Of a DNA stretch of 64,000 nucleotides, positions 1 through 64,000 are shown one piece after another. Each line of letters starts with the position of its first letter. The first letter of the stretch is position 1. The notes beneath the pieces were generated by a model, which worked only from the letters and a program-made list of their open reading frames with translations, was not told where the DNA came from and ran no database searches. The DNA is from Chitinispirillaceae bacterium (GTDB lineage Bacteria; Fibrobacterota; Chitinivibrionia; Chitinivibrionales; Chitinispirillaceae). The stretch is taken from contig JAFGHA010000088.1 in NCBI GenBank assembly GCA_016930275.1, positions 1 through 64,000 on the forward strand. Reading direction: 5' to 3'. Position numbers and translations under genes: made by a program.

Positions 1-519
1 GCGAATGACTTTTCGGTACTGGTATTCAACGTTCTCTGTATCACTATGGTCTGGCAGTCGATGGCTGCGGGAGCCGCCTATGTCGCACGAGGTATGGGGA
101 TGACCTATATCGAGATGAGAACGGCGATCATTGTTTTGATTGTCAATATCGTCGCATCGTATTCCTTCATCAGATTTTTTTCTGTTGAGGGAGTGGTCTT
201 TGGAACCGCACTCTCGTCGATTATCGCTCCCGTGGTTTGTTACATGATGGTGTGTAAAGAGTTTTCCTGCGGCTTTGTCTCTTTCATGTACCGTTTATTC
301 ACGGTTCCGCTGATCGGATTTCTCAGCGCCGGAGCAGTCTGCTGGGGGGTAAAAATGTATCTGACCGGTACTTCTGCCTGGTGGGTGAATATTCTGATTT
401 CCGGGACGGTATTTACAGGACTTACTCACCTGTTCTATATGCTTTGCAGATATCAGTCGTATAAAGAACTGCTATCAATGGCATATTCCGTTAAAAGAGT
501 ATTTTTCACTGATAAGTGA
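1..519 (+). CDS. Polysaccharide flippase-like membrane protein, C-terminal part (5' truncated by window)
   Basis: The reading frame is open from base 1 to the TGA at 517-519, so this is the C-terminal part of a longer gene; the first in-window ATG (46) is probably internal. The visible 173 residues form about four hydrophobic helices separated by short basic or aromatic loops (around residues 35-60, 60-85, 100-120 and 130-150), as in the C-terminal half of Wzx/MurJ/MATE-type exporters. Such flippases move lipid-linked oligosaccharides across the inner membrane. The methyltransferase and glycoside-hydrolase-like gene downstream fit a surface-polysaccharide cluster. The family call is inferred from hydrophobicity pattern and context, because no catalytic motif exists to check. 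Confidence 0.6.
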   Translation, partial: ANDFSVLVFNVLCITMVWQSMAAGAAYVARGMGMTYIEMRTAIIVLIVNIVASYSFIRFFSVEGVVFGTALSSIIAPVVCYMMVCKEFSCGFVSFMYRLFTVPLIGFLSAGAVCWGVKMYLTGTSAWWVNILISGTVFTGLTHLFYMLCRYQSYKELLSMAYSVKRVFFTDK

Positions 520-600
520 AACAGAAGATATATTGTATGAAAACAGTGACAAGAATCGTCCGATTCTGGTTTTTCAGTAACCCTGGTCCGGTGGAGCAGC

Positions 601-1140
601 ATGGCTCATAAAGCTCAAAATGAAATTTTAAAATCATTAAAAAAACAGTATAAACCCTTTTTCGTAAAATCGAAAGTGCTTGAAATCGGAAGCTACAACA
701 TTAATGGTACTATCCGGAAACTTTTCAGCAGATGTGATTATACGGGAATTGATGTGGCACCCGGAAAGTGTGTGGATATTGTCTGTCCCGGAGAAAAATT
801 CGATGCTCCCGACAATTCTTTTGATCTTTGCATCAGTTCTGAATGTTTTGAACATAACCCGATGTGGGTGGAAACATTCCGGAACATGATCAGGATGACC
901 CGTCCGGGAGGGTTGATCATTGTTACCTGTGCCACTACCGGCCGGGCGGAACATGGTACTGTGAACGCGGGGGAACTTGAATCGCTTACTACCCGGATTG
1001 AGGAGTGGAAAAGCTACTATAAAAATCTAACCGAAGAAGATTTCCGCAGGGAATTTGATTTTCAGTCTGTTTTTGAAACACATACGTTTTTAGTCAACAG
1101 TATAGCTTGTGACCTTTATTTTTACGGTATAAAGAAGTAA
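601..1140 (+). CDS. Class I SAM-dependent methyltransferase
   Basis: A 179-residue protein with the Rossmann-type methyltransferase core. Motif I is VLEIGSYNINGTIRKLF near residues 27-43 (SAM-binding Gly-rich loop). An acidic residue ends strand beta2 in YTGIDVAPG. DNSFDLCISSECFEHN near residues 76-91 is the Methyltransf_11 'aDavis..vleHv' segment, and a proline/glycine turn (RPGG) follows helix D. The start ATG has a GGTGGAG ribosome site 6-10 bases upstream. Length fits small methyltransferases of O-antigen or exopolysaccharide clusters that modify sugars or lipid-linked intermediates. The substrate cannot be told. It lies 80 bases after the flippase fragment on the same strand and is probably co-transcribed. 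Confidence 0.8.
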   Translation: MAHKAQNEILKSLKKQYKPFFVKSKVLEIGSYNINGTIRKLFSRCDYTGIDVAPGKCVDIVCPGEKFDAPDNSFDLCISSECFEHNPMWVETFRNMIRMTRPGGLIIVTCATTGRAEHGTVNAGELESLTTRIEEWKSYYKNLTEEDFRREFDFQSVFETHTFLVNSIACDLYFYGIKK

Positions 1141-1955
1141 CACCCTATCTGTACCGGTGAGTGTTACCGTTGTATCGGTTGGAAGAAAGTCGGGCTGAAA
1201 TGCTGCACGGATAATTCTTGTAAATAATTGATAATAATATTTTTAGTAAGTTATTTTCTTCTCTTTCCGAAGCCTGAAAACATCGGTTTCGGCTCCTTCC
1301 AAACGATTTTTGTCGGACAGACTTGATCAGAGGACATTTCAACATTTGTAATTTCAGCAATTAATTCTGATGTTTTATCAGAATTATCTGTTGTAGTTGC
1401 TCATAAAAACAGATTGTTCTAGGCGCTTAAGTGGCAGCGCGTCCTCTCGAAGAAAATAATCTATAATTACTTATATATCATTAACTTAAAATGATATATC
1501 TGCTGGCTTGAAGTAAGAAATGAATTGACGGAAGTACTTTCACGATTTAATTTAATTAAGATACCGTCAGAATTTTCCTGCCAGGAGGATTGATCCGGTA
1601 ATCCTTGGTTTGCAAGAAAATTTACTAAATCCCTGGGCCTAAAAATTAAAATGTTGCAGGTATACCACGGTTACAGCGCTTGCTGACGGGAAAAAATATA
1701 AACTATTGCCTGTCCGAAAGTCCCTCTCATGTTTGGACAGCTGTACCAAACGATCTGTGTTGTCACGTTAATAGAAATTCGTGAAGAACCAGCCGTTGGT
1801 TTGAGGTTTACCATTTAATTTGGCAGTACCCTGTCAGGCTGCTGATTAAACGTGTTATTGTGACCGGTTGTATTCGCCGGAAAATACGGGAACTGACAGA
1901 CATTGATGACGAATTTCACTGACAGTAACATCACACTCACAGACTGGAGACCGGT
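1141..1955. other. Long AT-rich intergenic region without a credible gene
   Basis: Over 800 bases between the methyltransferase and the next gene. Open frames here are short, lack ribosome sites and do not read like protein. The sequence is visibly richer in A+T than the flanks. One notable structure is a perfect inverted repeat at 1473-1499: ATATATCATT, 7-base loop, AATGATATAT. It could be an operator or a decayed mobile or regulatory remnant. No terminator with a clean U-tract was found. Confidence 0.5.
1473..1499. repeat. AT-rich 10-bp inverted repeat
   Basis: Arms 1473-1482 and 1490-1499 are perfect complements with a 7-base spacer, inside the long gene-free stretch. Lack of GC pairs and of a U-tract argues against a terminator. 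A protein-binding site is possible but unproven. Confidence 0.5.
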
Positions 1956-4900
1956 TTGAAAAATTTAAAAGAGATGTTGAAGAAACCGAGTCGGGAATCA
2001 CTACCCTGGGTTTTATGGAACTGGAATAATACCATCTCATCAGAACTGTTGCAGGAACAACTTACCTGGTTTATCGATTGTGGTGTTGGTGGTATTGCAA
2101 TCCGTCCAAGCCGTGATATGAGACCGACATATCTTTCCGAAGAGTTTCTTGACCTTTTTTCGATTGTGCTCAAGACCGCTGCCAAGCAGGGAATCGGTAT
2201 TCGGATTGCGGACGATTTTTCTTTGCCGTGGGGGGGCTGTTTTGCCGGTGAAGTGAGTAATTCACCGAAGATGCGTGCTCAGCATCTTCGCTTTGCCGAA
2301 ACCAGACCTCTTGTTGCAGGAGAGGATTTGAATATCGCGTCGACTGATTCTGAAAAGGAAATATATCTCTCGTTAAAAAGCAGTAATGGTACCCTAGAAC
2401 CGGCCTCGGTCCATGAACTTACCGGAACCGGAAGTTCCGGTGCAATCAAATGGCACGTTCCCGAGGGGGAGTGGAAGTTACTTGTTTTCAAAAAGGAATA
2501 CATCGAAGATCCGGTCGCCGGATACATTCCTAATATATTCAGTCAGAAGCTTTCCTCCCACTACATTCAGCATGTTCTGGAAGTTTTCAAGACCAATTAT
2601 TCCAAATATATGCCGCAGACTTTTGAAGGATTCATCACGGAACTTCCTTCCACTCGACCGTGCGAAACCACCATCCCGTGGGATGACGACCTTGTGGTAA
2701 AGTTCCGCAGCAGATCAAAAAAGAATATCATAAAGTTGCTGCCGGCACTGTTCTGTGATAATTTTCCGGCGGCACAGAAAAACCGTCAACAAGTCTACTC
2801 TTTCATTTTTCAGTCGATGTATGAACGTTTTGTTCTGCCGATGGAGACCTGGTCAAAAAAGAACCGGTTGTCGCAATGGGTGTTGGCGCCTGAACGTTCC
2901 GTTTATTCAACCACAGCAGTTTTGGTCGATGGCTATATCCCGCCGGAAACTGAATTAAGTACTGTGGGGTATCAGAATATTGATGGTGTTCAGGATAATT
3001 ATCCGCTTATGCGGGTAATGGCCGATGCTAATTCCAATGAATTCAGAAGAGAAACCGTATCGGTGATAGGCAGGAACCGTAACGGTACAGGGGCGACGAT
3101 TCAATCTCTGAAGAATGATATTGACACGGTCCTGCTTTCAGGTGCCTCCAGAATTCTTATCGATGGTTTCTTTTTCAATCTTGATCAGCGTAGTTACTGC
3201 AAAACACCTTTCAATCCCGGATGGTATACTCCAGAAGGAAAACAGATCAAGGAGCTATGCCGTTATGCGGCCCGCAGCCAGGAGCTGGTGAAAGGGGTCC
3301 ACTGGAACCGTCAGGTCGCAGTGCTCTCACCAACATCGGAGATGATGGCTGCATACCTCGCCGGCGACGGTACCGCTTCGGCCGTCGGTCTGGAACGGCT
3401 GGAAAAAACTATTACTGCACTGGAACGGTGCGGTATCAGTTTTGATCTCGTAAGTGAAATGCTGCTTGCAAGCTGTAGTGTACGGACCAACGGAGAATTC
3501 GGCACTGCGGATCGTATCAGAAAGGGAAATTATCAGGTGCTCATCGTTCCGTTCGCGCCCGACATTGCACGGAATGTTCTGATTTTCATCGAAAAGCTGG
3601 TTCAGAAAGAGGGGCGAATCCTGTTTGTTGAGGAACCCCCGCGGGGCACCATCGAAGACGGTGTCAGTGCTACAATGTCTTCCCGTATCGATAAAATACT
3701 TGCTGATCGTCACAAGGGAACCGCGGTTATTCCGATCGACGATCTCGAAGCATCGTTTGAATCGATCATCCCTTTTGTAAAAATTCAGATAAATGGAAAA
3801 TACGGAACGGATCTTTATCATTCATTCGGATCGGCCGACGGGCATGAGGTATACGTGTTTCACAATCTGTCGGATAAGAAAGAACAGAACGTGACGATTG
3901 AATGTCCGGAGAGCAAGCATTTCACTATGGTTGATTGTGAACATGGTCTGCTGCATGAGATTGTGCCGGTGGATCGCTCAAACGGAACCTGTAAGCTGCA
4001 GTATAGTGCCTATCCGAACGCTACCGCTGTTATTATCGGAACATCGGCACAGGTTACCGGCACGAAAGAACAGAGTAAGGAATGGTATAACCCGTTTGCC
4101 AATCCTGAACGGGGATACCGGATCGTTTTGAAGGATCAGTGGATGTTTTCAACCCAATCGGTCAATACGCTGCCGCTGGCCAACTGGAATATTCGTATCG
4201 GTCTCAGCAGAGAATCGGGAGGATTTTCCCATTTTTACGAAACCCATTTTCAGGCGAAGGCCCTACCGGATATATGCAAACTGATACTGAATGATCAGGG
4301 GCTTTTGCGGGGGTGCGGTGCACCGATTGAAGTTACGATTAATGGTATAAAAATCGAGCCACTTCTTTCGCCGCAGGAAACGCCGGAACCACAGGATGAG
4401 GAAGAACCGGCTGCTTCGGAAACGGATGCGGTGGTATATGATGAAACGGTGCCGGAGGTATTTGGTATCGGAGGGCTGACTTTTGATCTACGGGAACATA
4501 TCGTCCGCGGCTTCAACCGGATTTCGTTCCGCACGGCGGGGCAGATTCTTGATCCGGGAAATATTCACTATCCGCCGCTTATATTCGGAAATTTCGTTCT
4601 CGTTAAGGGTCAGAACGGATGGGCAATTGACAAACTCGAAGATGTTCCGGTTCCGGATTCATGGGTTCGGTATGGTTTTCCCTATCTCTGCGGAAGAGGG
4701 ATATACCGGCAGTCGTTTGAGATCCCCAATGAGTACAAGCGGTTGATTCTGCGATTCGCGGAGGTATCAGGAACGGTTGACGTAACTTTGAACGGTAAAG
4801 ATCTCGGCGTTTACAGCTGGCAACCAGCCGAACTTGACATCACCTCGATTTGCGAGCCGAAGCGGAATGAACTGGAAATCGGTGTTACCAACAGTCTCGA

Positions 4901-4967
4901 TACGATTCTGAGAATGAACGGTCGGCCGTCAGGTCTGATCGGAGAGGTATATCTGGACGTGTACTGA
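1956..4967 (+). CDS. Glycoside hydrolase-like protein (GH106-type rhamnosidase-like) with C-terminal jelly-roll domain
   Basis: A 1003-residue protein starting at TTG 1956, chosen because GGAGA lies 5 bases upstream. The N-terminal 90 residues (WVLWNWNNTISSELLQEQL, then a 'cGVGGIAIRPSRD' segment and a 'KQGIGIRIADDFSLPWGG' segment) resemble the opening of the GH106/rhamnosidase-like TIM-barrel family, which usually reads 'fWfWNg.it.eei..ql..m...GvGGv.i' and 'D..gwPsG'. Residues about 880-1003 look like a sugar-binding beta-sandwich of the GH2/galactose-binding type (GTVDVTLNGKDLGVYSWQP). A proline/glutamate-rich acidic linker near residues 807-828 splits the sandwich region. No signal peptide is seen, so it may act in the cytoplasm or leave by another route. 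Substrate is unknown. Confidence 0.6.
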   Translation: MKNLKEMLKKPSRESLPWVLWNWNNTISSELLQEQLTWFIDCGVGGIAIRPSRDMRPTYLSEEFLDLFSIVLKTAAKQGIGIRIADDFSLPWGGCFAGEVSNSPKMRAQHLRFAETRPLVAGEDLNIASTDSEKEIYLSLKSSNGTLEPASVHELTGTGSSGAIKWHVPEGEWKLLVFKKEYIEDPVAGYIPNIFSQKLSSHYIQHVLEVFKTNYSKYMPQTFEGFITELPSTRPCETTIPWDDDLVVKFRSRSKKNIIKLLPALFCDNFPAAQKNRQQVYSFIFQSMYERFVLPMETWSKKNRLSQWVLAPERSVYSTTAVLVDGYIPPETELSTVGYQNIDGVQDNYPLMRVMADANSNEFRRETVSVIGRNRNGTGATIQSLKNDIDTVLLSGASRILIDGFFFNLDQRSYCKTPFNPGWYTPEGKQIKELCRYAARSQELVKGVHWNRQVAVLSPTSEMMAAYLAGDGTASAVGLERLEKTITALERCGISFDLVSEMLLASCSVRTNGEFGTADRIRKGNYQVLIVPFAPDIARNVLIFIEKLVQKEGRILFVEEPPRGTIEDGVSATMSSRIDKILADRHKGTAVIPIDDLEASFESIIPFVKIQINGKYGTDLYHSFGSADGHEVYVFHNLSDKKEQNVTIECPESKHFTMVDCEHGLLHEIVPVDRSNGTCKLQYSAYPNATAVIIGTSAQVTGTKEQSKEWYNPFANPERGYRIVLKDQWMFSTQSVNTLPLANWNIRIGLSRESGGFSHFYETHFQAKALPDICKLILNDQGLLRGCGAPIEVTINGIKIEPLLSPQETPEPQDEEEPAASETDAVVYDETVPEVFGIGGLTFDLREHIVRGFNRISFRTAGQILDPGNIHYPPLIFGNFVLVKGQNGWAIDKLEDVPVPDSWVRYGFPYLCGRGIYRQSFEIPNEYKRLILRFAEVSGTVDVTLNGKDLGVYSWQPAELDITSICEPKRNELEIGVTNSLDTILRMNGRPSGLIGEVYLDVY

Positions 4968-5015
4968 TCCCGGTGGGAAGTATCCTTTGTTTTTCAGGGA
5001 TAAAGAATTTATAGC

Positions 5016-5070
5016 GGAAATCCGGTAACCGGAAGAACGATAAACGGTTACCGGATTTCCATTTTTTTTG
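5016..5070 (+). terminator. Rho-independent terminator after the GH106-like gene
   Basis: A 16-bp perfect stem (5016-5031 with 5045-5060; arm GGAAATCCGGTAACCG), 13-base loop, then A plus eight T residues. It lies about 50 bases after the stop of the preceding gene, as expected for its terminator. Confidence 0.9.
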
Positions 5071-5261
5071 ATTCCGGGTTTCTTTTTCTTAATTGTTTTA
5101 TTCGGTTTTCTCCTGTTGAAAATCCCTGTTAAATGATGATACTATTTCCGGTACGATTGTCCGGTATCCACCGGTACTTGCCGCCCAGAGAGTATATTTG
5201 CATGAGCGTCACCTCATTTGCAATACTACAAGGCAATACCACTCACCCAAAAGGAGGCACT

Positions 5262-7565
5262 ATGCGTCCACTTTACCTACTAACCGCTGTAGCGACATTG
5301 GCGGTGTCAACATTCAGTCAGGATATTTCGGTAACCGGAACGATCAAGGATACCGATGGGAAAGTAATCGAAAATGCCCTTATCCGGTTTGAAAAGCTGG
5401 GGTATGTTACGGTCAGTACGGCTGATGGCAGTTTTGATCTTACCGACGATGCGCCGGTGCAACGACCGCAACCACTGCAGCAGGCAGTACCGGTGATACG
5501 CATCGCCAGAGGTATCATTCATTTGAATGTCGAGCATTTCTCAGTAGTGCATATGGTCGTTTTTTCTCTTCACGGACAGAAATGTGTCGAACACACCTTT
5601 GAACGGGTATCTGCCGGAAGATATTCCCTGCCGCTGGGTGCCGCAGTTCCTTCTCGTTTAAAAAGCGGTACCTATGTTGTTTCGGTTACTGTGGGGATGA
5701 CTCGAATCGCGGAAAAGGTTATCCATCGTTCAGGTTCATCGATGCCTCTTTTACTCCGTCCGGAAAAAACGGAAAGTATACCGTTCGGACTGGCCCGCCA
5801 GACCGAGGTTGTCGATGTTGTAACTATCAGTAAACTCGGGTATGTTTCGCAGTCGATCCAGATAGAAGACTATACGGTTGATCTCGGTGAAATCATTCTT
5901 GAAAAATCATCTGAACTCGGAACAGAAGAAGCGATAGCCGAAATTGAAGATTCCCTGTTTGCCCTGCTTATTGAAAGGATTGAATCGATCGGCGATATCG
6001 AGGGACCGGATGAACTCAAAACAATTGATTTCATCTCGATTCGCAACGGGTTCGAAGCGATCCTCTCGGTCGATGCGGACCGCCCGAAAGCGAATATCGG
6101 TTATATGGTGGCGGCTCTCGCATCACTCAATACCGATCAGAAAATATGGACACTGGCCGATTCGCTTGATGCTTATTTTGAAGCAATGAGTAACGAAAGT
6201 GAAGGGAGTGCCACGGAATCGGCGCCGCTTATGAAAACGGCAATGAAAAAAGGTGGTATCGTCACCCTCGGAAAAGTGCTTGCGGCAAAAACACCCGCGC
6301 TCATGATGGCTTCCGCACAGAAACCATCGTTTCCGAAATTCATCACGGTCAGTTATATCCAGGGGATCATGGAACAGTCGATTATCCCGGTGATCACACA
6401 GGTGGTACAGGCTGCCGCACGTGTTGAGGCGCTGGAGGATCCCTCGATTCTCGTGACGGTGGACGATGATGAATATGAAATAGACAAAGGGGAGGTGTAC
6501 CTGGTCGATGCCTACCTCCATCTTTACCAGGCGTATATGTTCATGTTGTGCGCGTATGACATGGATCTCTATGCCGCCGCCGACCGGCAGGATTATTCGT
6601 GGATAGATACCCTGGTGAATCTTGATGGAGATGACCGGGAGGTCATCACGCTTTCCGGCGATACACTGCTTCGAATCAGCACCTGGGAAGGCGAGTTGAA
6701 AGCGATCAAAACCATGGTGTCGACCGTCAAATACAACCTCGAGGACCGCGAATCCTTCATGACCATCAGGAGCCCTTATCATCAGGGAGCGTACGGAAGC
6801 CTCAAGGCGATTCCGCATCTGATCAAGGCCGGACTTGCGTCGATCAAGGCAGAAACCGATGACCAGGAAAATGATCTGCTGCAGATTTCAATGATCGATG
6901 ACGCCAACGGCGATATGCTCGATTTCAGCAGCGAAATGGAAAACGAAGGATTCAGCGCATCGTTCGCGGAGAACTTCTCATCGATAGAAAAACTGATGGA
7001 TTTCATCACCTCGATTCTTGAGGGCCCCTACCAGTTTGAAGAAACGGTTGACGGAAAAGCTGTATCGGTGACTATCGATCTTTCCGCATTCTTCACCAAT
7101 CCGGTTGAAGACCTCAGAGATCTGCTACCGCATTACACCTGGACCAGTGAGGCGGAGTGGGCTGAACTGGACGGGTATACTGACGGTTATCAGTCCAATC
7201 CGAGAACTATCCGGTACAACGCCGAAACGGATACGTATGATACATTGTATTATTTCTACGTGTATGATGATAAAGCCCTGGTGGAAATTGATGAAACACT
7301 GATTGATTCAGTTGAGGTTACGGAGTATGGTGAAACAAAGTATTTTATCACCAGTCCGATCAATTACGTCGGCTACGTCGATTCATCGTATTATTTCAAT
7401 GCGTTGCGTCTGACCGATGAGGGTGGAACGATCATGACCGAGGAACAGATGGAAGAGGCCATGGACAACGGAACATTTTTTCCGTATTTTGACGATTACA
7501 CCTTTGGCGGTGTGTTTCCCGATATGACGCGTGACAAATGGATTGATCTTATCTGGAGCGAGTAG
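5262..7565 (+). CDS. Secreted protein with carboxypeptidase-regulatory-like and sorting-type beta-sandwich domains
   Basis: The start is ATG 5262, not the upstream in-frame ATG at 5133: AAAAGGAGG lies 4 bases upstream and the protein then opens with a signal peptide (MRPLYLLTAVATLAVSTFSQ). The product is 767 residues. Residues about 21-60 (SVTGTIKDTDGKVIENALIR) form a carboxypeptidase-regulatory-like/transthyretin-type fold. Residues about 95-150 resemble the T9SS/FlgD-like sandwich ('vFSLhGqkc...l.SGtYvvsv'), here placed mid-protein rather than at the C-terminus. The remaining 550 residues are mostly helical and acidic with no recognised domain. It probably sits in the periplasm or on the surface. 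The next gene starts 3 bases later, so the two are likely one transcript. Confidence 0.6.
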   Translation: MRPLYLLTAVATLAVSTFSQDISVTGTIKDTDGKVIENALIRFEKLGYVTVSTADGSFDLTDDAPVQRPQPLQQAVPVIRIARGIIHLNVEHFSVVHMVVFSLHGQKCVEHTFERVSAGRYSLPLGAAVPSRLKSGTYVVSVTVGMTRIAEKVIHRSGSSMPLLLRPEKTESIPFGLARQTEVVDVVTISKLGYVSQSIQIEDYTVDLGEIILEKSSELGTEEAIAEIEDSLFALLIERIESIGDIEGPDELKTIDFISIRNGFEAILSVDADRPKANIGYMVAALASLNTDQKIWTLADSLDAYFEAMSNESEGSATESAPLMKTAMKKGGIVTLGKVLAAKTPALMMASAQKPSFPKFITVSYIQGIMEQSIIPVITQVVQAAARVEALEDPSILVTVDDDEYEIDKGEVYLVDAYLHLYQAYMFMLCAYDMDLYAAADRQDYSWIDTLVNLDGDDREVITLSGDTLLRISTWEGELKAIKTMVSTVKYNLEDRESFMTIRSPYHQGAYGSLKAIPHLIKAGLASIKAETDDQENDLLQISMIDDANGDMLDFSSEMENEGFSASFAENFSSIEKLMDFITSILEGPYQFEETVDGKAVSVTIDLSAFFTNPVEDLRDLLPHYTWTSEAEWAELDGYTDGYQSNPRTIRYNAETDTYDTLYYFYVYDDKALVEIDETLIDSVEVTEYGETKYFITSPINYVGYVDSSYYFNALRLTDEGGTIMTEEQMEEAMDNGTFFPYFDDYTFGGVFPDMTRDKWIDLIWSE

Positions 7566-7568
7566 CGG

Positions 7569-9113
7569 TTGCTGTCACATTTCTTCCGAAAACCGGTACA
7601 AAGACAGATGGGTTTACTCATCTGTCTTTTTTTTTGCCTTTTGTCAGCAACACCAGTATCGATTACCGGCTATGTGACCGGGTTACCGTTCTCCGGCCGA
7701 GAGGAGCTTTTCAGGATTTCCCCGATGGCTGCCGATACCGGTTTTCTGTTTTCAATGTCGGGTTCCTATGATCTTCTGTACCGCGAAAAGGAGGAGCATT
7801 CCGACATGCTGCCCGGCAACCGGACGTCGGTGGATAAATTAAGCGGCAGGGTATGGACTGGAATCAACCGGGATCATGCGGGAATTCTGTTCGGTGCCGT
7901 ATTTGGACGGCTGTGGATGAGGCGATCCGAGCCTGCTGACGGCGTGTCGGAAGCGGCTCTTCTTTCAAACGGCACCGTTGGAGCCGTTGGCTGGCTGAAG
8001 AGGGGAATCTGCACGATGCGGGCGGGATTCGACGGGAATCCCCGTTATGGTCCACTCGTTTCCGGAGCAACGTCGGCGTTGAAAAAGGGGTTTCGGCTGC
8101 TCAATTCTCCGGCGATTAATCTTACAGGGTCGCTGTATTTTGCTTTTCCCCACTCGGGTGCTGAATTCGCTTACCGGAATCGATCGTTGCTTTCCGGAGA
8201 TGGTATCTTGCGCAACAGTTCAAATGGCGCATACCGGAAATGCGTTTTGTTGATTGACGAACATCGATGGAGTGGTACGGCGAACCGCATCAGTGAAGGT
8301 GTGTTCTGGTCGGTTACGCCATCGATATATCAATTATCAAGTAACGCGCCGAAGGAACAACTCGAGGTATTTCCCCTGGAGATTTCCGGTGTCGGTTATT
8401 CGCTTGCCGGCAGCGGAAATTTCAATCGCTTGACGAAACAACCCGGTTTTACTGTTGACATGGAGAGAGGAAGCCTTCTCCTGAACGGTTATGACGGGCA
8501 GGCGCGGCGGTTTCTGAAGGTTGATGAGAGTCATTGGCGACGATTCAGCGGTGCAGTCGGTCTGCAAACCGGGATCGGCAGCGAAGTCGGGATTTTCGGA
8601 TCGTATCGTAGCGGCAGGGCGGGGAAGGGGAATGTGGCACTGTACCCTTTTTCCAACTGGTTGTTTCTTCTGGATCTTCCTGATCGGGTCAGACTGGATG
8701 AGGCGATAATAAAAATCAGGGAGGCAGGAATCAGAGGAGTAAAAAGGTGGAACGTTCATCGGAAGCTGCGATTGCGGACGGAGGTGGCGCTGAGCGGTTG
8801 CGTCGTAGAGGGATCTGTCGCGACGGCGAATCTGGTACGGTATATCGGTTTGTTACCGGTGTATGAGGATGCCCGGAAGGAAAAGGTTGACGAAAGGTAT
8901 GCGGTGATCAGGGGAAAGCTGCAGCTGGAAAAAGAGGTGCGCGGCCATGATTTTCATATCTCGGTACAGCAGATCGTTCCGGTACGACTAGATGGAAGTG
9001 CTCCGATAAACGCCGGGGAACAAAGTTCAGGCGGGGATCTTCAGGTCAGACGATGGCGTTACGGCGGTCTGAAGGTAGAGTGCGGAATGGATATCGGTGG
9101 TCAGGGAAGATAA
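7569..9113 (+). CDS. Exported hypothetical protein, probable outer-membrane beta-barrel
   Basis: A 514-residue protein beginning at TTG 7569, 3 bases after the previous stop; ATG 7608 (MGLLICLFFCLLSATPVS) is an alternative that removes 13 residues. Both give an N-terminal signal sequence. The body is rich in alternating polar and aromatic strands with Gly/Arg/Ser turns (for example GAVGLQTGIGSEVGIFGSYRS), typical of outer-membrane barrels, and there is no internal membrane helix. I do not recognise a family. Translational coupling to the upstream secreted protein suggests the two work together at the cell surface. It ends in a 12-bp hairpin that includes its stop codon. Confidence 0.55.
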   Translation: MLSHFFRKPVQRQMGLLICLFFCLLSATPVSITGYVTGLPFSGREELFRISPMAADTGFLFSMSGSYDLLYREKEEHSDMLPGNRTSVDKLSGRVWTGINRDHAGILFGAVFGRLWMRRSEPADGVSEAALLSNGTVGAVGWLKRGICTMRAGFDGNPRYGPLVSGATSALKKGFRLLNSPAINLTGSLYFAFPHSGAEFAYRNRSLLSGDGILRNSSNGAYRKCVLLIDEHRWSGTANRISEGVFWSVTPSIYQLSSNAPKEQLEVFPLEISGVGYSLAGSGNFNRLTKQPGFTVDMERGSLLLNGYDGQARRFLKVDESHWRRFSGAVGLQTGIGSEVGIFGSYRSGRAGKGNVALYPFSNWLFLLDLPDRVRLDEAIIKIREAGIRGVKRWNVHRKLRLRTEVALSGCVVEGSVATANLVRYIGLLPVYEDARKEKVDERYAVIRGKLQLEKEVRGHDFHISVQQIVPVRLDGSAPINAGEQSSGGDLQVRRWRYGGLKVECGMDIGGQGR

Positions 9114-9133
9114 GCGAAAGGTTATCTTCCCTG
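9102..9133. terminator. Hairpin between convergent genes
   Basis: A perfect 12-bp stem (CAGGGAAGATAA with TTATCTTCCCTG) and 8-base loop, overlapping the stop codon of the plus-strand gene and facing the minus-strand lipoprotein gene. There is no long T-run on either side, so it may stop transcription only weakly. Confidence 0.5.
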
Positions 9134-9172
9134 TGTTCTCGTTGAAAACTTCAACAACCGTTCAAACACACG

Positions 9173-9652
9173 TTATTCAGTGTAATTCCTGTTGTAATAT
9201 GAATATGATGCATCCATTATAACCGAAATGACGGTTTCGAATTCATCGGTAATCGGTTTCGGGTTGACAAGGATTGAAGAAAGATAATTGTCGGCGGGAT
9301 CTATTGTTACCGCCAAAGTATAAACAGTCGTATCAACCTCGGCCACTACAGCTTCCAGATCGTTCAGCGATTTGTAAAACGCCCGTTCTTCAGTAGTGAG
9401 TTCGTAATTGTCGGTCACTCTTATCGCTTTGACAATGATGTCATTTTCAACATATAGCCTCACCCAGTCACCCGGACCGGGAGAGATGAAACTTTCTTCC
9501 TCTTCATTTTCGAAAAAGAGTTTCCTCTCCGTTGGACAGAAACAGTTGTGCTGTTGCTCAATGGTGTAATTATACGAAAACGCCGGACTTGATGTGTTAC
9601 TGCAGGAAATGACAACAGCTAATAAGATAACTGAAATGAGTGTTGTTCTCAT
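9173..9652 (-). CDS. Small hypothetical lipoprotein
   Basis: A 159-residue protein. The start at 9652 is preferred over the ATG four codons upstream because GGAGGAGA lies directly before it. The N-terminus (MRTTLISVILLAVVISC) is a type II signal peptide with a lipobox-like VIS-C, so the mature protein begins at Cys17 and should be membrane anchored. The mature part is acidic, with no recognised domain. A segment near residues 28-34 carries two cysteines (NCFC). It is convergent with the barrel gene to its right-hand neighbour on the map. Function unknown. Confidence 0.65.
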   Translation of the reverse strand: MRTTLISVILLAVVISCSNTSSPAFSYNYTIEQQHNCFCPTERKLFFENEEEESFISPGPGDWVRLYVENDIIVKAIRVTDNYELTTEERAFYKSLNDLEAVVAEVDTTVYTLAVTIDPADNYLSSILVNPKPITDEFETVISVIMDASYSYYNRNYTE

Positions 9653-9864
9653 GTTCTCCTCCATGGCTCACCTGCTATCAGACAATGCGGTTTATACTGA
9701 AATTCCTGTTGCGCCGGCGCTGCTCTTTTGTTAACTATTTTCAATATACCATGCATGGCTATAATGCCTTATCAATTTTTCAACAATCCGTATTCAACCG
9801 GAATACACACCTGATTTATTTTTCTGTAACGTGTATGTTTTTCTTTTCCGATCAGGAGTGACCC

Positions 9865-10191
9865 ATGTCGTCATCTGCTGAATTTGTTGAATATGTCACG
9901 GAGAATATGTGCGGTGCAGGAACTATCTCCGCACGGAAAATGTTTGGTGAGTACGGCGTGTACTGTGACGGAAAAATTGTTGCGCTTATTTGTAACAACC
10001 AGCTCTTCATCAAACCCACCGATGCCGGCCGGGGTAAAATCCCCCAGGCGGAGTGTGCTTTTCCCTATCCGGGTGCAAAACCATACCTGTTAATCGGCGG
10101 TGACATCATCGATGACGTTGAGCGGCTGAGCGAACTCGTCAGAGTAACTGCGGACGCCTTGCCGTTGCCGAAAAGGAGGAGATTGAAATGA
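9865..10191 (+). CDS. TfoX N-terminal domain protein
   Basis: A 108-residue protein matching the stand-alone TfoX_N family: an N-terminal helix, then ISARKMFGEYGVYCDGKIVALICNNQL split over residues 20-46 (the family's 'rkMFGgygly.dg..fali..d.ly.k' block), a 'PYPGAKPYL' segment and a C-terminal basic tail. Proteobacterial TfoX/Sxy regulates competence, but single-domain relatives are widespread and mostly uncharacterised, so a competence role is not implied. GGAG lies 7 bases before ATG. Its stop overlaps the start of a 21-codon ORF (ATGA), which in turn overlaps panE. Confidence 0.85.
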   Translation: MSSSAEFVEYVTENMCGAGTISARKMFGEYGVYCDGKIVALICNNQLFIKPTDAGRGKIPQAECAFPYPGAKPYLLIGGDIIDDVERLSELVRVTADALPLPKRRRLK

Positions 10192-10253
10192 ACTATGTTT
10201 ACGGCAGGTTTGGTGGAGGGCAGTTTTTTTACACTGCGGAAAAGGATACATGA
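10188..10253 (+). CDS. Possible 21-residue ORF translationally coupled to both neighbours
   Basis: ATG 10188-10190 overlaps the TGA of the TfoX-N gene (10189-10191), and the ORF's TGA (10251-10253) overlaps the panE ATG (10250-10252). An AAAAGGAGGA ribosome site sits 8 bases before the ATG. The peptide reads MNYVYGRFGGGQFFYTAEKD plus T. Both junctions are four-base ATGA overlaps, which is hard to get by chance and typical of coupled operon genes. No family is recognised. It may be a real micro-protein or simply a translational bridge that carries ribosomes to panE. Confidence 0.45.
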   Translation: MNYVYGRFGGGQFFYTAEKDT

Positions 10254-11191
10254 TGGTACGGCAACGACGATACGCAATTCTCGGCACGGGGGCAATCGGT
10301 GGTTACTACGGAGGATTGCTGCAGAAGTCCGGCATTGAGGTACATTTTTTTCTGCGAAGTGATTTCGATCATGTCCGACGGCACGGCCTGCGGGTCGATT
10401 CGGTCAACGGCGATTTTCTGCTGCCGAACGTACATGCCCACCGGAGTACCGACACGATGCCACCCTGTGATGTGATTGTTGTCGCACTCAAAACGACCGC
10501 TAACTATCTTCTTGCAGAATCGCTTCCGCCGCTGTTGAAAAAAGAAAGTGTTGTCGTCATGATGCAGAATGGGCTGGGAGTGGAGGAGATTGCCGCCGCA
10601 GTTCCCGGCGTCAGATGCGTACTCGGGGCGCTCTGTTTCATCTGCTCAAATAAAATCGGTCCGGGACACGTCAGGCATCTTGATTACGGCAGTTTCACCC
10701 TGGGGGAACACACCGGATCGCTTGGGGGCAGAGATACTTCAGGAGCGCTCACGACCGTTGCCGAAGATTTCAAAGCGGCGGGAGTGAACGTACACCTGAC
10801 CGACACTCTTGCTGAAGCACGATGGAAAAAACTGGTATGGAATATTCCCTATAACGGTCTTTCGGTAGTATTGAATGCGACTACCGATCTTCTTATGCAT
10901 AAAGAAGGAAGCCGACAGCTGGTTAAACGATTGATGGAGGAGGTGCTTGAAGGTGCTGCGGCATGCGGCCATACTATCGAAGGAAGTTTTATCACGAAAA
11001 TGATTGAAGCGACCGAATCGATGGCACCCTACCGGCCAAGCATGAAAATTGATTTTGATGAAGGACGTCCAATGGAACTCGAAGCGATTTACGGTATTCC
11101 TCTATCGAGAACACGTTCCCATGGCGTGGCGCTTCCAACAGTTCAGACATTGTATGAGGAACTGCGGTTTCTCGATGCCGGTTCGTTGTAG
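10250..11191 (+). CDS. panE: 2-dehydropantoate 2-reductase
   Basis: A 313-residue protein of the ApbA/PanE ketopantoate reductase family, which reduces 2-dehydropantoate to pantoate with NADPH in pantothenate/CoA synthesis. The N-terminal dinucleotide motif is ILGTGAIGGYYGG (residues 9-21). A 'VVVALKTTANY' strand and MMQNGLGVEE near residues 104-113 are family hallmarks (Asn of QNG binds substrate and cofactor). The C-terminal helical domain carries RWKKLVWNIPYNGLS, including the catalytic-lysine region, and a late 'RPSMKIDFDEGRPMELEAI' segment matches 'smlqDi..gr.tEid.i'. Length is normal. The TAG stop lies inside a palindromic repeat. Confidence 0.88.
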   Translation: MMVRQRRYAILGTGAIGGYYGGLLQKSGIEVHFFLRSDFDHVRRHGLRVDSVNGDFLLPNVHAHRSTDTMPPCDVIVVALKTTANYLLAESLPPLLKKESVVVMMQNGLGVEEIAAAVPGVRCVLGALCFICSNKIGPGHVRHLDYGSFTLGEHTGSLGGRDTSGALTTVAEDFKAAGVNVHLTDTLAEARWKKLVWNIPYNGLSVVLNATTDLLMHKEGSRQLVKRLMEEVLEGAAACGHTIEGSFITKMIEATESMAPYRPSMKIDFDEGRPMELEAIYGIPLSRTRSHGVALPTVQTLYEELRFLDAGSL

Positions 11192-11216
11192 AGACGTTGC
11201 GCGCGATGTCTCTACA
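11187..11216. repeat. REP-like palindrome, copy A
   Basis: TGTAGAGAC (11187-11195) pairs with GTCTCTACA (11208-11216), and the inner bases are also largely self-complementary. It overlaps the panE stop codon. Its 5' side, GTAGAGACGTT, matches GTAGGGACGTT of the palindrome at 31927-31954 with one change, so both look like members of one dispersed family. Confidence 0.6.
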
Positions 11217-11261
11217 GACCGACAATGCCGCTACACCTGTTACACCACATCGATGAAATAG

Positions 11262-11744
11262 TTACACTGCGCTCAGGGCTATTCCGATCGCGTGACGTGC
11301 ATCGAATGCTTCCTTGAAACGAGCCGCATCAACCGGAGCTAATTTTTTAAGATCCCATGCGCCGGGAAGGTAGACGACCGTTTTCCCCAAAGCGAGCGCA
11401 AAGGCGATTTCGCTGAGAGTTCCATACGAACCGGGAAACGCAATCAGAACATCGGCCATCTGAACGACCAGTGTATTGCGGGCAATACCCATTCCCGTAG
11501 GAAGAGCGATGGAAACATATGGATTCGCGGAAGTTTTATCGGATCCGGGGAGAATACCGATAGCCGTTCCTTCGCTGTCGGCAACACCTTTACTGACCGC
11601 TTCCATGATTCCACCGAGACCGCCGCATATCAGGACGGCTCCGCGTCCGGCGATATGGGTACCGAGTTCATAGGCGATATCGTAGTTGGCTTTGTCGACC
11701 TCGTTTCCGCCGATGACACCGATGCAGATCCGCTGCTGTGTCAT
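11262..11744 (-). CDS. SLOG-fold protein, TIGR00725/LOG-like family
   Basis: A 160-residue Rossmann-type protein. Diagnostic segments are IGVIGGNEV near residue 8, a GAVLICGGLGGIMEAVSKG block near residues 35-53 (the 'tGGg.GvMea..kGA' loop), a 'GIGRN'-like GMGIARN, and FPGSYGTLSEIAFAL near residues 104-118 (the 'lpGg.GTl.E' phosphate-binding loop). Together these define the TIGR00725 subgroup related to lysine decarboxylase-like/LOG nucleotide phosphoribohydrolases. Here the LOG motif PGGxGTxxE reads PGSYGTLSE. Whether it cleaves cytokinin-type nucleotides or only binds a nucleotide is not known. It is the last gene of a minus-strand run after pgi and yjbQ. Confidence 0.8.
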   Translation of the reverse strand: MTQQRICIGVIGGNEVDKANYDIAYELGTHIAGRGAVLICGGLGGIMEAVSKGVADSEGTAIGILPGSDKTSANPYVSIALPTGMGIARNTLVVQMADVLIAFPGSYGTLSEIAFALALGKTVVYLPGAWDLKKLAPVDAARFKEAFDARHAIGIALSAV

Positions 11745-11768
11745 AAATATTCCTTTTATAAAAATAGA

Positions 11769-12185
11769 CTATTCGCCGATTATTTTAATCAGCACCCGTT
11801 TTGATCGCTGCCCGTCGAACTCGCCGTAGAAAATCTGTTCCCACGGACCGAAATCGAGTTTCCCGTCCGTCACCGCCACCACCACCTCCCGGCCCATTAC
11901 CTGACGTTTGAGATGAGCGTCGCCGTTGTCTTCGCCACCGTTGTGACGGTAACGTGAGAGCGGCTCATGGGGTGCGAGCCCTTCCAGCCAGTCATCGTAA
12001 TCCTTGATGAGACCGGGTTCGTCATCATTGATGTACACACTGGCGGTAATATGCATGGCATTAACAAGACAGATTCCCTCGCTGATGCCGCTTTCTGAAA
12101 GTGCCGCCTCGACCTGGGGGGTAATATTAAGGTAATCCCGCCGGTGAGGCGTCGAGAAGACAAGAACTTTGCGAAACGATTTCAT
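11769..12185 (-). CDS. yjbQ: YjbQ/UPF0047 family protein
   Basis: A 138-residue protein of the UPF0047 (YjbQ) family. Visible hallmarks are [16 protein letters not shown] near residues 43-58, [22 protein letters not shown] in the middle (the 'Y.H...gdaNa.aHlk..llG' signature with the conserved His residues), and [19 protein letters not shown] near the end. Some members have weak thiamine-phosphate-synthase activity, but the cellular role is unclear. The start ATG lies 2 bases after the pgi stop, with GGAG of the pgi C-terminus acting as ribosome site, so translation is coupled to pgi. Confidence 0.87.
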
Positions 12186-12187
12186 TA

Positions 12188-13537
12188 TTATACTCCAAGC
12201 TTTTTCGTACGGGCCTGCAGATCACTCCCGAGCTCCTCGAATCCTTTTTTTCCGAGAAGTGCGAACATGTTCTTTTTATATGCCTCCACTCCCGGCTGGT
12301 CGAATGGATTGACACGAAGCATATAGCCGCTCAGTGCGATCGCCTTCTCGAAAAAATAGAAAAGTTGACCAAGGGAACGGGGTGTCCGGTCTTCGATCGA
12401 AAGCGTTGCACAGGGGACACCGCCGTCGATGTGGGCGAGAAGCGTGCCTTTGAATGCACTGCTGTTGATCGTCTCGTAGGACTTTCCGGCCAGATAGTTC
12501 AATCCGTCGCTGTCATCTTCGAATTCCGGCACACTTAGTGTACGGCTGGTTGATTCAAGTACCATGAAGGTTTCAAAAACATTGCGTATCCCTTCCTGCA
12601 TCCACTGGCCGAGGGAATGCAGGTCGGTTGTGTAGTCAACCGCTGCGGGAAATATTCCGGTATTGTTTTTTCCTTCACTTTCTCCGGCAAGCTGTTTCCA
12701 CCACTCTCCCACAAAGTGAAGATGCGGCTGAAAATTGGCGAGCATTTCGGTGGTGTAACCGCGGCGGAAAAGGATATTGCGTATCGCTGCGTATTTTCCC
12801 GAGAGGTTGGTTTCAACGGTGGTTCCATTGCAGAACGACATCGCGTCAACTGCACCGGCAACAAGTTCTTCGATCGGGATACCCGCCACCGCTACCGGGA
12901 AAAGACCAACCGGTGTCAATACGGAAAAACGGCCGCCGACATCGGCGGGGATCGGAAAGGTAGTATAACCTTCGGCCTGTGCGAGCTGACGGAGCGCTCC
13001 TTTTTCAGGATCGGTGGTAGCGATAATCCGGGAAGCGGCTTCTTTCCGGCCGTATTTTTTCTCCATCCATTCGCGAACCGTTCTGAAAGCGATACCCGGT
13101 TCGGTGGTGGTACCGCTTTTGGAGATCACGTTGACGGCGACGCTTCGGTCTTCGACAAGGTCGAGAAGGTCGGCCAGGTAATCTGAATTGATGGCGTGGC
13201 CGGCGAAGACCACCTGCGGTTTGCGAAGTGCATCGAATGACGGCGAAAGAAACTCGATAACCGCTTTCGCACCGAGATAGGAACCGCCGATACCGATACA
13301 GATAAGAATGTCTGCCTTGTTCCGCACCGCAGCTGCGGTTTCATTGATCCGGCTGATTGTCGGCTGATCGATTTCCGCCGGAAGGTTAAGCCAGCCGAGG
13401 AAATCGGCACCGGGACCGTTTTTTTTCTGCAGCATGGTTTCCGAAGCGGCGACCGCGTCGTTGTATTGTTCCAGTTCGTTGCCGTCTATGACCGTGTCGA
13501 GTAACGAACTGTTGTAACGAATGTTCTGCTGACCCAT
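12188..13537 (-). CDS. pgi: Glucose-6-phosphate isomerase
   Basis: A 449-residue enzyme that interconverts glucose-6-phosphate and fructose-6-phosphate. Diagnostic motifs are [18 protein letters not shown] near residues 79-96, [16 protein letters not shown] near residues 136-151 (sugar-phosphate binding SKSGTT), [16 protein letters not shown] near residues 198-213 (the PROSITE PGI motif '[DE]-x-[LIVM]-G-G-[RS]-[FY]-S'), and [15 protein letters not shown]. The length fits the short bacterial/Firmicutes-type PGI. It lies between the diadenylate-cyclase fusion gene upstream (55-base gap) and yjbQ downstream (2-base gap), so it is probably in one minus-strand operon. Confidence 0.95.
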
Positions 13538-13592
13538 GATTATTCCTTCCGGAAGTTATTGAAAATTATTGTGGTACAAGATCGGCGAGTAC

Positions 13593-15011
13593 TCAGAGAA
13601 ATCGTTGCACGACTCCTTTTTCCCGGGCGACCGGTCGCGAGATGGACATCATGATAACACCGCCCTTGAATATGGTGACGGTACCGGTTGATTCCGAAAT
13701 GGTAATGGCAAGTGCATTGGTGCAGGCCGTAATGCTCGCTCCGGCGAGGTGTCGAGCACCATACCCGCCGGGAAGCGTGGGAACCTCCTCGGTTGCGGGG
13801 GGTTTGAGATAGCTGCCGGCCGAAAGAACAATTCCATCCCCGGTGATGATGAACGCTCCGTCGATACTTGCGAACTCTTTGATCGTTTCATCAAGGCCGG
13901 GATCGAGAATGTTGCGTTCTGCTTCGCTGTAACCCCTGAACGGATTGATGATCAATTGACGGACGTAGGCATTGACTGAGTTGGTATCGCCGAGTACAAA
14001 AATAGTACCGACCGGTTTTCCTTCACGGCCTTCGACGGCAATTTCTCCGGCGAGACCGATAACTCTCTCAATCACTTCGGGTTTGACATCCTGTGGAATC
14101 ATGGTTTTCGCTGTGGTGAAGAAGAATTCATATTCTGTGGCGACATCAATCGCGACGATAGTATCGAACACCCCGTTTTTGGAATTACCGGAAATACAGA
14201 TAATCCGATCCTCACGACCTATGAGGTTACGGGAGAGCGCCAGCAGCATGCCGATTTTCATTTGTCCGGTCCGTGATGCCGGAATGGCGGGTGCCTGCAG
14301 CAGTCCGGCGATTTTCTTGTCGGTTGCAGGATCGAACCGGGTTTTATTGCTGGTTACCATGATCACTTTCGGCCGGGTCTTAAGAAGATCAAGAAATTCA
14401 TTTTCCCGGACGGAATCGGCGAACACCATAATCGCACTCGCTTTTGTTTCACGGGCGAGTGCAACAGCCGCAGAGACGATAGGATTGGTATTTTTCGTTT
14501 TACCGGCTTTTCCTGATGATTTGACCGGTTTGGTCTGTTTTTCCTCGGGAAGCCCGGTTTTAAGCGTGCTGATGATCATTCGCAGATCACGCGGACAGTC
14601 TATAGCCAGAATTTCCTGCTGAACCTGTTCGAGCTTGAAAAACGCTGCGATCTCGGCAAGAAGCTGAAGCTGCCGGGTGTTGTTGTCGAAGTCATCCTTC
14701 GAAAGAACCAGAACGATGATATGTGCCAGAGCACCGCGGGCGGCATCGTATTTCACCCCGTTGATGCTGCGACCCACGACAATGGTGAATTCGTCCTTTA
14801 TGGGACCTTTCGCCTGCGGTAGTGCCACCCCCTGACCAACGAATGAGGACGCCGCCTCTTCTCCCTTCTGGATTTCATCCAGAAGCTGCTTGTGTTTTCT
14901 TATGTCAAGCGTTTTGCACATCACCTGCGTCAGTTCCCTGAGGGCTTCATTTTTCTCATCGGACTTGATCTCGACGATGGCAGGCAGGATGAGGTATTGT
15001 TCAAACGGCAT
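13593..15011 (-). CDS. Fused PTS EIIA-like / pyruvate-kinase-C-like / diadenylate cyclase (DAC) protein
   Basis: A 472-residue, three-part cytosolic protein predicted to make c-di-AMP from two ATP. Residues 1-150 resemble a type-2 PTS EIIA domain (Ntr/Fru class: SSFVGQGVALPQAKGP followed by the 'lvfvLlspd...ql.lla.la.ff' region). The phospho-acceptor His of the 'GvaiPHa' motif is Gln66 here (CAG at 14814-14816), so it cannot be phosphorylated there. Residues about 175-300 resemble the pyruvate kinase C-terminal domain (SAAVALARETKASAIMVFAD). Residues about 330-472 are a DAC domain with DGA (384-386), GARHLAGA (RH at 420-421) and SESTGTV, as in archaeal DacZ. Its upstream neighbour is a PlsB-like acyltransferase and downstream is pgi. 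Confidence 0.85.
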   Translation of the reverse strand: MPFEQYLILPAIVEIKSDEKNEALRELTQVMCKTLDIRKHKQLLDEIQKGEEAASSFVGQGVALPQAKGPIKDEFTIVVGRSINGVKYDAARGALAHIIVLVLSKDDFDNNTRQLQLLAEIAAFFKLEQVQQEILAIDCPRDLRMIISTLKTGLPEEKQTKPVKSSGKAGKTKNTNPIVSAAVALARETKASAIMVFADSVRENEFLDLLKTRPKVIMVTSNKTRFDPATDKKIAGLLQAPAIPASRTGQMKIGMLLALSRNLIGREDRIICISGNSKNGVFDTIVAIDVATEYEFFFTTAKTMIPQDVKPEVIERVIGLAGEIAVEGREGKPVGTIFVLGDTNSVNAYVRQLIINPFRGYSEAERNILDPGLDETIKEFASIDGAFIITGDGIVLSAGSYLKPPATEEVPTLPGGYGARHLAGASITACTNALAITISESTGTVTIFKGGVIMMSISRPVAREKGVVQRFL

Positions 15012-15025
15012 GCTGGAGAGCCTCC

Positions 15026-16135
15026 TTACGAAAGAGTTGCAGCATAATAGTCAACGAGTGCTTTTTTCCTGACGGTACAGATCGTGTTTCGGTACGCTAC
15101 CGCTTTGATACGGAGCAGCTGTCGGATTCCTTCTTCGGCGTTATGCTCGGGTGAATTATTTTCGAGCTGTTTCACGTTTCGGTCGTTCTTTCTGAGCGTC
15201 TCGATGGTCGACGGAAAAACAGCGGCGAGATCACCTGTTGAAGCTTTCCCGTGTTCCGAAAGATGCGCCGCAACCACATGCATGGGCAGAACACGGTAAA
15301 GGCGAAGGAGATGCCGGAATACCGCATCGCTGAGCTGCTGCATATTATTACGGTGGGATGAGAACTCGTCGCGGGCGTTTTCGATTCTGCCGGCGGCGAC
15401 GTCCACAATTGATTTAAGGGAAACCGGTTCGCCGTAATCGACGTACGCGACTCCGTACGATTTCGGTCTGAAATACTGTGCGAAGAGAAAAGGTATAAAT
15501 GAAAAGGCATCCGCGCCGAAATACTGCAGGTTGCCGATCAGGCGCTGAAGAATGAAATTCGATTTTTTCCGCCACTTTTTTCCGGTTTGCTGCATGGAGA
15601 ACCAGGGGATGTCCGGAGCGTATTCATAGGATATCGCTACCGGAATATACCGGACGTCGCGGGAGAGATCTTTGGCCTGACTGATGATTGATGCACCGAG
15701 AATCCCCGTTTTGATATCGAGCATTGCACCGCTGTAACTGCGCCCGCCTTCAGGGAACACGAGAACGGTTTCGCCGTCTTCGATCATTTTTACAACACGG
15801 TAACAGAGGTCGCGGACATAGTGACGATTGAATCCCGTATCCCGCTCGACGGTGAACGAACCGAACGAGGTGAATCGCGGCCCGATCCAGGGTAATTTGG
15901 TGAGGTTATCTCCCGCCGCGAACCGTAGGGTATTGAATCCCGCCAGGTGAAAGATATACCCGAGCATGAAATAATCGGCATGACTGCGATGGGTACTTAC
16001 CAACATCAGAGGACTTTGATTGAGAACTGCGGGATCAAGATCAGGCCCTTCGATGTGTACCTCGGAAAAGGTCTTGCTGAAAAAAGTTCTAACTTCGGAG
16101 ACAACATTCGCGACGGCTTTATGATATGAATTCAT
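15026..16135 (-). CDS. PlsB-like glycerol-3-phosphate/1-acylglycerol-3-phosphate acyltransferase
   Basis: A 369-residue acyltransferase of the PlsB/PlsC superfamily that should transfer an acyl chain to a glycerol phosphate at the inner membrane. Block I is STHRSHADYFMLGYIF near residues 47-62 (catalytic HX4D). A GDNLTKLPWIGPRFTSFGSF stretch follows. Block II has 'VERDTGFNRHY'. Block III is FPEGGRSYSGAMLDIKTG, the GPAT-type 'FpEGgRSRtGk' loop, and VRYIPVAISYEYAPDI is block IV. The motif spelling is closer to PlsB than to PlsC, yet the protein is less than half of E. coli PlsB length, so it looks like a compact PlsB-type enzyme. It ends 14 bases before the DAC-fusion start. Confidence 0.8.
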   Translation of the reverse strand: MNSYHKAVANVVSEVRTFFSKTFSEVHIEGPDLDPAVLNQSPLMLVSTHRSHADYFMLGYIFHLAGFNTLRFAAGDNLTKLPWIGPRFTSFGSFTVERDTGFNRHYVRDLCYRVVKMIEDGETVLVFPEGGRSYSGAMLDIKTGILGASIISQAKDLSRDVRYIPVAISYEYAPDIPWFSMQQTGKKWRKKSNFILQRLIGNLQYFGADAFSFIPFLFAQYFRPKSYGVAYVDYGEPVSLKSIVDVAAGRIENARDEFSSHRNNMQQLSDAVFRHLLRLYRVLPMHVVAAHLSEHGKASTGDLAAVFPSTIETLRKNDRNVKQLENNSPEHNAEEGIRQLLRIKAVAYRNTICTVRKKALVDYYAATLS

Positions 16136-16290
16136 GGTGGTACCTGTAGTGGAGACCCTGGTTTAAACAGCTAAAAATAGGATGTGAGGGGAGTAAAAAC
16201 CAAGGAAAATAAGGAATATACGGTTATCTCGGGTTTCGGACGAATCTGGTAAAAAGCGGAACGTTTTTCAGTTGCGGATTTAATGTGTGG

Positions 16291-16319
16291 TTGGCTGCAG
16301 CACTTGCATTTGCTATATT
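16291..16319 (+). promoter_or_regulatory. Candidate sigma-70 promoter for the small membrane-protein gene
   Basis: TTGGCT (16291-16296), 17-base spacer, TATATT (16314-16319), upstream of the ATG at 16404. The leader between holds an imperfect hairpin starting GGAGGCGG. The same -10 sequence and spacing occur in the minus-strand promoter at 17722-17750. Confidence 0.4.
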
Positions 16320-16403
16320 ACCATTGTCTTTTGGAGGCGGAAATCCCCCGACTCCGTAAGTGGTAGGCCTTACACATTCACCCTTTACCAGAGCGGAGAA
16401 ACC

Positions 16404-17096
16404 ATGAATAGACATCTGGTCGCATGTTGTTTCACACTGTGTTTTTTCCTCCTTTCCACTACCCGTATTTACAGTGAACCGGAGGAGGTTGAAAGCTCTT
16501 CAGGAATTCAGGAAGTTCAAACTACCGATGATTCCGGAGAAATGTCGGAAGAGAATGGCATCAACGAGGGGGAAAATGATGCAACCGGGGAAACGGGAAC
16601 CATTTCGGAGTACGGTGATTCGGAAACCGGCAATACTTCTCTGCCGGAGCCGATGTCCGGGAGCACATCGGTTTCGGAAGATGAGGAATCCGAACCGGTG
16701 AATTATGCCACACTTCTGGCCGAAGGAAAAGCGAAGAAAGGTGCCGGAGTTGCCCTGGTCAGCGTCGGCGGTGTTTTTCTCGGAGCGGCTATAGTATACA
16801 CCACCATGTTTCTTATTGACGAAGAGACGTTCGGTATTCGGTTGTTCAGTACAACAAGCAGCAGCGGATATTATACGGAAACTAAAACATTTTATCTCAA
16901 TCCGGGGATTTTCGGAATACCGATCGGTGCGCCCTGTATGGCGGTGGGTATTGTGAATCTGATAAAAGGTAAAAAAATGATACAGCGAGCCTCGGTACGG
17001 ACGAATGCTTCATCGACACCCGTTGAGATTATACCTTACCTCTCTTTCGCTCGTAAATCAAAAACCGTAGGAACCGGTTTCGTTGCACGGTTCTGA
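16404..17096 (+). CDS. Exported hypothetical protein with acidic linker and two glycine-rich membrane helices
   Basis: The start ATG 16404 is chosen because GCGGAGAA lies upstream and a signal peptide follows (MNRHLVACCFTLCFFLL...). The product is 230 residues. Residues about 25-110 are a low-complexity Glu/Ser/Thr/Gly tract. Then come two hydrophobic segments: GVALVSVGGVFLGAAIVY and GIFGIPIGAPCMAVGIVNLI, the second followed by a Lys-rich KGKKM. A short C-terminal strand region ends in a Phe. The 'Lys-rich, Gly-rich helix pair, then beta tail' plan is shared with the smaller protein at 24711-25151, so both may belong to one lineage-specific family. Function unknown. Confidence 0.6.
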   Translation: MNRHLVACCFTLCFFLLSTTRIYSEPEEVESSSGIQEVQTTDDSGEMSEENGINEGENDATGETGTISEYGDSETGNTSLPEPMSGSTSVSEDEESEPVNYATLLAEGKAKKGAGVALVSVGGVFLGAAIVYTTMFLIDEETFGIRLFSTTSSSGYYTETKTFYLNPGIFGIPIGAPCMAVGIVNLIKGKKMIQRASVRTNASSTPVEIIPYLSFARKSKTVGTGFVARF

Positions 17097-17124
17097 TGGC
17101 ATGAAGCTGAAATTTTCGGAGATT

Positions 17125-17165
17125 GGAAATAAAAAAGGGAGATAAATTCTCCCTTTTTTATTTCC
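17125..17165. terminator. Bidirectional intrinsic terminator
   Basis: A perfect 18-bp stem (17125-17142 with 17148-17165) and 5-base loop TAAAT. The stem contains A6 on the left and T6 on the right arm around a GGGAGA/TCTCCC core, so either strand yields a hairpin with a U-rich tail. It sits exactly between the convergent genes ending at 17096 and 17184. Confidence 0.9.
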
Positions 17166-17183
17166 GGCTGAAATCAGAAGCGA

Positions 17184-17645
17184 TCAGGCGACATCTTCCA
17201 TGGCTTCTCCACTGTCACTGCCGCTGTCGGCGTTCACCGAATGCTCAATTTCAAAACTTTCTCCCTCGAGTTTCATCTGTTCAATGAGATCTTCTCTGCC
17301 GATCAACTGGAGGTGACGAATCCTTTTATATTCATTACGATGCTCCGGACAGTACTTCGGATAGATGTACTGACGAGGATAAATTTTAACTTCAAACTGG
17401 TGATCACATCCTTCAAGCGCACAATTCATAACCATGGTGACCACCTCGGTATAATTATGCTTGAAAGTCTGATTTTTTATATTGACATCTTCCGGTTTCG
17501 TCCGTTTTCGAATCCGGTATCGATCCTGACGATGCTCCGGGCAGTATTTTGAAATGTGGATGCCGAAAAAGATTTTTCCGCATCCCGGGTACTGACACTT
17601 CTTTTCACGTAACTTCTGACGCCTACGGGATTTAGGTAGCTGCAT
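17184..17645 (-). CDS. Small protein with two Cys/His (zinc-binding-like) modules
   Basis: The start at 17645 is chosen because GGAGG lies 8 bases upstream, giving 153 residues. Two similar modules are visible. The first is C-x4-C-x12-C-x2-H (CQYPGCGKIF...KYCPEH, near residues 17-38). The second is C-x4-C-x17-C-x2-H (CALEGCDHQF...KYCPEH, near residues 74-101). Both end in the identical KYCPEHR followed by a Tyr/Arg/Ile-rich helix. The region before the first module is strongly basic, as in DNA- or RNA-binding proteins, and the C-terminus is acidic. A tandem zinc-finger nucleic-acid-binding protein is a reasonable inference, but I recognise no named family. A sigma-70-like promoter lies at 17722-17750. 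Confidence 0.7.
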   Translation of the reverse strand: MQLPKSRRRQKLREKKCQYPGCGKIFFGIHISKYCPEHRQDRYRIRKRTKPEDVNIKNQTFKHNYTEVVTMVMNCALEGCDHQFEVKIYPRQYIYPKYCPEHRNEYKRIRHLQLIGREDLIEQMKLEGESFEIEHSVNADSGSDSGEAMEDVA

Positions 17646-17721
17646 TTGGTGGTCCTCCAGAGTGGGTGGCATGGTGACACCGAACGTGTCGTTTTGTCTG
17701 ATCATGCCAAAAAGTGACTAT

Positions 17722-17750
17722 AATATATCGAGAAATGGCGAAAAATGCAA
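17722..17750 (-). promoter_or_regulatory. Candidate sigma-70 promoter of the Cys/His-module gene
   Basis: On the minus strand, TTGCAT (17750-17745), 17-base spacer, TATATT (17727-17722), about 80 bases before the chosen start codon. The -35 is a 4/6 and the -10 a 5/6 match to consensus with ideal spacing. Confidence 0.5.
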
Positions 17751-18333
17751 CCTATTTATAGGACGATCACCATTCGAAAAAGGGCGTCTCCGATGGAAAT
17801 GCGTTGTAACAGATTGAAATAAAACAAGATAAAAAAACTTGTTTTCCGTCGTGCCGCCATGTATTTTCTGAAATCAGGTTTACTTTGGTGATTCCCGTTT
17901 CGTCAACCACTGCTCACCCGGTACAATTTTCGCCTCTCATTTCCGCTGTTTAATTTCGCATACAATGGTGCATTTATTGTACTATCTCAAGGCGTGTCGC
18001 GGTAACCACCGCTGTTACAAGCAGTTGTTTCCTTTTTTATCGGCAGTTCGCGACGTAGCTTTATATATATTTCGCTTATCAGTGTCTGTTGAGACTCCCG
18101 GGGGGTGCATGAGCAATGCAGTTGTTGGTTGAATGGTCACTGAAATGTTTTTCGGTAAGTTTTTCTGAACGCTACCCGGTTCAACCATGTGCCGATCTAT
18201 TTCGAATAAGGTACGATGACTGCTCAGGACTGGATGTCGGACGGATCCGGCAGTTACATGATAATCATGGTGAAACGGAGATGGTTGTGGGTAGTTCTTC
18301 ACAACGCCTGATAAGCTTCGGATCAGGTAACAT
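17751..18333. other. Intergenic region upstream of the Mla operon
   Basis: About 580 bases between the divergent Cys/His-module gene and the mla operon. It contains a perfect 8-bp hairpin (AAAACAAG, 9-base A-rich loop, CTTGTTTT, 17821-17845). A smaller repeat TACAAT...ATTGTA lies near 17960-17980. No convincing gene was found; the open frames here lack ribosome sites. It must hold the mla promoter, but I could not place one with confidence. Confidence 0.4.
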
Positions 18334-19422
18334 ATGAACGGACGGGAACAACGTCGCCGATTATCAGAGGGGCAACCTGTCACCGTAAGGATGCCGGTGG
18401 AACTTGACCGACGCTGGGTGGAAAAGGAGGGTGCTGCGTACTTTCGTCCGTCCGCCGAAACGTTGTTCGATTTCTTAAAAACCGAAAAAATCGATTCCGC
18501 CGGGCTTGGATTTATCCGTTCTCTCGACAGCCTCTACAAGCAGGCGGGAAAAAAGCTGGTTATCACCAACATTACACAGGATCATCTGACTGCGCTTACC
18601 GCATGGTCTGTTCCGGATCCGTCTGCAGGAAAAAAAGAGAAAAAAAATCTCTTTATCGGGACGGCGGATACGTTCCTGGCACTCTACAGACAGTCGGTAG
18701 AGGCGCTTTCCGTACTGGTTGAGATGCTCTTTTGGGGTACGATCGGTGTCCTGAAGAAACAGGATTTCAAACGTGGTGCGCTCGGTGAGCAGATGTACCA
18801 GCTCGGATTCAAAGCAGTCGGTATCGTGGGACTACTGTCGTTTCTGATCGGTATCGTTCTGGCCTTGCAGACGGCGATGCAATTGCGCACCTATGGTGCA
18901 GGTATTTTTCTTGCACCACTAATCGGGATAACCATGGTACGGGAGATGGGGCCGCTGCTTACGGCGATTATTCTTGCAGGCCGAACCGGCAGTGCGACAA
19001 CAGCGGAGATCGCCACCATGGGGGTGAGTGAAGAGATCGATGCACTGAAAACAATGGGCATCAACCCCGTCCAGTTTGTGGTGGTCCCCAAATTCTGGGC
19101 GATTACCCTTACCATGCCGCTGCTTTCGATTATCGCGACAGCGGCCGGCATTTTCGGCGGGTATTGTGTTGCGATCGTGTATCTGGACCTGGCACCGAGC
19201 CTGTTTTTCTCGGAACTCAGCAAGCATATCGGCTTTGACGATTTCTGGGCCGGTTTCGTGAAATCGGTGGTATTTTCTTGGCTGATTGTCTGGATCGGTT
19301 CATTTTACGGCTTGCGCGTGCACGGTGGCGCGGAAGCGGTCGGAAAAGAGACGACGGAAAGTGTCGTTACGGGCATATTCATTATTATAATAGCTGATGC
19401 CATTTTCTCATTTTTATTGTAA
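18334..19422 (+). CDS. mlaE: MlaE-type lipid ABC permease with fused N-terminal STAS-like domain
   Basis: A 362-residue inner-membrane permease of the MCE (Mla) phospholipid transporter. Residues 1-105 look like a STAS/MlaB-type domain (KIDSAGLGFIRSLDSLYKQAG, the 'D.aGl..L..l.......g..l.l.n' pattern). Residues about 110-362 are MlaE/YrbE: GTIGVLKKQDFKRGALGEQM, LQTAMQLRTYGAGIFLAPLI, REMGPLLTAIILAGRTGSA (the family's most conserved block), then 'TMGVSEEIDALKTMGINP' and final membrane helices. In E. coli the STAS protein MlaB is a separate gene, but here it is joined to the permease. First gene of a five-gene operon with very short junctions. Confidence 0.92.
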   Translation: MNGREQRRRLSEGQPVTVRMPVELDRRWVEKEGAAYFRPSAETLFDFLKTEKIDSAGLGFIRSLDSLYKQAGKKLVITNITQDHLTALTAWSVPDPSAGKKEKKNLFIGTADTFLALYRQSVEALSVLVEMLFWGTIGVLKKQDFKRGALGEQMYQLGFKAVGIVGLLSFLIGIVLALQTAMQLRTYGAGIFLAPLIGITMVREMGPLLTAIILAGRTGSATTAEIATMGVSEEIDALKTMGINPVQFVVVPKFWAITLTMPLLSIIATAAGIFGGYCVAIVYLDLAPSLFFSELSKHIGFDDFWAGFVKSVVFSWLIVWIGSFYGLRVHGGAEAVGKETTESVVTGIFIIIIADAIFSFLL

Positions 19423-19433
19423 GGTTAGTATCT

Positions 19434-20237
19434 ATGTCGATTGGCGTGGAGCCGGTTATCACCATTGATCATCTGGTGGCGAAATACGGTGACAGAACCA
19501 TTCTTAATGATATCTCCACCACCTTTTCCTCATCGGAAATCAAGGTGATTCTCGGAACATCGGGATGCGGTAAAAGTACGCTGTTGAAATCGATTGTCGG
19601 GCTTCTGAAACCGTTTTCCGGAACGGTTCGTATATTCGGTACCGAAATTCTCGATCAGGATGATCCGACAACGGTTGATGTGCTGAAAAAGACCGGGGTG
19701 CTGTTTCAGAACGGTGCCCTGCTCGGTTCGATAACCGTCGGGGAGAATGTGGCGTTGCCGCTCCAGATGCATACGGATCTCTCCGATCAGGTGATCAGGG
19801 AGATCGTCAGGATGAAACTCAGCCAGGTTGATCTGCCGCATGCGATCGATCTTTACCCGAGTGAACTCTCGGGTGGAATGCGTAAACGGGCAGCGCTGGC
19901 ACGTGCACTGGCGCTCGATCCGCCGCTTCTGTTCTGCGATGAACCCTCGGCGGGGCTCGATCCGGTTACCAGTGCGGGACTTGATGAACTGCTGCTGCGG
20001 CTGCGTGAGGCGCTGGAGATTTCGGTGATCGTGGTGACGCATGAGCTGCTTTCGATCGATCGGATCGCCGATAGGCTGTTGTTTTTACATAAGGGAAAGC
20101 TGCTGTTTGATGGCCTCTATAGGGAAGCCCGTGCATTGCGGGAGGGGCCGATATTCGATTTTTTTGAACGGACCGATGTTCATAATGCCGGAAGCGATGC
20201 TTTCGGATGCAAACTGAATGTGGAGAACGTACGATGA
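19434..20237 (+). CDS. mlaF: MlaF-type ABC ATPase
   Basis: A 267-residue ATPase subunit that drives the MCE lipid transporter. Walker A is GTSGCGKST (near residues 42-50), the Q-loop lies in VLFQNGALLGSITV (the MlaF-specific 'mlFQ.gALf.slsv'), the signature is LSGGMRKRAALARAL, Walker B is LLFCDEPSAGLDP, and the H-loop is VVTHEL. Its TGA overlaps the ATG of the mlaD gene (ATGA at 20234-20237), showing translational coupling. Confidence 0.95.
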   Translation: MSIGVEPVITIDHLVAKYGDRTILNDISTTFSSSEIKVILGTSGCGKSTLLKSIVGLLKPFSGTVRIFGTEILDQDDPTTVDVLKKTGVLFQNGALLGSITVGENVALPLQMHTDLSDQVIREIVRMKLSQVDLPHAIDLYPSELSGGMRKRAALARALALDPPLLFCDEPSAGLDPVTSAGLDELLLRLREALEISVIVVTHELLSIDRIADRLLFLHKGKLLFDGLYREARALREGPIFDFFERTDVHNAGSDAFGCKLNVENVR

Positions 20238-21148
20238 GTATTTCCCGTGCCCAGCGAGTGCGACTGGGGGTGTTTTTGGTAGTGGGAGTGCTGCTTCTTC
20301 TGCTGTTCGCCGCAATCCCGCTGGGGTTCCGGTTGAAAAACACCACGAATAGCTTTATCGCTTTTTTTGAAGGAGAGTCGCTCAGCGGACTTGAACAGGG
20401 TGCGACCGTCAAATTCAGCGGTGTTCCCATCGGCAAGGTTGATCATATCAGTTATCTGCCCGATGATCTTTCCAGGGTACGGGTGGAAATGAAAATTCAG
20501 AGCGATTTTCCCATGAAGACCGATATGGTGGCGACCACCGGTGCCATGGGGATTACCGGACTCAAGTATATCGAGATTACCGGCGGTACCAACGAAGCGC
20601 CGACACTTAAGCCGGGAGCCGAGATTACCACGAAGGTTTCTGCATTTTCGTCCATAACCGGCAAGGCCGAGGCGATTGTCGCAAAAGTTGAATTGCTGCT
20701 CAACCACCTTAACGAAATCAGCAACCCCGACAGTCTTCGGGGAGTAAAGCAGATTCTTGACAATGTCGCCACAATTACCGAAGATGTCCAGGGACTGGTC
20801 GGGGATGTACGTCCGGAAATATCCCGTATTACCGGTACTGCAACGGATTTCATGGTGCGGCTCGATTCGGTAACGCAGGATATAAAGAGCGTTACCGGAA
20901 GAATCAACGAGAGCATTCAGGGAGACCGGATCGGTAATACGCTGGCACAGATCGACAGCGCCGCGATTTCGCTGCGCAGTGTTGCGGAGAATGTGGCGCT
21001 TCTGGTGCGGCAGAGCAGGGAGGATTTCACCATGACCATGCAAAATGTGCGGCAGGCGAGTGAAAACGCCGATCAGCTCACGAAACTGCTGGTCGAGAAT
21101 CCGTCGCTGCTGTTGCGGAGTGAAAATCAGAAAGAGAGGGACTTTTAA
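20234..21148 (+). CDS. mlaD: MlaD-type MCE substrate-binding protein
   Basis: A 304-residue protein starting at ATG 20234 (ATGA overlap with mlaF) rather than at the upstream in-frame ATG 20207. One N-terminal membrane helix (residues about 12-32) anchors it. The MCE domain follows at residues about 38-120, with GLEQGATVKFSGVPIGKVDHI and 'GAMGITGLKYIEITGG', matching the family pattern 'GL..ga.V...Gv.vG.V..i' and 'ts.glLG..yiel..G'. Residues 130-300 are a long helical region with coiled-coil features, typical of larger MCE proteins that form tunnels for lipids across the periplasm. It is coupled to the lipoprotein gene by a 1-base overlap (TAATG). Confidence 0.93.
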   Translation: MSISRAQRVRLGVFLVVGVLLLLLFAAIPLGFRLKNTTNSFIAFFEGESLSGLEQGATVKFSGVPIGKVDHISYLPDDLSRVRVEMKIQSDFPMKTDMVATTGAMGITGLKYIEITGGTNEAPTLKPGAEITTKVSAFSSITGKAEAIVAKVELLLNHLNEISNPDSLRGVKQILDNVATITEDVQGLVGDVRPEISRITGTATDFMVRLDSVTQDIKSVTGRINESIQGDRIGNTLAQIDSAAISLRSVAENVALLVRQSREDFTMTMQNVRQASENADQLTKLLVENPSLLLRSENQKERDF

Positions 21149-21861
21149 TGAGGGCCCGGCAAAAATGGCTGGTATTAACGACTACAGGACTGTTGCTGCC
21201 GCTGCTGTTCGGTTGTGTCCGGATGCCGGTCAAACAGTTTTATGTGCTTAACTATGTTCCGTCGGCGTCCCGGGACCGGCTCAATCCCGGAGCGTATCCG
21301 TGTGTTTTCAGGCTCAGGGAGTTCGGTGTGGAGGAGGCGTACACGAAGCCGCAGATCGTTTACCGGCAGAGTCCGTTTCAGTTGCGCTACTATGTGTATC
21401 GCGTTTGGGCGGTAAAGCCAGAACGGATGATCACCGATCTGTTTCATAAACATCTTCTTACCGCGAATCTGGTGAGCAATGTGGTGCGTCGCTTTGACGA
21501 AGGGCACAAACCCGATTACGAGATCAACGGGATGATCGAGGCTATCGAGGAGTACGACAGCGATGAACTCTGGTTCGCCCATCTGGCTATTCGTATTAAC
21601 CTTACCCGAATCAGGGACGGTCGCCTGATGTATTCACGCCGGTTCGACCAGCGGAAACGGGTGTTTACGCATGAGCCGGAGTATGTGGTACGGGAGATGT
21701 CGGCGCTTATGGAATATATTCTTTCACAGGTGATTCATGATTTCGACGCGGTGCTTTCGTCGGAATTCGGTGTTCCGGAAGCCAAGGAGCAGCAGAATGC
21801 CGGGGAAACGATCATTCCGACCACGGTACTCGATTCGACCGTTATCATTGAGGAGAAGTAA
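21148..21861 (+). CDS. ABC-type transport auxiliary lipoprotein (PqiC/ABC_trans_aux-like)
   Basis: A 237-residue lipoprotein. The N-terminus is a type II signal peptide with a lipobox (LLFG-C at Cys23), then MPVKQFYVLNYVPS, matching the 'p...fY.L' opening of the PqiC/ABC_trans_aux family. An 'IVYRQSPFQLRYYVYRVWAVKPERMITDLF' segment corresponds to the family's 'iv.r.s..el.y....rWae.p..ml...l', and VLSSEF lies near the end. These lipoproteins accompany MCE transporters, usually anchored in the outer membrane, and help dock the MCE tunnel. One-base overlaps join it to mlaD before and to the barrel gene after. Confidence 0.85.
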   Translation: MRARQKWLVLTTTGLLLPLLFGCVRMPVKQFYVLNYVPSASRDRLNPGAYPCVFRLREFGVEEAYTKPQIVYRQSPFQLRYYVYRVWAVKPERMITDLFHKHLLTANLVSNVVRRFDEGHKPDYEINGMIEAIEEYDSDELWFAHLAIRINLTRIRDGRLMYSRRFDQRKRVFTHEPEYVVREMSALMEYILSQVIHDFDAVLSSEFGVPEAKEQQNAGETIIPTTVLDSTVIIEEK

Positions 21862-23603
21862 TGATTTCGGTACGGAAAACTTTTTTACCGTGTGCGGTGC
21901 TGCTGGCACTGAGCGGTTTGACCGGTCGGGTTCTGGCGAAACTGCCTCCTGATCTGCCGGGAGAAGAAGTTTCGAAAGAGATGTTTCGCCGGGCGATTCC
22001 GCGAGACACCATCGGGGCGCAGCGGGTGGGTCCGCAAAAGAAGGATTCGCTGACCTGGTACGACCGTGCCGCCCGGACATGGGAGGCTCCCCCGCTTACC
22101 GAACAAATGTCGGTGGAACGCGGAAGTGTTCCGATGGGAATGGGAGGCATATTCGTTCCGAGGTTTACCGAGGCGAACGACGAGCCGGATGTCGAAATCC
22201 TCTCCGCCGACGGAGAATCGGTCAAAAGCGGGGAGCCGGGACAGACCTTCAGCGTTGAGCCGGGAAATTATTTCGTAATGATCGGCAGTGGTTCCCACCG
22301 CCAGCGTCTGGTAAGAAAGGTTGAGGTTACCGAGTCGAAGACGACACCGGTAATGCCGGACTGGTCGGGGTTGACTATCGAAACGGTCGACTCGACTACC
22401 ATCGCGTTTCGTGGAGAGTACGAACTGCTGCGGATCGATGAATTCGAACCGCACGGCCGCGGGTTCGGAGCCGACCCTGAACTCGGCGAAAAATCGAAAA
22501 CCTGGGTACTGAAACCGGGAACCTATAAAATTCTCGGTCGTGGAGAAGGGTACAATAATCTTCGTAATTTCATCACCGTTCGTCTGTTGCCCGGTGAACT
22601 GGTCAATGTGCTGCTGGTGCAGCGGCCGAGCGATATGGCGATCATCAGCGGCGGTACGGTGGATGTACGCCCCGGGACGCGTATCGCTTCCCACTGGAAG
22701 TACGGTATCAATATCGGCGGCAATCTGCAATTTACCGGTGAAATCGATCGCCGGGTGGAGCAGCAGAAAATCAATTCGGTGCTTAGTTTACGTACGGGAC
22801 TCTGGCTGCGGTTCAATCTCCAGCCGTTCGAGTGGGAATCGAATCTGCTTCTCGATGAAGGACTGAATCTCTCTGAGACCAATTTTGAGGATGTCGTCGC
22901 CGCGCCGGACGATTTCAGGGTAATTTCGCTCTTTGTCTGGCGAATATTCAGCTGGGCGGGACCATATGGACGATCCGAGCTGCGAACCGATCTCCTGCCC
23001 AGCAAAATCAGGCGCGAAGAGACAAAGCAGAATTTCTGTATTTTAGACAAGGACTCCACCATCGCCCGGTTTGATACGGCGACCTCCTTTCGTGAACGGC
23101 CCTCATTCGGAGAGTTGAGCCTGGATATTGATGCCGGAGCCAATATCGATGTTATTAATTTCCGGTTTCTTGAAATTAAACTTCGCGGTGGATTAGGTTT
23201 TTCGTACAACCATTTCCGTGATCGTTTTGACAAAGTATCCGCATCTGCCGTTGCTGGTGATTCCGCAACGATAGCGCAGATCGGCAACAGTCTGATAATG
23301 ATGCCATTCGACGCCAAAAGCACGAAAGAATTCGGACCGCAGGGAAGTGCCACGGGAAATCTCCGGATCGGCAGGGTTGCTACTGCAAGTGGTGAGCTGC
23401 GTGTTTTTGCACCGATTGTTCCGGAGATGCGTCTGACACGGCCTGATTTTGATCTTACCGTAACCCTGAGCTGGCGACTGGCAAGGGCGCTCACACTTGA
23501 TTACGACTACACTTACGAGCTGGAGCAACCTGAAGATGAGGCCACACGGAAAAATGTGAGCACGCACAAGATCTACCTGCGTTTCTCGTACGCCAGCAGG
23601 TAA
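21861..23603 (+). CDS. Mla-operon outer-membrane beta-barrel protein (uncharacterised)
   Basis: A 580-residue exported protein with a signal peptide (MISVRKTFLPCAVLLALSGL...). Residues about 110-260 look like two small beta-domains that read like PEGA/transthyretin-type modules (SVEPGNYFVMIGSGSHRQR and VLKPGTYKILGRGEGYNN). Residues about 285-580 have alternating strands and end in TLDYDYTYELEQ...KIYLRFSYASR, typical of an outer-membrane barrel. The 1-base overlap with the lipoprotein gene places it in the mla operon, and I do not see an MlaA gene in the window. It may be the outer-membrane end of this lipid-transport system; this is inference from operon position, not homology. Confidence 0.65.
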   Translation: MISVRKTFLPCAVLLALSGLTGRVLAKLPPDLPGEEVSKEMFRRAIPRDTIGAQRVGPQKKDSLTWYDRAARTWEAPPLTEQMSVERGSVPMGMGGIFVPRFTEANDEPDVEILSADGESVKSGEPGQTFSVEPGNYFVMIGSGSHRQRLVRKVEVTESKTTPVMPDWSGLTIETVDSTTIAFRGEYELLRIDEFEPHGRGFGADPELGEKSKTWVLKPGTYKILGRGEGYNNLRNFITVRLLPGELVNVLLVQRPSDMAIISGGTVDVRPGTRIASHWKYGINIGGNLQFTGEIDRRVEQQKINSVLSLRTGLWLRFNLQPFEWESNLLLDEGLNLSETNFEDVVAAPDDFRVISLFVWRIFSWAGPYGRSELRTDLLPSKIRREETKQNFCILDKDSTIARFDTATSFRERPSFGELSLDIDAGANIDVINFRFLEIKLRGGLGFSYNHFRDRFDKVSASAVAGDSATIAQIGNSLIMMPFDAKSTKEFGPQGSATGNLRIGRVATASGELRVFAPIVPEMRLTRPDFDLTVTLSWRLARALTLDYDYTYELEQPEDEATRKNVSTHKIYLRFSYASR

Positions 23604-23696
23604 CCCTCGGTTCCGGAGAGTATTTTTTCTGCGTATCGGGCGGTGAGCGTTCTCCCGGTTTTTGGCTGAAAATTCATACTGAAAGGACCTTATTCA

Positions 23697-24674
23697 ATGG
23701 CTGTGCTTAAAAAACTGCTGGTAACCGGACATCTTGGTTTCATCGCGTCTGCATTCTGCAACCGGTATCGTGACCGGTACGATATCACCGGTGTCGATTT
23801 CGCCGGTTGGGGATCAATGGAGGAGAATTGCCCGGAAGGTGTGGTTGATATCAGGGCGGATATCGCCGACGAGGAGCGGATGCACGCGGTTATGGATGAT
23901 GTACAGCCGGATGCGATAGTCAATTTTGCCGCCGAGAGTCACGTGGACCGTTCAAACGAAGACGATTCCTCGTTCTGGCGATCCAATGTAATGGGTGCCC
24001 GGGTCCTTGCTCTCGAAGCGATGCGCAGAAACATCCGTATGGTGCATGTGTCAACCGATGAGGTATATGGCGACGCGCTCGACAACAGCGAGCCGTGGAT
24101 CGAAACCTCACCCATCAGCGCGAAAAATCCCTATTCCGTTACGAAAGCTGCAGCCGAGATGCTGTTGGGCGTGTATGCGACCAGCGAACGACACGGTCTT
24201 GATGTGGTGATCACCCGTGGCGCCAATACGATCGGTCCCCGTCAGTTTCCCGAAAAGGCAGTTCCGAAAGCGGTCTGGTGTTTTACTCATGATATCGAGT
24301 TTCCGCTCTACCGGACACCGGCGCGGCGGATGTGGCTCCATGTTGACGATCATGCCGCGGGAATCGAGGCGGCGCTGCGTCTCGGTATAAAAGGCGAAGT
24401 GTACAACATCGCCCCTTCCTTTGCAAATGAACAGATGACGGCCGGGGTTATCGGTATGGTTCGCGACATCATCGGAAAAGGCAGGGTAAAAGAGGTGCCG
24501 GACCGTGCAAATTATGATCTGCGTTACTGGATGGATCCGGCGAAGGCGAAGCGGGAGCTTGGCTGGGAGGCGCAGTATGACCTTGCTGCCACGGTACAGG
24601 ATACCGTCCGCTGGTATCTGGAAAATCCCGAATGGCTCGAGGCGGCGAACCGGGTACTGGAGGGAAACAGGTAA
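23697..24674 (+). CDS. NAD-dependent sugar-nucleotide epimerase/dehydratase (dTDP-glucose 4,6-dehydratase-like)
   Basis: A 325-residue extended short-chain dehydrogenase. The NAD loop is TGHLGFIAS (residues 10-18), where Ala replaces the third Gly of the usual GxxGxxG. NFAAESHVDRS near residues 77-87 and VSTDEVYGD near residues 118-126 are the RmlB hallmarks, and the catalytic pair is in NPYSVTKAA (Tyr-x3-Lys). TRGANTIGPRQFPEKAVP and RRMWLHVDDHAAGIEAAL match the substrate end of RmlB-like enzymes. It probably makes a 4-keto-6-deoxy sugar nucleotide for surface glycans. AAAGGA lies before ATG. The Gly-to-Ala change is unusual but seen in relatives. Confidence 0.85.
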   Translation: MAVLKKLLVTGHLGFIASAFCNRYRDRYDITGVDFAGWGSMEENCPEGVVDIRADIADEERMHAVMDDVQPDAIVNFAAESHVDRSNEDDSSFWRSNVMGARVLALEAMRRNIRMVHVSTDEVYGDALDNSEPWIETSPISAKNPYSVTKAAAEMLLGVYATSERHGLDVVITRGANTIGPRQFPEKAVPKAVWCFTHDIEFPLYRTPARRMWLHVDDHAAGIEAALRLGIKGEVYNIAPSFANEQMTAGVIGMVRDIIGKGRVKEVPDRANYDLRYWMDPAKAKRELGWEAQYDLAATVQDTVRWYLENPEWLEAANRVLEGNR

Positions 24675-24710
24675 TAGTTCTTTCCGGTTTTTTGATCAGA
24701 GGCTGCAATT

Positions 24711-25151
24711 ATGACTTCATTGTTCTCTGACGCAATTAGAAGTGTTGTCATACTGATGGTGGTATACCTTCTGAGTGCGCCCTGTGCTGTTCATGCCGAA
24801 GAACAGTATTCCCGGAATGAAATAACCGAAAAGATCAGTTCCTACAAACGCCTGCAGACCGGTGGTGGGATTATGCTGATTGGAGGAATTGCCCTTGACG
24901 TTGCAGGAACTATAGCTCTTGTACATGGGGTGCACCAATACAATACTAGCGGAGCCTTTGAGATGCAGCTTGGAGGAGTCGGATGGGTACTGTTGGGAGG
25001 TATCGGAATGCTTTGCGGCGCATTGACTACTACCGGTGGCATTGTCATGATATCGGTGGGTAAAAGAAAAATGGAGGAGTATCAGAGAAAACCCGGGACG
25101 GTTTCTCTGGGAGTGCAGCCCGGGGGCTTGACACTGAATATTCAATTCTGA
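24711..25151 (+). CDS. Small exported or membrane hypothetical protein (two glycine-rich helices)
   Basis: A 146-residue protein with an N-terminal signal-like helix (IRSVVILMVVYLLSAPCAVHAE), a short basic linker (KISSYKRLQTG), a Gly-rich hydrophobic segment (GGIMLIGGIALDVAGTIALVHG), a second one (GGVGWVLLGGIGMLCGALTTTGGIVMI), a Lys-rich turn (VGKRKMEEYQRK) and a short beta tail ending NIQF. The plan matches the C-terminal part of the 16404-17096 protein. Function unknown. It is 36 bases after the dehydratase gene and 52 bases before another envelope protein, likely in the same transcript. Confidence 0.6.
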   Translation: MTSLFSDAIRSVVILMVVYLLSAPCAVHAEEQYSRNEITEKISSYKRLQTGGGIMLIGGIALDVAGTIALVHGVHQYNTSGAFEMQLGGVGWVLLGGIGMLCGALTTTGGIVMISVGKRKMEEYQRKPGTVSLGVQPGGLTLNIQF

Positions 25152-25203
25152 TAAGCCAACCTTTTTATTAAGATTACAATATCAACGAGTATATGGAACC
25201 GTT

Positions 25204-25974
25204 ATGTTTAATCTCATTGTAAAGTATCTATTTTTCATTTCTACCATAGTATCCGTCCCTTTTTCTATGGTTTCTACCCAAAATACCGCTACGACTCAAC
25301 GTATCGAATCGTTTGACAGGAGTAGTGGTTACAGGGGAATCGGATTGGATTTCGGGCTCACCTTGTTTTATCCATCGGAAGTCAATGAGATGATTGACGA
25401 TATTTACAGCGATTTCATACGAGGCTATGAAGAATTTACCGATATATTTGAACCATCCGTATTTTGGGGTATATCCCTTAAAGGCAAAGGCGTATTCTAC
25501 CTGAATCGCCATCTCGCCCTGGAACCCTATGGCCAAGTATTCACAGCAAGTGAAAGCATCGCACATACTCTCTTCCCCGGTTTCGAATATATCTATGTAT
25601 TCTTTTTCAGTGGAGGTATTAACTGCTGGATACGGTTCAAAACGGATAAACTGGTATCGTTTAAAACCGGGGTTGGAGCCTTTGGTGGATACAGTCGGAT
25701 TGAGATGGATGGGGATGTCGGGAGGCTCAGCATGAGTGGTCCGGGATTCGGCGGCAATGTTCTTGGTGGCCTTGATCTTACCTTCAGGAAAGTGGTCGTA
25801 AACTTGGATTTCGCTGTACCAATAGGAGTAATAAGGTATCTGCACCGGAAAGGGGATCTTATTATATATGGTCAGAATGGTTATTCTGCCACACCACCGG
25901 TATATACCAACTATCCTGATCGTCTTCTCCTCTTTGGCTTCGAATTTCGCCCGGGAGTTACATTCAAGTTCTGA
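25204..25974 (+). CDS. Exported hypothetical protein, probable outer-membrane beta-barrel
   Basis: A 256-residue protein with an N-terminal signal sequence (FLFFISTIVSVPFSMVS follows MFNLIVKY). The body shows amphipathic strands such as YRGIGLDFGLTLFYPS, FWGISLKGKGVFYLN, ALEPYGQVFTAS and SFKTGVGAFGGYSRIEM, ending in RLLLFGFEFRPGVTFKF; a terminal Phe preceded by alternating hydrophobics is the classic barrel end. No family is recognised. The ribosome site is weak. It looks like a small opacity-type or 8-stranded barrel. Confidence 0.6.
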   Translation: MFNLIVKYLFFISTIVSVPFSMVSTQNTATTQRIESFDRSSGYRGIGLDFGLTLFYPSEVNEMIDDIYSDFIRGYEEFTDIFEPSVFWGISLKGKGVFYLNRHLALEPYGQVFTASESIAHTLFPGFEYIYVFFFSGGINCWIRFKTDKLVSFKTGVGAFGGYSRIEMDGDVGRLSMSGPGFGGNVLGGLDLTFRKVVVNLDFAVPIGVIRYLHRKGDLIIYGQNGYSATPPVYTNYPDRLLLFGFEFRPGVTFKF

Positions 25975-26009
25975 TCCCGTGCGAAACTGCAGGTTGACCG
26001 GATCTATGA

Positions 26010-26135
26010 GCGGGGGAACTCTGTGCGCATTCAACGCGGGTAACCACCATTGACGCCTGTTGTGAAGGTGGAGAGGTACTGCAACTGGTGGGGCATGAGT
26101 ATGCGGCCAATGCGGTGATGCTGATTAATTGTTAG
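26010..26135 (+). pseudogene. Possible decayed coding fragment
   Basis: An open stretch of 41 codons between in-frame TGA (26007-26009) and TAG (26133-26135) without a good start. The second half reads protein-like (GGEVLQLVGHEYAANAVMLI). Base composition is that of the coding flanks rather than of the AT-rich sequence that follows. It may be the C-terminal relic of a lost gene; no family is recognised. Confidence 0.25.
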
Positions 26136-26197
26136 TACACTGCAAAACTGCACATAATAGCTAGCACAGCGGGCTGCCAGTATGAAAAATCCTGTAC

Positions 26198-26225
26198 AAA
26201 AACACGACACTGATGTCGTGTTTTT
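26198..26225 (+). terminator. Rho-independent terminator
   Basis: A perfect 12-bp stem (AAAAACACGACA with TGTCGTGTTTTT) and 4-base loop CTGA, with five T residues closing the right arm. The left arm's A-run makes it potentially bidirectional. Confidence 0.8.
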
Positions 26226-26431
26226 ATCGTTATGCAATAACTATCTTGTATGGGCAGTTTGAGTTAGCTGGTATAGTCAATTCTATCCACAGTATTTCAT
26301 GTCTTACGGTCTGGCTGGTGTTTTTGTCCTGTCAATATTGCAGACAATGTAGTACACCTCTATTTTAATCTCTCGTCAATTTGGCCCTTTGTGCCTTTTA
26401 AATACACTGCCCACTTTTAAAGGAAATATCG

Positions 26432-26776
26432 ATGGTTCATCTTTCCTACTCTTTTCGTTATACAACGTTTCTTACGGTGCTGCTTTTTTCGTTTTCTGCA
26501 TTTTCCATTTCCAAAATCGATCTTATCAAACAGGTCGAGCTGCATTCCAACCCTGTCAAAGTCGGTTTTTCCGCCCGTTTTTCCTCAAAAACATCAGTCG
26601 GAAATAAAACCATGTGCGATTCCGGCACGTTTTATTTTTCTCCCCCCAACATGAGCAGAATTGAATTCCTCGTTTCCAAAATCATGGCGAATTCCTGCGG
26701 TGATACAACCTGGACAAAAGCGGCCAATGGCGATGTTACCCGTTCCATTTCCTCCGGATCCGGTTTACCGGTTTGA
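26432..26776 (+). pseudogene. LolA-like exported protein, N-terminal part only
   Basis: A 114-codon frame with good ribosome site (AAAGGA, 8 bases before ATG) and signal peptide (FLTVLLFSFSAFSISK). Residues 20-110 resemble the start of a LolA-type lipoprotein-carrier fold: IDLIKQVELHSNPVKVGF, then SGTFYFSPPNMSRIEFL, GDTTWTKAANGDVTRS, as in 'sGt.y.k.P...R.e......dG.t.w......g.v...'. It stops at 26774-26776, about half the usual length. The overlapping +1 frame then opens the 5-kb gene that follows, whose own N-terminus is missing. A frameshift or a deletion fusing two genes explains this better than an intact short gene. Confidence 0.55.
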
Positions 26777-29700
26777 CTCTGATGATGGAAAAAATGCAAA
26801 AATCTATTCACCCCCATCCGATTTTACAGGTGACTGTGATGGTGGTTCAGAAAGTGGTTATCCCGATTTATCTCCTTGCTATATGCTAAGCCGCTACAGT
26901 TCTGTTTCAGTTGGAGAAAGCCCTTATGGTGGTCAGACACAGCTTGTTCGTACCCGCATTATTCAGTTGTTGAATGAATACTACGGCGACTGGAAGTGGG
27001 TACATGATCCTACCGCTAAAATCAACATAGTATGTCACAGTAATGACGGCCTTATCGTTACCAATGCCCTTAAGAACGATTCCATTTTTTATAACGACGG
27101 CAACAGTTACAGCACTTCCAGTGGCTATTATATCAACGGTCTTGGTATACGTTTGAGTGATCATGTCAATTTGGTACAAACGGTCGATACGCCGTTTGCT
27201 GAAACTGAATATGGTGTCTTCAACAAGTATTCCGGATTTCAGTATGAAGCCGTACGACTTCTTGTTGAAGCGGCTCCGGATCTGGCCGGTAGTTTATTTA
27301 ATAATTGTAATCCAATGAGTTTTGCCATTAAACAGGCTATATCTCCACTGGTTCAAATGTTCGTTAATGAAGTGATTGTTCATGATGCTGCAGGCACCGG
27401 TACCGCCGTAGCGAAAACCATGCAAAACGGCGGAGCATTTCTTAACGGTTTAAAAGGGGACGGCAAATCACCGGCTTTTTCCGATCAGCTTGATTATACT
27501 TACTTTTCTCAGGAACCGGACCAGAAAATACCCTACATCAATTATCAAGGTATAACAAGTGATGTCGGCGTCCTTTTTACCGCTCTCGAAGTCGCTTCTG
27601 TTGCCGCACTTTCATATAATGTTGCTAAATGTTTCTTCCCTATTCCTGGTTTCTGCAATCCTTGTGCTGTTCATGGCTGGGCGAACACAGTGTCCTTAAC
27701 CAACATGTTAAGAAAATGGGCATTTGAGTCTGATCTGATCGTCCCGGCCAAAAGCCAGAGAATGTTGTATATCTACACAGATATGGATCGTTCAAGGTAT
27801 AAGCTGATATCGAAATCCCGCGTCATGTTTGAACCCTGGCACTCTGCAATGCCGCTCACCATGAACGACGAGATATTACGCCGGCTTAATCCTGATCCTG
27901 TTATCAAATTCACACATGCCATAGGCGCGAACCAGATTGCCACGGTTCCTGAAGACAGTATATCCCTCCTGTTCCCCGTCGAATATGCGGGGGAAGATGT
28001 CTTTTCCAACAGTTCCAGCAATAATTACGTTGAATCCCACCCCATTGCCTCGTTCAACGGCATGACCGATACATCGAATCCCGCCATGCAGTGGCCGGCA
28101 ATTGATTCTTTCGGCACCATCAGAACCAATGCCGCAAGCGGAAGTGCGGTACAGATAGTCGGATACATCAAAAACAGTTTCATGAACCTGCTTGCCTGTT
28201 CTCTCTCGGTTAACGGCGGCTGGAAAACTCCATTGATCTTCTACCGTGATTACGGGAAGTGGACAAGCAGATGCGTCGACCGCGATGGCGACAACCGCAT
28301 CACCGATAACGACTGGCCGGGTGGAAGCTGGTTCTTTACCCCGGACATCTCCTGTTATATGCATCCGGGCGAAAACAGTGTTGTGATTACCGCCGGGCGA
28401 ACAGACGATACGTATCCGTTAACCGTTGCCACTCCGGCAGCTATGTATGCTCGAACCACGGTGGTCAACGGCAAGGCTTTGCGTCTCTTCGAAGCCGATT
28501 CAACGGGGCTCCGGAGGAGAGATGCCCTCTTCAACATGCCGATACGCTGGAATATCAGCGGAAACGAGGTAAAATCTTTCTACGTCGCCATTGCAGATTC
28601 GGTCACGCGTTATTCATCCGACGGTATCTGGATTGTCACCGATGCGCCACCGGATTCATGTGATCCGCCGATTGAAACGCAGTTCAATGAAACATTCAAC
28701 TGTGCCGTTGTAGGGGCAGGTGAGTTCTGTGCTCAGGATAACCCCTCCATGCCCGGCCATTTTCTCATCAATTTTAATCTCAATCCTTCGTGGTTCAGGG
28801 TGGATGGTTCCGATCCTGCCGTTGAGCAGAACCTTCATTTCTCTTTTTACGAGAACAGTTCCGGTGAGTTCCTTCACAAGTATGTGCCCTTCTACATCGA
28901 TAACGAACGAGTCAGTATCAACCTCTTCTCTCCGTCTCTTCTGGGTGACTTCAACGGTGACGGCATTGTCGATTCCAATGATTCCTGTGGCATCACAAAC
29001 GATTCCCTTCCTGCAACGTGCGACAGCGTTTCGTTGTGCGGCGGGTTCGGGTTGTCTTCCGAGGAATGTGATTCGGCAATAAGCGCCTGCAACAATCTCC
29101 GCTCAAACTATTCCGAATTTCTGCTTCCCGATTGCGATGGTATCGATAATGATTTCGATGGTGCGGCTGATGCAACAGCTGATATTTCGGAAATGACCAA
29201 TATCGAATATTACTCTCCGCAGTTCAATACCGCGGGCAAGTTGCTCACTCCGCCCATGTATTCACGTTTTACGATTACAGACAATCTTCAGGCGCAGTTC
29301 ACTATTCCCCGGAAACTTGAAATCCGGGTCTACAAGGTCGCCGGGTACACATTCAACCCGTCCGCCGATCAGCTGCTGTTTGCAGAAGATCACGGCAGCG
29401 ATGGTGCCGATTCCGTCTGGCAGTATGGTGAACATTCCTTTTTATGGCCCTTTGTTAAAAATCAGGGCGGTACCCAATTCGACAGCCTGAACCCGCCACC
29501 CGACGGGCTCTACTGCATGGTGGTTGCGGGGTGCGACATTGCGGGTGATACGGCAACCGCCGATCTGGTAGTAAGCGATCCAGGCTACTTCATCGTCGAT
29601 AGAACACCGCCGACAATGACTATTCTTAAAAACTGGCACGATCCCGCCAACAGTGATTCGGCGGTCATTCAATCCACTACCACCATTTTCGAAATGAGTT

Positions 29701-31739
29701 ACCGGCCCGGCCCGGCTGGGCATTCAGGTCCTTTCAGTGACCGGTTCGATTCGGAAACCGAGGATGTGACCGCTTATTTTCATCAGTATGTCGATCTTCT
29801 CAACACCGGGATTACAATACCGGTCGGTTACTATGTCGTAAGTTCAACACCTTCTTATCAGGATAGAATTAGAAACAGTCTGTATCTCAGCGGCGATCCC
29901 GCTTATCAGGGTACCGACGGCGATATCGATCCCACTACCTGTTATATTGAGACTCAGGATTATACCAACCCTGTTCTTAAATCAATCCGCCGGTTTCTGG
30001 TTCCCGCGCTGGGTACAGGTAAATACACCGTTGAATATGTGTTTAAGGATAAGGCCGGGAATGTTGGTAGAATGCATGATACCAACTTGGTGATTACGGT
30101 GAACAGGGATGAGGGGTTTGAGGGAGCGACGGAGGATGGTCGTATTGGTGTTGATTCTTCAGAGTCTTCATTTGATGAAAATACTGGTGAGGGTGTAGTA
30201 ACATCAACGGGCACCAACACCGAAAGTAACAGCTGGAAAACTGACGATGGTTTCGGTTTGAACTATGTTCCCGCTGAGGGTGCTTTCAGCATTGCTATTC
30301 GCGTTGACAGCTTGTACGGTTCTTTCCTTTCCGGTGGTATCGTGGCACGGCAGAGCCTTGATGTATCCGATGTTTCTATAATGCTTGAGGTGGACTTCAC
30401 CGGTAAGGTCTGGTTCTCTTACAGATCTGTTCGCGGTGCTACCCGTATAGGTGTCGGCAGTGCCGATATCGGTCGCACTTCCGGTGTCTGTCTCTGGCTG
30501 CAACGATTCGAGAATGGTCTGGTATCCGCATCGTACAGTCTCGATTGTGTCAACTACACATCACTCGGTACCATCAGTTTCGGCACGCAGGATCTCATTG
30601 TCGGACCGTTTGTTCGGGTGAGTGAAGGCTCAGCTACTCTTGAATACACTAAAGTGCAGCCGCCGGGTCGCACCTGGGAACCGGTGCAGCCGATCGCCAA
30701 TACCGTCGTCAACAACTGCGACGGCAGCTTCACCGCGAGTTTCGGGTACAACAATCCCAACGCTTCGGCGGTGGCGCTGCCATACGGTAGCCGGAACTGG
30801 TTCTTCAATAACAATGGTTCCTTTACCGTTCCGGAGTGTCCGGCTATTTTCGAGCCCGGTAGTCATTCCAATGTATTCACGGTTGACTTCAACGGTTCCA
30901 CGATCGCATGGTTTCTTGACAGCACCTACGTAACGGCAACCGGTGTTCCCGCCGCGTGTGAACCGGTCATTATTCCCGGTTCGGTTTCCGGGTATGCGGT
31001 GTACGGGTTCAATCGGGTGGATCTTGCCGATCGCAGCGAGCTGATCTGCGGCAGCGGGAAGTGCGCCACGGCTTCGGGTAACGGAGGTGGTGTAACAATC
31101 GGCGTACAGAGCAAGGTGAGGAGTATCGAGAGCCGGGGGCCGGTATTCCTGCGGAACTATGCGGATTGCTCGGACTTTATCAAATCCGCCGATTCGGTAA
31201 ATCTGCAGAGTAGTGCAACGTGTCCCTCTATCACACCGTTCTACACCTTCCCTGCGGAGGTACTGCCGTCATCGGCATCCACCGGCAGCATCGATTTTAC
31301 CGGAGTGCCGCAAGCCGATACGTTTGTTGAATCGTATCAGACGAAAACGCTCTCGCCCGGTACCTTCTGGAACTATACCTGCCGGGCGAACGGTAAACTG
31401 AAGTTGAGTGCCGGTACCTACTATTTTCATAACCTCCACATGGAGAATAACTCCATCATCGAGTGTACTGTGTCGTCGGGATCGGTGAAGGTGTTTGTGG
31501 AGAACTATTATTACTCCGGGGCAACGTGCACTATAGTCGGCGGCGATGCTTCGAAAGTGTTGTACGGGTATATCGGTACCAATACCGTTACCGTGGATAA
31601 ACTCAAGGGAACGCTTGTCGCACCGAATGCGACCATCGAGGCCGGTGGGTGGGCACCTACCTTCTACGGGCAGCTTATTGGCAAAGAGGTGGTGGCGAGG
31701 CCGGATTTCAAGTTGTATTATCAGCCATTCGCTGAATAA
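26661..31739 (+). CDS. Giant secreted multidomain protein (hydrolase-like N-terminal region, ConA-like and C-terminal modules), 5' end damaged
   Basis: An open frame of 1692 codons. The first 35 codons overlap the LolA-like frame and look like shadow sequence, so the true coding part starts near 26750. Protein residues about 40-250 look like an alpha/beta-hydrolase (lipase-like) missing its beginning: KINIVCHSNDGLIVTNAL resembles the nucleophile elbow 'vdivaHSqGGlv'. Further on come Ca-binding repeats (GDFNGDGIVDSNDS and DCDGIDNDFDG, dockerin/thrombospondin-3-like) and Ig-like segments. A ConA/DUF1349-like sandwich follows near residues 1190-1330. The next module resembles the 'dGtytAyFGYnN' type (FTASFGYNNPNASAVALPYG). 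The C-terminal domain is rich in 'LVAPNATIEAGG'-type beta repeats. No signal peptide remains in this frame, so it is probably broken unless programmed frameshifting occurs. Confidence 0.5.
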   Translation: MNSSFPKSWRIPAVIQPGQKRPMAMLPVPFPPDPVYRFDSDDGKNAKIYSPPSDFTGDCDGGSESGYPDLSPCYMLSRYSSVSVGESPYGGQTQLVRTRIIQLLNEYYGDWKWVHDPTAKINIVCHSNDGLIVTNALKNDSIFYNDGNSYSTSSGYYINGLGIRLSDHVNLVQTVDTPFAETEYGVFNKYSGFQYEAVRLLVEAAPDLAGSLFNNCNPMSFAIKQAISPLVQMFVNEVIVHDAAGTGTAVAKTMQNGGAFLNGLKGDGKSPAFSDQLDYTYFSQEPDQKIPYINYQGITSDVGVLFTALEVASVAALSYNVAKCFFPIPGFCNPCAVHGWANTVSLTNMLRKWAFESDLIVPAKSQRMLYIYTDMDRSRYKLISKSRVMFEPWHSAMPLTMNDEILRRLNPDPVIKFTHAIGANQIATVPEDSISLLFPVEYAGEDVFSNSSSNNYVESHPIASFNGMTDTSNPAMQWPAIDSFGTIRTNAASGSAVQIVGYIKNSFMNLLACSLSVNGGWKTPLIFYRDYGKWTSRCVDRDGDNRITDNDWPGGSWFFTPDISCYMHPGENSVVITAGRTDDTYPLTVATPAAMYARTTVVNGKALRLFEADSTGLRRRDALFNMPIRWNISGNEVKSFYVAIADSVTRYSSDGIWIVTDAPPDSCDPPIETQFNETFNCAVVGAGEFCAQDNPSMPGHFLINFNLNPSWFRVDGSDPAVEQNLHFSFYENSSGEFLHKYVPFYIDNERVSINLFSPSLLGDFNGDGIVDSNDSCGITNDSLPATCDSVSLCGGFGLSSEECDSAISACNNLRSNYSEFLLPDCDGIDNDFDGAADATADISEMTNIEYYSPQFNTAGKLLTPPMYSRFTITDNLQAQFTIPRKLEIRVYKVAGYTFNPSADQLLFAEDHGSDGADSVWQYGEHSFLWPFVKNQGGTQFDSLNPPPDGLYCMVVAGCDIAGDTATADLVVSDPGYFIVDRTPPTMTILKNWHDPANSDSAVIQSTTTIFEMSYRPGPAGHSGPFSDRFDSETEDVTAYFHQYVDLLNTGITIPVGYYVVSSTPSYQDRIRNSLYLSGDPAYQGTDGDIDPTTCYIETQDYTNPVLKSIRRFLVPALGTGKYTVEYVFKDKAGNVGRMHDTNLVITVNRDEGFEGATEDGRIGVDSSESSFDENTGEGVVTSTGTNTESNSWKTDDGFGLNYVPAEGAFSIAIRVDSLYGSFLSGGIVARQSLDVSDVSIMLEVDFTGKVWFSYRSVRGATRIGVGSADIGRTSGVCLWLQRFENGLVSASYSLDCVNYTSLGTISFGTQDLIVGPFVRVSEGSATLEYTKVQPPGRTWEPVQPIANTVVNNCDGSFTASFGYNNPNASAVALPYGSRNWFFNNNGSFTVPECPAIFEPGSHSNVFTVDFNGSTIAWFLDSTYVTATGVPAACEPVIIPGSVSGYAVYGFNRVDLADRSELICGSGKCATASGNGGGVTIGVQSKVRSIESRGPVFLRNYADCSDFIKSADSVNLQSSATCPSITPFYTFPAEVLPSSASTGSIDFTGVPQADTFVESYQTKTLSPGTFWNYTCRANGKLKLSAGTYYFHNLHMENNSIIECTVSSGSVKVFVENYYYSGATCTIVGGDASKVLYGYIGTNTVTVDKLKGTLVAPNATIEAGGWAPTFYGQLIGKEVVARPDFKLYYQPFAE

Positions 31740-31761
31740 GTATTTCCCGTAGTTTGATTAG

Positions 31762-31801
31762 AAAAGCCGCTTGTGCAGTCTCCTGTATAAGCGGCTTTTT
31801 T
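31762..31801 (+). terminator. Rho-independent terminator after the giant secreted gene
   Basis: An 11-bp stem AAAAGCCGCTT (31762-31772) with AAGCGGCTTTT (31789-31799), 16-base loop that can pair further, and a run of six T residues ending at 31801. It lies 22 bases after the gene's stop. Confidence 0.9.
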
Positions 31802-31926
31802 CGTCAAGTAGCGTGAACAGGCAGTTGTTCGAAATGTCGAACCAACCGTCAGAGCACGCCATGGCGTTTCGTTACAAATGAGATATTCATTTCGTGGTGT
31901 TGGCGCGACTTTGCGGTGAACTGTCG

Positions 31927-31954
31927 GTAGGGACGTTCAATTGAACGTCCTTAC
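31927..31954. repeat. REP-like palindrome, copy B
   Basis: The 20-base core GGACGTTCAATTGAACGTCC (31931-31950) is a perfect palindrome. The arms extend to GTAG...TTAC with one G-T mismatch. Its 5' side matches the palindrome at 11187-11216. Elements spelled GTAGgGACGTTnnn... are common dispersed repeats in bacterial genomes, often remnants of miniature transposons. Confidence 0.65.
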
Positions 31955-31987
31955 ATGAAGTATGCCGGGGAATACACGGTATGTTTT

Positions 31988-33586
31988 TTATTCCTGCGGC
32001 CGGTGTACATACAGGCCCGGCGTAACGTGTACCCTACCGGGAGCGGCTGCAGCTGCGGCCATTCTACCGGCGAGCGTATAATAGCGCATTCCGTCCTTTG
32101 GGAGAGTATTGGTGAATGTCAAACTGGTCTGCGGTTTAGCAAGGGTAATCCGCCGCAGCCGCTGCGGTGTTGTTACACCACTTGCCAGCTTGAGTGCATT
32201 ATAAGCGTTGAGGCGGCCGTAACCAAAGTACTTGTCCCAGCCCTTGGTGTCTTCGGACGGGTCGCCCACCTGGTCCTCGGCGGATTGGTGGAGGATTTCC
32301 TTGATTTGGGCGGGTGTGAGGGTCGGGTTTTTCGCGAGGAGGAGGGAAACCACACCGGTGGTGTAAGCTGTTGAATGGGAAGTGCCAGAGCTATTTAAGC
32401 CATATTTGTTTTCATCTATTTCATCCAAATAAAAAATGAACATTCCTGGTGCAACGATATCTATCTCCTGTCCGTAATTGCTTCCAGAAGTATCAGAAAG
32501 TTCATACCTTTTATCGTCTGGCCCTGTAGCCCCAATTGCAATTACCTCATCATACGCTGCAGGATAGCCAATTTTTTCAATATTTTTATTGCCTGTCCCA
32601 GCTATCGCTACAACATTTTTCTCATCTACGTATTTTATCAAATCGTTTTCTGTTTGTATATTTTCATCTCCAGTGTATGAGATATTTAGTACTTTTGCTC
32701 CCATTTTTATTGCATATTCAATCCCTTTAAGGGATGTTTGAGTGCTCCCCGTTTTAATACTATCTAATATCTTTAATACCATAATACTTGCATTCAGATT
32801 CACTCCTGCAAACCCTATCGCATTGTTCGTATTCGCACCTATCGTTCCTGCCATAGCTGTCCCATGTCCGTTATCATCACTCGGATCATTGTCGTCATTC
32901 ACAAAATCCCATCCGTTCACATCATCCACATACCCGTTATCATCGTCATCAATGCCATTGTCGGGTATCTCTCCCTGATTTTTCCACAATCGTCCCGCAA
33001 GTTCAGGGTGGTCCATTTTACAACCTGAATCCAGTATCGCAATTATTATTGTGCGGTCTCCCTGTTCCAGCTCCCACGCTTCCGGCATGTCGATATCCGC
33101 GTCGTCCTTCGGAGTGTATGCACCACCCATGTCGAAGCTCGCGTCGTTGTGGAGTGCCCACTGGCGGTTAAAATACTGGTCGTTTGGAAACCAAGCTTCT
33201 TCGGATGAGCAGCCGCGGGTAATGTAATCCGGTTCCACATACTCGAACAGGTCGGTGGCCATGTAGGCGGCTGTCAGGCGCTCTATCGTTTTGGTGGTTT
33301 TAAAGGTGAAAACGTACGTCTGCAGCAGCGGGTTGTTTACATCGTCGTGTTTTGTGCGGGGAATCAGCGGTTCGAGCTTGCTGCAGCGGTAGGTGTCGTT
33401 CAGGCTGTCGAGTGTCGGGTTGCCGGTGTTTTTCGGGGTTATATCTGCCTTAAAAGTGATTCCCGGTTTGAACTTTCCGAGCAGTCTTCCTTCAACATAT
33501 TTACAGTGTTGCGTGTTTGCTAAAGCAGTGCTAAATAGTAAGAGTGCAAGCAGTCCGGGTATATTTATAGGCATTCTGTTTTTCAT
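31988..33586 (-). CDS. Secreted subtilisin-like serine protease (S8) with AT-rich catalytic core
   Basis: A 532-residue protein with signal peptide (NIPGLLALLLFSTALA). An N-terminal prodomain-like region spans residues about 25-105. The catalytic triad is Asp in IAILDSGCKMDHPE (near residue 176), His in DNGHGTAMAGTIGA (near 230) and Ser in GLNSSGTSHSTAYTTG (near 396); the oxyanion Asn is in GTGNKN. The C-terminus (MRYYTLAGRMAAAAAAPG...LYVHR) resembles a sorting-type domain ('vYdl.Grrv...l.pGvYvvr') seen in secreted Fibrobacterota and T9SS proteins. Positions about 32385-33040, the core of the protease domain, are roughly one-third GC, whereas both ends are about 55%, suggesting the core was replaced by recombination. 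Confidence 0.85.
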   Translation of the reverse strand: MKNRMPINIPGLLALLLFSTALANTQHCKYVEGRLLGKFKPGITFKADITPKNTGNPTLDSLNDTYRCSKLEPLIPRTKHDDVNNPLLQTYVFTFKTTKTIERLTAAYMATDLFEYVEPDYITRGCSSEEAWFPNDQYFNRQWALHNDASFDMGGAYTPKDDADIDMPEAWELEQGDRTIIIAILDSGCKMDHPELAGRLWKNQGEIPDNGIDDDDNGYVDDVNGWDFVNDDNDPSDDNGHGTAMAGTIGANTNNAIGFAGVNLNASIMVLKILDSIKTGSTQTSLKGIEYAIKMGAKVLNISYTGDENIQTENDLIKYVDEKNVVAIAGTGNKNIEKIGYPAAYDEVIAIGATGPDDKRYELSDTSGSNYGQEIDIVAPGMFIFYLDEIDENKYGLNSSGTSHSTAYTTGVVSLLLAKNPTLTPAQIKEILHQSAEDQVGDPSEDTKGWDKYFGYGRLNAYNALKLASGVTTPQRLRRITLAKPQTSLTFTNTLPKDGMRYYTLAGRMAAAAAAPGRVHVTPGLYVHRPQE

Positions 33587-33687
33587 GGTAATATTGCTCC
33601 TGTCAATAGTTGGGTGTTATACCTTATATATAGCATTACCTGTTCATTCTCTCAAATTGTACCGCAGAGCTTCCCCTGAGTGCTGGT

Positions 33688-35136
33688 TCAATCCTTTACC
33701 AGCCTTACCACGAGTCCGTTGTTCTTGTTTTTATAATCAAAACCGCAGTATTCCCAGTTCGATTTCAATGCGCAAAAATCAGCCGCATAACTTTCCGTTC
33801 CATCAAAACACCACCAGTAAGTGGCATACTCCCGGTCATAGTTAATTCCAATATTTCGGTCGAGAAAACCGGTCGGTAACGCGGTAAATCCGCTTCGGTT
33901 ATTTTTAGATAGGTCACATCCCAATGCTCCCTCTGTTATATCGGTATTCCAGTCCGTGGTTGCCGCCATGGCTTTTGCAACCTTGTTTTCCGTCGTTGTG
34001 CCGTCCCAGTTGTAACCGTTTAACGCAAGATAGTTCAGAAGTGTAAACCATTCTTCCAGTGTGGGAACATGCCACCCTTCGGGGGCGAGTTTTCGCGTGT
34101 CCACAGTATAGCCGTTGTAAAAAGCTCCATATTTTCTGATGCTTGCCTTGTTGGTGGTGTCGACGTAACAATATTGGGGTGTACCGGAATCAATCCAGGT
34201 TTTGGCGTTCATGTTCAGGGAGATCGGTGTACCGTCGTTGAGCCTGGTTGTCCTCAGGTTCTCCACCGTCCAGATCTGGGTACCGAGTTTTACCAGGTGG
34301 TAGGTGTTGCCGTCAATATCGGTCATGGTTGAATCGGTCATCGTACTCCCTGTATCTGGTGTGTCAACAGGAATTGACACTGTTTTTTCACAGACCAGTC
34401 GTATCGATCCTGCAACGGTTTTTATTGAACTGCCGCCATGGAGTCTTTTTTCAGTATTGTATAACATCCGGTAGTCTGCCGTTGTGTCCGTCCTTTCATC
34501 AGCGGTCCACCAAATACTGTTTGTTCCCATGCTCCAGAATACCCCATCAGGTGTCCGGCCACCACTCGGGTATGCGGAAAATCCGCTGCTGTTATTCGTT
34601 GCCATGTCATTTCCAGGAGTTCCCTGCGTCTGTGTGCTTTTCCAATCGGTTTGAGCGGCCAAGGATTTGGCAATTTCTCCCGAATATGCCGGGTTCCAGC
34701 TGTAGTCATGGTCGATCAGGTAAATTTCCAGAATATTCCAGTCATTGAGTGTCGGCACTCTCCACCCCTCCGGTGCAAGTTTACCGGTTTCGACGGTTAA
34801 CCAGTTGTACAATGCGCCGTTTTTTTCTATGGAGTCATTGTCCGTTGTATTGTTGTAATAACAGTATCCCGGGGTATTGAGGCTGCTCCATGCAGCACTG
34901 TCGGAGACTTGGGGAATCGGTGTTCCATCGTTGTACCTGGTTGTACGCAGGTTTTCAACCGTCCAGATCTGGGTACCGATAACTACCGTATGGTAAACAT
35001 TTCCATCGGCATCGGTTACGGTCGAATCTACTTCCACCGGTTCGTCTTTGTCAGCCGTTACCGGCTGGTCGCATGCGGTGTGGAGTATTCCTGTTATTGC
35101 CGCCAAAGTTATGAGTACTATTTTATCTGTTTTCAT
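33688..35136 (-). CDS. FISUMP-domain lipoprotein with two tandem copies
   Basis: A 482-residue lipoprotein: lipobox LHTA-C at Cys22 after the signal helix. Two copies of the Fibrobacter succinogenes major paralogous domain follow. Each starts 'vtDadGNvYhtVviGtQiWtvENLrTTryNDGTPI' and continues with a 'pgYCYYnN', 'GAlYNw.tV.tgKLAPEGWrVPTl.eW' and 'SGFsAlPtG' pattern. The first copy spans residues about 40-270 and the second about 285-482, separated by a threonine/serine linker. The domain is found in surface proteins of Fibrobacter and relatives. Its role is unknown, but a C-type-lectin-like or formylglycine-enzyme-like fold and surface adhesion have been suggested. It is downstream of a long AT-rich upstream region. 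Confidence 0.88.
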   Translation of the reverse strand: MKTDKIVLITLAAITGILHTACDQPVTADKDEPVEVDSTVTDADGNVYHTVVIGTQIWTVENLRTTRYNDGTPIPQVSDSAAWSSLNTPGYCYYNNTTDNDSIEKNGALYNWLTVETGKLAPEGWRVPTLNDWNILEIYLIDHDYSWNPAYSGEIAKSLAAQTDWKSTQTQGTPGNDMATNNSSGFSAYPSGGRTPDGVFWSMGTNSIWWTADERTDTTADYRMLYNTEKRLHGGSSIKTVAGSIRLVCEKTVSIPVDTPDTGSTMTDSTMTDIDGNTYHLVKLGTQIWTVENLRTTRLNDGTPISLNMNAKTWIDSGTPQYCYVDTTNKASIRKYGAFYNGYTVDTRKLAPEGWHVPTLEEWFTLLNYLALNGYNWDGTTTENKVAKAMAATTDWNTDITEGALGCDLSKNNRSGFTALPTGFLDRNIGINYDREYATYWWCFDGTESYAADFCALKSNWEYCGFDYKNKNNGLVVRLVKD

Positions 35137-35761
35137 GGTGTTTGAGGCTCCCGGTGTGTGATGCGGTATATTCTTAGTAAGAAATATATTGTTTATGGTG
35201 CATTATTCTCACCTTTACTGCCCTGTTTATGCCTCTTAATACATCGCTTAAATTTGGTGCCATGGGATCTGTGTCCGAAAAGTAATTTATCTGCACAGTA
35301 CTATTTTTTAGTGTCCGGTTCTGGAGGTGTATACTCCTTGAGCACTGATTGTCAAAACGATTCCGGAGGGGTGTTCCTTTACAGACCGATAGCATTCCGA
35401 TACAACGCACGGAACGGACTGGAACTTTTTTAAGTGAGAGTATTTAAAGGAATCATTGAAAACTGTTTCTTGGTAAAAAAACATAAGTCTTGGCGAAATT
35501 AACCGAGGGTAGGAGCGGGGTAATAAAATAATATCCACATGAAAAAGAAGAAATTTGAATTCAATGCAATTAACCTGATATATCAATTTTATATAGATGT
35601 ATTTTTGGGTTTGGTATAAAGCGGTTTTGTCTGAATGTAAAAAGTAATCGATCCATTGCAATAAAGAACATTCCGCGACGTCAGAATATGGCATGAAATC
35701 TGCTACAATACATCGCTTCTGTTTTGAATACATTCTACTTTAATAGAGGCTGGAGGAAAAG
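35137..35761. other. AT-rich intergenic region between divergent genes
   Basis: About 620 bases between the FISUMP lipoprotein (minus) and the ABC operon (plus), low in GC, with no credible coding frame. Short frames lack ribosome sites and cross each other. It must contain divergent promoters. I could not assign them with confidence. No repeat or RNA gene was recognised. Confidence 0.4.
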
Positions 35762-36442
35762 GTGAACATAATCGAGATCAGGAATCTGAAAAAAGATTAT
35801 GCACTGGGAAAGACCACGGTGCATGCACTGCGAGGAATTGATCTGTCGATCGTAAAGGGAGACCTTATCAGTATTATCGGTCCGTCGGGAAGCGGTAAGA
35901 CCACCCTGCTCAACGTCATCGGTTGTATCGACGATGCGACCGAGGGAAGCGTGAAGGTGGGTGAGCGCGAGATCACCAAAATGACCGATAAGCAGATTAC
36001 CGATCTCCGTCTCCACCATATCGGGTTTATCTTTCAGACGTTCAATCTGATTCCGGTGCTCAATGCGATAGAAAATGTCGAATTCCCGCTGCTGCTCATG
36101 AAAAAGCAGTCGAAGGGCGAAATCCGCCGACGGGCCGAAAAGCTCATCGATGAAGTAGGACTGCGTGAGTACGTCAAACACCGTCCGGCCGAACTTTCCG
36201 GAGGGCAGCGTCAGCGGGTGGCGATTGCCCGGGCGCTGGTGACCAATCCCGATATTGTGCTTGCGGATGAACCGACAGCAAACCTCGATTCGGTAACCGG
36301 TGCGCAGATTCTCGACCTGATGAAAGAGATGAACCGGATCGAAAAGACCACGTTCATTTTTTCCACTCACGACGCCAATGTGCTTAAATACGCGAACAGC
36401 GTGGTGAAAATCCGTGACGGTCTCATTGCGGAAGAGGCGTAA
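35762..36442 (+). CDS. ABC transporter ATPase, LolD/MacB type
   Basis: A 226-residue ATPase starting at GTG 35762 with TGGAGG 6 bases upstream. Walker A is GPSGSGKTT (residues 40-48), Q-loop in IGFIFQTFNLIPVLNAIENV (the exporter-type 'vGFvFQ.fnLlp.lta.eNv'), signature LSGGQRQRVAIARAL, Walker B IVLADEPTANLD and H-loop STHD. This is the LolD/MacB/FtsE-like subgroup that powers FtsX-type permeases in lipoprotein release or mechanotransmission. First gene of a five-gene operon with two such permeases, a LolA-like protein and a barrel. Confidence 0.92.
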   Translation: MNIIEIRNLKKDYALGKTTVHALRGIDLSIVKGDLISIIGPSGSGKTTLLNVIGCIDDATEGSVKVGEREITKMTDKQITDLRLHHIGFIFQTFNLIPVLNAIENVEFPLLLMKKQSKGEIRRRAEKLIDEVGLREYVKHRPAELSGGQRQRVAIARALVTNPDIVLADEPTANLDSVTGAQILDLMKEMNRIEKTTFIFSTHDANVLKYANSVVKIRDGLIAEEA

Positions 36443-36445
36443 ATC

Positions 36446-37999
36446 ATGAGTCTGATTATAAAAATCGCCTGGAGAAATATCATGCGTCACCGGGGAAAGA
36501 GCCTGGTGATCGGTGTGATACTGTTTGTCGGCGCGCTTCTGATGACGATCGGAAACGGCGTGATTTCAGGAATGGAAAAAGGGTTGCGGAAGAATATCAT
36601 CAACGGATTTACCGGTGATATCGTCCTGGTTTCGGAAAAGCAGGAATCAGACGCGGTATTCATGGATATGATGGGGAAAACGGTAGAACCCATCAACAAT
36701 TTCAAACAGATCGATTCCCTTCTTAAAACGGTGGACGAGCTTGAAGACTGGGTGCCCATCGGAAAGAACGGCGCGATGGTCCTCAACGAGGAGGGGGGAT
36801 CACCGGGGTTTACGTTTCTGATCGGGATGGATTTCGAGCGGTACCGGAGAATGTTTCCCAATACCATGAAAGCGGTAGAGGGAAGATTGCTGGAAGCGGG
36901 AGAAAAGGGAGTTCTGGTACCGACCGGTGCCCGCAAACAGATGTTCGAAGTATCCAACATCTGGTTCATTCCCGAAGGATGCGATATCGATACGGCGAAC
37001 ATGTTTCCCGAAGCGAAAGCCGCGCTCAGCGGTCTGGTGTTAAAACAGAATATTGTTTTCATGGGAATGGGGGCCGACAACACGAGCACCGATATCAGGC
37101 TCGGGATTAAAGGTGTGGTGAAATACAATGCACTCAATCAGATATGGGGACACTTCGGTCTGGTCGACATTGAATCGTACCGTACCTGTCTCGGCTACAT
37201 TTCAGCCGGCGACAAGGCGACCGTGGAACTTTCAGCCGACGATCGGTCGCTGCTTGAAGGCAGCGGGGATGATATCGACAACCTGTTTTCCTCCGACGGA
37301 ATGATGACTGACGATGTATTCGCTTCGTCAACGGATACTGCACCTGAGGAGAAGTCGGCAGAAGATAAGGAACTCCCGGAAGTCGAAAACATAGCTCCCG
37401 CAGATCTCGATGACGGTACGTATAATCTCGTACTTATCCTTCTGAAGGACCATGAGAATCTTGACGAAAAGGTAAACATGCTCAACACCCGTCTGAAAGA
37501 AGCGAATCTCGGTGTACGGGCCATGACGTGGAAAAAGGCCATTGGTGCCATCGGCAGTATGGCCGGCCTGATCAAGGGGGCGCTGTTCGTATTCGTGATG
37601 TTCCTGTTTTTCGTGGCGATCATCATCATAGTGAACACCCTGAGTATGGCGGCGCTTGAACGGACTTCGGAAATAGGGATGATGCGCGCGGTTGGTGCCC
37701 GGAAGGGGTTTATTTCGACTATGTTTTTAGGAGAGACCGCACTTCTGTCGTTTTTCTTCGGCGGGCTGGGAATCGTAACCGGTTATATAGTGGTACAGGT
37801 TCTGGCGTATCTGAAAATCACGCACGATAACGATATGGTGCAGTTGCTTTTCGGTGGTGATACGTTTCATCCGTTTCTGTCGGGTGGCGATATTTCACTG
37901 GCGGTTCTCCAACTGGCGATCGTGACGGCTCTCGCGGTTATCTACCCGATGCTGGTGGCCCGTTCAATCACTCCACTCGATGCGATCACGCGCGAGTAG
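36446..37999 (+). CDS. FtsX/MacB-like ABC permease, first copy
   Basis: A 517-residue inner-membrane protein: one N-terminal helix (SLVIGVILFVGALLMTIGNGVIS), a large periplasmic domain (residues about 45-375) and three C-terminal helices. These carry the family block SMAALERTSEIGMMRAVGARKGFI near residues 398-421 (FtsX 'l..v..R..EigilRAiGa....i'). The periplasmic part has an acidic Ser/Asp/Glu-rich stretch near residues 265-315, which is unusual. It lies 3 bases after the ATPase stop. The pair of this and the next permease suggests a heterodimer like LolC/LolE. Confidence 0.88.
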   Translation: MSLIIKIAWRNIMRHRGKSLVIGVILFVGALLMTIGNGVISGMEKGLRKNIINGFTGDIVLVSEKQESDAVFMDMMGKTVEPINNFKQIDSLLKTVDELEDWVPIGKNGAMVLNEEGGSPGFTFLIGMDFERYRRMFPNTMKAVEGRLLEAGEKGVLVPTGARKQMFEVSNIWFIPEGCDIDTANMFPEAKAALSGLVLKQNIVFMGMGADNTSTDIRLGIKGVVKYNALNQIWGHFGLVDIESYRTCLGYISAGDKATVELSADDRSLLEGSGDDIDNLFSSDGMMTDDVFASSTDTAPEEKSAEDKELPEVENIAPADLDDGTYNLVLILLKDHENLDEKVNMLNTRLKEANLGVRAMTWKKAIGAIGSMAGLIKGALFVFVMFLFFVAIIIIVNTLSMAALERTSEIGMMRAVGARKGFISTMFLGETALLSFFFGGLGIVTGYIVVQVLAYLKITHDNDMVQLLFGGDTFHPFLSGGDISLAVLQLAIVTALAVIYPMLVARSITPLDAITRE

Positions 38000-38016
38000 G
38001 CAAGAAGGGAACAACA

Positions 38017-39786
38017 ATGAACTTTCTATTTACCATAAGTATACGGAATCTGTTCCGGCAGCGACGGCGCAGTATCCTGCTCGGAACGGCGATCGCGTTC
38101 GGTACCGCGATACTGGTGCTGGCCAACGCATTCGCGCACGGTATTTCCGAGGTGCTTTTCAATGAAATCGTCTCGTACGTTTCGGGTCATGTGAGTGCTT
38201 CGTTCACCAAAGGAGGTAATGCCAACAAGCAGGTGTTTCACGACGGTGAACGGATGAAGGCGATCATTCATGAGCGGGTCCCGCAGGTAAAGCGTATTGA
38301 CGAGGCGATCGGTGTGATGGCACGGGCAATCGGTAACGGCAAGGCGGATAACGTCATCATGGTGGGTATGGACCCGAATGCCGAAGTGGATGCGAAAGAG
38401 CAGAAGAAGCTGGAGAAGAATTTCAAGATACTCGAGGGCAGTTTCGAGGATCTGAGCGACTCGACCATAGAAAATCCGGTCGGACTGGCCGATGACAAGG
38501 CGAAAGCGCTCAATGTCAAATACAAAGATATTCTGCGAGTCCGGTTCACCGATATCAACGGGCAGACACAGGCAGCGCGTCTTACCGTCACGACGATTTT
38601 CAAACCGTCGAACGTGTTCATGTCGGCACCCGTGTTTCTCAATGTCTATACCTTAAAACGGCTGCTCGGTTACGGGAAACACGATGTTGCACAGCTCTAT
38701 CTCACCATCGATAATCCGAAACGGGATGCAAAACGGTTTGCCGATTCACTGCATGCGGGGCTCCACCCCGATCTCGCAGTGATCGATGCGACGGTAACGA
38801 CGAATGATACGACGATTGCGGCGACACTTCTCTGCTTGCGGACAGATTCGGCGTCGCTCGTTCTGGCGGATTCTTCGTTGCGGTTTGCAGCACGCTCACC
38901 GATCGACAGCAGCAACCGAAAGCAGTCGGTGGTGATATCGTCGTTGTTTGCCGAAACCGCCGGCGTACAGCCCGGTGACACGTTCACGTTCACCTACGAG
39001 GGAAAGTTTGACGCTGCGGAAGGAAACGGCAGATATATTGTATCTGCGGTTGCCGATACCGGGTGCGGTATTGATGGGATGACGGTCCTTGTCAACGAGA
39101 AGGAATTCTATAAAACCTTTTATGATGCCTGGCCGAAGTCGACGGCGCATGTCGAAGGGCCGTTCCGCCCTGATACCGCAACAGGATTGTACCCGGCGCT
39201 CGGTGGTGAATGGCTCCTCATGGATCGGTCGAAAACCACCAAGGACGTGATGAAAACCTATCGGGAAATCGCGCATAGGGGGTGGAAGGCGATCGTGGTC
39301 GATGTCGGATCGATGTATGAGACCGCGAGCATGGTACTCAATCTGGAGTATGCACTCAACCTGATTACGTTCATCTGTGTGTTGCTGCTGTTTTTCATCA
39401 TCCTCATCGGTGTCGTCAATACTCTCCGGATGACCATACGTGAACGAACGCGTGAAATCGGTACCGTCAGGGCAATCGGTATGCAGCGCAGGGATGTCCG
39501 CAATTCGTTTCTCATCGAGACCGGCCTGCTGGCGTTTATGGCCTCGGTCGCGGGAATACTGGTTGCGTTCGCGGCGATGTTCGGACTTTCGCAGTTGACA
39601 TTCAAGGCCGATGACAATCCGATGAGCATGCTGCTCAGTGACGGGCATCTGTTTTTCGCACCGACGGTAGGAGCGGTGGTCTTTTTTGTTTTCCTGATTG
39701 TCGGTATCGCTGTAGTAACGGCGTATTTTCCAGCGAAGCGTGCGGCGAAACTTTCCGCAGCCGATGCGTTGCGGCATTTTGAATAA
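38017..39786 (+). CDS. FtsX/MacB-like ABC permease, second copy
   Basis: A 589-residue permease with the same plan: N-terminal helix after FTISIRNLFRQRRRSILLG, periplasmic domain to about residue 440, three C-terminal helices and the FtsX signature 'tLRMTIRERTREIGTVRAIGMQRRDV'. The periplasmic domain is about 70 residues longer than in its partner and contains a Ser/Thr/Asp-rich insert near residues 265-300. It begins 17 bases after the first permease. Together with the ATPase it should move a lipoprotein or other envelope substrate out of the inner membrane. Confidence 0.88.
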   Translation: MNFLFTISIRNLFRQRRRSILLGTAIAFGTAILVLANAFAHGISEVLFNEIVSYVSGHVSASFTKGGNANKQVFHDGERMKAIIHERVPQVKRIDEAIGVMARAIGNGKADNVIMVGMDPNAEVDAKEQKKLEKNFKILEGSFEDLSDSTIENPVGLADDKAKALNVKYKDILRVRFTDINGQTQAARLTVTTIFKPSNVFMSAPVFLNVYTLKRLLGYGKHDVAQLYLTIDNPKRDAKRFADSLHAGLHPDLAVIDATVTTNDTTIAATLLCLRTDSASLVLADSSLRFAARSPIDSSNRKQSVVISSLFAETAGVQPGDTFTFTYEGKFDAAEGNGRYIVSAVADTGCGIDGMTVLVNEKEFYKTFYDAWPKSTAHVEGPFRPDTATGLYPALGGEWLLMDRSKTTKDVMKTYREIAHRGWKAIVVDVGSMYETASMVLNLEYALNLITFICVLLLFFIILIGVVNTLRMTIRERTREIGTVRAIGMQRRDVRNSFLIETGLLAFMASVAGILVAFAAMFGLSQLTFKADDNPMSMLLSDGHLFFAPTVGAVVFFVFLIVGIAVVTAYFPAKRAAKLSAADALRHFE

Positions 39787-39841
39787 GTGCGGTATTGAAA
39801 ACGAGACAGTTCAAAATAACGATTGTTTATAAGGAGGAATA

Positions 39842-40597
39842 ATGAATAAATTATTGACGGGGGTTTTACTTGCGGCAGGGGTCAGTTTCGGAGCACCGCC
39901 GATTGATTCGCTTCTCAGCGGACTTGATGAACTCTACAGACAGGTATCGGATATAAAGGCGGAGGTAACGCTTACGCAACAGAAAACCGATCAGGGCGCC
40001 AAGAAGCTCGAGATGATATACTACCGTCGGGATTCGGATAAATCGTTTCTTATTTTCATGACCGGGCCCGAAGCGGAAAAAGGAAACGGGTATCTGCGGG
40101 TGGGAGATAATTTCTGGATGTACCGTAAAAACACCCGTACGTTCCAGCATATCAACCGTGATGAGAGTATCGGCGGTTCCGACGCGCACGGCGACGATTT
40201 CGAGGGCAGGTTGCTTACCGAGATGTACGAGCCGGCAGTGGATGAGAACGGCAAAGAGAAGATCACCGAGGAGATGCTCGGCAAGATTCCGGTGTACCGG
40301 TTCGAAGTAAAGGCGAAGGTCAATGATGTCGATTACCCGAAAAAAGTGTACTGGGTCCGCAAAGACCAGACCGTCATGCTCAAGGAGGCTGCCTATTCCG
40401 CATCGGGTTCGCTCATGCAGACCGCATATTTTCTCAGTTTCACCAAGATAAAGGGACGGCTGATCCCGGTCAAGCAGCTCTTTGTCGATGAATTTGAAAA
40501 AGGCAATAAGACGATCGTCGAGATAGCGGGGATTTCGACAAAAAAACTCGATGATGAAGTATTCACGAAGGCATATCTTGAGAACCTCAGCAAGTAG
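39842..40597 (+). CDS. LolA-like outer-membrane lipoprotein-sorting protein
   Basis: A 251-residue periplasmic protein with signal peptide (MNKLLTGVLLAAGVSFGAPP); AAGGAGG lies 4 bases before ATG. The mature part has the LolA/LolB-like fold signature of the 'outer membrane lipoprotein-sorting' family: SDIKAEVTLTQQK, SFLIFMTGPEAEKGNGYLR, NFWMYRKNTRTFQHIN, then 'PVYRFEVKAK' and VKQLFVDEF. Members often sit beside MMPL/FtsX-type transporters. It likely carries the substrate that the upstream ABC complex releases, handing it to the barrel encoded next. Confidence 0.88.
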   Translation: MNKLLTGVLLAAGVSFGAPPIDSLLSGLDELYRQVSDIKAEVTLTQQKTDQGAKKLEMIYYRRDSDKSFLIFMTGPEAEKGNGYLRVGDNFWMYRKNTRTFQHINRDESIGGSDAHGDDFEGRLLTEMYEPAVDENGKEKITEEMLGKIPVYRFEVKAKVNDVDYPKKVYWVRKDQTVMLKEAAYSASGSLMQTAYFLSFTKIKGRLIPVKQLFVDEFEKGNKTIVEIAGISTKKLDDEVFTKAYLENLSK

Positions 40598-40603
40598 GAC
40601 TCT

Positions 40604-42010
40604 ATGAGAACTGAATGGGGAACGATCGCCGCGGTGATGGCGGCAATGTGCGTAGCGGTAACGGCGCAGGAGATTGATGAGGACGCGTTGTTTGGCGATA
40701 CGTCGCTGGTCATGATCGACAGCACGGAGTTGCAGGTGGAAAGTACGGCGATTGACGGTGTCGATTCGACGATGGTGTCGTTTTCGGGAGCGGTGACCGG
40801 TGTTGCGGACGCGACGGCGAGTCGCGACTGGTTCAAAGAACGCGATCGTCGTGAAATCGATCCCGGTGCGCTGATGCTTGGAGATCTCATGCTCGATGTA
40901 CGGTTGCCGTTCGGGATGAAGACCTACACCAATTGTGAACTGTACCTGGCACCTGAGGGTGGAGGGCTCGCGTTCTCAGATCCGGATAACTATTTCTCTT
41001 CGGGCAGCGGAAGCGGTCTGGCTATTGCCGTACCGGAAATCTTTCTGGATGCGAATATCGACCGGAAGGTGTACTTCCGTGCTGGAAAACAGGTACTGCA
41101 ATGGGGTCGCGGATACTTCTGGAATCCGACCGATCTGGTCAATGTTGAAAAAAAGGCATTTGTCGAAAAAATCGGTTCACGCGAAGGAACGTACGGCGTC
41201 AAGGCGCATGTTCCGTTCGGGACAAAGGCGAATATCTACACGTTCATCGATATGAACAGGCTCTCGTCGGTTGACGATCTTGCCGGAGCGGCCCGTGTCG
41301 AGGGACTTTTCGGCGGTGTTGAGGCGGGGGTCGCACTCTGGGGAAAACGGGGATACGATCCCATTGCCGGAATAGATTTTTCGGCTACGCTTTTCTCGTG
41401 GAGCATTACCGGAGAAATGAGCATCACGAGCGGTAAAAATTATCGTGTACTTGATATGGGAAAAAGCGCGGTTATTACAGGTAACCCCGCCAATGCGCCG
41501 CTGGCGTTCAAGGATTTCGGCAATACTGCGGTGGTGCGGTTGAGTGCGGGGTTCATGAGAATGTTTGATCTGCTCGATATCGACGATCGGGTAATGGTGG
41601 TGGGTGAATTCTATTTCAACCAGATCGGCGATGACGGAAACGTGTTTAAAAAATATCATGTTGGAGACATGATCGATGCTGTTGAAGCACTTCCTGATAC
41701 CAGTTCCGTGAAACAAAATGCATATTCCGCACTCAGCAACGCCTTCGAGTTCAATTCGCTGGCAAAATACTACAGTGCATTTTTCGTGACGGTCAACAGA
41801 TTCCTCATTACCGACATGACGCTCACCATGAACGGGCTTGTCAATTTCAACCACGGATGCGCGATGCTCACCGTGGGCGTGAATTACCTGACCCTGCATA
41901 ATTTCAGCCTCGGGTGCAGTATCACCGGGGTGGTCGGCCCGGAGGAATCGGAGTATGCGCTCATGGGAACGGGGGCTTCGGTGCGGGTGACGACGGGGAT
42001 GAGTTTCTAG
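40604..42010 (+). CDS. Outer-membrane barrel protein of the Lol-like operon (DUF1302-like)
   Basis: A 468-residue exported protein with signal sequence (IAAVMAAMCVAVTAQE). The segment YFRAGKQVLQWGRGYFWNPTDLVN near residues 151-174 matches the 'l.lGrQ.i.WGe....np.D..np' hallmark of DUF1302/porin-like barrels. Many alternating strands follow, ending TGASVRVTTGMSF with a terminal Phe. It starts 6 bases after the LolA-like gene. In related operons such barrels occur with LolA-like proteins and exporters, so this is likely the outer-membrane end. Its TAG overlaps the stop of an antisense 44-aa ORF. Confidence 0.8.
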   Translation: MRTEWGTIAAVMAAMCVAVTAQEIDEDALFGDTSLVMIDSTELQVESTAIDGVDSTMVSFSGAVTGVADATASRDWFKERDRREIDPGALMLGDLMLDVRLPFGMKTYTNCELYLAPEGGGLAFSDPDNYFSSGSGSGLAIAVPEIFLDANIDRKVYFRAGKQVLQWGRGYFWNPTDLVNVEKKAFVEKIGSREGTYGVKAHVPFGTKANIYTFIDMNRLSSVDDLAGAARVEGLFGGVEAGVALWGKRGYDPIAGIDFSATLFSWSITGEMSITSGKNYRVLDMGKSAVITGNPANAPLAFKDFGNTAVVRLSAGFMRMFDLLDIDDRVMVVGEFYFNQIGDDGNVFKKYHVGDMIDAVEALPDTSSVKQNAYSALSNAFEFNSLAKYYSAFFVTVNRFLITDMTLTMNGLVNFNHGCAMLTVGVNYLTLHNFSLGCSITGVVGPEESEYALMGTGASVRVTTGMSF

Positions 42011-42141
42011 CCTGAAAGACTCTGTCTGGTATAGAATTTTTTCGGTGAGGTATATCCGGTCAGAAAATAACCGTAGAGCGCAATGCGCCCGGAAGTGTTG
42101 ATTGCGTTAATCTGCTTGATGATCGGGTTGAGCGAGTGCAC
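42007..42141 (-). CDS. 44-residue ORF with strong ribosome site, weakly TrpA-like
   Basis: A GTG start at 42141 with AAAGGAGG ending 5 bases upstream. The 44-residue peptide starts MHSLNPIIKQINAINTSG and has RIALYGYFLTGYTSPKKF near residues 19-36. This echoes the N-terminus of tryptophan synthase alpha chains ('gr.ALi.YltaGyPs...f'), but the frame ends at TAG 42007-42009 soon after, overlapping the stop of the plus-strand barrel gene. A TATACT box lies on the same strand at 42209-42214. It could be a translated small protein or leader, or the relic of a truncated gene. Confidence 0.45.
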   Translation of the reverse strand: MHSLNPIIKQINAINTSGRIALYGYFLTGYTSPKKFYTRQSLSG

Positions 42142-42344
42142 TGCAACCTCCTTTTTTTTAAGGTGGTGTATGATGTATGGAATGGGTGTTTCACTGAATC
42201 GAAGGGAAAGTATACGTTTTTGGAAAGTGATTGCCTACTGAAAAGTGAAGGAAAAAATGTTTCCGTGATGAAAAGCATTTTTAGAGGATGCAGAGCAGCA
42301 CTGGGCGGATAATAATCGAATACGGGAGAACGGTTCACAATGGG

Positions 42345-44666
42345 TCATGGAGTTACCAGTACCTTCCCTCGCCATTTCCGGTTGTTATACCTGATGAATA
42401 CAAGATAGGTGCCGGGAGTGATACGTGATCCTTTGGCGGTTCTGCAATCCCACTGTTCATCGAAAAGAGCAAAGGTGCCGTATCGGCGTTGCGACCACAC
42501 CAGTCCACCGGAAATTGAGCGGATCGTTACGGTGCATTCCCGTGTCGTTGCTGAATCCGGCAACCGGACTTTTATGCGGAGCGGCGAAGCATGCGACAAT
42601 CGCAGAACGGTCGGATAGACTGAAACAGCGGGAGTCGTGGTCGGGGTCTCCGGGGTCAACCGTAACGTCTGACGTACGGATTCTCCGTCAAGAAGAAATC
42701 TGATGGTGTCTGATGGAATATATCCTTCGGCGGAGACAATCCCATTGAATGAAAGCCGGAAAAATTCATATACCGACAGGTGCCCCAGTGAATCCCCTTC
42801 CACCGTATACAGAACCGAATCGGCAACGTACCTGAAAACAGGGTGGGCGACCGGGCGCCCGAGATTGTTTGTCACCGTGACCGTCAGACTGCAGGGACCC
42901 TCCTTCAGTCTGACGGGAGTGGAAACATAGCTGATCTTGCGGCTGCGTCCATCACGTTGTAAAACAAACGCCGCTGCCCCTTCAGGAACTAGGGTAAAGA
43001 GACACTGACCGGCACTGTCGGTAATCGAAAGCGAATCGCCGTCAAGGTTTGTAACGGTTGTACGGGAAAGCGGTACGTTGCCGGTATCGGTTACGGTAAG
43101 CATTATTTCTCCACTGCGCATAACACCGACCAGAGCGTCGGGTAATCCACGGCCGTAAACATTGTCGACTGTGGTCTGGTTTTTCAGAAACGTGCACGAC
43201 TCATAAAGTTTTTTACGGATGGTGGCCGCAGGTGCCTCCGGTTCGGTCTGTTTGATCAACGCACAGATTCCCGTAACGAGTGGTGCTGAAAACGAGGTGC
43301 CGCTGCTTGATAAATAGGATCCCACGGCGTCGTAATAATAGACATCGGGAAAAACGTTTCCTTCACCGGGTGCGACCAGATCCGGTTTGATTCTGCCGTC
43401 GGCGGAGGGCCCCCGGCTGCTGAACGGGGCGATGCCACCATAGCGGTCAACGGCTCCCACGGCGATAACGCCGTCGACATCGGCGGGTACGTTGATGGTT
43501 GTATCTCCCAGGGTACCGTCGTTACCGGCTGAGTTGATGATAAGCACTCCGCGTTTGACCGCTTCCATCGCTGCCCGTGACGCGACTGAGGTGGCACCGT
43601 CGGTATCGGATTTACGGTAATCCACAAGGGTATCGAAGGTTCCGTTCTCGTGCTCAATAACAACGGTATCTTCAAAGTCGGTCCGGTAACCGACCGAGCT
43701 GGAGATGATATCGACGCCGAGGCTCTCCGCCCAGATGACCGCCGCCGCCCAGTTGTCCTCTTCGCGGTGGACCTCTCGTTGCTGATAAGGATACTCATCG
43801 TGGATATAGGAATCTTCCGTCCGGGCGAGTAGAAAATCGGCACCCCATGCAGCTCCGCAGAAGTTGGGCGGATCGTAGGCGGCGATAAGGCTCGCGACCA
43901 TTGAACCATGCAGATCGTTTTCGTAGTAAGGATGGTCGGAATTCAGAAAAACGGAATCGGGGTCTTCGACCGTGGAATCGTTATCAACAAAATCATGCGT
44001 GGCCAGAATCGCACCCCGTGAGACGAGGTGCGTGAGGCTGCGGTGGCGGAGGCGGAATCCTCCGTCAAAGAGTGCGATCCGCACTCCGCTGCCGGGCGCG
44101 ACACCGGGAAATCGAAGCGCGAGATAGTCGTGAGCGTCGGGAACGGCAAGCGGTTCAAGCTCATCAATCATCGGGCCATATCCATCAGGATTCGATGATC
44201 GTCGTTTCGCGAGAGCACGTTGTTCCGGGACCGAACCTCGGGTATGTTCGCTTCGCATTGGTGCGACTGCTACTACAAAGGGCAATGCTCTGATTTCCGC
44301 CAATTTGCCGACGGGCAGATCGAAACTCGCGGCATTTTCCCATTTGCAGCATTGACGGAGTCTGCCGCCAATTCGTATGACAGTGCGGAGGTAGGAGGTA
44401 TTGACCGGAGCATCTTTGTTTCCCGCCGGAGCAAAGCCGGCTTTTCGTCGCCTGGCGAGAGCCCGGGTGGTGACGGGCGTTGGTGATGGAGAAGGTTTGT
44501 CGGCAAAGTAGACCCATATGGTTATGGATGCGGCGGGGGTTCCGTCAATATGCACTACTTTTGATTGCAGCGAAAACGGCAGCAGCAGAAGCAGCACCGG
44601 CATTGCCGGGCGAATGAGTTGAATAATGCTTTCTGGAATGCAGTTACAGATCGTGGTGTTAATCAT
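42345..44666 (-). CDS. Secreted subtilisin-like serine protease (S8) with C-terminal sorting-type domain
   Basis: A 773-residue protein. The signal helix is MPVLLLLLPFSLQSK (residues 22-36); the ATG at residue 22 is an alternative start. Catalytic Asp is in RIALFDGGFRLRH (near residue 201), His in NDLHGSMVASLIA (near 249), oxyanion Asn in INSAGNDG and Ser in LSSSGTSFSAPLVTG (near 456). In the Asp motif the usual DTG is DGG. A prodomain fills residues 37-190. After the protease domain come two beta-sandwich modules (residues about 510-690) and a C-terminal FlgD/Por-type domain ('VTIRSISGGLVWSQ...RITPGTYLVFIRYNNR'). It should be surface-attached or released, degrading protein substrates. Confidence 0.88.
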   Translation of the reverse strand: MINTTICNCIPESIIQLIRPAMPVLLLLLPFSLQSKVVHIDGTPAASITIWVYFADKPSPSPTPVTTRALARRRKAGFAPAGNKDAPVNTSYLRTVIRIGGRLRQCCKWENAASFDLPVGKLAEIRALPFVVAVAPMRSEHTRGSVPEQRALAKRRSSNPDGYGPMIDELEPLAVPDAHDYLALRFPGVAPGSGVRIALFDGGFRLRHRSLTHLVSRGAILATHDFVDNDSTVEDPDSVFLNSDHPYYENDLHGSMVASLIAAYDPPNFCGAAWGADFLLARTEDSYIHDEYPYQQREVHREEDNWAAAVIWAESLGVDIISSSVGYRTDFEDTVVIEHENGTFDTLVDYRKSDTDGATSVASRAAMEAVKRGVLIINSAGNDGTLGDTTINVPADVDGVIAVGAVDRYGGIAPFSSRGPSADGRIKPDLVAPGEGNVFPDVYYYDAVGSYLSSSGTSFSAPLVTGICALIKQTEPEAPAATIRKKLYESCTFLKNQTTVDNVYGRGLPDALVGVMRSGEIMLTVTDTGNVPLSRTTVTNLDGDSLSITDSAGQCLFTLVPEGAAAFVLQRDGRSRKISYVSTPVRLKEGPCSLTVTVTNNLGRPVAHPVFRYVADSVLYTVEGDSLGHLSVYEFFRLSFNGIVSAEGYIPSDTIRFLLDGESVRQTLRLTPETPTTTPAVSVYPTVLRLSHASPLRIKVRLPDSATTRECTVTIRSISGGLVWSQRRYGTFALFDEQWDCRTAKGSRITPGTYLVFIRYNNRKWRGKVLVTP

Positions 44667-44804
44667 TCTGATAATATAGCACTATGGCGTTCGGGAAGAC
44701 AGGGCCGGGAAAGGGGGCGTAAGTGTCTATTCTGAACAGAAACTAAAAAGGATCGTCCGGAAGCTGTGAGAAACGGAAAACCATTTCACTTTGGGAGGCA
44801 ATGG

Positions 44805-46013
44805 TTACCCCTGGAGCGAGGCTATTTTCTTTCCCTTCTCAAACACCGCCGCCACCTTCTCAAGTTCCTGCGGAATGGCGATTTTCTGCGGACATTTCGG
44901 CACGCAGGCGTTGCACTTCGTGCATAGTGAGGCTCTGCCGTTTTCTTTGTTTTCCGCAAGTTGTCTGCTGTTTTTGGCAAGATGCCGGTAGTTGCGGGAA
45001 ACCATCCACTGGACGATTTTTCCCGAGAATTTTCCCACACGCAAAAATGATTTATTGTTAAGCAAGGCGAAATTCTGCGGAATGTTCACCCCGGAGGGGC
45101 ACGGCATACAGTAATGACAGGATGTGCAGGGGACGATGATCTTTTGCCGGTAAGTTTCCGCGAGCGTATCGATAACTTTGTTTTCCTCATCGGTAAGCGA
45201 TCCGATTCCTGAACGTTCAGCGCTGCTGCAGTTTTCCTCCACCATCTTCATTGAGCCCATGCCGCTCAGGACGCAGGCAACCTCTGGCCGGTTCCAGAGA
45301 AACTGCAGTGCCCAGTCGACCGGGGTACGCTTTACCGGTGCCTGATCGATAATCGCCTGCGCTTCGGCAGGGGGACTCGCGAGCTGTCCGCCTTTGAGCG
45401 GTTCCATGATCACCACCGCGATACCCTTTGCATGAGCATACTGCAACCCTTCGGTGGTTGCCTGCACGCCGGTATCCATATAGTTGTACTGGATTTGCGC
45501 CATCTCCCACGGATAAAAATCGATAATCTGTTTGAAAACGGGAAGGGTATCGTGGAAGGAGAACCCGATATGCCGGAGCTTTCCGGCATCCCGTGCCTTT
45601 TCCATTTTGGCAAGCAGTTCGAGCTTTTTCATTTTGTCGAAGTTGACCTGATTGAGCATGTGGAAGAGATAGATATCCAGATACTCCGTTTGAAGCCGTG
45701 CGAGCTGTTCGTCGAGATACCGTTCAAAATCAGCTGTTTTTCTCACGAAAATCATCGGCAGTTTGGTGACGAGTTTCACTTTTTCGCGATACCCGCCTGC
45801 GAGAGCCCGTCCGAGTACTTTTTCGCTCTGCCCCATATGGTACATCCAGGCGGTATCCATATAATTGATCCCGCGGTCGATACCGTATCTGATAATCTCG
45901 ATCGCCGTGCGTTCGTTGACAAGGGGAATAATTCCCGACGTCGGCAGCCGCATGCAGCCGAACCCGAGAGCCGAAACTTCCCAGGGCAGGGAACCCATTT
46001 TGCGATAGTTCAT
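44805..46013 (-). CDS. Aldo/keto reductase with C-terminal 4Fe-4S domain
   Basis: A 402-residue oxidoreductase. Residues 1-290 are the aldo/keto reductase TIM barrel: ALGFGCMRLP near residue 15, GINYMDTAWMYHMGQSE near residues 48-64 with the catalytic Asp and Tyr, TKLP containing the catalytic Lys, and the family-typical DIYLFHMLN. Residues about 315-390 hold cysteine motifs: PCTSCHYCMPCPSGVNIP and CTKCNACVPKCPQKIAIP, both CxxCxxC-x3-CP ferredoxin-like. This fits the 'predicted oxidoreductase of the AKR family with 4Fe-4S' group common in anaerobes. It starts 18 bases after the DNA methyltransferase stop, at the end of the operon. Confidence 0.9.
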   Translation of the reverse strand: MNYRKMGSLPWEVSALGFGCMRLPTSGIIPLVNERTAIEIIRYGIDRGINYMDTAWMYHMGQSEKVLGRALAGGYREKVKLVTKLPMIFVRKTADFERYLDEQLARLQTEYLDIYLFHMLNQVNFDKMKKLELLAKMEKARDAGKLRHIGFSFHDTLPVFKQIIDFYPWEMAQIQYNYMDTGVQATTEGLQYAHAKGIAVVIMEPLKGGQLASPPAEAQAIIDQAPVKRTPVDWALQFLWNRPEVACVLSGMGSMKMVEENCSSAERSGIGSLTDEENKVIDTLAETYRQKIIVPCTSCHYCMPCPSGVNIPQNFALLNNKSFLRVGKFSGKIVQWMVSRNYRHLAKNSRQLAENKENGRASLCTKCNACVPKCPQKIAIPQELEKVAAVFEKGKKIASLQG

Positions 46014-46031
46014 AACGGAGGAGTCCTTTTG

Positions 46032-47162
46032 CTAAAGGTCAAGGGATAGCTGGGGTGCGTCGTTCTTTCGATGAACGCGTGCAGGTCCGCTTTTTTTTCC
46101 GGTGGTTCCTTCGTTTTCATACGACACTTCGAAGGTATGGTCACCGGACGGTCTGACCGATGTTGGTATTCGCAGTATCAGTTCCGTTTCCTGTTTCGTC
46201 ATTACCGGAAAACCGTGCGGAGAATTCGTATAGCCGCAGGGCTTATTTTCCTTTGCCCTTTTTGCGGCAAACTCCAGATGCATCGAGAGCCGGTCGGACT
46301 GGAATTGCTGCGCTTCTGTGGGAACGGTGCCTAACAGGTCTCGGATACCGGGCAGAAATTCCTCTTCCAGGTCGATACCGATACTGTTTCTGCCGCACAT
46401 TGCCGCCGCGATCATCGAGGTTCCCGTTCCGACAAAGGGGTCCAGCACGCAGTCTCCGTAAAGAGAATACATGTAAATGAGTCGGCGGGCGAGTTCCAGA
46501 GGAAATGCGCCGCTGCGTTTCCGCAGCGTATCGCCGCCAAGGAGCTGTCTGGTTCCTTTAAAATCCCACACATCCGAAAACCAGATGTTGCGTTCCTCCC
46601 AGAAATAAGCGCTTCGCATTCTCTTCAGTTTTTCGTCGGCGGAAGAAAAAAGGCGTTTTCCGCCTTTGCGGAAAATGAGAATATACTCATGCTCGAGTGT
46701 CACGTAGGCGCCGGCGGGCAGCATACCCGATCCCATGAATTTATTGGGAGCATTGGTCTGTTTGTGCCAGAGCAGCACCGGAAGGGCGTCGAAACCCGTC
46801 TCAATACACGAGGCAATGATCCGTGTATGGTTGGTGTACAGCTGGAAACTGCCGCCGATGGTCCGGGTCGCATCACCGATGTTGATGCAGACGAATGCGC
46901 CGTCACGGCAGACCCGGTAGCATTCTCTCCAGACTTTATCAAGTTCCTCGTGCATCAGAATGAATGCACTGAACGCATCTTCCTGCCGTAGAGCTTCCCT
47001 GACGTCCGGGCACAACTGCGTAAAAATATCGTCCCACATCTGAATCATAGGGTAGGGAGGCGATGTGACCACCAGATCGACCGATTCATCGGGAAGCACC
47101 GAAATCGAACGGGAATCTGCAGGAATGAAACGATGGGTGGTGGTGAAATGATCGGTGTTCAT
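46032..47162 (-). CDS. DNA methyltransferase (beta-class, TSPPY), no restriction partner seen
   Basis: The start at 47162 is preferred over the upstream in-frame ATG at 47309, which would overlap the CrtI-like gene; the product is then 376 residues. The catalytic motif IV is VVTSPPYPMI (TSPPY at 33-37) and the SAM motif I is LDPFVGTGTS (near 240-249). This IV-before-I order defines the beta class. TSPPY can methylate N4-cytosine or N6-adenine, so the base is uncertain. Both flanks are metabolic genes and no endonuclease is visible, so it may be an orphan regulatory methylase. A C-terminal DRL-rich extension follows the usual domain. Confidence 0.88.
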   Translation of the reverse strand: MNTDHFTTTHRFIPADSRSISVLPDESVDLVVTSPPYPMIQMWDDIFTQLCPDVREALRQEDAFSAFILMHEELDKVWRECYRVCRDGAFVCINIGDATRTIGGSFQLYTNHTRIIASCIETGFDALPVLLWHKQTNAPNKFMGSGMLPAGAYVTLEHEYILIFRKGGKRLFSSADEKLKRMRSAYFWEERNIWFSDVWDFKGTRQLLGGDTLRKRSGAFPLELARRLIYMYSLYGDCVLDPFVGTGTSMIAAAMCGRNSIGIDLEEEFLPGIRDLLGTVPTEAQQFQSDRLSMHLEFAAKRAKENKPCGYTNSPHGFPVMTKQETELILRIPTSVRPSGDHTFEVSYENEGTTGKKSGPARVHRKNDAPQLSLDL

Positions 47163-47239
47163 AAAAATTACTCTGTTTCCGGCCGGCTGTTTCCTGCCGG
47201 CCTGTTTCGGGGTTCGAATTGCTTTTATAAGCCGGATGG

Positions 47240-48700
47240 CTATACGGATGAATGATCGCTGTTGAGAATCAGCTTTGCCGTTGTATATCCGCATTCCATG
47301 ACGTTCCACACACCGCCTCCCGGTTTACACCAGTGACCGGTCTGGAAAAGATTTTTTATATACGTCGCGGCCGGCATCCGGGCTTCGCCGTAGACTTCTT
47401 TCGTATTTTCAAATCCGTAAAGCGCTCCTGCGGTATTCCCGCTGAACCGTTCGAATGTGTCAGGAGAGGCAACCTCATAATAATCGAGGGCCTCCTCAAA
47501 TCCCGGGATCAACCGGCGTGTTCTGGCGATAATGGCATCCGCATAACGCATTTTATCCGTTTTCCAGTCATTCGAACGGTTGCTGTTTACAAAATTGAGA
47601 ATGAGCATCGTCAGTTTCTCGTCTTCCACCGGAGAATGAAGAAAAACGAGATGGCTGCAGTCCGCCGCGGTTCCCTGCTCGATGGACCGGTAGATATCGT
47701 TGTAATCGTTATGTTCAAACCAGAAATCAAGCGTACTGCCGCCGGGAAACCGCACCGGGCGGTGCAAACCGCAGTATACCCCTACTGCCGATACCGACGG
47801 AGTCAGGTTGCGCAGGCGGCGGCGCCACATTTTATTGCGGGCGGTTTCGGGAATGAGTGATCCGTGCAGGACATGGGGGGAAATGTTCGATATGAAAAGG
47901 TCCGCCTCGATTTCCTCACCGGAACGAAACTTTACCGAACGGACCGTAAGATTCTCAGCAGTCATTCCGGTCACTTCGGCACCGGTTCTGACTTCGCCGC
48001 CCCGATCGGTGATAGCACGGGAGAGTGCCAGGGCGATACGGGAAAAACCGCCCTTGATATGATGTGATCCTTCGAGGGTGTGCACATAAAAAGCGAGCAG
48101 CGGATAGATCGTGGGTGATCTGTCGGGCGGCATTCCCCAGAAAGGCCACTGGCTGCAGAAAATCCGAATCAGGCGTTCATCGGACAGATGGGAACAGAGA
48201 TGTTCGCGGTAGGAACGCTTGAAATACCGCGCGATGAATTCCTTGTCTTTTTCGGTGAACCGTTCCTCAAAATAAAAAAGTGGCCGTATAAGCGTATCGT
48301 AAAAACGGCTCATATCGATGAAGAGTGATTTCAGATTTGATCGCTGATGTGGAAAGTCCGATGCCAGCTGATCGGAAATAGCGTCGAATCTGGCGGGTAC
48401 CCGGTAGGAAAAATCACCTGCGGTGAAACTGTACATCGCATCGTGCGGAATGCTCTCGATCGTCGACTCGACGCCGAGAAGCCTCAGGAGATGCATTATA
48501 AAACCGTCGGGGGCGAGTGATACCGAATGTATACCCGATTCGAACCGGTAGGTACCACGCCTGAAGCTGTGAGCGTATCCGCCTATGGTATGGTGCCGTT
48601 CGCATACCAGTACCCTCATTCCGGCCCGGGCGAGAAATGCGCCGCAGGTCAGGCCGCTGAGACCCGATCCGATAATAACCGCGTCGAACCGTTTACTCAT
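47240..48700 (-). CDS. CrtI-like FAD-dependent oxidoreductase (phytoene desaturase / carotenoid isomerase-like)
   Basis: A 486-residue flavoprotein starting at 48700 (ATGA overlap with the upstream radical-SAM gene). The FAD-binding loop is AVIIGSGLSGLTCGAFLARAG (near residues 7-27, GxGxxG), followed by VLVCERHHTIGGYAHSF, matching the 'vlvlEr....GG...sf' region of CrtI/CrtISO. A C-terminal CKPGGGVWNVMECGYTTAKLI matches the 'h.g.G.pGv..sG...a' end signature. It may desaturate or isomerise a polyene, or be a related amine- or retinol-type oxidoreductase. The coupled radical-SAM gene suggests a short pathway for a specialised lipid or pigment. Confidence 0.8.
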   Translation of the reverse strand: MSKRFDAVIIGSGLSGLTCGAFLARAGMRVLVCERHHTIGGYAHSFRRGTYRFESGIHSVSLAPDGFIMHLLRLLGVESTIESIPHDAMYSFTAGDFSYRVPARFDAISDQLASDFPHQRSNLKSLFIDMSRFYDTLIRPLFYFEERFTEKDKEFIARYFKRSYREHLCSHLSDERLIRIFCSQWPFWGMPPDRSPTIYPLLAFYVHTLEGSHHIKGGFSRIALALSRAITDRGGEVRTGAEVTGMTAENLTVRSVKFRSGEEIEADLFISNISPHVLHGSLIPETARNKMWRRRLRNLTPSVSAVGVYCGLHRPVRFPGGSTLDFWFEHNDYNDIYRSIEQGTAADCSHLVFLHSPVEDEKLTMLILNFVNSNRSNDWKTDKMRYADAIIARTRRLIPGFEEALDYYEVASPDTFERFSGNTAGALYGFENTKEVYGEARMPAATYIKNLFQTGHWCKPGGGVWNVMECGYTTAKLILNSDHSSV

Positions 48701-50010
48701 GTCTGCGTTCCGCCCTTTTCCGCAGCAGTGTCGCCGGTGGCAACCTCGAAAGTTCTGAGCGTATCCGCGGGTTTTTTCCCCGCATAAAACCCTCGCCACA
48801 GGGAATAAAAATCATCCACCAGCTCATCTTCGGTGAAGTTTTTCGGTTTGAACACGATATTACCGTGATTCCATACATGGTAATTACGGTGAAGTATACG
48901 ACCTTCCCGCTCCGCTTGGTTTCCGAACGGAGTACCGGGGAATGGGGTGGGAATATAGAATTCGGCAAGATCGATTCCACTCTCTTCACAGAATCGGAGA
49001 ATCGATTCAACTGTTGACCGGTCCTGATAATCGAATCCGATACCGAACGATCCGAAAAAGTGAATTCCCGCATCCTCGTTCATCCGCACCAGATCGATAC
49101 ATTTCTGCCAGCGTTCCCGGCTGCAGTCCTTGCTGAAAAGTTCGATCGTCACCGGATCGAATCCGAAAATGGTATACATCGACGAAACGCCGCCACGGTG
49201 CAGTTTGCGGTAAAAATCCGGCTCATCGATCATCATCATCGTTGACGCGAGAAAAATACTCACATCAAGATCGGCCGTGCGGTCCATCAGTTTGAGCAGG
49301 AACTTCATGTATTTCTTGCCCGGGAGCATAACCGTATCATCGGCAAAATAAAACTGACGGTAGGGCATCTGAACGATGTCGTCAATAATATGATCAACCG
49401 GCCGGAGACGCACGTTAATGCCCTCTTTCCCCGGAATCGGACATCCGATACACTGGACCGGACAGCCGCGGGTGGTGAGCACCAGGTGGGCATTCCATTC
49501 ATAGACATCGGCGGGAAAAATGTCCCTTTTGGGAATCGGGAAATCGGCGAGGGGATAGGTTCCCGGTTCGCTCCGGTAGAGCGGCTGCAGTGACCCTTTT
49601 CCGAGGTCTTCGAGAATGGTGTGCCACACCGGCTCGACTTCACCGACGCAAACGGCATCTGCATGACCGAGGGCCTCCTGCGGCAGTGCGGTGGGATGGA
49701 TACCTCCCATGATAACGGTGGTTCCCCGTGCCCGGTAGGCATCGGCTATTTCATACGCACGCTGGGCCTGAGGTGTAAAGCAGCTGATCGCGACGGCATC
49801 GAGTTTTTCGTCGTAGTCGATCGGCTGTCCGATGTTGTCGTCGGTAAGTACCAGTTCGATGTCGGATGGAGTAAGAGCCGCAATGATCGGAATCGCCAGT
49901 GACGGCGGCATGGTATAATTACCGACGAGATATTCTTTGAGCAGTCCGTCAAGTGCGGAGTGTCCTTCCAGAAATTTGCGGAAATGGGGATAAATACACC
50001 TGATCTTCAT
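48697..50010 (-). CDS. B12-binding-domain radical SAM protein
   Basis: The start is ATG 50010, with AGGAG 5 bases upstream, giving 437 residues. Residues 1-150 look like a cobalamin-binding fold (DIELVLTDDNIGQPIDYDEK, GGIHPTALPQEALGHADAVCVGEVEPVW). The radical SAM motif is TTRGCPVQCIGCPIPG, here C-x3-C-x2-C, near residues 175-190. A long C-terminal domain includes DDTVMLPGKKYMKFL and IPTPFPGTPFGNQAEREGRI. This pattern fits the BchE/hopanoid-HpnJ type of methyl- or hydroxyl-transferring enzymes. The B12-binding His motif DXHXXG is not clearly visible. It heads a minus-strand operon. Confidence 0.85.
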   Translation of the reverse strand: MKIRCIYPHFRKFLEGHSALDGLLKEYLVGNYTMPPSLAIPIIAALTPSDIELVLTDDNIGQPIDYDEKLDAVAISCFTPQAQRAYEIADAYRARGTTVIMGGIHPTALPQEALGHADAVCVGEVEPVWHTILEDLGKGSLQPLYRSEPGTYPLADFPIPKRDIFPADVYEWNAHLVLTTRGCPVQCIGCPIPGKEGINVRLRPVDHIIDDIVQMPYRQFYFADDTVMLPGKKYMKFLLKLMDRTADLDVSIFLASTMMMIDEPDFYRKLHRGGVSSMYTIFGFDPVTIELFSKDCSRERWQKCIDLVRMNEDAGIHFFGSFGIGFDYQDRSTVESILRFCEESGIDLAEFYIPTPFPGTPFGNQAEREGRILHRNYHVWNHGNIVFKPKNFTEDELVDDFYSLWRGFYAGKKPADTLRTFEVATGDTAAEKGGTQT

Positions 50011-50255
50011 TTGAACTCCTAAGAGGTTCTTCCCGCCGCCGCATTCCGACAGAAATGTCCCGAACTGGGGGAAATACGGTACATCCACTAACCGGCAGGT
50101 CGAACGGTGGTAAAATCGTAAAAAATACAATCTTTGAATAAGATCATGAAATTATTCTTGGTGGAAACGGTTAAAATATTACATCGTATCGATTTCAGTA
50201 GTATTTTCACCTTGAGAATTCTCGTCACTGCCACTGCAGAGAAAGGTATGCCATC

Positions 50256-50672
50256 ATGAAACCGTTATCTGCCCTTATTATCCTTATTGCGGGTACACTT
50301 CTTCAGATTCATGCGATGGACGGGAAAACCGTCAGTCATCTTATCACGATTCCGGTTATTGAAGGCGCGGGTATTTATACATCGGTGCAGATGATACGTA
50401 CCGGTCAGGCCAACTCCACCGCGGCGGCGATTACCAATCTTGCGCTCATCGGGGTTGATGCGGGAATCGGTGCGTACACACTTTTCGGTAAACCCGACAA
50501 CTACGGTACCCTTCGGATGGTTCACCGGATTGCGGGGATGGTAACCGGTGCGGCTGCAATATGGCTTACCACCTCGGCGTGGCTCAACTCCGATATGAAA
50601 ACGGTCGGCAGAGGAGTTTCCACCGGCTATTCCGTCATGACGGTGGTTCCCGTCATTCTTTTCTCTTTCTGA
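50256..50672 (+). CDS. Small hypothetical membrane protein
   Basis: A 138-residue protein with an N-terminal signal-like helix (LSALIILIAGTLLQIHAM) and three further hydrophobic stretches: ITIPVIEGAGIYTSVQMI, AAAITNLALIGVDAGIGAYTLF and the region around GMVTGAAAIWLTTSAWL. It ends VMTVVPVILFSF. GAAAGG lies 9 bases before ATG. The plan resembles small integral membrane proteins of unknown function. Divergent from the radical-SAM operon. Confidence 0.6.
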   Translation: MKPLSALIILIAGTLLQIHAMDGKTVSHLITIPVIEGAGIYTSVQMIRTGQANSTAAAITNLALIGVDAGIGAYTLFGKPDNYGTLRMVHRIAGMVTGAAAIWLTTSAWLNSDMKTVGRGVSTGYSVMTVVPVILFSF

Positions 50673-51035
50673 ACCGTACCGCTCAGTCGATAGGAACTGC
50701 ATTTCCCTTCATGAAATATACCTGTGCGGACGGGCACACGGGATTTTCGGTAACAGGTCCGGAAAATGTTCCAGTGTGTAGTGGTAAACAGTAGCTGTTC
50801 ATATTTGATGAAAATCGGGCATTGACCCTGCCGGGCGGGATCAATGCGTGGTTGCCGGTTATTTCTGAACAGAAATCGGGTAAAATGGTAAAAACGAGCT
50901 TTTAACCGTTTTTATTGTGAAAACCTGAGGTTTTAATCTGTCCTGTGGTCTACCCATACACTATTTTATTATGAATTATTTGCACGAGTAGTCTCAGCCA
51001 TTCCATTGCCATTATGAATAAGGAGTTTTAAGGAA
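50673..51035. other. Gene-free region with hairpins
   Basis: Between the small membrane protein and the phosphohexomutase. It contains a GCATTGACCC...GGGATCAATGC hairpin (50819-50847), a TAAAAACG...CGTTTTTA stem near 50889-50920 and AAAACC-TGA-GGTTTT just after. The last two are U/A rich and could terminate the upstream gene. No gene was seen. Confidence 0.45.
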
Positions 51036-52793
51036 TTGATTCCAGCGGAAATACATACCAGAGCGAAAGAATACATCGCCTACGAAGAGAACACGTTTTT
51101 CCGGGAGCAGGTGGAGCAATTACTTGCAAAAGAGCAGACTGACGAACTTACCGACCGGTTTTATACCGACCTCGCATTCGGTACCGGCGGACTTCGCGGA
51201 GTGATCGGTGGCGGGTACAACCGCATGAATCCCTATACCGTCCGGCGGGCGACGCAGGGGCTCGCGAATTATATCAACAAAACGGTCGGTGCAGGCAACG
51301 GTTCAGCGGTTATCGCGTTTGACTCGCGCAATTATTCCGACCTTTTCTCGCTCGAGGCCGCCAGGGTGCTTTGCGGAAACGGTATCCGCACCTATCTGTT
51401 CTCGTCGCTCCGGCCCACTCCCGAACTGTCGTTTGCCGTTCGTCAACTCGGTTGCACCGCCGGCATCGTCGTGACCGCAAGTCACAATCCTCCCGAGTAC
51501 AACGGGTACAAAGTATACTGGAGTGACGGCGCCCAGGTGGTCGCGCCGCATGACAGCGCGATAATCGCCGAGGTGCGGGCTGCCGCTCAGACTCCGAAGA
51601 CGCTCACCCGTGAAGAAGCGGAAACCAGTGGTCTTCTCAGGATAATCGATGCCGAAGTGGACGATCCGTTTATCGCAATGGTCAAGAAATGCTCCCTGCG
51701 GCCTGAACTGTTGCGCAGTCACGGCAATTCATTCAAAGTCGTTTTCACTCCCCTCCACGGAGCAGGTGCCATGCCTGTCGCGCGTGCACTCGAAGAGATG
51801 GGGGTGAAGGTGATTTTCGTACCGCAGCAGAAAGAGCCCGACGGTAATTTTCCCACCGTGAGCTATCCCAATCCCGAAGAGGCGTCGGCAATGCGGCTTG
51901 CGCTGGAACTGGGGGCGAACGAGGGTGCCGATCTGGTATTCGGTACCGATCCTGATGCCGACCGGCTCGGAATCGCGGCTCCCGATGGCGATACGATCAG
52001 ACTTATTACCGGAAATCAACTTGGTGCGCTGCTTGCCGATTATATCTTCGGTGCGCATGCCGACGCCGGAACAATGCCGGAGCGGCCCGTGCTCGTAAAA
52101 ACAATCGTCACCACCGAGCTGCAGCGGCTGATCGCCCGCTCCTACGGAGCCGACTGTATCGATACGCTGACGGGGTTTAAATATATCGGCGAGAAAATCG
52201 CCCGGTTTGAATCGATGCCGGACGGTCCATCGTACGTGTTCGGCGGGGAGGAAAGCTACGGATATCTGGTCAATACCGCCGTCAGGGATAAGGATGCCGT
52301 TTCTGCGGCGACGATGGTGGTTGAAATGGCATTGTACCATCGTGTCAATGGTCGTACGCTGTTTGATCAGCTTACTGCGATATGGGAAAAGTACGGTTAC
52401 TTTCAGGAAACGCAGATCGCGAAATACTTTAAAGGTCAGGCGGGACTTGCGACCATGAAGGCACTTATGGAACGGCTGCGCACCGATCCGCCCGCCGAAA
52501 TCGACGGGAAGAACATCGTGGAAATCAGAGATTACCGGGAGGGTACCACACGGTTGCTGCAAAGTGGCAGTGTGGAGAAAAATATTACCCTTCCCTCGTC
52601 GAATGTGATCCAGATGCTGCTTGACGACGAGAGTATCATCACCGCACGTCCTTCAGGAACCGAACCGAAAATAAAATTTTATGCATCGTGCCGAAGCAGA
52701 CCCGGTTTGCCGCTTGCCTCCGCCCGGGAAAAGGTGCAACGTTCCATCGAGGGCATCACCGAGGCACTCACCACCTTGATTGCGGAGGCTTAG
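51036..52793 (+). CDS. Alpha-D-phosphohexomutase (phosphoglucomutase/phosphomannomutase)
   Basis: A 585-residue enzyme starting at TTG 51036 (AGGAG 10 bases upstream and AAGGA nearer). Diagnostic loops: FGTGGLRG at residues 47-54, VTASHNPPEYNGYKVYW near residues 147-163 (phosphoserine in TASHNP), GTDPDADRLGIA near 304-315 (metal-binding DPDADR) and GGEESYGY near 404-411 (sugar-binding GGEESG-like). The final RPSGTEPKIKFY (phosphate-binding) lies near 535-546. It interconverts hexose-1- and hexose-6-phosphates. Length and GGEESYG agree with the long PgcA-like subgroup. It precedes the Ser/Thr kinase gene by 1 base. Confidence 0.93.
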   Translation: MIPAEIHTRAKEYIAYEENTFFREQVEQLLAKEQTDELTDRFYTDLAFGTGGLRGVIGGGYNRMNPYTVRRATQGLANYINKTVGAGNGSAVIAFDSRNYSDLFSLEAARVLCGNGIRTYLFSSLRPTPELSFAVRQLGCTAGIVVTASHNPPEYNGYKVYWSDGAQVVAPHDSAIIAEVRAAAQTPKTLTREEAETSGLLRIIDAEVDDPFIAMVKKCSLRPELLRSHGNSFKVVFTPLHGAGAMPVARALEEMGVKVIFVPQQKEPDGNFPTVSYPNPEEASAMRLALELGANEGADLVFGTDPDADRLGIAAPDGDTIRLITGNQLGALLADYIFGAHADAGTMPERPVLVKTIVTTELQRLIARSYGADCIDTLTGFKYIGEKIARFESMPDGPSYVFGGEESYGYLVNTAVRDKDAVSAATMVVEMALYHRVNGRTLFDQLTAIWEKYGYFQETQIAKYFKGQAGLATMKALMERLRTDPPAEIDGKNIVEIRDYREGTTRLLQSGSVEKNITLPSSNVIQMLLDDESIITARPSGTEPKIKFYASCRSRPGLPLASAREKVQRSIEGITEALTTLIAEA

Positions 52794-52794
52794 A

Positions 52795-54456
52795 ATGCAA
52801 CAGGGGATAAGAAAAACCGCGGAACATGAATCCCATGGAGCCGCCACCGGAACCATCAAAACGGTAAATACCGGGGTGCACCATGCCGATCAGTTCATCG
52901 GTAAAACGATCGGCAATTGTGAAATCATCAAGCGGATGAATGAAGGCGGTACCGCGCTTATTTACCAGGCGCACAACATCCGGTTCGATCTCAAACGGGT
53001 GGTGAAGATACTCAAACCGGCCTTTACCGAAGAGGAAGAGTATTTCATCCGTTTCAGACAGGAAGCGCAGCTCGTCGCCCGTTTCGATCATCCCAATATT
53101 CTCCGGGTGTACGATACCGGTCAGGTGGGCGGTTTTTTCTACATTGAAATGGAGTATATCGAAGGGCAGACCCTCCGGGAATATATCCGCTCGAATCCTA
53201 AAATTTCCGAACGGGAAATTCTCAGCATCGCCGCACAGCTCGCCGACGCACTCGATTATGCCCATAGCGTGCATATTCAGGGCGGCGGCAGCGACGATAT
53301 TCACGGTATTCTTCATCGGGATATCAAGCCCGAAAACATCATGCTTACCGCCAGTAAGACGGTGAAATTGATGGATTTCGGTGCCGCGAAACCGCTCAAC
53401 ATCACCTCAAACACCATGCAGGGAATGATCGTCGGAACGTTTCATTACATGTCACCGGAACAGATCAGCGACGCCCCCCTCGATGTGCGCAGTGATTTCT
53501 TTTCTCTGGGAATTGTGATGTACGAACTCGCCACCGGCGTACGTCCTTTCAGCGCGACCACGCTCACCGAACTGATCGAGCGGATTAGAACCTGCAAGTA
53601 CACCCGGGTACGTCAGTTGCGTAAAACCATCTCGCCGCTTACCGAGGAACTTATCGACCGGTTGCTTTCGAAAACCCGTGACCATCGTCCTTCCACTGCA
53701 AAAGAGATAAGTGAATCGGTTACCCACTGCATTCATTCATACGATAACTGGGGAACCGGAAAAAGGGTATTCGTTCCCTTTTCGTTTAAACGGCATTTCA
53801 GTACGGTCGCTTTGATCGCCTCGATTGTTGCGTTGGTATTTTCGGGGATTGCGCTCTACCGCAGCTTTTTCATCGACCTTACACCGGTCAATTTTTCCGA
53901 ATCCGCCTCGATTCCGCTCCTGGAACAGGGGCGTAACGCCGAGCGCAAGGAGATGTGGGATGATGCGATCGGCCTGTATAAAATGGTGCCGCCCATGGAA
54001 AAAGGCGGATTGGCGAATGAATATCTCGAGGCACAGGTCCGTATGGCAGCCATCATGATCAAATATCAGGAGAATTACACCAAGGCACGAAAAATCCTCG
54101 AGGCACTCAAAAGCCATTACAGTGATCCGGTTATCGATGCCTATCTCGGAAGAGTCTATTTTCATCTTGATCTCTTCAAAGAAGCGCAGGAACGTTTCGA
54201 AAGTGCGCTTAAGTCTACCGCGGGATCGGTCATCGCCCAGACCCCCGACAGCAAAAGTGAGATTCTCTATTACAGTGCCTGCTCGATCGACGGCAGATTC
54301 ACCCAGGATGAACAGAATGAAGCTCTGCTGGTTGAGGCGATCAAAGCCTGGGATTTCTATCTTGAATTCTCCAAATGCGACATGAAACCGAAAGAGCCGG
54401 CCTGTGTCTATGCAATGCGCCGGCGGGAAGAGCTTTCAACAACAATGCATCACTGA
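52795..54456 (+). CDS. Ser/Thr protein kinase with transmembrane helix and TPR-like periplasmic region
   Basis: A 553-residue Hanks-type kinase starting at ATG 52795, with GGAGG inside the mutase gene's end. The catalytic Lys71 is in RVVKILKP, the HRDIKPEN loop is near 174-181, DFGAAK near 194-199, and the activation segment ends GTFHYMSPEQ. The glycine loop reads NEGGTALIY rather than the usual GEGGMGxVY. A short insert (GGGSDD) sits before the HRD loop. One membrane helix is at 337-359. The extracytoplasmic C-terminal part has TPR-like repeats (WDDAIGLYKMV, YTKARKILEALKSHYSD, FKEAQERFESALK), suggesting it senses a periplasmic partner. Confidence 0.92.
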   Translation: MQQGIRKTAEHESHGAATGTIKTVNTGVHHADQFIGKTIGNCEIIKRMNEGGTALIYQAHNIRFDLKRVVKILKPAFTEEEEYFIRFRQEAQLVARFDHPNILRVYDTGQVGGFFYIEMEYIEGQTLREYIRSNPKISEREILSIAAQLADALDYAHSVHIQGGGSDDIHGILHRDIKPENIMLTASKTVKLMDFGAAKPLNITSNTMQGMIVGTFHYMSPEQISDAPLDVRSDFFSLGIVMYELATGVRPFSATTLTELIERIRTCKYTRVRQLRKTISPLTEELIDRLLSKTRDHRPSTAKEISESVTHCIHSYDNWGTGKRVFVPFSFKRHFSTVALIASIVALVFSGIALYRSFFIDLTPVNFSESASIPLLEQGRNAERKEMWDDAIGLYKMVPPMEKGGLANEYLEAQVRMAAIMIKYQENYTKARKILEALKSHYSDPVIDAYLGRVYFHLDLFKEAQERFESALKSTAGSVIAQTPDSKSEILYYSACSIDGRFTQDEQNEALLVEAIKAWDFYLEFSKCDMKPKEPACVYAMRRREELSTTMHH

Positions 54457-54475
54457 TCTCCCGAGAGGTTCTTCA

Positions 54476-55579
54476 ATGCAGTATGCACGCTCCGGTATAT
54501 ACCGCAATGCATTGTATCGTGTACTGTTTTCGCCTGTTCTGATGCTCTCGCTGTTTGCGATGCCGACAAAAGCAAAAATACGGGAAATCGGCAGCAAACT
54601 ATCGATCCGTCCGGTGATCATCAGGAATCTTGCCTACAGAGCCGACGGTACCCTCTTCGCAATTCCCAATTTCGTTTCCGCCGGAAGTGTCGCTTTGTTT
54701 GAGGTGAACCAGCGTGGCGAAATTACTGAAGTTCCATCACGACTATCGGAAAAAGATTTCGTCCGTTCTGCCGGTCTCTTTCACTTGCGGAAAGAAAACG
54801 TGAACGATCCCTACATGGCGTTTATTGGACTTCCGGAAAATCTGAGCGGGTATGCGGTCGATTTTTCCGATACCGGCAGCATGCTGGTGATTGCGGGAGG
54901 CAACCAGGCGGTTATCTACGACGGTGGAGCAGCACAATGGGATAAGGCTAGATCGCTCACGGTTGGTGCATCGGTTACCCGGGCGGTATTCTCACCTGAC
55001 GGCAAACGGCTGGCGGTAATTGCCGACGGAAAGTTGTATCTTTTTTCAACCGAGACCTATGCGGCGGTTGCGAGAATCGAGCCGGCTACTGATTGCAAGT
55101 TTTGTGATGTAACATTCTCCCGGGATAATACACGTTGCGCGGTGTATGAGTTCCGGACCGTAATGTTCGATTACGGTGCCCGTGTCAGAATCTTTTCGGC
55201 TTCGAACGGCACACACGACCGGGACCTCCCGAAATTATCGGTACGACCATCCGTCGAACCGCAGGAGAATTTTCCACTTCTCTCCTTTGCTCCGGGAGAT
55301 TCGTTACTTGCCGTCACCATACCGACCGCGTTTACCGGGAAAGTATTGCTGATTGAAAGCAACGATGGTGACCTTTATAGAGAGTACAAAGGATATTGCC
55401 ATTCATTTTCTCCCGACGGTACCAAATTTATCGCTCAGGGAACGGTTTTTTCCACCGCTGACTGGTCGGTTCTCGGAAAGGTGCCGAGAGCGACCCGGAC
55501 CTGTGTGTTTTCACCGACCGAACCGGTGGTAATCTGTATTACGCAGGATGCGGTCCGCCGGTTCCGTATCGAAGAGTGA
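54476..55579 (+). CDS. Exported beta-propeller (WD40-like) protein
   Basis: A 367-residue protein beginning at ATG 54476 (AGAGG 8 bases upstream; the in-frame start at 54404 would overlap the kinase). A signal helix (LFSPVLMLSLFAMPTKA) is followed by repeats of WD40/TolB type: SGYAVDFSDTGSMLVIAGG, TRAVFSPDGKRLAVIADG, FCDVTFSRDNTRCAVYEF, LLSFAPGDSLLAVT, YCHSFSPDGTKFIAQG and TCVFSPTEPVVICI. These give about six blades. It likely works in the periplasm, near the kinase's TPR domain encoded next door, perhaps as a partner. Confidence 0.8.
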   Translation: MQYARSGIYRNALYRVLFSPVLMLSLFAMPTKAKIREIGSKLSIRPVIIRNLAYRADGTLFAIPNFVSAGSVALFEVNQRGEITEVPSRLSEKDFVRSAGLFHLRKENVNDPYMAFIGLPENLSGYAVDFSDTGSMLVIAGGNQAVIYDGGAAQWDKARSLTVGASVTRAVFSPDGKRLAVIADGKLYLFSTETYAAVARIEPATDCKFCDVTFSRDNTRCAVYEFRTVMFDYGARVRIFSASNGTHDRDLPKLSVRPSVEPQENFPLLSFAPGDSLLAVTIPTAFTGKVLLIESNDGDLYREYKGYCHSFSPDGTKFIAQGTVFSTADWSVLGKVPRATRTCVFSPTEPVVICITQDAVRRFRIEE

Positions 55580-55804
55580 ATTTCGTAGTGGTGTCGTACC
55601 GGACGGTCATAAACGCCTCCCGTTAAATTGTAAATGACAACTTATTGACCCGGAAGCAGATAACAACTATTTTTGCAAGGTACTGGAACCGATTCGGATG
55701 ACTGCCATATTTTCCGGGGTAAGCCAGTGGCAGATAATGCCTCCGTTTTTCAGATTTCTCTATGATGCCTTAGTACTTCCGGTTCCGTTTATAAAGCCTG
55801 TAGT

Positions 55805-56971
55805 TTGACACGCCTGAAAAAACTGTTCACACATTCTCGGTTTACGCACATGATACGGAATAATCGCTTAAATTCTCATATGTCGGTCTCGCTGCGGAAT
55901 GATGTGGTACCAGGGGGGCGATCGTTGTTATTCGTCGGTACCGCCGGTTTTATTCTATTACTGTTTCTGCTCCCGGCACGGGCGCAGATGAATGACGCGG
56001 TGATCCGGCAGAAAAAAATGGCGGTAATGCGATTGCGGGAAAGCGGACTTTCCCGTGAAGATGCCGAAAACTACAGCATGCACATGCAAGTCGCGCTCGT
56101 CGGGGTCACCGGCTGGGAGGTCATGGATTATTCCGTAACCGAAGCCCTGATTACCGAACGGGGTGGTTCTGAAAGCTGTTCGGATCTGCAGTGCCGTATT
56201 ATCAATGGTCAACTTCTGGGCGTCGATTACCTCTGTTTCGGAAGCATCGAGACCATAGGCAAAACCTTTTCTCTCAACATTCAGATCGCCGACATCCTGA
56301 CGGGACGGCTCGTCGCGAATGTTTCGAGGTTTTACAAGGGGAAAGAGAGCAACTTCATCAAAAAGGTCATTCCCGAACTCGCCCGTCAAGCAACTGTCAA
56401 TCTGGTCGATAAAAATGACCGTGCAAATAAAACCGCCCGACAGCAGGCCGAGGCGAGGGACCGATTGGAACAGCAGGCGGGTGGCGCCTTCGGTGATGTG
56501 CGGGGTTATCTTGCCTACGGCAGTGACGAGGGGATCGAAACCAGCGGCAAGCTGGCGTTCGGGTATCTGGTGACCGGACGGAATATCGATGCCGATGGTG
56601 CGCTGCGATACAGCTACCAGCTGCAGTCGTATCTTGCCGATGTCGGTGGATGTGCCATGCTCTATATCGACGAGATGGAACGGCTGATGCAGGCTCGCGG
56701 AGGGACACTGCAGTGCGGTTCCAAACGATGTGCCAGAAATGTCGGGAAACTTCTTGGGGTTAACTATATGGGCTACGGACGGCTTAAAAAACTCTTCGGG
56801 AGATACATTGTACGTATCTACATAGTTGATGTGGAAACCGGAGATGTCGTCGCACGTCACCGTCAGCGTTTTTTCGGAAGAGAGATTGTCTTCCTTACCG
56901 ATATTATACCGCAGATCGCCACCAGGCTCGGTGAGACACTCGAGATGCATACCGGAGGAGTGCAGCAGTGA
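55805..56971 (+). CDS. Exported protein with two CsgG/TolB-N-like domains (duplicated)
   Basis: A frame of 388 residues from TTG 55805. ATG 55850 and ATG 55880 are alternatives, and none has a strong ribosome site, so the start is uncertain. A membrane/signal helix lies at 41-60. Residues about 70-197 and 265-385 are related halves: 'C-x4-C...nGqLLGVdYlcfGsIetIGktFSLNI.iaDilTGrlVA' and 'C-x4-C...vGkLLGVnYmgYGrLkklfGrYivrIyivDvETGdVVA'. This is the CsgG/curli-assembly-like domain, with a conserved cysteine pair (125/130 in copy 1). The halves are linked by a helical, charged segment. Such proteins probably sit in the periplasm. The duplication is the notable point. Confidence 0.75.
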   Translation: MTRLKKLFTHSRFTHMIRNNRLNSHMSVSLRNDVVPGGRSLLFVGTAGFILLLFLLPARAQMNDAVIRQKKMAVMRLRESGLSREDAENYSMHMQVALVGVTGWEVMDYSVTEALITERGGSESCSDLQCRIINGQLLGVDYLCFGSIETIGKTFSLNIQIADILTGRLVANVSRFYKGKESNFIKKVIPELARQATVNLVDKNDRANKTARQQAEARDRLEQQAGGAFGDVRGYLAYGSDEGIETSGKLAFGYLVTGRNIDADGALRYSYQLQSYLADVGGCAMLYIDEMERLMQARGGTLQCGSKRCARNVGKLLGVNYMGYGRLKKLFGRYIVRIYIVDVETGDVVARHRQRFFGREIVFLTDIIPQIATRLGETLEMHTGGVQQ

Positions 56972-57233
56972 ACTTCTTTCCGGCTTCTATTCTGTCACGG
57001 CGTCGGGATTGAGATATAACATTTCTGATCCGGAATGGTCTCGACAACGGTATTCGTACTCTGTTCCTGTAAATCCCCTTCGAAAAAGTAATGCTTCACC
57101 ATGCCTGGTTTTTTCCCGGCCGATATCCTCGATATATCAGAATGATATAAAATGGCTATTTCCAACCGTGGAAAAGATCTATTTTTCGTGATAATCATTT
57201 AAATTTCAGCCGATTACGGATTCTCTCTCCGGC

Positions 57234-57249
57234 TGGCACACAAGTTGAG
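57234..57249 (+). promoter_or_regulatory. Degenerate sigma-54-like promoter upstream of the barrel cluster
   Basis: TGGCAC (57234-57239), 5 bases, TTGAG (57245-57249): the -24 element is perfect and the 10-base GG-to-GC spacing is kept, but the -12 GC is GA. It is 70-90 bases upstream of the first barrel gene ATG and just before the inverted repeat at 57256-57299. Weak evidence on its own; noted because a sigma-54 activator is encoded in the same cluster. Confidence 0.3.
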
Positions 57250-57255
57250 ATAGGA

Positions 57256-57299
57256 AAAGGTGAAACAGTATACTGACAAAATACTGACAAATCACCTTT
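57256..57299. promoter_or_regulatory. Inverted repeat enclosing a direct repeat, upstream of barrel gene 1
   Basis: AAAGGTGA (57256-57263) pairs with TCACCTTT (57292-57299). The enclosed loop holds two copies of ATACTGACAAA (57270-57280 and 57281-57290, second copy one base shorter). The structure ends 22 bases before the ATG at 57322, so it could be an operator or a leader hairpin. Confidence 0.45.
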
Positions 57300-57321
57300 C
57301 ATCCATATTCAGGGGGTTACC

Positions 57322-58347
57322 ATGAGAATATTAGAAAAGACACTCTTTGTTACACTGCTGCTGCTGTGTGGCGTTTTCGCGACTGCCGATACCGCAGCAC
57401 ATCCTGATCTCGATGCCAAAAAAGCCATTGCCGATTCACTGCAGCAGGCGGCTGATTCGCTTGACCTGAAGGCGCAACAGCTTGAGGAGCAGCTCAGAAA
57501 TATCGAGAAAAGCCGAACCGATCTTCGCGACGAGATCGAGGAACAGATTGAGAATCTCCGTGAAGTTATCGAGGATATCAAGGAACAGGTAGAGAAGACA
57601 CTCGACGATCTTCGGGAATCGCAGGACGAGGCAGTGGAACGCCTGGAGGAACAGATTGAAGAACGGGAGGAACACCGGCATGCGGGATCATTCATTTTCG
57701 GGATTGAATATTCCCATCTTGATACCGATCCGTTGCGGTACCTGCAGGATCATGACAAGTCGCTCACGGGTAAATATAATTTCGATTTCAACGACAGAAA
57801 CATGCTGATGTTCGGATTGATGGGGTATTACAACATGCAGAGCGATGTCCGGGTCGGCAACGGTATCTATGCGGGATATAAAAGTTATCAGAGTGACGAG
57901 TATACCACCATCGCGGTTGATTCACTCTTCAATACCTCCGAAGAAGTTGATTCCATCGTTACCCTCCGGGTGATTCCGATGTATATCGGTTTCATCTGTG
58001 AAAAAGCGTTCATTTTCGAGCCGGTCAATTTCTTCGCCGGTATCATGCTCGGTGGTAATCTTTCATTTATCATCAAGGAGGAAGAACGGGCACAAATGAA
58101 CAGCTCGTTCATTTCGGACGATTATGATGATAATGGCGGCAGTGATTACAGCTTCGCATTTGCACCGGCAGTGGCGTGGGATGTTCACGGAGGTATGGCG
58201 TTCAGGCTTTCGGAGCATATGCATATCGGTATCGATGGCGTCATGCGGTTCGCTTATGCCTATGAGGGGTACGGTGCGGGATTCGGTGATTTTCTCTCCG
58301 TCAGCCCAGGGGTCCGTTTAAGATTGACTTTTGGAAATGCGGGATAA
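57322..58347 (+). CDS. Coiled-coil-tethered outer-membrane barrel, family member 1
   Basis: A 341-residue protein with signal peptide (LFVTLLLLCGVFATADTA), GGGGG 6 bases before ATG. Residues about 30-117 are a long charged coiled coil (leucine heptads: LQQAADSLDLKAQQLEEQLRN...). The C-terminal 220 residues form barrel-like strands: MLMFGLMGYYN, VGNGIYAGYKSY, RVIPMYIGFICEKAFIFEPVN, FAGIMLGGNLSFII, DVHGGMAFRLSEHMHIGIDG, and the end SVSPGVRLRLTFGNAG. The last strand 'VNPGf.i.l.FGN.G' and the 'GGFLiEKa....N...GG..GG' block are shared with the next two genes. Function unknown. Confidence 0.75.
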   Translation: MRILEKTLFVTLLLLCGVFATADTAAHPDLDAKKAIADSLQQAADSLDLKAQQLEEQLRNIEKSRTDLRDEIEEQIENLREVIEDIKEQVEKTLDDLRESQDEAVERLEEQIEEREEHRHAGSFIFGIEYSHLDTDPLRYLQDHDKSLTGKYNFDFNDRNMLMFGLMGYYNMQSDVRVGNGIYAGYKSYQSDEYTTIAVDSLFNTSEEVDSIVTLRVIPMYIGFICEKAFIFEPVNFFAGIMLGGNLSFIIKEEERAQMNSSFISDDYDDNGGSDYSFAFAPAVAWDVHGGMAFRLSEHMHIGIDGVMRFAYAYEGYGAGFGDFLSVSPGVRLRLTFGNAG

Positions 58348-58389
58348 CGCGGTCCACTATTCGCTACGGATACCAACAAGGAGAATACG

Positions 58390-59346
58390 ATGAAATACTA
58401 TACATGGTTGAGCTGGATTCTGACAGCGGCGGTACTGTCGTCTGCCGAACCGGTCGAACCGTCCGACACCGCTGCAGCGCCGGTGGAATCCGCTGCCACA
58501 GAAGAGGATACGATTACTTTAAAGCCGGACACTTCTGCTTCCGATGCAGCTACGGGCAGCACTCCGGCAGTGACCGTTTCGGAAAAAGATACTGTTGGTA
58601 AAAATGATATCGTAGTACTTAAAGAGAATCTTGATACGGTATTTATTTTTGATAAGTCGGTATTCCGGCATGTTGCGAAGGACTGGCGGAACAACATTGA
58701 TATTTTCCGCCAGCGTGGTTACGGTGCGTCGGGGAGTTCCTATTATGGTGCCTCGGCCGTTTCCATCCGACCGGTCGAGGAACTTGCGGAACACCTGCCT
58801 TCACTGGCGAATAAGAAGTTTCATTTCAGCAGATTCGGATTTGAGCCGTTTCTGATGTCCGGAGGTGCAGGATTTGTAGGACTCGGAGACGGTTTCCGCC
58901 TCGGTGGGGTTGGTATGAGCGGTGAACGAAGATTTTCGAGTGTTCCGTTTTCCGGAGATTCGGTACTGGTGCTTAGAACCAGAGTAAGTTACGGTGGATT
59001 TCTCATCGAGAAATGTATGCTTCGTGACAAGTGGAATCTTTCGATGGGAGGACTGCTGGGGGGGAGCAGTATAAAGGTGGCAATTTCAGAACAAACTGCT
59101 ACGGCATTCTGGAATGAGGATGACGACCCATTCAGTGGCGAGGAACAGTACAATCACCAGGCGGTCTGTTTCATGGTGGAACCGCATTGCGGTCTGACCT
59201 ATACGATTTTCCATTTTTTTCATCTCGGGGCGCGCGTTTCGCTTCCGATGTTCATGTCACTCGATAAATTCGGTGTTTATACCAATGATTTCTTCTCGGT
59301 CAATCCTGGATTTCAGATCAGTCTCACCTTCGGAAATCTCGGGTAA
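58390..59346 (+). CDS. Outer-membrane barrel, family member 2 (Pro/Ala/Thr-rich N-terminus)
   Basis: A 318-residue paralogue of its neighbours. A signal sequence (MKYYTWLSWILTAAVLSSAE) is followed by a low-complexity Glu/Pro/Ala/Thr/Asp tract (residues about 20-75) in place of the coiled coil. The barrel part has FGFEPFLMSGGAGFVGLGDG, RVSYGGFLIEKCMLRDKWNL, MGGLLGGSSIKV, VEPHCGLTYTIFHFFHLGA and the end FSVNPGFQISLTFGNLG. GGAG lies 6 bases before ATG; it starts 42 bases after gene 1 and is followed by gene 3 after 29 bases. Confidence 0.75.
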   Translation: MKYYTWLSWILTAAVLSSAEPVEPSDTAAAPVESAATEEDTITLKPDTSASDAATGSTPAVTVSEKDTVGKNDIVVLKENLDTVFIFDKSVFRHVAKDWRNNIDIFRQRGYGASGSSYYGASAVSIRPVEELAEHLPSLANKKFHFSRFGFEPFLMSGGAGFVGLGDGFRLGGVGMSGERRFSSVPFSGDSVLVLRTRVSYGGFLIEKCMLRDKWNLSMGGLLGGSSIKVAISEQTATAFWNEDDDPFSGEEQYNHQAVCFMVEPHCGLTYTIFHFFHLGARVSLPMFMSLDKFGVYTNDFFSVNPGFQISLTFGNLG

Positions 59347-59375
59347 GACCACGGAAAGCGCGGAAGAGGTATATC

Positions 59376-60434
59376 GTGAAGCAACAACGGGATAATTTGG
59401 CAACCGGCTTGAATGGTTCATTCCGGCGACTGTTTGTTTTAGTCTGCATTGTCGGTGCAGCTTTGGGTACTGCCGCAGCTGGAGAGGAAAATGCACCGGG
59501 CGGGGCGTCCCGATCGAAGACTCCGGCACCCGAGATCGACTCGCTGCGCAGAGCGATCGATCAACTGCGACAGGAAGCTGCACGTCTTCGTGAGAAAGCT
59601 GATCAGATCGATGACGATGTTGACGAGGCAGTCATCGGGAAGACTGCGGACCATTCCGGTTCGTCCCGGAAGGATACTGTGGAGACTGCCGAGGAATCCA
59701 GGCAGCCGAAAGATACGGTTGAATTATTGTCAAAAGAGGGAACGCGCGCATTTCTGGAATCATTCGGACGGAAGCGTGGTTCCCGGGAACGCGGGTACGG
59801 GGGGGGGATCGGTGCGATGCCGGGAATATTCGTCATGAATATGCGACCGGTGCATCAGTTGCTTGATGCTATTACCTCAAGCAGTGATTTCAGTGAAATC
59901 GCCTTTCCGATAAACAGCAACCTGCAGGGGTTTTTCATGATGGGAATCACCGGGTACGGTGCTCTGGGGAATGGTCTGCGCGTGGGAGGCAGCTATCAGT
60001 CCGGTTCCAGAAGTTATTCCACCCGTGAGCACGATACCACCTATACGGTTGACGTGCATACCTCATTCGGCGGTTTTCTGCTGGAAAAAGCGGCGGTCAC
60101 CGGTCCGATGAACTGGTTTGTTGGCGGAATGGCCGGCGGGGCGGAGATTGACGTCAATCCGTCAAAGGCATCAAACCTTTTTTCAACTATCGATATCAGG
60201 AGTGAGATCGGAAAATCGTATAACCGGTTGAGCGCTCCGGCGCTGCTTCTGGAACTCCACGGCGGATTCACGTATACCATGGTCAACTGGTTCCACATTG
60301 GTGGCGAACTTATGACGCCGTTGTACTTTTCACCTTCAGGATTCAAGACATCGGCCGGACAGAGCGTCACCAACGGATTTGTAACGGTGAATCCCGGGTT
60401 TCGTATCAGAATCATTCTCGGCAATATAGGATAA
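59376..60434 (+). CDS. Outer-membrane barrel, family member 3 (coiled-coil N-terminus)
   Basis: A 352-residue paralogue starting at GTG 59376 (GGAAGAGG 5 bases upstream). The signal sequence is RRLFVLVCIVGAALGTAAAG. A shorter coiled coil follows (PEIDSLRRAIDQLRQEAARL...), then a charged linker and the barrel: QGFFMMGITGYGALGNGLRV, HTSFGGFLLEKAAVTGPMNWF, GGMAGGAEIDVN, ELHGGFTYTMVNWFHIGG and FVTVNPGFRIRIILGNIG. Similarity to members 1 and 2 is clear in three blocks across the barrel. It sits 13 bases before the DUF4390-like gene. Confidence 0.75.
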   Translation: MKQQRDNLATGLNGSFRRLFVLVCIVGAALGTAAAGEENAPGGASRSKTPAPEIDSLRRAIDQLRQEAARLREKADQIDDDVDEAVIGKTADHSGSSRKDTVETAEESRQPKDTVELLSKEGTRAFLESFGRKRGSRERGYGGGIGAMPGIFVMNMRPVHQLLDAITSSSDFSEIAFPINSNLQGFFMMGITGYGALGNGLRVGGSYQSGSRSYSTREHDTTYTVDVHTSFGGFLLEKAAVTGPMNWFVGGMAGGAEIDVNPSKASNLFSTIDIRSEIGKSYNRLSAPALLLELHGGFTYTMVNWFHIGGELMTPLYFSPSGFKTSAGQSVTNGFVTVNPGFRIRIILGNIG

Positions 60435-60447
60435 CGGAAAAGAAACA

Positions 60448-60981
60448 ATGCTCGAAAACGTCGCAGACGGGTTTCTGGGTTTATTCATGTTTTTTTCGCA
60501 CTGGCTTTCGGTCGGCAATGATCAGGGGGAGATCAAAATTGCCGCGGTGCAGGAGCTGAAGAGCCGTGTTGTACTCGAGTGCATCATCTCCTTCGACTGG
60601 AACGAGCGGATGAACGATCTTATCGATGCGGGGATTCCTCTGCGGTTCCGGATCGAATCGATGAGTGACCGGGGGGATACGACCGTTTCACTCCGGACAC
60701 TGGTGTGCGATGTTGGCGACTATACCTATTCTTTCAGTGATTCCATTATCAAGCCTCCCGGCGACAGTGTTTACCATTCCAGGGAATTCAGACAGGTCTA
60801 CCGTGCATTGCGCGATTACCGGCAGGTATCGAGAAGTTTTTCCGCCGGTGCGGGTGTATTTCAGATTGAGGCGGTACTGCTGCCGAGTAGCGTCCGTCAA
60901 CTTGATCGCAGTATCGACATGTCGGATATCTGCGGATGCAGAAAGTTTTCCACGAAGATCGTCCGGAAAGAGAAACGGTAG
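60448..60981 (+). CDS. DUF4390-like protein
   Basis: A 177-residue protein with a hydrophobic N-terminus (FLGLFMFFSHWLSVG). The middle (VVLECIISFDWNERMNDLIDAGIPLRFRIESM, later YTYSFSDSI and YRALRDYRQVSRSF) follows the DUF4390 pattern ('..l.f.l.....eal..GipL.f..ev', 'Y......y.v', 'l.eaL..l'). DUF4390 genes typically precede an NtrY-like kinase and NtrX-like regulator, exactly as here (6 bases before the kinase). The protein is probably periplasmic and may feed the kinase's sensing, but its role is not known. Confidence 0.7.
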   Translation: MLENVADGFLGLFMFFSHWLSVGNDQGEIKIAAVQELKSRVVLECIISFDWNERMNDLIDAGIPLRFRIESMSDRGDTTVSLRTLVCDVGDYTYSFSDSIIKPPGDSVYHSREFRQVYRALRDYRQVSRSFSAGAGVFQIEAVLLPSSVRQLDRSIDMSDICGCRKFSTKIVRKEKR

Positions 60982-60987
60982 CCGACA

Positions 60988-62151
60988 ATGAATCCCTGGA
61001 GAAAACTTGAACTCGAATGGAAAGTGCTGCTGCTCGCGGCGATCCTTTTTATCGCCTTTGTCTGGCCCGTACAACGGTATTTCATTACCCGACTCGCGAC
61101 GGCACTTGACCAGGCGGTTGATCCGCATCTCGAGGAAACGTTGCGCACTGAACTGTCTGATGCCGACAGTACCCGGCGTGACGTGCTCAAGGAACATATC
61201 GAGCGGTACCGGCAGACGCGGGTACTCATTCCGATTGTGGTAGGCGAACAGCAACAGCTTCTGCTGGCGCTTTCCATTGGACTGTTCCTGGTGTTTCTGC
61301 TGCTGGCGTACTGGATGCTCACCCGGCTCACCCGACCGCTCAAACAACTGGCAAGGGCGGTCGATAAAATTGCCAAAGGAGAATCCGCCGAGGTGCGGCG
61401 TGAATCGGGGGGGGCACTGGGTGTTGTTGAACAGGCGGTTATCAATCTGCAGAATGAACTAATGACGCTTCGTGAGAAAGCCCGCATCCAGGGTATGGAG
61501 TCCGCCTGGAAAGATATCGCACGGGTGATGGCGCACGAGATCAAGAATCCGCTTACTCCGATCCGGCTCACGCTCGACCGGATCGAGGAACGTGCGGCAT
61601 CCGGCCATACGATAGAACAGGCGGATTTGACGAAATTTCTCGATCGGATCAATTCTCAGATCGACATGCTTGAACGTCTGGTTGATCAGTTCCGAAGTTT
61701 CTCACGGGAACCTGAAGTAAGTATCGCCACGGTCGATTGCGCTGCTCTGATACGGCAGGCTGCCGACGATATGGGTGAAAAAATCATTACCACGGTTACC
61801 GGGGAAGCGACGATTGAGTCCGATCCTTATCTGCTCCAGCAGATTTTTCTGAATCTCTGGAAAAACGCTCTGGAGGCGGGTGCCGATTCGGTATCGGCGG
61901 TTATTACCCGGAAGGATACCGTAACGGAAATAACCGTTACCGATAACGGTCCGGGAATTGCCCGCGGGGATCTCGACCGTATCTGGCTGCCGTATGTGAC
62001 ACTCAAGAAAAACGGAACCGGCCTCGGCCTTCCGGTAGTCAAGCGGCTCATCGAAACGCTCGGCGGCAGCGTTACCCTCGCTTCTCCCGCACGGGGAGGC
62101 GTACGAATTGAGATCATTGTACCGAACCACCTGAGCAGGGGGACTGCCTGA
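60988..62151 (+). CDS. NtrY-like membrane sensor histidine kinase
   Basis: A 387-residue kinase: helices at about 13-30 and 91-110 bracket a short periplasmic loop of about 60 residues. A HAMP-type segment follows (LTRPLKQLARAVDKIAKGE), then the HisKA domain with His183 in MAHEIKNPLTPIRLTLDRI, which is the NtrY spelling. The ATPase has N-box LWKNALEAG, G1 DNGPGIARGD and G2 NGTGLGLPVVKRL. There is no obvious PAS domain. Its stop TGA is immediately followed by the ATG of the response regulator (0-base gap), so the pair is co-translated. Confidence 0.93.
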   Translation: MNPWRKLELEWKVLLLAAILFIAFVWPVQRYFITRLATALDQAVDPHLEETLRTELSDADSTRRDVLKEHIERYRQTRVLIPIVVGEQQQLLLALSIGLFLVFLLLAYWMLTRLTRPLKQLARAVDKIAKGESAEVRRESGGALGVVEQAVINLQNELMTLREKARIQGMESAWKDIARVMAHEIKNPLTPIRLTLDRIEERAASGHTIEQADLTKFLDRINSQIDMLERLVDQFRSFSREPEVSIATVDCAALIRQAADDMGEKIITTVTGEATIESDPYLLQQIFLNLWKNALEAGADSVSAVITRKDTVTEITVTDNGPGIARGDLDRIWLPYVTLKKNGTGLGLPVVKRLIETLGGSVTLASPARGGVRIEIIVPNHLSRGTA

Positions 62152-63504
62152 ATGGAAAAACAGATGCGTATTCTGGTTGTTGATGACGAAGCGGCGATTC
62201 GGGAGAGTCTGTCGGAGATACTGATCGAGGAAGGGTACGACGTCTGTTGCGCGGAAAGTGCGGGAAGCGCCCGACAGCAGGTGTCCGGGCCGGTTGATCT
62301 GGTACTTCTGGATATAAAGCTCGGCAGTGACAACGGTATTGAACTGCTCAGGGAAATCAAGGAGCAGCGACCGTTTCTGCCGGTCATCATGATCAGCGGA
62401 CATGGGACGGTTGCGCTTACCGCTGAGGCGTTCAAGCTGGGTGCTCATGAATTTATGGAAAAACCGCTTCGGTTGATACAGGTGCGCGCCTGTGTCCGTA
62501 ATGCGCTCGAAGCGGTGAAACTTAAAAACCGGGTACTCGAACAGGAACGGGCGCGATATCCACGTCCGCTTTACAAATCAGGTATCATGAAACAGTTGTT
62601 CGGACAGGCGGGGCGTCTGGCTTCATTGAAAGAACCGGTGGTTATTACCGGTCCTTCCGGTTCGGGCAAGGAACTGGTGGCCCACGCGCTTCATTACGAA
62701 GGAACCAGACGGGAAGGGCCTTTCTGTGCGACAAATGCCGCTTCCATGCCGGTAACGCTTGCGGAGGATGAATTGTTCGGTCACGAGAAAGGTGCCTTTA
62801 CCGGTGCCGACCGGCAGCGAATCGGCTGTCTTGAAAAAGCACATGGCGGCACCCTCTTTCTTGATGAGATCGCCGACCTCGATCTGCAGATTCAGGCGAA
62901 ACTGCTTCGGGTCCTCGAAACCGGAACGCTCATGCGGCTTGGCGGAACTCAACCGGTGCAGGTGGATGTGCGGATAATTGCTGCTACGCATAAAAATCTG
63001 GGCCGGATGGCTGAGGAAGGCACTTTTCGACATGACCTCTGGTATCGGTTGTGCGCCTTTGTGCTGCAGGTGCCGTCGCTGGCAGATCGAAAGGATGATA
63101 TCCCTCTGCTGGCCTCTGCGTTTCTGGCGAAAAGCTGTGCGGAAATGGGATGCGTAAAAAAGTTCACCGAAGGCGCGCTTGCCCGGTTGAAATCAATGCC
63201 GTTCCCCGGTAATGTCCGTGAATTGCGGCATGTCGTAACCCGAGCCGCGGTGTTTTCAGATGATAACGAGATAACTGAACAGGCGATTATCGCCGTGGCA
63301 TCCACAAGTACCGTTGTGGGCTCTTCATCCACCGCAATAAGGTATCATGAGTTCGATTACCGTACGGCACGGGAACGGTTTGAAATGGATTATTTCAAGG
63401 CGGTTCTCGAAAAAGCGAAGGGAAATATCACTGCAGCTGCCGCGGCGATCGGAATGGCACAATCGAATATGTCCCGTAAACTGAAGGAACTGGGATTGCG
63501 ATAG
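62152..63504 (+). CDS. NtrC/NtrX-family sigma-54-dependent response regulator
   Basis: A 450-residue regulator. The receiver domain (residues 5-115) has Asp54 in LVLLDIKLG and the Lys motif FMEKPL. The AAA+ domain follows: Walker A GPSGSGKE (167-174), the sigma-54-contacting GAFTGA loop (214-219), Walker B GTLFLDEIADL and sensor regions ending FPGNVREL. The C-terminal Fis-type helix-turn-helix is NITAAAAAIGMAQSNMSRKL. Intact GAFTGA means it can open sigma-54 promoters. The nearest sigma-54 promoter is 240 bases downstream (63745-63760). Confidence 0.95.
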   Translation: MEKQMRILVVDDEAAIRESLSEILIEEGYDVCCAESAGSARQQVSGPVDLVLLDIKLGSDNGIELLREIKEQRPFLPVIMISGHGTVALTAEAFKLGAHEFMEKPLRLIQVRACVRNALEAVKLKNRVLEQERARYPRPLYKSGIMKQLFGQAGRLASLKEPVVITGPSGSGKELVAHALHYEGTRREGPFCATNAASMPVTLAEDELFGHEKGAFTGADRQRIGCLEKAHGGTLFLDEIADLDLQIQAKLLRVLETGTLMRLGGTQPVQVDVRIIAATHKNLGRMAEEGTFRHDLWYRLCAFVLQVPSLADRKDDIPLLASAFLAKSCAEMGCVKKFTEGALARLKSMPFPGNVRELRHVVTRAAVFSDDNEITEQAIIAVASTSTVVGSSSTAIRYHEFDYRTARERFEMDYFKAVLEKAKGNITAAAAAIGMAQSNMSRKLKELGLR

Positions 63505-63666
63505 ATTAGAAAACGCTTGTCTTATTTCAAACCGGTCGGGTGCTTCAAGGTTCTCAAGGAGAGAAAACAGGGCAAAGGTGGTATCAATTTCCATGTTTTT
63601 TGCAGATCTTTTCACTCGGGTGGATCCACAACAGTGGAGATGATTTGCAAACTAAGACAGCAGATG

Positions 63667-63685
63667 GTGTAAATTTTTTTTACAC
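63667..63685. promoter_or_regulatory. Palindrome, possible activator-binding site upstream of the sigma-54 promoter
   Basis: GTGTAAA, 5 T, TTTACAC (63667-63685), a perfect 7-bp dyad. Its centre lies about 95 bases before the predicted start of the RNA at 63771, the usual place for an upstream activator site of NtrC-type proteins. It could instead be a weak terminator for the regulator gene. Confidence 0.5.
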
Positions 63686-63744
63686 TTGTTCGATATTCTT
63701 TACATAAAAACTGCCAAAAGCAATAATAAATTCAAAACCCGTTA

Positions 63745-63760
63745 TGGCACGTCATTTGCA
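63745..63760 (+). promoter_or_regulatory. Sigma-54 promoter (-24/-12)
   Basis: TGGCACG (63745-63751), four bases, TTGCA (63756-63760). It matches the consensus TGGCACG-N4-TTGCW at every position, with exactly 10 bases between the -24 GG (63746-63747) and the -12 GC (63758-63759). It is the only full match I found on either strand by eye, and it lies 240 bases after the sigma-54 activator gene. Confidence 0.85.
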
Positions 63761-63770
63761 AACAATAAGA

Positions 63771-63847
63771 GACATTGCTTCCTTTTCACCTGGAGCTGGA
63801 ATAGAATAGGCAGGGATCGGTTTCAAAAGACCGGTCCCTGTTTTTTT
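63771..63847 (+). ncRNA. Predicted sigma-54-dependent small RNA, about 77 nt
   Basis: Transcription from the promoter at 63745-63760 should start near 63771, and the strong terminator ends near 63847. The transcript has a pyrimidine-rich 5' part (CATTGCTTCCTTTTCACCT) and the terminator hairpin as its 3' end, the usual build of a trans-acting bacterial sRNA. No ORF with a ribosome site fits inside. The 62-codon frame crossing the region starts before the promoter and runs through the terminator, so it is unlikely to be coding. This is a prediction without experimental support. Confidence 0.6.
63811..63847 (+). terminator. Rho-independent terminator of the predicted small RNA
   Basis: CAGGGATCGGT pairs with ACCGGTCCCTG (11 bp with one G-U), 8-base loop, then seven T residues (63841-63847). 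It faces the same direction as the sigma-54 promoter. Confidence 0.92.
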
Positions 63848-63969
63848 GTGGTGAAATCCCCCACGGTCCGATAGCCGGCAGCACGGATATCTTCACGAAT
63901 TGATTTGAAAGGGAAGAGAGGGTCTGCGGCAGCCGGGTTTTCCTGTTTGTTGACGGAAGAGGTCCGGCG
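63823..63969 (-). pseudogene. Coding-like fragment at the window edge, possibly broken
   Basis: On the minus strand a frame between an in-frame TGA (63970-63972) and the stop at 63823-63825 reads protein-like (KSIREDIRAAGYRTVGDFTT), and before the TGA the same frame reads VVFTGKGAH. No start codon lies between. It may be the end of a gene that is broken by the TGA or carries a frameshift, running in from beyond the window. It overlaps the sRNA terminator. No family is recognised. Confidence 0.25.
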
Positions 63970-64000
63970 TCAGTGAGCACCTTTACCGGTAAAAACCACC

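Follow-up and report, generated by a model that had tools for sequence, protein, structure and literature searches.

Results

A sigma-54 promoter followed by a terminator

The locus described here raises the question of what is made from an exact sigma-54 promoter when a strong intrinsic terminator is reached before any gene. It lies near the end of the window, by which we mean the whole stretch of 64,000 nt that was analysed, on a 69.1 kb contig of a Chitinispirillaceae-like MAG (Fibrobacterota; 5.89 Mb, 87% complete, 7% contaminated), the named relatives of which are Chitinispirillaceae and Chitinivibrionales MAGs. The best matches of both the activator and the transferase that flank the locus fall in one and the same genus, which shows that the contig is no contaminant. 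The features of the region are:

60988-62151, + strand: sensor histidine kinase, the activator's partner, the stop codon of which adjoins the activator's start codon (Pfam/NCBIfam)
62152-63504, + strand: NtrC/NtrX-type response regulator, a sigma-54 activator with GAFTGA (Pfam and NCBIfam); candidate activator of the promoter
63667-63685, no strand: perfect dyad GTGTAAA-N5-TTTACAC, a candidate activator site, centred near -95 relative to the predicted start
63699-63727, + strand: sigma-70-like promoter TTTACA-N17-AATAAT, a possible alternative start (10 of 12 matches; 0.5 expected by chance in the region)
63745-63760, + strand: exact sigma-54 -24/-12 promoter TGGCACG-TCAT-TTGCA (from sequence; genome-wide count 2, reversed control 0)
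63771-63847, + strand: predicted small RNA, non-coding and about 77 nt long (start from promoter geometry; no ORF with a ribosome site; fold z -3.6)
63808-63847, + strand: intrinsic terminator with a 16-pair stem and 4-nt loop (63808-63843) and a T-run to 63847 (dG -24.6 kcal/mol, z -6.25 versus dinucleotide shuffles)
63970-64000, - strand: 3' end of a convergent gene for an EPS polyprenyl glycosylphosphotransferase (TIGR03025, above cut-off), which extends to contig position 65415

The first-pass annotation had proposed a full-consensus -24/-12 promoter, to which the sequence is an exact match, and a strong terminator about 50 nt further on with no plausible ORF between, which is confirmed, the spacing being 48 nt. 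Transcription would be expected to start at 63771, 12 nt past the C of the -12 element (63759). The 77-nt RNA thus predicted has a folding energy of -28.9 kcal/mol, nearly all of it (as of its z score) due to the terminator, with the first 37 nt largely single-stranded in the fold; its sole start codon is a TTG opening 9 codons, without a ribosome site. The 10-mer ATTTGCAAAC, which includes the -12 element, is present at 63754-63763 and again 111 nt upstream (63643-63652), where no -24 element stands at the correct spacing.

Exact sigma-54 sites in the order and the phylum

With 12 fixed bases and both strands counted, chance would supply about 0.008 exact sites per 64 kb. The genome contains two, the second being 102 nt 5' of a flagellin start, and in a survey of 40 genomes from the order, exact sites number 77 and reversed-pattern sites 12. 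We examined 144 distinct exact sites across the phylum, classing them by what comes 3'. The great majority (124 of 144) lie within 300 nt upstream of an ORF whose start codon has a ribosome site, at a median distance of 62 nt, and the genes behind exact sites include flagellin, amtB-like and glutamate-synthase-like genes; of the others, 8 precede an ORF without a ribosome site, 6 are within ORFs, 2 have nothing after them and 4 have a terminator first. Since the exact motif is enriched over its reversed pattern and is mostly placed at gene starts, comparative statistics indicate that it is demonstrably functional in this lineage and a good predictor of promoters.

The pairing of such a promoter with a terminator and no gene is rare here. 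Among the four terminator-first sites, one (L180) is inside a coding frame and another (L280) has its hairpin across the start point, with a gene after it, so that a strong terminator before any gene is found only at the present site and at one in G024, a genome of another family of the order (L061/L256). We also considered whether homologous sRNAs might stand under relaxed promoters in the genus, an idea that was rejected, as 42 relaxed-promoter sites in three genomes yielded no further promoter-terminator unit.

The G024 unit (L256:5041-5168) has the exact site TGGCACGGCACTTGCA and a strong terminator (dG -20.3) 80-112 nt on, with no homology to the 63745-63847 unit. Because a Cys-rich small ORF and a gene for a CcdA-like membrane protein come next, this unit could represent a terminator-bearing leader rather than an sRNA. 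Exact sigma-54 promoters also precede heat-shock genes in several relatives (L048 and L050, Hsp20-like; L175, GrpE-like before DnaK-like), suggesting that chaperones may be under sigma-54 control in the phylum, and behind an exact promoter at L171 (G001, same genus) stands an ORF of 63 residues that has a good ribosome site (MIPKITPDNIINPASFDVSRVEKTIPFLGG...) and may encode a small protein.

The neighbouring two-component system

The unit sits between the activator gene, which ends at 63504, 241 nt before the promoter, and the convergent sugar-transferase gene, the stop codon of which is at 63970. The activator gene is the last of six consecutive genes (57322-63504) with intergenic gaps of 0-43 nt, encoding, in order, three barrel-type-looking envelope proteins, a 177-residue protein, the histidine kinase and the regulator. 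In a relative, G039 (L013), an envelope-protein-like gene is 3' of the orthologous activator, and here barrel-like genes are 5' of the kinase-activator pair, hinting at a conserved tie between the two-component system and envelope proteins.

The activator gene is complete, with a receiver, a sigma-54 AAA+ domain containing GAFTGA and a Fis-type HTH, in agreement with the first-pass annotation; the 'NtrX-type' label that it was given is a looser one. NtrC and NtrX are its best curated NCBIfam models, and both scores are below cut-off (NtrX, NF051870, 370.8 bits against 600; NtrC, 378.2 bits against 558.6). From its sequence it is best described as an unassigned NtrC/NtrX-type activator, the curated cut-offs not allowing the name NtrX. 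It is one of about 24 full-length sigma-54 activators in the genome, which has a single copy of RpoN.

The perfect dyad, present as a single copy in the genome, is centred at about -95, a common location for activator sites. As a regulon box the dyad was rejected, because sites with at most one mismatch are not enriched: the 13 genomes examined have 15 of them and 19 of the reversed control. The case for it as the activator site is thus suggestive only.

Conservation and family searches

By the first-pass annotation's own standard, lack of conservation of the promoter or RNA in relatives would refute it, and as far as could be tested, conservation is absent. A set of 17 genomes with activator orthologues (E below 1e-130) was assembled, including the genome itself and two of the same genus, the nearest available, at 76% identity; in 16 of the 16 relatives there is no sigma-54 site or similar sequence 3' of the activator orthologue. 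DNA searches covered 60 relatives (query 63667-63900) and 168 genomes of the phylum (query 63745-63847); apart from the query itself, they returned only chance matches, about 20 nt long. A second match in its own genome (C51), 29 nt within a histidine-kinase gene, was likewise dismissed as chance. The plasmid collection gave no match, and neither did Rfam 15, at E up to 1 or at gathering, so that no match to the Qrr, GlmY, GlmZ or CrcZ families was obtained.

The sequence comparisons rule out the unit as a conserved partner of the two-component system. The 3' neighbour of the activator differs in every relative and that of the sugar transferase varies too, from which it follows that the region 3' of the activator has been rearranged. 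Both flanks of the unit being synteny break points, and the nearest relative being only 76% identical in the activator, absence in relatives says little about a young, strain-level sRNA.

Candidate targets and RNA-binding proteins

The three envelope barrel genes (57322, 58390, 59376) had been put forward as natural targets, an idea that we abandon, as their pairing with the predicted RNA is no better than that of shuffled RNA (fractions 0.22, 0.14, 0.50). The best pairing in the window (-32.6 kcal/mol), at 46032, was rejected, the start codon there being doubtful and the net gain on co-folding unexceptional (42 of 300 shuffles as good). In a comparison of 51 start regions in the window, the gene at 60448, in the same operon and two genes before the activator, ranks third with a z-score of -2.84, a value equalled by 10 of 1000 shuffles; here the RNA would pair with both the purine-rich ribosome site and the start codon (RNA 5' end CAUUG-C-UUC-C-UUUUC versus GAAAAGAAACAAUG). 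Once the 51 start regions are allowed for, no target in the window, 60448 included, is significant. Vibrio Qrr RNAs repress luxO; that a lineage-specific sigma-54 sRNA, in a phylum apparently without Hfq, might likewise feed back on its own regulator operon via 60448 is a conjecture that we regard as very improbable.

No Hfq (PF17209) scored over cut-off in the genome itself (87% complete) or in 24 relatives of the family and order, an absence consistent across the family, while control genomes were positive. The analogy with Qrr and GlmZ that had been drawn leans on Hfq and is not supported by this result in 25 genomes. Titration of CsrA was considered and rejected, the RNA having no ANGGA site in a loop and only three GGA triplets in all. 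A CsrA gene is found beside fliW and flagellin in the genome itself (G000, L339:1560-1796).

Discussion

The most economical reading of the locus, to which we assign a probability of roughly 0.55, is that it specifies a short, lineage-specific RNA driven by sigma-54. We prefer it because exact sites are real promoters in this phylum and because the strong terminator precedes any gene. Sigma-54 RNA polymerase would start at about 63771 and stop at the terminator at 63847, yielding an untranslated RNA of about 77 nt. Sigma-54 promoters need an ATP-dependent activator, and we infer that the adjacent two-component activator is the natural candidate for this role, with read-through from its operon potentially adding a basal level of the RNA, in the manner of cbrB-crcZ. 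The RNA itself would probably be regulatory, acting via its single-stranded, pyrimidine-rich 5' part (GACAUUGCUUCCUUUUCACC). The promoter, RpoN, the ORF-less stretch and the order and spacing of the terminator support the original proposal of a sigma-54 sRNA; its expectations regarding conservation, barrel targets, the NtrX name and the Hfq analogy are not supported. The lack of conservation, of a significant target, of Hfq and of enrichment of the dyad all count against an sRNA, as does the possibility that the terminator ends an ntrYX-like operon.

That last possibility is the main rival, although we consider it unlikely: the terminator would mark the end of the activator operon, giving it a 3' UTR some 340 nt long, and the -24/-12 site would be fortuitous or unused. 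The terminator at 63808-63847 is the first on the + strand after the activator gene (63504), no alternative being found on that strand before the convergent gene, and the absence of the unit from relatives fits this explanation too. The reversed pattern implies about 12 chance exact-type sites per 40 genomes, from which, assuming that a few percent of sequence is convergent intergenic, about 0.3 such cases would be expected over those genomes. However, the strong enrichment of exact sites and their placement, nearly always at gene starts, make a fortuitous one 48 nt before a strong terminator less likely.

Alternatively, a gene under sigma-54 control may have been deleted or replaced in a rearrangement, with the promoter as its remnant and a short RNA without a role. 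Such promoters serve protein genes elsewhere, and the differing neighbours of the activator and transferase point to a rearranged junction, but no pseudogene-like ORF was found in 63505-63970, and both the promoter core and the terminator are perfect, whereas decay would erode them; we therefore think this explanation improbable. To much the same degree we doubt that the RNA acts in cis, as antisense to the 3' UTR of the mRNA for the convergent sugar transferase, or that the promoter limits that mRNA through colliding transcription. No minus-strand terminator was found from 63970 to the RNA region, such that the transferase message may run across the whole of the RNA, but in relatives the orthologous transferase genes have no comparable element on their 3' side.

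If a short sigma-54 RNA is indeed made, its closest precedent in arrangement is CrcZ (cbrA-cbrB-crcZ) of Pseudomonas and Azotobacter. As with CrcZ, the candidate is directly 3' of a histidine kinase/sigma-54 activator pair and would form its own unit with possible read-through; crcZ, 3' of cbrB, is a separate sigma-54-dependent unit for which read-through gives a basal level (PMC8871633, PMC10562864). CrcZ is, however, longer, has a synteny conserved across its family, binds Hfq/Crc and is proven to be activated by CbrB, whereas the 77-nt candidate is not conserved, has no Rfam match, comes from a genome in which no Hfq was detected and has only a candidate activator. GlmY of enterics (glmY-qseE-qseG-qseF) is likewise a sigma-54-dependent sRNA beside two-component genes with an envelope theme, and is switched on by the activator of the adjoining two-component system (PMC8745638, PMC6075780). 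Unlike the candidate, GlmY is upstream of its system, conserved, processed and works via RapZ and GlmZ, and there is no similarity in sequence or in Rfam. The Vibrio Qrr RNAs resemble the candidate in being short, sigma-54-driven and adjoining or controlled by an NtrC-family regulator (LuxO), but they are conserved, multi-copy and Hfq-dependent, whereas the candidate has no Rfam Qrr match and its family no detectable Hfq.

A review gives only 16 sRNA families for the entire FCB group (PMC9029176), and in the literature that we searched, no paper on sigma-54 and small RNA in Fibrobacter turned up. The unit remains a prediction from a single genome, adding one to the predicted cases, in a lineage that is unstudied. 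Should it be transcribed, Fibrobacterota would have, to our knowledge and in the literature searched, its first proposed sigma-54-driven sRNA, which, in an apparently Hfq-less lineage, could not act in the way that GlmZ and Qrr do. It would also imply that an arrangement with the sRNA immediately behind the sigma-54 activator that drives it, as with crcZ and glmY, has arisen again independently.
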